From: a virus
Direction: 5' to 3' (one strand)
IMG/VR virus record: IMGVR_UViG_3300028866_000021
Span: 1-25,561 of that record
DNA length: 25,561 bases
Position numbers and translations under genes: made by a program
Shown here: positions 1 through 25,561 of the stretch, piece by piece
Layout: every line of letters starts with the position of its first letter
Numbering within the stretch: position 1 is the first letter of the stretch
Notes under the pieces: model-generated
What the model was told of the DNA's origin: nothing
What the model saw: the letters and a program-made list of their open reading frames with translations, nothing else
The model's database searches: none

Positions 1-1912
1 CTGAAACCAGCACCGGTAACTGCGCGTGCGGCAAAGTCCCCGTCGTCAAATCCGATGCAGACACCGTCACGTTGCTGCTCAAAGCATAGCCATTGACGGT
101 CGTTGATGTACCTACCGCGCCCAGGTTGGCAAGTGCACCCGCCGCCGTGGTTGCGCCCGTGCCACCGTTGGCAACAGCTACCGTCCCTGTAACATTTGCC
201 GCTGTGCCCGTCGTATTCGCCGCATTACTAGGAATATCGCCTGAAACCAATACGCGGAAGCTCGGCGCTCCGCTGCCGCCTGTCGGACCCGCAAAAATAT
301 AGTTCTGCGAGGTGCTCGACGCGCCCGTGCCGCCCGACGCCGGAAGCAATGGCGATCCAAGCGTCTCACTGCCAGCCGCGAGGGTGCCTGAGAATGATGC
401 GCTGGTGCCGGTGAGTGCGCCGGTCAGATAGAGTATGCCGTTGATGTATGTGCCCACTGTTGCGGTGTTGCCCAGCGTTGTTGTGTTGCTGCCGTTCCCA
501 ACTGCTCCAGCACCGATGACGATTTCATTGGTTCCGTTGTCGGCTTTGGCTTGGGTTCCGTTACCAATAAAGATGCTGGTCGTTGGGTTCGTCAGGCCGA
601 CCGCGCCGCCTGTGATATAGCGTCCGGCACTAAACCCATTCGCGGTGTTGCTGCTGCCCGTGGTGTTGGAGAAGAGGGCACTAACCCCATTCGCGGTGTT
701 GCTGCTGCCCGTGGTGTTGGAGGAGAGGGCACTAACCCCATTCGCGGTGTTGTAGATGCCGGTGGTGTTGGAGGAGAGGGCACTAAACCCATTCGCGGTG
801 TTGTAGATGCCGGTGGTGTTGGAGGAGAGGGCACTAACCCCATTCGCGGTGTTGTAGATGCCCGTGGTGTTGGAGGAGAGGGCACTAAACCCATTCGCGG
901 TGTTGTAGATGCCGGTGCCAGTCAGATTGCCCGCTCCCCCAGAGTAGTAGTTATATAGCGATGTCTGCGATTGGAGAGCGGGAACCCCATTTAACAAAAC
1001 ACCGCTTGAACCGATAGTTGTAGGTGTTGTCGTGCCAGCCACGACATTGCCTGAGAATGATGCGCTGGTGCCGGTGAGTGCGCCGGTCAGTGTGCCTCCA
1101 GAGAGAGGTAGATAGCTCCCACCTCCAGACCCACAAGCCGCTCCAGCATCTGCTAGTGTGCCCGCTGTATCTCCAAACTTTACGCAGTCATTCAGCGTGG
1201 TTGTTGTTGGACCCGTTGTAATTCCCGCGCCAGTCCCTGACAATACCTTGCTGCTTGTGATTGTGCTGGCCGTGGCCGCAATTGGAATCTGTCCTGCTGT
1301 CATGCCAGAGATTCCACTGGATGTGTTTATGGCGATAGGGGATTGAGAAGTAACCCTTCCGTTAGAATCCGTTGTGATTGCGCAGGTGTGTGAGGAATCT
1401 CCGCAGTTTCCCGGTGATGAGTTGACTACCTTCAGTGTTGCGTTTGCCGATCCTGTTCCCGGTCCGGCAAGAACATCTCCCGTCAACTGCGTTATTCCTC
1501 CGCTAACTCCTAAGACTAACTCCTGCTCAATCTCTGTCACCTTATCTAAACCGCTCTCAATATTCGCATACATCACAGGCATATATGGCGTGAATTGCGT
1601 CAACTGCGTAATTGGTGTAACCCTTTGCAGAACAAGAATCTGCGCAGCGGGGCAGGCTGTGTTCAGTGTGACAGAGCCGCCATTGGCGTAGGAGTTATTG
1701 ACTGGAGAAATCGTGTAGGCAGAAGAAGCCAGAACAGTACCGTTCTGCGTCACCGTCATAGCCGCCGCCGTGTCAATCGGGAAGGTGAACGGGAAGGGGC
1801 CTGTGCTTCCTGTGCAGACGAAAGAAGCGCTAGTAGCGGTGCCGGTTACAGTCGCATGGGCCACGACCGGAGACAGTAGCAAAGCGCACATCAGAACGAT
1901 TCTGTTTTTCAT
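1..1912 (-). CDS. Tail fibre protein with T7-like N-terminal domain, C-terminus beyond window
   Basis: The frame is open from the ATG at 1912 to the left edge with no stop (637 codons), so the gene is incomplete. A GAGGAG ribosome site lies 8 bases upstream of the ATG. Residues 1-20 (MKNRIVLMCALLLSPVVAHA) look like a Sec signal peptide with an AHA cleavage site. About residues 30-125 follow the T7 gp17 attachment-domain pattern (FPFTFPI, a Y-T-I strand, LQRVTPITQLTQF). Motifs common in phage fibres follow: ITQLTGDVLAGPGTGS, YLPLSGGTLTGAL, two copies of ALTGTSASFSG, the repeat TANGxSALSSNTTGxxN, and VANGGTGATTAAGALANLG. The fibre would attach to the tail and bind the host surface. It is last in the late string, after the HExxE protein. 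The tail fibre role is well supported by pattern and place; the signal peptide is odd for a virion protein. Confidence 0.88.
   Translation of the reverse strand, partial: MKNRIVLMCALLLSPVVAHATVTGTATSASFVCTGSTGPFPFTFPIDTAAAMTVTQNGTVLASSAYTISPVNNSYANGGSVTLNTACPAAQILVLQRVTPITQLTQFTPYMPVMYANIESGLDKVTEIEQELVLGVSGGITQLTGDVLAGPGTGSANATLKVVNSSPGNCGDSSHTCAITTDSNGRVTSQSPIAINTSSGISGMTAGQIPIAATASTITSSKVLSGTGAGITTGPTTTTLNDCVKFGDTAGTLADAGAACGSGGGSYLPLSGGTLTGALTGTSASFSGNVVAGTTTPTTIGSSGVLLNGVPALQSQTSLYNYYSGGAGNLTGTGIYNTANGFSALSSNTTGIYNTANGVSALSSNTTGIYNTANGFSALSSNTTGIYNTANGVSALSSNTTGSSNTANGVSALFSNTTGSSNTANGFSAGRYITGGAVGLTNPTTSIFIGNGTQAKADNGTNEIVIGAGAVGNGSNTTTLGNTATVGTYINGILYLTGALTGTSASFSGTLAAGSETLGSPLLPASGGTGASSTSQNYIFAGPTGGSGAPSFRVLVSGDIPSNAANTTGTAANVTGTVAVANGGTGATTAAGALANLGAVGTSTTVNGYALSSNVTVSASDLTTGTLPHAQLPVLVS
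625..925 (-). repeat. 51-bp tandem repeat array inside the tail fibre gene
   Basis: The octamer ATTCGCGG recurs at 638, 689, 740, 791, 842 and 893, exactly 51 bases apart. Each unit encodes 17 residues of the form TANG(F/V)SALSSNTTG(IY/SS)N on the minus strand. The units nearest the N-terminus carry IYN and those further on carry SSN. One unit has LFSN in place of LSSN, and the last is broken by GRYITGG. The frame is kept throughout, so the array is a coding repeat, probably a beta-roll or shaft segment of a trimeric fibre. Confidence 0.93.
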
Positions 1913-1914
1913 AG

Positions 1915-1983
1915 TCAAAGCTCCTCGATACCCAAATCCATGCAGATGCAGTCCCAAAGGTGCTGCCACGAATTGTGTCCCAT
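1915..1983 (-). CDS. Possible 22-residue micro-ORF before the tail fibre gene
   Basis: Between the HExxE gene and the tail fibre there is an ATG-to-TGA frame of 22 residues, starting MGHNSWQHLWDCICMD and ending GIEEL. A GAGGG lies 2 bases before its ATG, which is close, and follows directly on the TGA of the HExxE gene. Its own stop is 2 bases before the fibre ATG, and the fibre's ribosome site lies inside its last codons. It is rich in Trp, Cys and His. It could be a real microprotein or simply a ribosome relay that couples fibre translation to the upstream genes. I do not recognise it. Confidence 0.35.
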   Translation of the reverse strand: MGHNSWQHLWDCICMDLGIEEL

Positions 1984-1988
1984 AACCC

Positions 1989-2366
1989 TCATAAGCTCAT
2001 CACTGCCTTGGAGTATTTTTCCCAATCCAAGCCTAACTCTAATGCAATCATACGCTCGATGTTGGTTGCGAAGAAATGCTCTTTCCGGTAAGGTGCATCG
2101 GGATGGTTCCCAGGCTCGGACTCGTCACCCTCTGGCCGGTTCTTCTCGTATTCGATGTCGAAGGCGCTCACCGCTTCGTCTGTGATTCCGCGCTTGTTGC
2201 AGAGCCACACCTCGACAAGCTCATGGATGGCAACAAGGAACGCATAGTCATCATTGCCCATGTCGCTAACCGAAATGCGCAGCGATCCTTCGGGAAGGTT
2301 TTCCCAATCCCCGCACGTCTCGTAGCGTTGCTCAGAGTGCGGTATCGTTCTCAGTTGAATCTTCAT
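1989..2366 (-). CDS. Conserved phage protein with HExxE motif (putative zincin-like)
   Basis: This 125-residue protein resembles a phage family I recall only as hypothetical, with the opening MKIQLRTIPHSEQRYETCGDW. Residues 46-56 read AIHELVEVWLC, giving H48-E49-x-x-E52, which resembles a zinc-binding helix but lacks the second His of HExxH. A second conserved-looking stretch is near residues 86-104 (PGNHPDAPYRKEHFFATNI), with more His and acidic residues that could complete a metal site. The start overlaps the last 35 bases of the ATP-grasp gene. The GGAGG is only 3 bases from the ATG, but no better in-frame start exists. Enzymatic activity is inference; the family's function is unknown to me. 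Confidence 0.8.
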   Translation of the reverse strand: MKIQLRTIPHSEQRYETCGDWENLPEGSLRISVSDMGNDDYAFLVAIHELVEVWLCNKRGITDEAVSAFDIEYEKNRPEGDESEPGNHPDAPYRKEHFFATNIERMIALELGLDWEKYSKAVMSL

Positions 2367-3678
2367 ACTCCTCCACTCGCTTCCCGATGTCAGACCTGTA
2401 CTTCTGCCCCGCGATTAAAAGATTGTCTTTGATATACTCGATCAACCCCTCGCGCACCTTGGCAATCTCCTCACCAGTTGCGGTCACGGTCAGAAGGTAG
2501 CCGCTCTTGGTTGCGACCTTGTAGCCCTCCTCGTCCTTCTTGAAGTTATAGAGGTGGACATGTTTCTTTTGGTCTGAATCGAACTCGTCAACAGGTTTCC
2601 CATCCTTGAGAATCCAAAGCCGCTCACCGATACTGGTTGCTTCGTCGTCTACGTCGGCCTCTACAGGGAACGGCTTGGCCGCGACTACGATTACCATGCC
2701 CCATCCCTGGAAGAGCGGCACGGGGCGATTCTGGCCTTTGGCGACGGCCTCTATGAGCTTTCCTGCACCGCTCTCCATCGCCTCACAGAACTCATAGGCT
2801 GTGCTTGGAACGCCGAACCTGCACGTTGGTTCAAGGGCGACGATCTTTCCCTCGTCAGTCACGATGCAGTTGATGTCGAACACGCCCCGGAATCCGATCT
2901 TCTTCAACCTGGCTTTGATAGCAGGGCGGCAGATCATCTCGCGGAACAGTTCGTTTTCTTCTGTGCATCCCCAGAACGTCGTGCCCATCTCTCCGGTCGT
3001 TTCGCCCGTGTTGCCGTCCGCTTCTTTCTTCTCCTCGAAGTTGAGGAAGCCGGTCACCTTACCCTGCGCGTCGCGCATCCAATCTGAGCCGTTGAAGAAA
3101 GCCGAGGCCGCAACTTCCAGCCCCTCCACTACCTCCATAATGTCAAAGTCGATAGGGCCAAAATGCGACTCGTTCCACTTCTTCTTTAGCTCATCCAAGT
3201 GGTAGAGCATATCTGAGCCATCATCGAACTTGCCCATGTGGGAGAGAGACTTTGGGGCGTTCCCGTTCTGTTTGAGAATCCAGCGCCGGCCTGAGTTCGC
3301 CTTCACAAACTGACTGGCTGATTCAAAGTCTTTGAAGTTCTTCGACTCAACCTGATCGAATCCAGCCTCGGCGAACCAATCCTGTCCCGCTTGGCGGTCG
3401 TTCTCCAGCCTATCGCCTTCCGTGCATCCGCCGAAAACGGATTCGCCTTTCTCGCGCAACCATTCTTGCAAGTCGCCAAAGGAGCATGAATCGAATACCC
3501 ACACGTACCCCTTTCCCATGTAGCGATACCAGTCATCAACGTGTATCAGAATCCCGTCTGCGATCTTGTCATAGTCTTTATTGGCAACGTGGAACACAAC
3601 CTCGTGGCCCTCCACATCTTGCAGGTGTATGGCGAGGTCTGCGATCTCTCCGAATTCGGTGTAGAAAATGAATTTCAA
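2332..3678 (-). CDS. ATP-grasp ligase, PurD (phosphoribosylamine-glycine ligase)-like
   Basis: The 448-residue protein has the layout of PurD. It has an N-terminal nucleotide-binding-like domain, then an ATP-grasp core with a candidate ATP lysine at K136 (RRWILKQNG). Residues 221-233 (DGNTGETTGEMGT) match the PurD DGDxGPNTGGMG loop, and 282-289 (LEPTCRFG) match its metal-binding LEFNVRFG. The C-terminal part has VIVVAAKPFP (329-338), like PurD VVLASKGYP, and ends with KYRSDIGKR, like YRRDIG. Bacterial PurD is about 425-430 residues. The start is TTG at 3678, supported by a GGAGG 6 bases upstream and by TTGA overlap with the stop of the large ejection protein. Several PurD signature residues differ, so the substrate may not be phosphoribosylamine. 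ATP-grasp fold is firm; the reaction is open. Confidence 0.85.
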   Translation of the reverse strand: MKFIFYTEFGEIADLAIHLQDVEGHEVVFHVANKDYDKIADGILIHVDDWYRYMGKGYVWVFDSCSFGDLQEWLREKGESVFGGCTEGDRLENDRQAGQDWFAEAGFDQVESKNFKDFESASQFVKANSGRRWILKQNGNAPKSLSHMGKFDDGSDMLYHLDELKKKWNESHFGPIDFDIMEVVEGLEVAASAFFNGSDWMRDAQGKVTGFLNFEEKKEADGNTGETTGEMGTTFWGCTEENELFREMICRPAIKARLKKIGFRGVFDINCIVTDEGKIVALEPTCRFGVPSTAYEFCEAMESGAGKLIEAVAKGQNRPVPLFQGWGMVIVVAAKPFPVEADVDDEATSIGERLWILKDGKPVDEFDSDQKKHVHLYNFKKDEEGYKVATKSGYLLTVTATGEEIAKVREGLIEYIKDNLLIAGQKYRSDIGKRVEEYEDSTENDTAL

Positions 3679-6600
3679 CGATAGCCTCCGCGGATGGAGA
3701 ACTTCCGCCCCTTATTCTTGGTAGGCACGTTCTCCTGCATCCCAGGAACGCTCTTTTCGATGGTCTGCTCCAGGTTGGTTGGTTTGCGCTGCTTATTCTG
3801 CGGATCTTGCATCTGAGCAACCCGGCGCACATCTGGCGGGACAATCAGACTCTCAATCAGATCGTCGAGGAATAGACCGGCGGAATCAGCCGTGCGCGTA
3901 GCCTCTCCCAACCGTGTTGCTTCTTCGAGGAACGGTACTTTCTTGGCCGTGCCCAGCGCCGCCGCCGATGCACCCGCAACAAACCCGCCGCTTTTTCCCT
4001 TCATCGTATAGGCATCGTTGACCCGCCGCATCGTCGCACCCATCTCGAATACCAGACCAACGGGGGTGTGTTGAATCCAGGGGGGAACATCTACACCGCC
4101 GATAGTGAGTGTTTCAGCCTTCTTTTCCTTCTTTTCATCTCCCGGCTGATAGAATCCTGTCGATTGGATGAATCCAGTTGAAGCCCCGGCGTAGTACCCC
4201 ATTGCCAGCACTGCCAGACCGATGCTGCCTTTTTTCAGAGAGCGCATGATATTGTCGGCTTCATGCCCGGTCAGATTCTTGAGGCCGTCTTTGGATACCA
4301 ACACGCGCAAGGCATTAATGCTACCCGTAACTGTGCCTGCCGCAAAAGTTCCCGTCTCGGCAACGATGTTGGTTGGAACCTTGACAATCGGCAGAACAGT
4401 TTTAATCATGAACTCGGTCGATTTTCCGCTCAATCCCTGCGAATGGAATTCACCCATCAGCATCCTGAATCCGGTATTGATGAAGTTCTCCTGCATGAAG
4501 ATGGCTCGGTTTGCGTCGGTATACGCATCCGCAGCCATCGTTGCCTGGACCTTGGGATCGTTGATGTCGAGATGGTTATCAAGTGCCCATTGCGCCCGCT
4601 TCTCCAGAGAGCGGAAGAACTCGGCCCGTTTCGGCAATACTTTGAGAGCGCCGTGCAGATGGCCGAAGAAGTCCAGTGCCTCTGGCGGCAGTGTTCCCTT
4701 TTTCCCGTAGAGGTAGTCGAGAGACGTTTTTCCCGTCTTGACCGCTTCCTTGATGTCCTGATACGTGGCTTTCTCGAAGAATTGCCCGAATGCCTTAGCC
4801 TCTGCCGAAATGTTCAATCCGCCGCCCTCGCGCGGGGCTTTCTCTGCGATGTCAGACAGACCAGGCATCTTGGACAGCACTCCTCCGATAAGCTCTTCGA
4901 TTGGAGTTGTGCCGAATCTCATCATCGCAGCGGTAGTCAGTTTGCCTAGCGTGTTGACGCTCGACAGCAACACGGCCCGCCGCCACTTCTGAAAGATCGC
5001 CGCGCCCTTTTCGAGCGGAGTTCTCGCAGCGAGTTTCTGCTTGTGAATCGCGTCGTCCACCTGCCCCTTGAGCTTCTCCGACTGCGCTTTCAAGTCCTGA
5101 GCCTGCTGGTCGAGGACAGTCTGCCCGCGAGTAGGCTTGGCAAAGTCTCCGGTATCGAGTTGCTTCTGGAGGTCCGCAATCCTCTTCGTGATACGCGTCT
5201 TGTACGCTCGGAGCGCCCTCGTTGCAGGGTCAGCTTTCTCTCTGACTTTCATGCTGTCCAGAGTTTCCCTAAGGGCATCTCGCCGTGCTTTCAGTGAGGC
5301 GGCCTCCTCCGTGTCTGGACCTTGCATCTTCGCCGGAGCGGAAGTGTCCCGTTCCTTAATCCGTCTCTCTAGTTCGGCGATGCTCTTTTGAAGAGCTTTA
5401 GCCCGCGCCGCCTCCTTGGTGCCTCCCTTGTCGATGCTTGCCGATTTCATTTCATCAAACGCTTCGCGCAGAGAATCGCGTTGCTCTTTCAGGGAATCAA
5501 GTGTTTCCGTGTCCGGACCTTGCATTCGCTGAGTAGGAGATAAATCCTTATCCTTGATTCGCCTGTCTAGTTCGGAAATCGACTTCTCTACAGCCTTTTG
5601 CCGCGCCGCTTCTCTCTTCCCACCCTCATCTGTCTTTTCTTCGACAGGCTCTTCTTTCTTCATTGCCTCATCAAGTTGCTTCCGAAGTTCCTTGACGCGC
5701 TCAGACGGCTTGCCGGGGGCTTTGCCCTTCGCCGGTTGCTCTCCAGATTCCGCATCCTCGATAGCAGAAATGAGTTTGCCCTGCTTCATCGCCTCGCGTA
5801 GCTGGACCTGTACTTCATCCTTCGTCCGCTCAGTCGCTTGCCGTCCGTACTGAGAGATGTAATCCCGAATCTCCCGCTTGCTGATTCCCCGCTCTTGGAG
5901 ATTCGAGTGGATTTCGTCTACGATCTGCTCGATTGTCGTCAAACCGTCTTCGATGTGGCTGACTGCCAACTTGCCGAATAGCTCGTAGAGTTTGGGGTTG
6001 AGCATGGGGTTCGCGCTCAACTGCCCCGTCAACTCCTCATTCAGCTTCTTGTAGAGAATATCCCTCTCCGCCTTTCGGCTCTCCTTGGTTGCCGTGCGCT
6101 TCTCCGTGCGCTCGGATAGCCCCTTGCGTATCTTCTCTACCGCACGCTCCGCTGTCTGCTGTTTCTTCGTCTCCTCGTAATCGTCGATGCGCTTGTTGGC
6201 TTCGTCGAGTTGCTTGGTGAGCGTTTCCAGCGTATTGCGAAGCTCAGGCGATACCTCACCATTAGGGCTGGCAACACGCGCCCTCTGTAGGACATTGGCA
6301 AGCGAGTAGTCTTGCTTAATCATCATGCGACGTGCAGCGAGAGCGCGGCCCGTCTCCGTACCAGACCTCCGCGCCGCCTCATCGTTCGTGTTCATCGCAT
6401 CCTCGACTTTAGCGAGTTGCGCTTTGCCCCGCGCCTCCATTGCTTCGTCCCCGGATGCGCGGGCCGCTTCGATGGTGTTCATGGCGGTTGCGTGTTGGTT
6501 CTGGAGCTTCATGCGGTCGTAAATCAAGGCCGCGGCTTCCTCGTCTGTGTGCGGGCGGGGATTGTCGGCCAACTCTTTAGCCAAAGATCGCGGGTCAATC

Positions 6601-7769
6601 GTTCCCTCATCGACTGCCTTTTTCCCAGCCTCAAAAGCCGGAGTCTGTCTCGCTTCAACTTCAACTTCCGGTAATCCACGCTCGGCACGTTCCGCTTCTG
6701 TGACCTCGTTTTTGATGCTTGTCTCGCCTTTGGGAGCGTCGGCAGGCGCTTCGGCTTCCGGTGTCTTGCCGGGAATACCGCGAAGCTCATTGTCGATCTT
6801 GTTCATTACCTCCATCGGGTTGTCTGAAGGTTGCTCCCCAACAGCGCGGCGGGCTGCTTCCGATGCCAAGTCCGCCGGGTGTACTCCGTCCCTGGCGTAC
6901 AGGTCCATCGATTTTTCTTGCAAATCGGAAGATGCTTTCTTTGCAAAAGGAAGATTCCCAACCGTAACGTGCATCAGGGCCAGCAATGCGGCGTTGCTTG
7001 CAAAATCTCGCGCGGTGGGAACCTTCCCCTCAAGCAAACTTCCGACCGTGGTCATCGTGGCAAGCTCCGCCGCCGTCTTGTAGGCTCGTGCGCCAAAAAC
7101 CTTTGCTATCGTGCCCTCAGCCAGCGGTGCCGCTTCCCCAGCGAAACTAAATGCCGTTCCGGTCAATGCGCCTTTGCCGGTCGCCTTGATAACGTCCATT
7201 ACTTCATCGAACGCAGAGATTTGCTTGCCAGCGTACTTGTCCACAAGCCACTGGCGCAATCCAGCGGTAAGACCAAACCCACCCGCCCCAGCGCCTACCA
7301 CGCCGCCTGATATGGTTCCAACGACCGGAAGCTCTGCCGTACCCGCCGCACCGCCAGCAATCATACCTAGACCGCCGCCAACAAGGTATTCAGGCAAGTC
7401 ACCAATCATTGTTCCGAATCCTTCGATGAACTTGCTCACTTCATCGTCAGTTTCGAACGGGCCGGAAGTTCGCCCTCTCAGATACTCTCCAATAATGGAG
7501 TCTTGCGTAAGCCCCTTCCAACCCGCCGAAGCGTAGCCTTCAAGCCGAGTGGAGAAATCTTCGTTGAACGCATCCCGATTTTCATAGGTGTAACTGGGCG
7601 GCGCTCCGGTCATATGGGAGTACACCAGCGCATCTGTAGCCCGCTGCGCTTGATCGTGGTCTAGAGAGAGGGAAGGAGCAGGTTGATACTGCGTCCAGGG
7701 GCCATTGCTGGGCGCAGATGAAGTAGGGGAAGCAACAGGATTCGCGTATTGTTCCCAAGGTCCAGGCAT
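3675..7769 (-). CDS. Large ejection (internal virion) protein, polyvalent type
   Basis: With the ATG at 7769 the protein has 1364 residues. That ATG overlaps the previous stop (TAATG); an upstream TTG at 7790 would add seven residues but has no ribosome site. The N-terminus carries two PWEQY/PWTQY motifs. A long Gly/Ala-rich hydrophobic stretch follows (around residues 120-190, e.g. GGGLGMIAGGAAG), which could insert into a membrane. Then comes a long charged region rich in Glu, Lys and Arg, predicted coiled coil, with a 66-residue tandem duplication. The C-terminal third has further hydrophobic segments (SIGLAVLAMGYYAGA). Size and place, after two smaller ejection genes, fit the T7 gp16 role: leaving the capsid with DNA and crossing the host envelope. 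I see no clear lytic transglycosylase motif. It also resembles large polyvalent phage proteins. Confidence 0.75.
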   Translation of the reverse strand: MPGPWEQYANPVASPTSSAPSNGPWTQYQPAPSLSLDHDQAQRATDALVYSHMTGAPPSYTYENRDAFNEDFSTRLEGYASAGWKGLTQDSIIGEYLRGRTSGPFETDDEVSKFIEGFGTMIGDLPEYLVGGGLGMIAGGAAGTAELPVVGTISGGVVGAGAGGFGLTAGLRQWLVDKYAGKQISAFDEVMDVIKATGKGALTGTAFSFAGEAAPLAEGTIAKVFGARAYKTAAELATMTTVGSLLEGKVPTARDFASNAALLALMHVTVGNLPFAKKASSDLQEKSMDLYARDGVHPADLASEAARRAVGEQPSDNPMEVMNKIDNELRGIPGKTPEAEAPADAPKGETSIKNEVTEAERAERGLPEVEVEARQTPAFEAGKKAVDEGTIDPRSLAKELADNPRPHTDEEAAALIYDRMKLQNQHATAMNTIEAARASGDEAMEARGKAQLAKVEDAMNTNDEAARRSGTETGRALAARRMMIKQDYSLANVLQRARVASPNGEVSPELRNTLETLTKQLDEANKRIDDYEETKKQQTAERAVEKIRKGLSERTEKRTATKESRKAERDILYKKLNEELTGQLSANPMLNPKLYELFGKLAVSHIEDGLTTIEQIVDEIHSNLQERGISKREIRDYISQYGRQATERTKDEVQVQLREAMKQGKLISAIEDAESGEQPAKGKAPGKPSERVKELRKQLDEAMKKEEPVEEKTDEGGKREAARQKAVEKSISELDRRIKDKDLSPTQRMQGPDTETLDSLKEQRDSLREAFDEMKSASIDKGGTKEAARAKALQKSIAELERRIKERDTSAPAKMQGPDTEEAASLKARRDALRETLDSMKVREKADPATRALRAYKTRITKRIADLQKQLDTGDFAKPTRGQTVLDQQAQDLKAQSEKLKGQVDDAIHKQKLAARTPLEKGAAIFQKWRRAVLLSSVNTLGKLTTAAMMRFGTTPIEELIGGVLSKMPGLSDIAEKAPREGGGLNISAEAKAFGQFFEKATYQDIKEAVKTGKTSLDYLYGKKGTLPPEALDFFGHLHGALKVLPKRAEFFRSLEKRAQWALDNHLDINDPKVQATMAADAYTDANRAIFMQENFINTGFRMLMGEFHSQGLSGKSTEFMIKTVLPIVKVPTNIVAETGTFAAGTVTGSINALRVLVSKDGLKNLTGHEADNIMRSLKKGSIGLAVLAMGYYAGASTGFIQSTGFYQPGDEKKEKKAETLTIGGVDVPPWIQHTPVGLVFEMGATMRRVNDAYTMKGKSGGFVAGASAAALGTAKKVPFLEEATRLGEATRTADSAGLFLDDLIESLIVPPDVRRVAQMQDPQNKQRKPTNLEQTIEKSVPGMQENVPTKNKGRKFSIRGGYR
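5229..5624 (-). repeat. Two tandem 198-bp coding repeats (66-residue units)
   Basis: Two adjacent 198-base units (5427-5624 and 5229-5426) encode homologous 66-residue segments of the large ejection protein. Each starts GG-x-(R/K)EAAR-x-KA, continues with KSI(S/A)EL(D/E)RRIK, passes through MQGPDTE at unit positions 34-40, and ends (S/A)LRE-x-(F/L)D-x-MK. The copies have diverged but stay in register with no gaps. This looks like duplication of a helical hairpin in the coiled-coil region. Confidence 0.9.
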
Positions 7770-9583
7770 TATTTTTTTACCTGCTCCCAATTCGACATCT
7801 GGCCAGGATCACCGCCTTTGAATTTGTATCCATCAACTATGGCTCCTACTTCGGGAGCTTGCCGTGCGGCAGATTCCTGCTTCGCATAAGACTTCATCGT
7901 TGTCGGGAAGGCGTTCGTTATGACTTGATTCTCTGCCCATGTACCAATTCTGCTGAAGAATCCCGGTTGTGCTGTGCCAGAGGCAGCGGTTGGCGTGGCG
8001 AGTTGCGGGTACACGATCTGGTCAAGGCGGTTCTTGATGTCCTTCTCGACATGAGGACGAACGGTTTCACTGGCAAACTTCAACAGGTCTGTGCCCGTAA
8101 CCCCCTCTTTTGCCCGTTTGAGCATGGCGATATTGGCCTCGCCCACATCCGAGAGAGTCATAGCACCTTGATTCGCCGCGTCCTCGAAAATCTTCATTGC
8201 AGATTGGAAATTAGGATCTGATTGCGCGGAACGCATCTCGACAACATGTAGAGCGTCGGAATACTTCATTTTAGGATTGCTCTTCATCAAATCTGGAATG
8301 TCGTTCCTAGTCAGGTATCCAGGCTGTGATCCGAGACGCGCCACAAGTTCGTAACTGTCCTCCGCCGCCTGCTGCCTTGCCAATGCCCGCTCTTGCATAT
8401 TTGTTGCGCGTGCTTCTTTTGCGTCTTGCTTCATTACTTTGAGAGAATGATCTGCAACTTCTTGAGGTATCCATTTTGGATCGCTCGGATGTAATTCTCT
8501 CCTTTGCTTAACTTCGGAAGGAGTCAAAGCTCCACCCTTGGCATCTGTGTTCCCGATCCTGTCGTCAAGTGAATTGAATATCTTCTGGTTTCTCTCCGCG
8601 ACAATTCTTTTTTGAAGCACATCCCTCTGCTCGTACTCCTCACGGACGTACTTTTTTACATTGGTGGAAAGATCAGGATTCTCATCAACCCTCTTGGCTG
8701 CTTGCAGATAATCAATTTCTCCGGTTGACTGGTCTTTGAGAGTCGGATCTTTTGCGTCGCTGGAAATTACAGCATCTCCTATTTTCGATACGTCAATCCG
8801 GTCGGAACGACTCAGAGCCCGTTCGTAGGAAGTAGCAAGTTGATCTTGCATCCTTTCGAGAGCATCGGGATCGACGTATCCCTTGTCCTCGTATTCTTTC
8901 AGCTGAGCCATCTCCGCTTCCATGATTTCAGGAGCGTTCATTGGGTTAGCGGCGTGGTCTACCTCGGTAGCGATTGTGCGCGATCTGAGGAGTTTCTTAG
9001 CCTTTTCACCCTTTTCAGCGCTAATCGATCCGTTCTTCACCATCACATCTGTCTTTGCATCCTGAATAGCCCAGATGCGCTCCTTGCCGTCAATCGTCGG
9101 TTCGGTAGCCGCTTCATTCTCTGTGTGGAGTTGGGAATCAAACAGTTGAGCCTCGTTGTAATCTGCGGTCAACTGAGCCGATTTTTTATCAATCAGACCG
9201 TTAAACTTGTTCGTCTGCCTGACAAGATACGGTTCGATGTGACGCCACAAGTCAGGCCGGTTCCCGTATTGCTCGGCATACTTTTCCTGCAATGCGGTAG
9301 CGGTGTCTTGCTTTAATTGGTCAGCGTGAGTGTAGTCAGTCCAGTTGGCAAGACCTGATTGCGCTTTCTCAATATCCGCACCGATTTGATTCTCCGCGCC
9401 AAGCAGAATCCCTTCGTCTTGCGCCTTCTTGATTTTCTGGGCAACCTGAAACCCCATATCCGCCACGCTGCCCATTTGCTCCGCAGCGTTCGCCATTGTC
9501 CTGCCTGGTTCACCAGCGATACGGGGGTTCATCTCCGGTGGAGGAGTCAGTGTTGGGGCTACGGCTTGAGGGATTTCAGGCAT
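7769..9583 (-). CDS. Internal virion (ejection) protein, T7 gp15-like by position
   Basis: This is a 604-residue, mostly helical, charged protein. The N-terminus is proline-rich (PEIPQAVAPTLTPPPEM) and is followed by a stretch typical of ejection proteins (ANAAEQMGSVADMGFQVAQKI). The ATG at 9583 has an AGGTG a few bases upstream; the TTG just before it (9586) directly follows an in-frame TGA, so the ATG is preferred. It ends with TAA overlapping the ATG of the large ejection protein. The order (163-residue, 604-residue, 1364-residue) mirrors T7 gp14-gp15-gp16, whose products form a channel for DNA entry. I see no catalytic motif. The role is inferred from order, size and composition. Confidence 0.7.
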   Translation of the reverse strand: MPEIPQAVAPTLTPPPEMNPRIAGEPGRTMANAAEQMGSVADMGFQVAQKIKKAQDEGILLGAENQIGADIEKAQSGLANWTDYTHADQLKQDTATALQEKYAEQYGNRPDLWRHIEPYLVRQTNKFNGLIDKKSAQLTADYNEAQLFDSQLHTENEAATEPTIDGKERIWAIQDAKTDVMVKNGSISAEKGEKAKKLLRSRTIATEVDHAANPMNAPEIMEAEMAQLKEYEDKGYVDPDALERMQDQLATSYERALSRSDRIDVSKIGDAVISSDAKDPTLKDQSTGEIDYLQAAKRVDENPDLSTNVKKYVREEYEQRDVLQKRIVAERNQKIFNSLDDRIGNTDAKGGALTPSEVKQRRELHPSDPKWIPQEVADHSLKVMKQDAKEARATNMQERALARQQAAEDSYELVARLGSQPGYLTRNDIPDLMKSNPKMKYSDALHVVEMRSAQSDPNFQSAMKIFEDAANQGAMTLSDVGEANIAMLKRAKEGVTGTDLLKFASETVRPHVEKDIKNRLDQIVYPQLATPTAASGTAQPGFFSRIGTWAENQVITNAFPTTMKSYAKQESAARQAPEVGAIVDGYKFKGGDPGQMSNWEQVKK

Positions 9584-9590
9584 CAATCAC

Positions 9591-10082
9591 CTACATTGAA
9601 TCATACATCGAGTTAGGTGCAGATGGCACCGTTCCGTAAGACGACGAGTTCATTGCGCCAGCGGCCATCATTCCAGCCTGCGACAACCCCGAAATAGCTG
9701 TGCTGATTCCGCCTATCGTTCCCGACCAAGCCGCCACCTCGCCATAATACTTTTGCAGCGCCGCTTCTTCCGTGCCGGCCTGAGACTCGCTTTCCTGCTC
9801 TACTCCACTCTGCGCGGCGGTATGCGCCATCATTAGCAAGGGAGAGCCGGAAGCAATGTCCACTCCAGCCCGCGCATAAGCCGTTGCCTGCTTCCCGATG
9901 AGGTTGGAATACTTCGCCTCAGAGGTCTGCATTTTCTGCTGCATTTGGTCAAGCGTGACCTGTGCATTGTAGTCGTAAGCGCCTTTCTGCTCCTGGCCTT
10001 GCTCGTACTGGCCGAATCCAGAGGCAAGGCCGCTAAAGGCACTCTCGCCAGCGAAGAGCATCATCAGAGATTGCGGGTCCAT
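9591..10082 (-). CDS. Small internal virion protein, T7 gp14-like
   Basis: Starting at the ATG at 10082, which overlaps the TGA of the nozzle gene and has a GAGGAGG 4 bases upstream, the product has 163 residues. A longer frame from 10133 has no ribosome site and would lie inside the previous gene. The protein has Gly/Ala-rich ends and a helical middle, with the pattern GKQATAYARAGVDIASGSPLLMM. That pattern is typical of gp14-type ejection proteins (Gly-Val-Asp followed by Ser-Gly-Ser-Pro). A C-terminal Gly/Ala/Ile stretch (WSGTIGGISTAISGLSQAG) could insert in a membrane. It leads the three-gene ejection string. Confidence 0.72.
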   Translation of the reverse strand: MDPQSLMMLFAGESAFSGLASGFGQYEQGQEQKGAYDYNAQVTLDQMQQKMQTSEAKYSNLIGKQATAYARAGVDIASGSPLLMMAHTAAQSGVEQESESQAGTEEAALQKYYGEVAAWSGTIGGISTAISGLSQAGMMAAGAMNSSSYGTVPSAPNSMYDSM

Positions 10083-13000
10083 CAGCCCTCCTCGGCCACG
10101 GAAAGCCGTGGGGTGACACTTCGCAGCGTGCACGGGAACGGGTCGCTATGCACAATTGTGATTGTCGCACCATCTGTCCATTCAGCATCCAAATCGTTGA
10201 TTACGTTTCCGGTAAACAGAGTTGCCGGACTTCCGGGCGGGAGTGGGTTCGGAGTGCCCTGCGTGTAGTCGATGTTGTAGAGGTGAGTTGAGTCCGTGCC
10301 CACCATGCCGCCAACAGATTCGTACATCGAAAGGTTGACGCGAGTGAACTTCTGCCTCTTGCTTTTCGAGGTATTCTTTTGATCGCCGAGCACTGGATTC
10401 ATGGGTTCAATCGTGGATGAGTAGGGAAGCCCGATGGTGACCTGGTTGGCGTAGGAGCCAAAAACAACTGTGTCCGCCGTCACAATTCCGGTGTAGATTA
10501 CCGCCTCATCCCCAACCGCCGTGACGTTCTGGCCCATCAGATAGCTCATCCCGGTGACCTGGTTCGTCACCTGCTCAACCGTTCCTCCTCCCGTGTAATC
10601 TCCCCATGCGGTTGAGTCGCTGCCTTGAAGCTGGAAGGTATTGCCACTCACGTTGGCCACGGTCCATGCCTGCAAGGGGTTCGTGTTCACCTGAGTCATG
10701 CCCAGCACGCCCGCAATGGCTACCGTCTGCCCATTCACGAGCGTATGACCTGGCGCTGTCACGACGGCGGGGTTGGCGTTCGTGATCCCGGTGATATTGA
10801 ACGGCCCCACTCCCTGCCACTGGAGGCCGCAATTCACAAAGAAAGCGTTCGATAACTGGCCGAACAATTCCTGCGGCATGAAGTATTCCACGAACCGCTG
10901 CGTTACGCCGTTGATGGTGCGGTTGACCACCACCACGATCTGATCTTCCTGATTCTGCCCAGAGATAACGGCTACGGACTCAATCAATCCGGCTCCCATA
11001 TTTACTCGGAACCATGCATACACCTGATCCTGCGTGTTGAAAACCAGACCAATCAACTGACCATCGTTCCGCACACCCCAGTAAATCGGGTAAGGTTCCA
11101 TACTAAACGCCGTCTGCGCAATTCCTGACATTGCCGCCGAGGTTCCGATGGTGATGTTGCGATTGAGCCGAGTCAGATCGGTATTGTCCCACTGGTTCGT
11201 TACGAAGTTGTAGGCTAGAAACGTGACAATCCGAGACGACCGGCTAACAAAGATGGCCGAGCCGTTCACCACTTGCGGCTGCAACGCGCTTACGCCTTCA
11301 GAGCTTTGCTGTAACGCGTTCACGTTGGTTTGACTTAGCGAAGAATTGTTAGACCCGGCCACAATCCACACGCCGCCCGATGTGCCGATAACCAGAGCAT
11401 TAGGTGTTCCCACCATGTTGAGAAGCTGGTTCACCTTATTCGACACGAGGGTATACTGGACGGCGTAATCGTCCGCGTTCGGATCACAAATGAAATCAGG
11501 GTAGTCGTCTTGCGTAGAACCGTTCATTTGCGTTGGATTGTTATTGCTTCCGCCAACGCAGAGACGTTCCTGATACAACGCTCCGCAAGCTGGGTAATCT
11601 CCAGTCGCCGCGAACATCGCAACCACCTGCACAGCGAACCCGCCGCCTGTGTACTGCTGATAGCTTGAAGAATCAATGCTCGCCCCGGTGTTGGGGTCTT
11701 GAGGGGTAAAACTCCATCCAACCCCGGTCACGGTTGTAGTAGTTCCTGAAGAGTCTGTTACGGAAACGGTCACTGACCCATAAGTCATTCCTGAGACAAA
11801 AAATTCTCCCTCATTCAGACTTACCAGCCCGGAACATTCGTTGATATAAATTCTGCTTCCATCTTGAAAGGGTTGCGAAGATGGACTTGAAGCCAGCACA
11901 ATTACGCAAGGATTCGCCTGCGAAATCAAAGTGATGTTCTGGCCGAGCGCGGAGTATCCCGTCTTCACCACATCCAGAGTTCCGCGATACGCAGGTTCGC
12001 CCGGTTGCTGGCCGGGGAGAGATAGGCTGTACTGCCATGAATTTGCGCTCAACCGCTCAATTATTCCCGGCGGATAGTTGGGATGGAAAATCCAGAGCAC
12101 GTCCGCGCTCTGTGTGCTGCAATCGAGAGCGAATAGATCGGTCTCCAAATAGGGAGTGACCAAATCAATCGGTTCTTGCACAGCGGCAACAGGCCCCCAA
12201 TAAGTAGCATTCCACGCTATAGAAAGACCCAATCCGAGAATATTTGTTAAGATAACTGGAAACTGATTGTATTGATTGGAGGCGACACACTCACCTATCC
12301 AATTGAAAGGATATGCGGGAAACTGAAAATCGTATAAGACTGGCAAAGATGTCCACGGGGTTGCATAATAGATAGCGTCTGGAGTAACGCACCATGCCGA
12401 TAAATCCACATATCCGTATGATGGAGAATTCAAGCTACCTAATGCGCGGATCGCTGCCTGAATTGCGCTGGCGGAGTTATTTGATGCGGTTGTATTTGCC
12501 AGTGCTATATTTATAATCTGGTTAGGAGAAACCCCAGACTTGAATACACTCAAAGAGTCGGATGTGTTTATCGAGATGCTGCCAATTCCCGTCAAGGAAC
12601 TGACTGGCTCCCCATAAGGGATTGAGATATAAAGCACTCCCTTTGTTGTATCCTCAGTGCCGGAGATTCGATCAAACATATACGCAAGATAACTGGAACC
12701 GACAAGAACCTTGTTGGTTGAAACGTATGCAGTGGCGGGATTGTAGTTTATTCCCCCAGCGGGGATAACGCTCTGCTCAGCCAACCCCAAAGCCCACGAA
12801 CCTTGTGTCGCGCCTTCCCACACGCGGCACATCCCAGCAGAAAACTCAAGTACTGCACCCTGCTCTGTCGAGTACTGAAACGGCACAAGACGGCTCTGAC
12901 CATTGCTGGCCGTCTGCATTATCTCGCTGCCAACCGTCTGCGTTGGCGTGATCGTATAAGCGCCCACGCCGCCCGTCCCTGTGCCGTAGGAGCTCACGGT

Positions 13001-13294
13001 GGTACCAGAGGCTACCCCACCCCCCACAATCGTCTGCCCGACCTGTAGAACGCCGTAATTGACCGCTGTGACGGTCATGGTCGTGCCAGCGATCGACGCG
13101 GTGAACATTGCCCCGCCGTTGGCCGTCGTTCCGGCGAAGTATGTCCCCGGCATCTTCTTCGCGCCGCCCTCAACAAGCGGTACAAAATTCTCCAGCGTCT
13201 TACATGCGGAGGAAAATTTGGCGAGGTCGCTTCTGCTTTCGCAGAGACCGCTGATCTCGCCCGTGTTCATGCTATTAATCAACACGTTCGGCAT
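10082..13294 (-). CDS. Tail tubular protein B / nozzle protein
   Basis: The 1070-residue protein opens with the hallmark of T7 gp12-like nozzle proteins: MNTGEISGLCESRSDLAKF, then CKTLENFVPLVEGGAKKMPGTYF, equivalent to the usual GE(L/I)SP..GR.DL.KY and NF.P...GG...RPGT pattern. The C-terminus (LFTGNVIND, DGATITIVHSDPFPCTL) also fits the family. Two beta modules appear to be inserted: residues 62-129 (a T-V-T / GQTIVGGGV / GTGTGG module) and about 830-911 (GHTLVNGQTVAIAGV ... GNTFQLQGSDSTAWGDY). The start ATG overlaps the stop of the tail tubular A gene (TGATG) and has a G-run about 7 bases upstream. It would form the lower tail tube and hold the fibres. Confidence 0.9.
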   Translation of the reverse strand: MPNVLINSMNTGEISGLCESRSDLAKFSSACKTLENFVPLVEGGAKKMPGTYFAGTTANGGAMFTASIAGTTMTVTAVNYGVLQVGQTIVGGGVASGTTVSSYGTGTGGVGAYTITPTQTVGSEIMQTASNGQSRLVPFQYSTEQGAVLEFSAGMCRVWEGATQGSWALGLAEQSVIPAGGINYNPATAYVSTNKVLVGSSYLAYMFDRISGTEDTTKGVLYISIPYGEPVSSLTGIGSISINTSDSLSVFKSGVSPNQIINIALANTTASNNSASAIQAAIRALGSLNSPSYGYVDLSAWCVTPDAIYYATPWTSLPVLYDFQFPAYPFNWIGECVASNQYNQFPVILTNILGLGLSIAWNATYWGPVAAVQEPIDLVTPYLETDLFALDCSTQSADVLWIFHPNYPPGIIERLSANSWQYSLSLPGQQPGEPAYRGTLDVVKTGYSALGQNITLISQANPCVIVLASSPSSQPFQDGSRIYINECSGLVSLNEGEFFVSGMTYGSVTVSVTDSSGTTTTVTGVGWSFTPQDPNTGASIDSSSYQQYTGGGFAVQVVAMFAATGDYPACGALYQERLCVGGSNNNPTQMNGSTQDDYPDFICDPNADDYAVQYTLVSNKVNQLLNMVGTPNALVIGTSGGVWIVAGSNNSSLSQTNVNALQQSSEGVSALQPQVVNGSAIFVSRSSRIVTFLAYNFVTNQWDNTDLTRLNRNITIGTSAAMSGIAQTAFSMEPYPIYWGVRNDGQLIGLVFNTQDQVYAWFRVNMGAGLIESVAVISGQNQEDQIVVVVNRTINGVTQRFVEYFMPQELFGQLSNAFFVNCGLQWQGVGPFNITGITNANPAVVTAPGHTLVNGQTVAIAGVLGMTQVNTNPLQAWTVANVSGNTFQLQGSDSTAWGDYTGGGTVEQVTNQVTGMSYLMGQNVTAVGDEAVIYTGIVTADTVVFGSYANQVTIGLPYSSTIEPMNPVLGDQKNTSKSKRQKFTRVNLSMYESVGGMVGTDSTHLYNIDYTQGTPNPLPPGSPATLFTGNVINDLDAEWTDGATITIVHSDPFPCTLRSVTPRLSVAEEG

Positions 13295-14031
13295 CAGTAG
13301 CGCCCCCCGGAATAGCGCCCTGCATGAATCCAGTTGTAATTCCCGCTCTCATCGGCCAACCAGTCGCATTCCTGTTGAGCCGCAGCGGAGTTGAGTGTCG
13401 TGAAGTACATCTGCATCATGCTCTGAGCCTTCTTCGCATCCTCTGTGACGGGAACGGCCAATGCAGCAGCCATCCGGTACGTCGCAACATCAGCAAGTCC
13501 AGGAGTTATCTGCGTAAAATCTGTAATGAGCCGGATGTAGTTGATGACGATGGGGCAGACGGTAGTGTAAGTATCGCAGTGCGGATAGTTGCTCAGGAGA
13601 TTGTTGGTATACGAAACTCCATCTGCGCTCAGAACCGCCTCTATGACGTACGGCGCTGCCTCGTGCGGGTGTACTGGAATGTCACGATGACGGAACCATC
13701 CATATCCATCACCGCCCCAACCCCACACGGCTCCATCGGCAATGCGGCGCTCTTCCGGTATCTCGCGTGGCTTAACTAGCCTCAAATAATCCGCTGGCAG
13801 TGCGTAGGCAAACTTGTATCCTCCCGCTGGAGATTGCGCGTTCTGTTGCAAAGCAACCCGCGTCTTGGCGCACTTCCATTCACGCTCGGATAGCACGCTG
13901 GGCCAGATCATATTCCATGCCACATTCGCTTTTATGGCGTTGGGAGTTTGCTCAGTCAGAGAGCCAATAGTCCCACGCGCCCCTAACAACTGCAAACTCA
14001 TATTGGATATGGACACGGGCGAATAGTTCAT
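13294..14031 (-). CDS. Tail tubular protein A / head-tail adaptor-gatekeeper
   Basis: This 245-residue protein follows the T7 gp11-like pattern: SLQLLGARGTIGSLTEQTPNA, then a W-rich segment (WNMIWPSVLSEREWKCAKTRVAL), then YKFAYALPADYLRLV, then helices ending YFTTLNSAAAQQ. Family members form a ring between portal and nozzle. AGGGAG precedes the ATG by 5 bases. Its ATG is only 12 bases beyond the T-tract of the terminator at 14043-14079, so its expression must rely on read-through or on a start site hidden upstream. It is coupled to the nozzle gene by a one-base overlap. Confidence 0.85.
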   Translation of the reverse strand: MNYSPVSISNMSLQLLGARGTIGSLTEQTPNAIKANVAWNMIWPSVLSEREWKCAKTRVALQQNAQSPAGGYKFAYALPADYLRLVKPREIPEERRIADGAVWGWGGDGYGWFRHRDIPVHPHEAAPYVIEAVLSADGVSYTNNLLSNYPHCDTYTTVCPIVINYIRLITDFTQITPGLADVATYRMAAALAVPVTEDAKKAQSMMQMYFTTLNSAAAQQECDWLADESGNYNWIHAGRYSGGRY

Positions 14032-14042
14032 CGAGACTCCCT

Positions 14043-14079
14043 AAAGAAAAGCGAGGACAGGGCAATGCCCCGCCCTCGC
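14043..14079 (-). terminator. Intrinsic terminator after the capsid cassette
   Basis: On the minus strand a 13-bp stem (arms 14067-14079 and 14051-14063, two G-U pairs) closes a 3-base loop and is followed at once by TTTTCTTT (14050-14043). It lies 20 bases beyond the stop of the small basic protein. Shape and T-tract are textbook; strength is not known. Confidence 0.9.
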
Positions 14080-14098
14080 CGGTGAATGGTGAACCGTT

Positions 14099-14464
14099 CT
14101 AAGCCGCTGCCGCTTCCAGCCTGGCCTTTTTCGCAGCGCGTCCCTTTGTGAGTGCTGCGACTAGTTGAGCCTTGCGTTCCTTGCTCATCGGCCCCTTCTT
14201 GAGTTTCCGCTTGTCAATCTTGGGCTCGACAACTTCCTTGACTGTTGCCGTTGCCACAACAGGCTCATCTCCCGGCTTTGGAGCACGTCCCTCATGGCCG
14301 GGATACTGGAAAAGCCAGTCGCCTCTAAGTGTCTTCAAGGTAGCCAGTTGGCTATCCGTGTCGATCTCATAGAGGCCGTCAGGCAACGGCCCGGCATCGG
14401 GATTGTACGCTTTGCTGGCCTGACTATCCCAGGCAAACGCAAGGCACTTTGCATGAACAAGCAT
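14099..14464 (-). CDS. Small basic protein of unknown function, capsid cassette
   Basis: The ATG at 14464 overlaps the stop of the cement gene (TAATG) and has GGAGGAG about 7 bases upstream, giving 121 residues; the longer frame to 14497 lacks these signals. The N-terminal half (MLVHAKCLAFAW ... GLYEIDTDSQLATLKTLRGDWLFQYPG) looks folded. The C-terminal half is dominated by Lys, Arg and Ala (KRKLKKG, KGRAAKKARLEAAAA) and may bind nucleic acid or an acidic partner. It is the last gene before the terminator. I do not recognise the family; a minor head or head-completion protein is a guess from place alone. Confidence 0.75.
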   Translation of the reverse strand: MLVHAKCLAFAWDSQASKAYNPDAGPLPDGLYEIDTDSQLATLKTLRGDWLFQYPGHEGRAPKPGDEPVVATATVKEVVEPKIDKRKLKKGPMSKERKAQLVAALTKGRAAKKARLEAAAA

Positions 14465-15222
14465 TATTGCTCTCCTCCAAGCTTCGGTCCCCACCACGAA
14501 TAGATGGAACCGACATAGCCGTTGTTGGCCGGCGTGTTGACCGCATTCCAGCGCAGGAACTCAAGAACAGAGTTGCCTGCAACCGGAATCCAGTAGTGCG
14601 CCCCCTGGACCTGAAGCTGCGCGATGGTCAAAGACCGGGTGGCGATGATCGTTGTGGCACCTGTCGCCGCCCCGGTTTCCACGTTGAAAGCAATGCTGTT
14701 GAGCGAGTTCCCGTAAACCGGACCGGAAACGACGATGTGAACGCCGAACGGGATTCCACCATCGCCCACAACTTCGGGCGGATAGGAGTATCCCTTCTCG
14801 GTCAAAGACGGGAATGCGGAGATGAAGGGGTTGGATGTGCCAGGGTTCGGCGCTCCAAAGTCAAGCTCCAGGTTGCTCTGCTGTGAGGTTGCTCCGACAA
14901 CCAGCAAGTCTCCCAAGAGCGCAGGGGTTGCGAGAATGGTTGCGCTAGCTGACAGTTGCGGGTTGCTGACAGTGTAGGTGCCAACTCCGTTTGCGGCGGT
15001 AATGGCGGTAATGCCTGTCACGATGGTAGGGCCACCCACGGTAGAGATGTTGGCTCCCGTAAGCGAATCCCCGACCAAAAGTTCAGACCCAGCAGTACCG
15101 GCCGTGATGGTCAATACCCCAGTCGTCGCAATCGAACCGGTGAACGATTTGGCGGTGGAAGTGATCGGACCGAAGGCCGATGTTCCAGAGCCGTGAAAAA
15201 ACTGCATTGCGTCTAAAAGCAT
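14464..15222 (-). CDS. Capsid cement protein, Bbp16-like, with an inserted beta module
   Basis: With the ATG at 15222 (AAGGAGAG upstream) the protein has 252 residues. The upstream extension to 15429 runs through the coat gene and has no ribosome site. MLLDAMQFFHGSGTSAF and the later LELDFGAPNPG resemble the start and first strands of Bbp16-type cement proteins, which stabilise the shell in BPP-1-like phages. Residues about 27-97 look like an insertion: a beta module with LTITAG, LLVGDSLTGANI and NGVGTYTV, similar to one in the nozzle protein. The rest is beta-rich (HIVVSGPVYG, LTIAQLQVQGAHYWIPV, LEFLRWNAV). The gene directly follows the major coat gene. The family assignment is from recalled pattern. 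Confidence 0.72.
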   Translation of the reverse strand: MLLDAMQFFHGSGTSAFGPITSTAKSFTGSIATTGVLTITAGTAGSELLVGDSLTGANISTVGGPTIVTGITAITAANGVGTYTVSNPQLSASATILATPALLGDLLVVGATSQQSNLELDFGAPNPGTSNPFISAFPSLTEKGYSYPPEVVGDGGIPFGVHIVVSGPVYGNSLNSIAFNVETGAATGATTIIATRSLTIAQLQVQGAHYWIPVAGNSVLEFLRWNAVNTPANNGYVGSIYSWWGPKLGGEQ

Positions 15223-15248
15223 GATGACTCTCCTTCTAGCGACATCGG

Positions 15249-16301
15249 CTAGCTGATGATGGTTTCCGAGTTGGAAATCTTTTCGGCCATAACGACCTGG
15301 ATTCCCTGGAAGCGCGTAATACGCCGCGATCCCCAGATGTCGCCGGTCTCCGCGTTTTGCGTGTAGTAGCCATTGGTTTTCTGTGAGACCGCTCGGATGT
15401 TCATCTGATTCAGAATGGCGCGACTGCACAGAATCACCGTGCCGGGAGCATTACCCGCACCAGGAAGATTGCCCAGGGCCAGAATGAGCATGTTCTCATC
15501 GAAGCCACCCGGCTGCAACGGAATCGGGTTCACGTTGGCAACGCGTTGAGCGCAGCGTTCGTCAACGATCTGAAGTCCCAAGCTCCATTTGCACTGAGTG
15601 ACATACGCCATCAGTGCCCTCGATTGACCGAGAACTCCACTCAGGGCGGTGGCCATTGTCCACGGAACTTTGCCGATGGTGTTGATTTCCAGGCCTGCCG
15701 GACTACTGGCGGGGTAGATTGCTTGAACCTTGTCTTTTCCGAATTCGACCGCCCAGATGCTTGTGGCGTTGCCGGAGGTCAGCCCGCCGTTGTAAGCATT
15801 CGCAGGCCAGCTTCCGTCTCCGTTGGGAACCGATTCAAGATTGTTGATTCGTGTTGCCAGGCCTCTGATTCCACCAAGATCGGTAGCCGGGTTTCCGTAA
15901 AACAATACGGATTCGATTTTCTGCTTGAAGCCCTCGATCTTGTTGCTGATCTGGTCCGACATATACGCCGAGGGATCGGGTTGAAGGTCGGCAAACGCCG
16001 CATCTTGAACATCCCAATTTTCCCACATGGCAATATCGTCGGTGATGTTGGTGTTCTTGGAGTTCGTAATCACGGCTGCTTCATTGAACCGGCGCGTTGC
16101 AGGAACGTCCAGGTAATCGGTACGCCGAGCGACGTTGAAAAGCATGTTGTTTGCCGGGACGAAAGGCAAGAACTCAAGCAAAGGGCAAGCGCGGGCAAGC
16201 ACCTTTGCGGGCTGGACAAACTGCGCACGGGCATCCGAGGACGAGTAGCTGTTGATTACATCCGTCATCGTGGTGTAACCGAGTTGCGAGGCATCTGCCA
16301 T
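15249..16301 (-). CDS. Major capsid (coat) protein
   Basis: The 350-residue protein has features of a phage coat of the BPP-1 (Bbp17)/HK97-fold type. It opens with TMTDVINSYSSSDARAQFVQPAKVLARACPLLEFLPFVPANN, and has an E-loop-like stretch (AAVITNSKNTNITDDIAMWENWDVQDAAF). Next come SNKIEGFKQKIESVLFYGNP, and LGGIRGLATRINNL. Place (after the scaffold gene, before the cement gene), length and composition all fit. The ATG at 16301 has GGGGAGA 8 bases upstream. It sits in a cassette bounded on both sides by terminators, which fits a gene needing its own expression level. Confidence 0.9.
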   Translation of the reverse strand: MADASQLGYTTMTDVINSYSSSDARAQFVQPAKVLARACPLLEFLPFVPANNMLFNVARRTDYLDVPATRRFNEAAVITNSKNTNITDDIAMWENWDVQDAAFADLQPDPSAYMSDQISNKIEGFKQKIESVLFYGNPATDLGGIRGLATRINNLESVPNGDGSWPANAYNGGLTSGNATSIWAVEFGKDKVQAIYPASSPAGLEINTIGKVPWTMATALSGVLGQSRALMAYVTQCKWSLGLQIVDERCAQRVANVNPIPLQPGGFDENMLILALGNLPGAGNAPGTVILCSRAILNQMNIRAVSQKTNGYYTQNAETGDIWGSRRITRFQGIQVVMAEKISNSETIIS

Positions 16302-16326
16302 GGCGATAATCTCCCCTTAGAGAGGC

Positions 16327-17088
16327 CTAAATCCTTGCTGGCGGAAGATTGAATTTACTCAAATCGTATCCGGCCTTAGGCGTTTCCGCCCTCTGCCCTG
16401 ACCCGCGCAAAGATGAATCCTCTCCGGTTTTTGCGGCCACGTTCAACAGGAAGCGCATCATCGTAGTTCGGTTGGCGCTGCTTTCAGCTGCAAACGCCTT
16501 GTCGAATTCGACTTCTGTTTTTCCCCATTGCTTCCATAGCCGCGACACGAGCACTACGCTCGCATCGTATTTGTCGCCCAACTCGGTTTTCAGCGTTTCA
16601 GCCGCCTTGGTATTCTCTGCGAGAATCTTGGCGTTGTGCGCTTCCACCATTGAGGTCAACTGAGCATTCAACTTCCCTTGAAGAGCTTGAGCGGTTTTCT
16701 TGGGGATACCCTCAGAAAACAAGGTGTCTTCCCAATACTTGTTCCACTCAGGTGCATTCTTCTTCTCAGGGTCTAGCTCATAACCTTCCGGCTTATCGGG
16801 CCGTCCGAGTGAGGTGTAGAACTTATCGCGCTCTTCCGGCGTAGCATTCTCGCCCAGTTTGGGGATCGAGTTCGCCAACTTCCCCTCGTACTCTTTGGCT
16901 TTGTTCGCCGTTTCGAGATGGGCCTTTGCAAAGTCTCCCACCGTGCGATACGGCTTGAAAGCCTCATTGTCTCTGAGGTCGCTAGGCAAACCCGCTAACC
17001 ATCCCGGCGTCTGCGTCTGCTGGTTGCCCGTGTTCCCGGTCGTTTCACTTCCCGCTACGGGTTGATCGACAACAACTTCATCTGCCAT
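16327..17088 (-). CDS. Capsid scaffolding protein
   Basis: This 253-residue acidic, helical protein lies just before the coat gene. It has a disordered Gln/Thr/Gly-rich start and the segment WLAGLPSDLRDNEAFKPYRTVGDFAKAHLE. Next is IPKLGENATPEERDKFYTSLGRPDKPEGYEL, a signature of podophage scaffold proteins. A long helical middle and a C-terminal hook (GYDLSKFNLPPARI) follow. Scaffolds guide coat assembly and leave the shell. AAGGAG lies about 6 bases before the ATG. It is the first gene of the cassette after the terminator at 17112-17163. Confidence 0.88.
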   Translation of the reverse strand: MADEVVVDQPVAGSETTGNTGNQQTQTPGWLAGLPSDLRDNEAFKPYRTVGDFAKAHLETANKAKEYEGKLANSIPKLGENATPEERDKFYTSLGRPDKPEGYELDPEKKNAPEWNKYWEDTLFSEGIPKKTAQALQGKLNAQLTSMVEAHNAKILAENTKAAETLKTELGDKYDASVVLVSRLWKQWGKTEVEFDKAFAAESSANRTTMMRFLLNVAAKTGEDSSLRGSGQRAETPKAGYDLSKFNLPPARI

Positions 17089-17111
17089 TTACTGCTCCTT
17101 CAAAAATCTTT

Positions 17112-17163
17112 GGGCCAAGAAAAGACGCGGAACCGAGTGATCGAGCACTCGATTGCCGCGTCT
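17112..17163 (-). terminator. Intrinsic terminator/attenuator before the scaffold gene
   Basis: On the minus strand an almost perfect stem of about 17 bp (arms within 17147-17163 and 17123-17139, one bulged C and one G-U pair) has a 6-base loop and is followed by TTTTCTTGG (17123-17115). It lies between the 140-residue gene and the scaffold gene, so it separates portal-side from capsid-side transcription. Confidence 0.85.
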
Positions 17164-17175
17164 GTCTTACTTTCG

Positions 17176-17205
17176 CCGCTCTCAGTCTGGCCGGACTCTG
17201 AGCGG
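17176..17205 (-). other. Second hairpin next to the pre-scaffold terminator
   Basis: A 6-bp outer stem (CCGCTC with GAGCGG), a 2x2 internal loop, and a 4-bp inner stem with a 6-base loop lie 12 bases upstream (in transcription) of the terminator stem. It has no T-tract of its own. It may protect the 3' end of the portal message or be an RNase site. The rest of the gap 17164-17229 shows no convincing promoter. Confidence 0.6.
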
Positions 17206-17229
17206 ACCCAAATTGTGAAAAACCAAACT

Positions 17230-17652
17230 CTATCCGTTCCTGAGCATCACACCGCCGTTGTTCCCGGTATGCACGATTTCAGACATACTGCCGGTTGCGG
17301 CCAGGAATGGAACGACTGCGGTATTGGTTGGGTTTCCTGCGATCTGTACGGTGACGCTATAGGTCGCCGTCGCCAGATTCCAGAGAAAGAAGTGATGCCC
17401 CGGCTGGCAGGTGGGGAGAACAATCGTCACAGCCCCGGTCGGGGTGATGGTGATGAGGGAGGCTCCGGCCTGCTGCGCATTGAGAGTGATGGTGCTGGCT
17501 GCTACGGTTCCAAGGTCAAGCTCGCCATATGTCTCAAGACTCGCCTGCGTCTGAGTAGATTTGGCGACAAACCCGCCGCGCTCCGTGGGAATGCGGAGTG
17601 CATCCGCTCCCGGCCAGTTCACACCGCCATACGTTGGACTTGGATTCGCCAC
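17230..17652 (-). CDS. Small beta-rich protein of unknown function (possible virion decoration)
   Basis: The start is GTG at 17652, with GGAGGG 5 bases upstream and the previous gene's TGA directly before it. The 140-residue product begins ANPSPTYGGVNWPGADALRIPTERGGF and then reads as alternating short beta strands (SLITITPTGAVTIVLP, HHFFLWNLATATYSVTVQI). It has no catalytic motif. It resembles small head-fibre or decoration proteins that lie near portal genes, but I cannot name a family. It ends just before the tandem hairpins. Confidence 0.75.
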   Translation of the reverse strand: MANPSPTYGGVNWPGADALRIPTERGGFVAKSTQTQASLETYGELDLGTVAASTITLNAQQAGASLITITPTGAVTIVLPTCQPGHHFFLWNLATATYSVTVQIAGNPTNTAVVPFLAATGSMSEIVHTGNNGGVMLRNG

Positions 17653-17653
17653 T

Positions 17654-17902
17654 TCAACCCTCCACGATTCCTATTAGAGCATCCACTTCGCTCATTGTAC
17701 CGCTCATCCTGGCAATTGCAATAGCCACATTGTACTCAATCCGCTCCACTTCGTTGTTCAATGGAACCCCGAAGTGATTTGAAACGAGTATATCACCAAG
17801 CACTTTCCGACCCTCAGTCGAGCTAAACACGCTCCGGTAATACTGCTTCATTTTCTTATCGGCAATCTGTCTGGCGTCTTCTTCCGGCGTGTAGTCAATC
17901 AT
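17654..17902 (-). CDS. Small helical protein, Bbp19-like
   Basis: The 82-residue product contains YYRSVFSSTEGRKVLGDILVSNHFG and then VERIEYNVAIAIARMSG, a pattern like Bbp19-type small proteins of podophages (F...F.S..G..VL.DL, then a conserved Glu/Arg helix). The ATG at 17902 overlaps the portal stop as ATGA and has AAGGAG 8 bases upstream. Function in the family is not known to me. Its place right after the portal gene suggests a role in head assembly. Confidence 0.7.
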   Translation of the reverse strand: MIDYTPEEDARQIADKKMKQYYRSVFSSTEGRKVLGDILVSNHFGVPLNNEVERIEYNVAIAIARMSGTMSEVDALIGIVEG

Positions 17903-19746
17903 TCGCCTGGCTCCTTACCGCCGCCCATCATGGTTTTGAGAGGGCTGTCCGGCTCTGCCGCCTTGCCGGCCAGTGCCGCCGCCTTGGCAATCTTAGGTGC
18001 GTTCTCAATCTGCTGCTGCTTCTCCTGCTGCTTCTGAGCCATCTCCCGTATCTGAGCAATGGCCTTTGGGTCACGTAGGCACGTTGCTGGACCGCCTACC
18101 GCGTCCCATGCCTCGCGCACCATCTCATCCGTGTCGAGAGCGTGCATGGCGAGAGGATCGAACTGTGTGATTGACGTAATCAGAGCCACTCCGGATTGAA
18201 TCGCCCGGACCTTCGTTACCCTGGTCTGTGCCTGAGACAAGAGGCCCAGATATTGCACCTTGATTGGCTCATGCTCGGAATCTTGAAGAATTTGCGGAAC
18301 TTCAGGAATGCGTCCTGCCCTTGCCTCAATGTCGAACACCCTGGCAATCATGGGGTTGAACCCTTCCGATTGCAGGTTACCGACAATGGTTCCGAGCAGC
18401 GCCGCCTTCTCGGTCATCAACTCATTGATTTGCGCCGTCACCATACGCTCAGTGGCACCGCCCTGCGCCAATTGCGTAAGCAGGGTGAACACATCTGTGT
18501 GGAAGTGCTGGTTGATGATCTGCGCAACTTTGCCCTGATACTCCGTATTGAACGGAAGGTTTTGGACGCCGGTCGTTAGAGGTTGCGGCATGATCTGGCG
18601 AATGTCGCCACGGTTGGTTGGGATGAATGTAAAGCCGTTCGGGCCACGCTGAATCTTTCCCCGCTGGTCCTCATACGCCACCATCGGAGGTTCAGCCGCT
18701 TTCTGGGCAGTAATCAGATTGGTTCTCCCCATCTGATTGTCCAACGCGATGGCGACCCAAGCATCGTGCGCCGGAGAGCGACCGTAGGATTCGTCTGAAT
18801 TCTTCCTCCATCTCCAACTCAGTATCGGCATAGAGTCGTAGCCGCCCTCGGACAGCATCTTCAATCCCTGATTCCCGTCAGCGCCGAGAATCTTGCCTCC
18901 CTTTCGATACACCCAATCGGATGCCCATTTCTTTCCCTTGGCATCTATGCGCCCAGGGTTGTAATCCTTGCGGGGATAGACCGCATGGAGAACTTCGCGC
19001 TGCTCGTGCATATTGCTTTCGTAGTCATGCTCGAAGTTCGTATCGGCCTTCTTCATTTCGTCCAAGCCGAACTGCTGAACGAACTGCCGAAGCGTCATTT
19101 TGTAGACGCGATAGTTTGTGTCGACCTGGCCAAATCGGTTTTCCGCGATGAAGCATTCCCGGAAATGGGGAACGGTGAAAATGATGGTTGCCGTCGAAAC
19201 ATCTTCTTCTATCAGCAAGTGGGCCGTACCTGGAGCAGACCCATCACCGATGAATTCCGGCACTACATCATAGAAATTGCTTCGGTTGAACGCTGAATAC
19301 ATCACGTCTTGGCAGTCTTGAATCCACCGCTGGACTTCTGGGTAGGAATCGACTCGCTTTCCGGTCCATGCTCTCATCCGGCTTGTGCACGGGAAGTTTA
19401 GTTTGCCGGGAAGTTCCAGTCCAAACCAAGGTTGATTGCGAGAACAGAGATACCCCACCATACCCTTGACCAGAGTGTTGTGGGCAAGCATGGCGGAGTC
19501 GGCGAAAATCTCTAATCCGGTGGGCTGGCCGGGCCACAAATCCTTGTCTTGCACGCCCCGCCTGCCGTGGTTGACGTACATGATGATGTTGTCCACCATC
19601 CATTCCCACGGAAGTCTTTCTTGTGCAAGCACTTGTAGATATTTCTGAGCATCCTTGGCTCGTTCGTCGGCGGAGCGGTCGTTGAGCCGGGAGGGTGCAT
19701 ATCCCCCGGAGTACATATAAGGCGAGGCTAGACCGACAGAAGCCAT
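17899..19746 (-). CDS. Portal (head-to-tail connector) protein
   Basis: The 615-residue protein fits the T7-like connector family. It has an N-terminal region ending GLELFADS-type residues and a central SYGRSPAHDAWVAIALDNQMGRT, equivalent to the usual YGRGP..DAL. It then has AAEPPMVAY, a stretch TERMVTAQINELMTEKAALLGTIVGNLQSEGFNPMIARVFDIEARAGRIPEVP, which is the family hallmark, and a Gln-rich helical C-terminus (QKQQEKQQQI). The portal is the dodecameric ring through which DNA is packaged. The ATG overlaps the previous TAA (TAATG) and the stop overlaps the next ATG. Confidence 0.93.
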   Translation of the reverse strand: MASVGLASPYMYSGGYAPSRLNDRSADERAKDAQKYLQVLAQERLPWEWMVDNIIMYVNHGRRGVQDKDLWPGQPTGLEIFADSAMLAHNTLVKGMVGYLCSRNQPWFGLELPGKLNFPCTSRMRAWTGKRVDSYPEVQRWIQDCQDVMYSAFNRSNFYDVVPEFIGDGSAPGTAHLLIEEDVSTATIIFTVPHFRECFIAENRFGQVDTNYRVYKMTLRQFVQQFGLDEMKKADTNFEHDYESNMHEQREVLHAVYPRKDYNPGRIDAKGKKWASDWVYRKGGKILGADGNQGLKMLSEGGYDSMPILSWRWRKNSDESYGRSPAHDAWVAIALDNQMGRTNLITAQKAAEPPMVAYEDQRGKIQRGPNGFTFIPTNRGDIRQIMPQPLTTGVQNLPFNTEYQGKVAQIINQHFHTDVFTLLTQLAQGGATERMVTAQINELMTEKAALLGTIVGNLQSEGFNPMIARVFDIEARAGRIPEVPQILQDSEHEPIKVQYLGLLSQAQTRVTKVRAIQSGVALITSITQFDPLAMHALDTDEMVREAWDAVGGPATCLRDPKAIAQIREMAQKQQEKQQQIENAPKIAKAAALAGKAAEPDSPLKTMMGGGKEPGE

Positions 19747-20006
19747 TATTCCCCCAATGTCGCTTTCCCTACTGTAGCATTACCGCTGGTCATCGGGCTT
19801 TGCAACATCGTGCTTGCCATACCCCGGCGCTGTGTCAATGCCTGAGCCTGAGCCAAAGCCGACGCCTGAGCCGCCTGAGCCGTCTGTTCATTGGTTTGTG
19901 CCTGAGTGGGAGCCACGGGTGTGGAAGGCTTGCTGACATCCGCATAGATGCCCTCACCAACAGCCGCTGCGCCGATAATCAATGCCGCTGAAATGCTTCC
20001 TGCCAT
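19746..20006 (-). CDS. Small Ala/Gln-rich protein upstream of portal
   Basis: The 86-residue product starts with a hydrophobic stretch (SISAALIIGAAAVGEGIYA) that could be a membrane segment or weak signal. An Ala/Gln-rich helical part with a repeated QA pattern (AQAAQASALAQAQALTQ) and RRGMASTML follow. The ATG at 20006 has GGAG 6 bases upstream. It sits between the cupin-like and portal genes and is coupled to the portal by TAATG. I do not recognise a function. Confidence 0.7.
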   Translation of the reverse strand: MAGSISAALIIGAAAVGEGIYADVSKPSTPVAPTQAQTNEQTAQAAQASALAQAQALTQRRGMASTMLQSPMTSGNATVGKATLGE

Positions 20007-20007
20007 C

Positions 20008-20472
20008 CTATTCTCCCGTAACCACTATCGTATCACCGCTTCCATCGCGGCGAGACATCAACTGATCGGACTCTGCAAAGACTTCATCCTCAGCCTCTTC
20101 AACAGTTCCAAGAGCGGTCGGGTAAATCATCGTCATCTCAACCGGCCCATGAGTCCAAAAGAACTGCTTCCGCCCCGCGCATCCGGGAATGACATTGTAT
20201 CCAGTCAGCTCAACCCTTTGATCGCCGATCAACACTGAACAGTCTCCATGAACGATAAGAACAGTTGCCAACTTGATAAGCGAACCCATCATCTTTGTCC
20301 CCGGTTGGAGACGAATGGTTCTTGCATACATTCCGCCGTGGAATAGATGTTCTGTGGCGAGTTCGATCTGGGGGTAAGAGAGGATGATTTTGTTGATTTC
20401 GTTCAGTTGCTCGAGAACGGCTGGCGAAGCCGGGAACATGGCAATCGGTAAAGGTGCCGTCAATGTGCTCAT
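20008..20472 (-). CDS. Cupin-like small beta-barrel protein
   Basis: With the ATG at 20472, overlapping the acetyltransferase stop (ATGA) and preceded by GAGGTGG, the product has 154 residues. A helical start is followed by a jelly-roll pattern (HGGMYARTIRLQPGTKMMGSLI, VLIVHGDCSVLIGD, VELTGYNVIPGCAGRKQFFW, VEMTMIYPT). Related phage proteins near terminase genes, as I recall them, have a metal-type IHKTEH segment; here that segment reads IKLATV, so the usual His ligands seem lost. It may be structural or bind a ligand without metal. The longer frame to 20577 lies within the previous gene and has no ribosome site. Confidence 0.75.
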   Translation of the reverse strand: MSTLTAPLPIAMFPASPAVLEQLNEINKIILSYPQIELATEHLFHGGMYARTIRLQPGTKMMGSLIKLATVLIVHGDCSVLIGDQRVELTGYNVIPGCAGRKQFFWTHGPVEMTMIYPTALGTVEEAEDEVFAESDQLMSRRDGSGDTIVVTGE

Positions 20473-20912
20473 AGCCACCTCGTAAACATGGTATGGCTGG
20501 CCTTGCAACCGGGGCGATGGGACAACACCACATCCAAAGGACTTCCTACCCTGGCGGTGTACAGCAGGGCCACACATCCATTCCTGATCGAGAAGCTCTC
20601 GACGGTAGACAGCAGGGCATCTGCGGTGCCAAGTTTCCTGTGAGACGGCAGAGCAAACAGACTTTCTATCGTGGCTATTCTCTTTCCATTGTGCGGCATA
20701 ACGCCTGCAACCACAGAGACAAATCCTACAAGAACATCATCCGAGTATGCGCCAAAGCAGTGAAGCGCCCCTGAATTCTCCATCGCGGCGTATATCTGGC
20801 GCTGTGGGTTGTAGTCGGGCATCACGCAGTCTTTCGAGTAGGCGTCCAACAGTTCTGCCGAGTTGGGAGCATCGAGAATGTCTGCATAACTGACTGGCTT
20901 TATCTCAAGCAT
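20469..20912 (-). CDS. GNAT-family acetyltransferase
   Basis: The product from the ATG at 20912 (GGAG 5 bases upstream) has 147 residues; an earlier ATG at 20930 has no ribosome site. The central strands (HCFGAYSDDVLVGFVSVVAG), then ATIESLFALPSHRKLGTADALL, match the GNAT acetyl-CoA site, with R92-K93-L94-G95-T96-A97 as the pyrophosphate loop. The substrate is unknown. Its place directly after TerL (8-base overlap) and before the cupin-like gene recurs, as I recall, in several podophage late regions. Confidence 0.85.
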   Translation of the reverse strand: MLEIKPVSYADILDAPNSAELLDAYSKDCVMPDYNPQRQIYAAMENSGALHCFGAYSDDVLVGFVSVVAGVMPHNGKRIATIESLFALPSHRKLGTADALLSTVESFSIRNGCVALLYTARVGSPLDVVLSHRPGCKASHTMFTRWL

Positions 20913-22599
20913 TGGCGCTCCGTAACCCATAGCTTAGGGGATTGTAATCCGTTTCGCTTCGTGCCGCTAGGAATTGAGCGATCAAATCATTCTTCTCGTT
21001 CGGCGGTGAGTAAACCGGCTGCTCCAGGCAGAGGTAGCGAACTGTGTCCGCAAAATCCTTATATCCCTCTTCCGGTTTATCGGTTCCCGCCTTCCACTGA
21101 TAATTAAACAAATCCTGAGTCGGGCCCCGTTCACCCCGGCAACCTTCCTCTGCGAACAGCAGCGCCGGAACATCTTTGCTCTTAACGGCGGAGTAGTGAT
21201 TTTGCAAGTATTCTTTCACCCGCTTGTGCCCCAGCGCAATGTCTCCTGCCTCGGAGTGCGAAAGCCGGATGCGTCCGATTCCCGCCTTTTCGAGTTCATC
21301 TTCCCACGAGGTATCGTTGAGCTGCGTCCGCGCACCGTACTTTGCATCGAGAACTACAAACGCCGGTTCATAATAGTTGTGTTCTGCCCGTTTCACTTTG
21401 ACCTGTCGTGCGATCTCTTCCACATTCCCGTTTGCCAAAAGATACGCATAAACGTAGATTCGATTTGCCGGTTTCCCATTTATTGTAATGTCCTCTGGGC
21501 TTACTGCCGCAAACAGCCAGCGTGTCGGGCGGGCGTCGTGTGGATCAACTGCCTCAATCCGCATCCAATCGGAGGGTATTTTGAAATCCTTGTAGAGATG
21601 CACCGCACGGTCGAGCGTCTTGTATACCAGCCCGCTGAGGTGGCCTTCCTTACCGCCAATATGTGCGTCATACTCCTCTGGATCGGTAAACAGTTTGGCG
21701 TACTCTTCTATGCCCGCCCGTGGAATGAAACCCATGATGAGGCCGCACTTAGGGCAATTGTTTACCGGGCGCTCCCCGTGGGGATCAGCCATGTTCACAG
21801 GGTCGTTTTCCGGAATATACTCGTCGCACTGCCGGCAATAGTCCTGGCAATTGTCCCAGGTCGTTCCGGTAAAGATCGCAATCTCTTGATCGTCCCCGCC
21901 TCCGTTGAACGCCTTCACGGAGAACATATCGTAGAAGTAGGGTTCGCCGTAGAGCGGGGTCATGGCGAACCAGGAGGGAGCGTTGGTCGTGACCTTGCCG
22001 CGCTCTGCCGCAATTAGTACATCTTGCGGGGGAGGCTCGTCCCATCCGTAGTGGTCATAGTCGATTCCAAGAAATGAGTCTGCCAACTGGTTATACGAAC
22101 GGACGTGGAGGGTTGAACCGCAGGCCTGTCCCGTGTAGTCGTACTTCAATGTGACCGACTTCAATGCTCCAGTCGTGTCCCGCTTCCAATCCGGTGCGCA
22201 GTGTGCCGGGATGAGCATGGCAAGCTCAGGCTCGATCTTTGCCGACACCGACTGAGCCATCGTCTGACATCCCATGAACCCCTGGTTGGGAACACGAATC
22301 GAAATCTTGTAGTCTGGATCGTCCGGCCTAAGCCACGGCCTGAATCCCATGGCGTGAGCTATTGATTCGCAAACACTTATCCTGGTTTTCCCGACCTTCT
22401 CTCCAGGCTTGAGGATGCGCCGTCGAGGTGTGCGCCCGTACTTATTCTTGATTCTGATGAACGGGTCTTGCACCCGGTTCATCCGCAGCATCCCAAGGCG
22501 CATCAACTGGTTCGCGGTTGAGACTATCTTGGAAGGCTCGATCTTCCCATCAGCGCCGACAAGCCGAGCCAGCACGTCCGGCTGTTCGCGCTTTCCCAT
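20905..22599 (-). CDS. Terminase large subunit (DNA packaging ATPase-nuclease)
   Basis: The 564-residue protein has an ATPase domain with a Walker A-like motif at 65-72 (PGEKVGKT, with Pro where Gly or Ala is usual). Walker B is at 178-188 (GIDYDHYGWDE, acidic pair D187-E188). An RNase H-like nuclease domain follows with three acidic motifs: VDPH (D352), FVVLDAKYG (D418) and KDFADTVRYL (D515, D518). Between the two domains there is a Cys cluster, C251/C255/C258 and C282/C285, that looks like a zinc ribbon. It cuts and pumps DNA into the prohead through the portal. GGAGG precedes the ATG by 4 bases, and the ATG overlaps the previous stop. Confidence 0.92.
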   Translation of the reverse strand: MGKREQPDVLARLVGADGKIEPSKIVSTANQLMRLGMLRMNRVQDPFIRIKNKYGRTPRRRILKPGEKVGKTRISVCESIAHAMGFRPWLRPDDPDYKISIRVPNQGFMGCQTMAQSVSAKIEPELAMLIPAHCAPDWKRDTTGALKSVTLKYDYTGQACGSTLHVRSYNQLADSFLGIDYDHYGWDEPPPQDVLIAAERGKVTTNAPSWFAMTPLYGEPYFYDMFSVKAFNGGGDDQEIAIFTGTTWDNCQDYCRQCDEYIPENDPVNMADPHGERPVNNCPKCGLIMGFIPRAGIEEYAKLFTDPEEYDAHIGGKEGHLSGLVYKTLDRAVHLYKDFKIPSDWMRIEAVDPHDARPTRWLFAAVSPEDITINGKPANRIYVYAYLLANGNVEEIARQVKVKRAEHNYYEPAFVVLDAKYGARTQLNDTSWEDELEKAGIGRIRLSHSEAGDIALGHKRVKEYLQNHYSAVKSKDVPALLFAEEGCRGERGPTQDLFNYQWKAGTDKPEEGYKDFADTVRYLCLEQPVYSPPNEKNDLIAQFLAARSETDYNPLSYGLRSANA

Positions 22600-22880
22600 T
22601 ACTCCTCCGGCGTGTACTGGATGTTAATAACATCGGCAGCAGTCCCGATTCCATACCACTGGTTCAGGTTGATCGCACCGCTGGTGAACGGGCCGATGAT
22701 TGTCGGGTCAGCTGTAGGAGATGCCACCTTGACAGGGATTCCTGTAGTTGTGGCAACTGCCGAAGAGTCTCCAATGTACGATGCCGACGCCCCCTGCCAG
22801 GCTTTTAACTGCATTGCACGTATGGGTAGAGCAGTAAATCTCGTAGCTCCCGCCCCTAATGTCACAGTCAACAATGCCAT
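22599..22880 (-). CDS. Small beta-rich protein, probable virion decoration
   Basis: The 93-residue product has repeated short strands: MALLTVTLGAGATRFTALPI, then QLKAWQGASASYIGDSSAVATTTGIPV, then SGAINLNQWYGIGTAADVINIQYTPEE. The pattern, with a G-D-S turn, a T-x-G-I strand and a final DVI(N/D)I.Y, resembles small structural proteins near phage head genes. The ATG at 22880 has AGGTGA upstream. It is coupled to TerL by TAATG. The exact role is unknown. Confidence 0.72.
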   Translation of the reverse strand: MALLTVTLGAGATRFTALPIRAMQLKAWQGASASYIGDSSAVATTTGIPVKVASPTADPTIIGPFTSGAINLNQWYGIGTAADVINIQYTPEE

Positions 22881-22912
22881 TTCATCACCTCACTGGCAAT
22901 CTTAACACTTGC

Positions 22913-22971
22913 GGCGGGGGTGTCTAGGATTCAGACTCGCCCCGCCGGTTATTCCCCGGAGGATGGGGGAA
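22913..22971 (-). other. Two adjacent hairpins between small genes
   Basis: One hairpin (22913-22946) has a GGCGGGG/CCCCGCC stem and an inner GTCT/AGAC stem; the other (22952-22971) has a 6-bp TTCCCC/GGGGAA stem. Neither is followed by a T-tract on the minus strand, so they look more like RNA-stabilising or processing elements than terminators. Confidence 0.5.
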
Positions 22972-22974
22972 GGG

Positions 22975-23448
22975 TCACTGAGTTTGCGCGAACGCGATTC
23001 CGGTAGGGAACGTGACCGGAGGAGCCGAGGGCGTGATGGTCGCGCTCAAGGAACCAGACGCGCTGGTAGCGGTGTAAGCGTAGGCCAGAGGCGTGGTAGT
23101 GTTCTCCACCCAGCCAGCAGGCAAAGCGCCGGTCACGATCAGGCCAGTAGCGTCCACGGTGGGCACCACTGCCGGGTAATTGCTGGTGACTGCGAACACA
23201 GTGTCAGCGGGATAAGTTGCGCCGGACGGTGCGAGAACGCCGGTAAAGACTTGAGTGTTTCCACCGATGGTAGGATTCATTGTGATCTCCTTGAAACATA
23301 TACTGGTTGGGAATGAACGGTTGGGATGGCGCAATTCATGCAGTTCGTGCAAGATGCGCTCCTGTGACTCTTCAATGCTTTTCAGGCGGCGGTCGATCTC
23401 CCGCTCCACTGCATATTCCAAATTACCGCAACGCGGACAATGGCTCAT
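22975..23448 (-). CDS. Two-part protein: Cys-pair/coiled-coil start, beta-rich C-terminal part with internal start
   Basis: The full frame gives 157 residues from the ATG at 23448, which has AGGAGG 6 bases upstream. Residues 1-45 have MSHCPRCGN, a possible zinc site, and a helix (SIEESQERILHELHEL). Residues 57-157 (from ATG at 23280, AAGGAG 6 bases upstream) form a beta-sandwich-like part, GGNTQVFTGVLAPSGATYPADTVFAV ... ATSASGSLSATITPSAPP, like a small Ig-type virion domain. The linker (SFPTSICFKEIT) includes a translated ribosome site. So either one gene makes two products, or two genes have been fused by loss of a stop. Function unknown. Confidence 0.7.
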   Translation of the reverse strand: MSHCPRCGNLEYAVEREIDRRLKSIEESQERILHELHELRHPNRSFPTSICFKEITMNPTIGGNTQVFTGVLAPSGATYPADTVFAVTSNYPAVVPTVDATGLIVTGALPAGWVENTTTPLAYAYTATSASGSLSATITPSAPPVTFPTGIAFAQTQ

Positions 23449-23564
23449 CGACTTCCTCCTGATTCACAATACACCCCTAATACTTCTTGTCGCTCATCCC
23501 TTACACCCCCTCGTCAGAAATTCACCTTGCACTCTTGGCACCGATGCCCGCTGCCCCAGGCCCC

Positions 23565-23831
23565 CTATTCAACACCCGCCGCCTGTTGCTCGGCAGTAGG
23601 CGGCGTTGAGCTTCCCGTGTGGGCACTTCTCGAACGGGCTACCCGTGGGTCGAGGTTGAGGTAATCCAGCAGGTGCATCTCCTCGGCAAGCCAATTCACT
23701 CCGCACGGCAGGCAACGGATGTAATCGCTCCTTAGAACCATGGCCCTTCCGCAAAACGGACACGGAGGCTCGGTTCCCACTTCGCTGAGTCGGTCCAGCC
23801 GGTTCAGTTCCTGATCCTCGTATGTCAGCAT
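23565..23831 (-). CDS. Zinc-ribbon protein
   Basis: The 88-residue product has CPFCG and CLPCG pairs about 17 residues apart (EPPCPFCGRAMVLRSDYIRCLPCGVNW), a standard zinc ribbon, preceded by a short acidic helix. GGAGGAG lies 5 bases before the ATG at 23831. The C-terminal part (VARSRSAHTGSSTPPTAEQQ) looks unlike a folded protein, and a Cys/His-rich reading appears in the next frame at the same place. It overlaps the ribbon-helix-helix ORF in another frame. Role unknown; small zinc proteins are common in phage non-structural regions. Confidence 0.65.
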   Translation of the reverse strand: MLTYEDQELNRLDRLSEVGTEPPCPFCGRAMVLRSDYIRCLPCGVNWLAEEMHLLDYLNLDPRVARSRSAHTGSSTPPTAEQQAAGVE

Positions 23832-23943
23832 TCAATCTCCTCCGCACAGCCCAGCTAAGATCACACCCATGCGCCTCGCCCTCGACCCGCAACTCGTCTG
23901 CTAGGGATTGTGGGACACGAACTGCGATTCGGACCATGCTCAT
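23569..23943 (-). CDS. Ribbon-helix-helix (CopG/Arc-type) DNA-binding protein
   Basis: From the ATG at 23943 the frame gives 124 residues. Residues 3-40 (MVRIAVRVPQSLADELRVEGEAHGCDLSWAVRRRLN) match the CopG/Arc fold: a basic beta strand (RIAVRV), then P-x-x-L-x-x-x-L and S-x-x-V-R-x-x-L helices. The rest of the frame runs through the zinc-ribbon gene in another phase and ends 4 bases short of it, so part of the C-terminus may be non-functional. No good ribosome site is seen. An alternative TTG start lies at 23961. A palindrome sits just before the start, which fits autoregulation. Confidence 0.55.
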   Translation of the reverse strand: MSMVRIAVRVPQSLADELRVEGEAHGCDLSWAVRRRLNADIRGSGTEPAGPTQRSGNRASVSVLRKGHGSKERLHPLPAVRSELACRGDAPAGLPQPRPTGSPFEKCPHGKLNAAYCRATGGGC

Positions 23944-23950
23944 ATAAATA

Positions 23951-23961
23951 TTGTGCCACAA
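23951..23961. promoter_or_regulatory. Palindrome before the ribbon-helix-helix gene (possible operator)
   Basis: TTGTGCCACAA is a perfect 5+1+5 inverted repeat 7 bases upstream of the ATG at 23943. A related half-site (GTTGCACA on the minus strand) lies nearby at 23969-23976. Arc/CopG proteins often bind paired half-sites in their own promoters, so this is a plausible operator. It is short and could be chance. Confidence 0.35.
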
Positions 23962-24038
23962 CGTCAGACAATGTGCAACACCTTTTTGCGGAAAATTTCA
24001 TGGGCGTCTTATGTAACGCGTTGCCCACCCCGGCCGCA

Positions 24039-24200
24039 TTTGGGGTCATAGGGGGTATCTGAGGCTCTCTTTTCTCCTGTCGCATTGATAATAAAAAGCG
24101 ATACGAATTCTATCCGAGGATTCGAACCGGCTTGCAATCCTATAAGGAATCAATATCTTACCAGATGAAGAGGCCAAAGTACCCCCAAATGTACCACCCC
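24039..24200. other. Candidate phage attachment site (attP)
   Basis: The centre (24118-24128) reads GGTTCGAATCC on the minus strand, the exact form of a tRNA T-loop with its closing pairs. The T-stem does not pair further in place, and no cloverleaf can be drawn, so it is a tRNA fragment rather than a tRNA. On the plus strand at 24039-24059 are two boxes 11 bases apart (TTTGGGGTCAT, AGGGGGTATC). On the minus strand at 24200-24179 are two similar boxes (GGTGGTACATTT, GGGGGTAC). The pairs are inverted and nearly equidistant from the core, like arm sites of a tyrosine integrase. No integrase is present in the window. Confidence 0.4.
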
Positions 24201-24234
24201 ACGATGCCGCTGCCCAGATGATCGCCGGCTGCTT

Positions 24235-24282
24235 GGCTATCCATATAGGTGGCAACACCTGGACCTGGTGGCTATCCATATA
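24235..24282. repeat. 13-bp direct repeat beside the attachment-like site
   Basis: GGCTATCCATATA occurs at 24235-24247 and 24270-24282, 35 bases apart. Between the copies is a small hairpin, AGGTG-GCAA-CACCT. The pair could be binding sites for a recombination accessory protein or for a regulator of late transcription. Both readings are inference. Confidence 0.6.
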
Positions 24283-24330
24283 TATATGCCGATATCGTGG
24301 ACGCTTGCCCTCAAGTACCTGATAAATCGA

Positions 24331-24358
24331 ATGATAGGCGAAGATGGACGCGCTACAA
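24331..24358 (-). promoter_or_regulatory. Possible sigma70-like promoter toward the late genes
   Basis: On the minus strand TTGTAG (24358-24353) is followed after 16 bases by TATCAT (24336-24331, five of six consensus bases). The start would be near 24324, downstream of TerS and upstream of the rest of the late genes. The -35 is weak. Confidence 0.3.
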
Positions 24359-24398
24359 GCCCCGTAGACGCATCGCTTAGCACCTCGGTGAGCCTATC

Positions 24399-24845
24399 CT
24401 ATAGCTGTTTTGGCCCTGCATCCCGCATATCTCGCGCCGCCTGAACGAGGTCAAGTAGAACAGATACATTGACTTGCGTGGCCTGGCCGCGTATCGTCCG
24501 AGCCTTGTCTTCCCAGATACCGGCAGCTACAGCCAAGTCCCGAATCGCCGTTTTTGCCAGCTTTGCATCTGTCACCGACATAAGCGCTCTATGCTGTAAA
24601 GCGTCGAATATATTGGCTTTATCCTCTTGAAATTGGCGCAGATCGTCCTGCGATTGCCTCTTGCCTAAGAACCGCTTTAGTACCCTATGTACATTAGCCG
24701 GATCACAGCCTACAGCTTTGGCAATCTGTCCTTCACTCAGCTCTGGGTAATCCAATTTCATTTTACGAATGCTTCTCGCTGCCCCTGTATTAGCACTACT
24801 GACCCGTGCCTTGACGCTTTGCTTGTCTGTGACCTTAGGTTCCAT
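24399..24845 (-). CDS. Probable terminase small subunit
   Basis: The 148-residue protein has a basic start. A helix-turn-helix follows at about residues 36-60 (LSEGQIAKAVGCDPANVHRVLKRFL), then a helical core (LRQFQEDKANIFDALQHRALMSVTDAKLAKTAIRDLAVAAGIWEDKARTIRGQ) and a C-terminal segment (VNVSVLLDLVQAARDM). This layout, a DNA-binding domain, an oligomerising helical core and a tail, fits small terminases, which recognise phage DNA and load the large subunit. The ATG is at 24845, with GAGGT 11 bases upstream. About 1.8 kb separates it from TerL, which is unusual. A replication or regulatory protein is the alternative. Confidence 0.65.
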   Translation of the reverse strand: MEPKVTDKQSVKARVSSANTGAARSIRKMKLDYPELSEGQIAKAVGCDPANVHRVLKRFLGKRQSQDDLRQFQEDKANIFDALQHRALMSVTDAKLAKTAIRDLAVAAGIWEDKARTIRGQATQVNVSVLLDLVQAARDMRDAGPKQL

Positions 24846-25085
24846 GTGGTCATTTTACCTCAAGAAGAGCATCTAGAGTCCATAGACACGATTGCCTGCG
24901 ACTCTATCGGCGAAAGGCTAAAATCAGCGGCTCGGATCGTGCGATATTACACGGCCTGTTGATTTCCTGTCAGGATAGTCTGCAAGTAATAGATAGTATT
25001 GTCGTTAAAATATAGTATGAAACAGTATTGACACTTAAGACAGAGTTCGACTACTGTAGGTACATCAGCAAGGGGAGGTTACACA
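24846..25085. promoter_or_regulatory. Divergent control region between late and early genes
   Basis: This gap separates TerS (minus) from the plus-strand genes. It is AT-rich toward its right end. It holds a perfect palindrome TCCTGTCAGGA (24965-24975) and three AGTAT-type sites (24995, 25014, 25024), spaced 19 and 10 bases apart. The plus promoter is listed separately; I see no convincing minus promoter for TerS. Confidence 0.5.
25028..25057 (+). promoter_or_regulatory. Sigma70-like promoter for the plus-strand early genes
   Basis: A perfect TTGACA at 25028-25033 is followed after 18 bases by TACTGT (25052-25057, four of six consensus bases). Transcription would start near 25064, giving a short leader before the GGGGAGG site and the ATG at 25086. 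Host RNA polymerase would serve for early expression. Confidence 0.6.
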
Positions 25086-25292
25086 ATGATAGCTTCGATT
25101 CTTGACTATGTTGGCAAGTTCCTACCGCGTGAGACATTGGTGGCATCTCAAGGCTTACAGGCCGCTGATTGCAGTACGTCATCGTGCGCGCACGAACCCT
25201 TGCTAGAGCTGGACGGAAAGAAGATTGTTGGATCGCATCGCTGTAAGCACTGCGGCTTGAATAAGAGCTATTGGAACGCGAGGGAGCTATGA
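25086..25292 (+). CDS. Small Cys/His protein of unknown function, first early gene
   Basis: The 68-residue product starts 7 bases after a strong GGGGAGG. It has a hydrophobic start (MIASILDYVGKFL) and a possible zinc site, CAHE near residue 34 and CKHCG near residue 53, with a charged strand pair between them (LLELDGKKIVGSHR). It ends in ATGA overlap with the next gene, so the two are coupled. It faces away from the virion genes and is read from the promoter just upstream, which suggests early expression. I do not recognise the family. Confidence 0.75.
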   Translation: MIASILDYVGKFLPRETLVASQGLQAADCSTSSCAHEPLLELDGKKIVGSHRCKHCGLNKSYWNAREL

Positions 25293-25441
25293 CCATCCTC
25301 CGCTTCATTCTCCGCTTGCTCTTCCGTGGATGCATCACAGAGCCACATGATCCCGTTGCTGAGTGGTCAGTGATTGCTTACCCTGCCGTCTTAACCGCTG
25401 ACCAGTGCCAGGATTTGAACGCCGAACGCTGGCAAGACTGA
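25289..25441 (+). CDS. 50-residue small protein coupled to the previous gene
   Basis: The ATG overlaps the previous stop as ATGA and has AGGGAG 2 bases upstream. The product starts with a hydrophobic basic helix (MTILRFILRLLFRG) that could lie along or in a membrane, followed by CITEPHDPVAEWSV and an acidic C-terminus (LNAERWQD). Function unknown. The coupling and base composition support a real gene. Confidence 0.6.
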   Translation: MTILRFILRLLFRGCITEPHDPVAEWSVIAYPAVLTADQCQDLNAERWQD

Positions 25442-25520
25442 ATCTCGTGGAATTACAGGAATTCCCGGCGCGGATTGAAACAAGCGAACGGACAACATCA
25501 TCAGTAGAAAGGTTATCAAA

Positions 25521-25561
25521 ATGAAAATCGATGAATTGACAATAGGTGAAGCACGGCAATT
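25521..25561 (+). CDS. Start of a small phage gene, cut by window edge
   Basis: An ATG at 25521, with AAAGG 9 bases upstream, opens a frame reading MKIDELTIGEARQ to the edge. This opening recalls small hypothetical phage proteins that begin MKIxxLTIGEA(K/R). Only 13 codons are visible, so the call rests on the start signals and this recalled pattern. The 79 bases before it show nothing else. Confidence 0.6.
   Translation, partial: MKIDELTIGEARQ

Follow-up and report, generated by a model that had tools for sequence, protein, structure and literature searches.

A probable attachment-site remnant beside a conserved packaging-like module between the terminase genes of a soil phage

Introduction

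P4-type integrases insert mobile DNA at tRNA genes, and cos sites usually lie upstream of the terminase genes. In phage HK97, the small terminase subunit (TerS) binds positions 15-29 bp past the cut (PMC11331095), a stretch that reads CTAACCCGATTTTTT in the HK97 sequence. Among podoviruses, Bordetella phage BPP-1, epsilon15 and BcepC6B provide the comparison for the locus considered here. The soil phage examined carries an epsilon15-type capsid protein like theirs, and shares with BPP-1 the gene order TerS-TerL-GNAT-short tail fibre-hypothetical-portal. However, BPP-1 and BcepC6B are temperate and possess integrases, whereas no integrase was found in the soil phage; in addition, the BPP-1 attachment site lies in tRNA-His beside its own integrase, while the site described below lies between terS and terL.

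The window, which denotes the whole stretch analysed, is a 25,561-bp IMG/VR virus record classed as linear. A sequence-only reading of its terS-terL interval had proposed an attP-like layout at a tRNA, with a T-loop midway between two inverted pairs of GGGGTA-type boxes of 11-base period and a 13-bp direct repeat alongside. It took this as a sign of a temperate phage, or alternatively of a recombination scar. The features discussed here are collected in Table 1.

Table 1. Features of the terS-terL interval and neighbouring genes (window coordinates)
Feature	Position	Strand	Basis or remark
Conserved non-coding module, ~92 bp	23982-24073	-	Sense AAAAGAGAGCCTC..CCCCCTATGACCCC..GGCCGGGGTGGG..CATGAAATTTTCCGCAAAAAGG; putative cos/packaging site
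Left "boxes"	24042-24057	+	GGGGTC 24042-24047, GGGGGTA 24051-24057; C-run core of module; spacing ~10
Deletion junction	24112-24117	.	64 bp of L048 absent in window; 3-nt microhomology TCG
Right half-site as a whole	24115-24198		Boxes, spacer and tRNA fragment
Remaining tRNA 3' fragment	24115-24128	-	GGTTCGAATCCTCG; T-loop 24118-24128; best cellular match tRNA-Gln(CUG)
Spacer, boxes to tRNA fragment	24129-24178	-	50 nt
Integrase arm-type box pair (predicted)	24179-24198	-	GGGGGTAC 24179-24186, mutated GGTGGTAC 24191-24198 (also listed as GTACCCCC and GTACCACC, respectively); spacing 12
Two 14-bp direct repeats	24234-24247, 24269-24282	+	TGGCTATCCATATA; 35 bp apart
TerS-like helix-turn-helix protein, 148 aa	24399-24845	-	Position, HTH, helical C-terminus
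Large terminase TerL, 564 aa	20905-22599	-	tblastn to annotated large terminase, E 9e-23
GNAT acetyltransferase	20469-20930	-	
Portal / head-tail connector	17899-19746	-	PF12236, E 3.6e-100
Major capsid protein, epsilon15 gp7 type	15249-16301	-	NF045672, E 1.3e-36

Packaging genes

All the genes listed in Table 1 lie on the minus strand. The assignment of TerL is accompanied by a match of its ortholog in relative L034 to phrog_2, the large terminase subunit family (3.3e-6). The upstream protein is taken to be TerS from its position and helix-turn-helix; PHROGs and NCBIfam offer no matching family for it, and AlphaFold models it with low confidence (pLDDT 59.5). In an alignment with its orthologs, the N-terminal and middle parts have diverged while the C-terminal GQATQ-NVSVLLDLVQAARDMRD is near-identical in most, a pattern that suggests domain exchange.

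Right half of the locus

The T-loop GGTTCGAATCC occurs as an exact copy only once in the window, and the probability of finding GGTTCRANTCC on one strand of the 161-bp region, estimated from Markov shuffles, is 3e-4. Counted singly, GGGGGTA words show no enrichment across the window (17 seen versus 13.8 expected); the significance of the right-hand boxes lies instead in their being paired and in the recurrence of this pairing elsewhere. A search for GTACCCCCAWWWGTACCCCC with at most one mismatch yielded eight matches in 249 Pseudomonadota genomes, against none for the reversed-pattern control. Five of the eight adjoin tyrosine integrase genes, all with PF00589 and PF22022; four of these integrases (L116, L120, L121 and L123) additionally contain PF13356, while L119 has the two shared domains. 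The boxes adjoin tRNA-Ala in L121 and tmRNA in L123. In IMG/VR, the pair was detected in 27 stretches, four of them from the phage group of the window. Because the pair recurs beside P4-type integrases, the right-hand boxes are identified as probable integrase arm-type boxes.

The geometry of these loci agrees with this identification. Reading along the GGGGGTAC strand, a CCA lies 73-77 nt past the second box in 12 of 15 loci outside the phage group, a count that overstates independence, as L124, L139 and L142 are near-copies of one another. The exceptions are L136 and L145, with CCA at 86-89, and L129, which has none. In several loci, the CCA closes a recognisable tRNA or tmRNA 3' end, e.g. 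GACGCCGCCTCCACCA. The corresponding distance is 75 nt in L012 (also listed as L088), 75 in L030 and 72 in L048, all measured in relatives, the CCA end of the window itself having gone with a deletion.

Taken together, the stretch from the tRNA fragment to the boxes is, on sequence and geometry, a predicted half-site of an attachment site at a tRNA gene, of the kind that a P4-type (PF13356+PF00589) tyrosine integrase would bind. It shares with P4-type sites the GGGGGTAC boxes 12 bp apart, a spacer of ~50-60 nt, the same strand order and a tRNA 3' fragment whose CCA end falls at 72-77 nt (72-75 in the phage relatives). It differs from them in having no adjoining integrase, in lying between terS and terL, and in an acceptor part of the tRNA core that has diverged or, in the window, been deleted. 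The proposed attP-like layout thus holds for the T-loop and right boxes, through the integrase-adjacent pairs, the box-to-CCA distance and a tRNA-Gln match.

Source of the tRNA fragment

With up to three mismatches, the consensus core TTCGAATCCTCGTCTAGCAGCCA matched in 13 of 248 Pseudomonadota genomes (reversed control, two). Twelve of the 13 matches end like tRNA-Gln, e.g. GGTTCGAATCCTCGTCCCCCAGCCA; 11 of these were fetched and confirmed by ARAGORN as tRNA-Gln(CTG), and the twelfth, G514, has exactly the same sequence. The block common to L048, L044 and tRNA-Gln(CUG) is GGTTCGAATCCTCGTC, 16 nt long, of which the window retains 14 nt, so that a cellular tRNA sharing more than the generic T-loop does exist. 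The source is probably tRNA-Gln(CUG); it is graded as probable rather than proven because the acceptor part of the phage core is unlike tRNA-Gln, and full identity to a tRNA end is absent. In 247 Acidobacteriota genomes, the core with up to three mismatches gave two matches, neither within a tRNA, and no Acidobacteriota host tRNA was found with an 18-mer (at most one mismatch) or a 23-mer (at most three). A GTDB search with a 20-mer around the T-loop returned just two coding coincidences in unrelated genes, both encoding EDSNRLA. INPHARED contained no close phage homologs of the site, and in the window, neither ARAGORN nor Rfam detected a tRNA, whether as gene or pseudogene.

Deletion and erosion of the half-site

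The midway position of the T-loop between the box pairs holds for the window. Relatives lack this symmetry: in L048, 64 bp more separate the T-loop from the left module. In the window, GGTTCGAATCCTCG is followed directly by GATAG, whereas in L048 the two are separated by the 64 bp, which comprise the rest of the tRNA fragment plus flank. As this extra piece ends in TCG, the deletion in the window went through TCG microhomology, and the symmetric layout of the window is therefore a product of that deletion.

The half-site (T-loop plus right boxes) is found in the window, L003, L007, L049, L048, L017, L044, L019, L012/L023 and L030/L052, and is absent from L016, L025, L055 and L060, all of which have the left module. 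Compared with L012, both L048 and L007 show a single difference among the 27 positions of boxes and T-loop, versus 16 or 17 of 50 in the spacer. This slower change (Fisher p 0.002-0.003) suggests past or present constraint on boxes and T-loop in L007, L048 and L012, a hint that some relatives may still use the site. In L030, on the other hand, boxes and T-loop change at the spacer rate, the T-loop reading GGTATGACTCC and the boxes being mutated. The window has one change in its second box, in the form GTACCACC that L044 also carries, and its acceptor side is gone. The half-site therefore appears, from these comparisons, to be eroding in several lineages, and a scar of recombination, with its 64-bp deletion and mutated box, best describes the window copy, which has most likely lost its function.

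Conserved left module

The two inverted box pairs of the earlier reading are both present; they carry different motifs and have different origins, and their 11-base period is only an average of ~10 on the left and 12 on the right. The left boxes are part of a conserved module kept in relatives without any att sequence, so that their proposed role as integrase arms is not upheld.

The sense consensus of the module in the alignment is AAAAGAGAGCCTC..GACCCCCATGCCCCCCAT..GGCCGGGGTGGGTCG..CATATCCCGCCCATGAAATTTTCCGCAAAAGG, from which the window departs in having CTTATGTAA for ATATGTACG. By nhmmer, BLAST and alignment, the module occurs in essentially every relative covering its position, including L034, L035 and phages whose TerL is only ~54-68% identical. 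Within the terS-terL interval, conservation peaks at 0.74-0.78 in the module, most of the remainder lying at ~0.3-0.45. Neither a common coding frame nor a consensus RNA fold was found for it. A pattern scan picked up this architecture again in a second, distant phage family (L092, L094, L095, L096, L098 and L101), where the module precedes the terminase genes; in L101, it has the same polarity and is bordered by a replication-O-like gene on one side and the terminase operon on the other. Matches in L097, L099 and L103 were set aside as unrelated sequence lacking the C-run core.

Given its position and conservation, the balance leans towards the module being a cos-like packaging site; a promoter or another protein-binding site is possible. 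As in lambda and HK97 cos, a short, conserved, non-coding and GC-rich block is followed by an A/T-rich stretch (TATCCC..ATTTTCC) near the terminase genes, and the likeness of this stretch to the HK97 TerS-bound sequence is one of pattern only. The module differs in lying, in the window family, after terS rather than before it and in having no alignable homology to those sites, and cutting and TerS binding are putative. It was not found in the scanned stretches of lambda, HK97, epsilon15, BPP-1 and BcepC6B.

Two further observations concern this element. Its end (24058-24073 in the window) exists among the relatives as two alleles, AGGCTCTCTTTT and GGTCCTACTTTT, in a mosaic distribution that could reflect terminase specificity. 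Contig L057 (positions 1-66) terminates exactly within the module, at CCGGCCTC, adjoining the C-run core, like a cut genome end; it is the only contig to end there (n=1), and the 47-48 kb contigs L034 and L035 pass through.

Search for an integrase and lysogeny genes

Searches with portal, TerL and TerS gave ~70 related loci. No tyrosine integrase (PF00589) was found in the window and 40 related records, a few of which share only the module pattern. The lack of an adjacent integrase noted earlier was thus confirmed, and the search of the whole window for one elsewhere in the contig was equally negative. A serine recombinase was rejected, as it rested on one weak sub-cutoff match in the L032 record only. 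Since the start and end sequences of L034 (48,136 bp) and L035 (47,000 bp) overlap, both are probably complete circular assemblies, and both lack integrase and half-site. None of 20 L034 proteins scanned against PHROGs matched a lysogeny family; among the annotated proteins are HNH endonucleases, an Erf-like annealing protein and an exonuclease. For lineages with the half-site, the sequence available consists of contigs of up to 25.6 kb; these are fragments, so an integrase elsewhere in their genomes is possible.

Origin of the locus and alternative explanations

The window locus is probably a composite of a decayed P4-type half-site and an older packaging-like module, that is, a scar and a non-functional attP. 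According to this model, an ancestor of these epsilon15/BPP-1-like phages would have gained one side of an attachment site between terS and terL, consisting of two arm-type boxes, a ~50-nt spacer and a tRNA 3' end (likely tRNA-Gln(CUG)) from T-loop to CCA. The piece would thereby have come to adjoin the older ~92-bp element, a probable cos-like mark of where terminase starts packaging and cuts the DNA. If functional, such a site would have its boxes bound and its spacer bent by the integrase, which would exchange strands between the tRNA core and a host tRNA gene. The lineage of the window lost the acceptor end of its core to the 64-bp microhomology deletion, and one of its boxes is mutated. 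The half-site may have arrived during an ancestral temperate phase, by recombining with a satellite or island, or through insertion in a phage-borne tRNA gene. The composite model implies that an integrase half-site without an integrase is still recognisable by its sequence and geometry, and that att pieces gather beside a conserved packaging-like element in the terS-terL interval of this uncultured phage group. For environmental podoviruses that lack a cultured close relative, this element is a candidate packaging site that can be put to the test. The locus is also a warning that a T-loop and boxes alone do not make a phage temperate: no integrase was found in the window or 40 related records, 47-48 kb contigs among them, and the temperate lifestyle earlier proposed does not follow and is unproven.

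Among the alternatives, a functional attP in a temperate phage, lying between terS and terL by happenstance and served by a P4-type integrase in an unsequenced part of the genome or in trans from a resident prophage or island, is unlikely. In its favour are the slower change of boxes and T-loop in L007, L048 and L012, the temperate, integrase-bearing relatives BPP-1 and BcepC6B, and the incompleteness of the lineage genomes. Against it, no PF00589 was found in the 41 records, among them the complete-looking relatives of 47-48 kb, which also lack the half-site; no lysogeny gene is annotated among the scanned L034 proteins; the integrase in L130 and other elements begins soon past the core, where terL-side genes stand here; and the window copy is truncated and that of L030 degenerate.

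Slightly less likely is the integration of a satellite or island into a phage-borne tRNA gene, followed by its loss, with the far end left behind. tRNA genes do occur nearby in relatives (tRNA-Leu in L030/L052, His and Asp in L034, Met in L015), but none matches the core, and relatives carrying a full element or a phage-borne tRNA-Gln were not found.

It is improbable that the whole interval is a single packaging or regulatory region, in which the right boxes and direct repeats would be TerS-binding repeats and the T-loop incidental. The location next to terS, the conserved module alongside and the helical-turn-like repeat spacing fit such a region, but L016, L025, L055 and L060 keep the module without the right half, and bacterial integrases have the box pair nearby without the module. 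More improbable still, L048- or L012-like relatives might retain a working site without an integrase and lysogenise via P4-type integrases of islands or satellites, the site then adjoining the packaging start because both are exchanged as one cassette. Chance occurrence of a T-loop-like 11-mer and C-rich words in GC-rich intergenic DNA, with no integrase link, is strongly disfavoured and very improbable: unenriched GGGGGTA words and the coincidental T-loop 20-mer in two coding genes would suit it, but the paired boxes beside P4-type integrases (control zero), the agreeing box-to-CCA geometry, the CCA at the expected place in L012 and L030 and the low T-loop probability speak against it.

Other features of the interval

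The direct repeat described as 13 bp exists and is 14 bp long; two copies are also found in L048 and L007, and one related copy in L016, L055 and L060. A 77-aa ORF (24046-24279, minus strand) with a weak Arm-DNA-bind_2 match (E 0.018) was rejected as an integrase fragment, its frame being broken by one base in relatives. On the terS side of the module in L015 (~1320-1360), a differently spelled pair, GTTGCCCCTAAAGTTGCCCCC, occupies the same place with both copies altered together, as if it were a half-site of another integrase specificity. Finally, terS and the half-site are separated in L052 (7700-8460) and L030 (1-700) by a ~690-bp piece that carries a terminator-like hairpin as well as a tRNA-Leu(CAA) gene. 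This piece is bordered by a duplication of the terS 3' end (~55 bp), as if recombination had inserted it.
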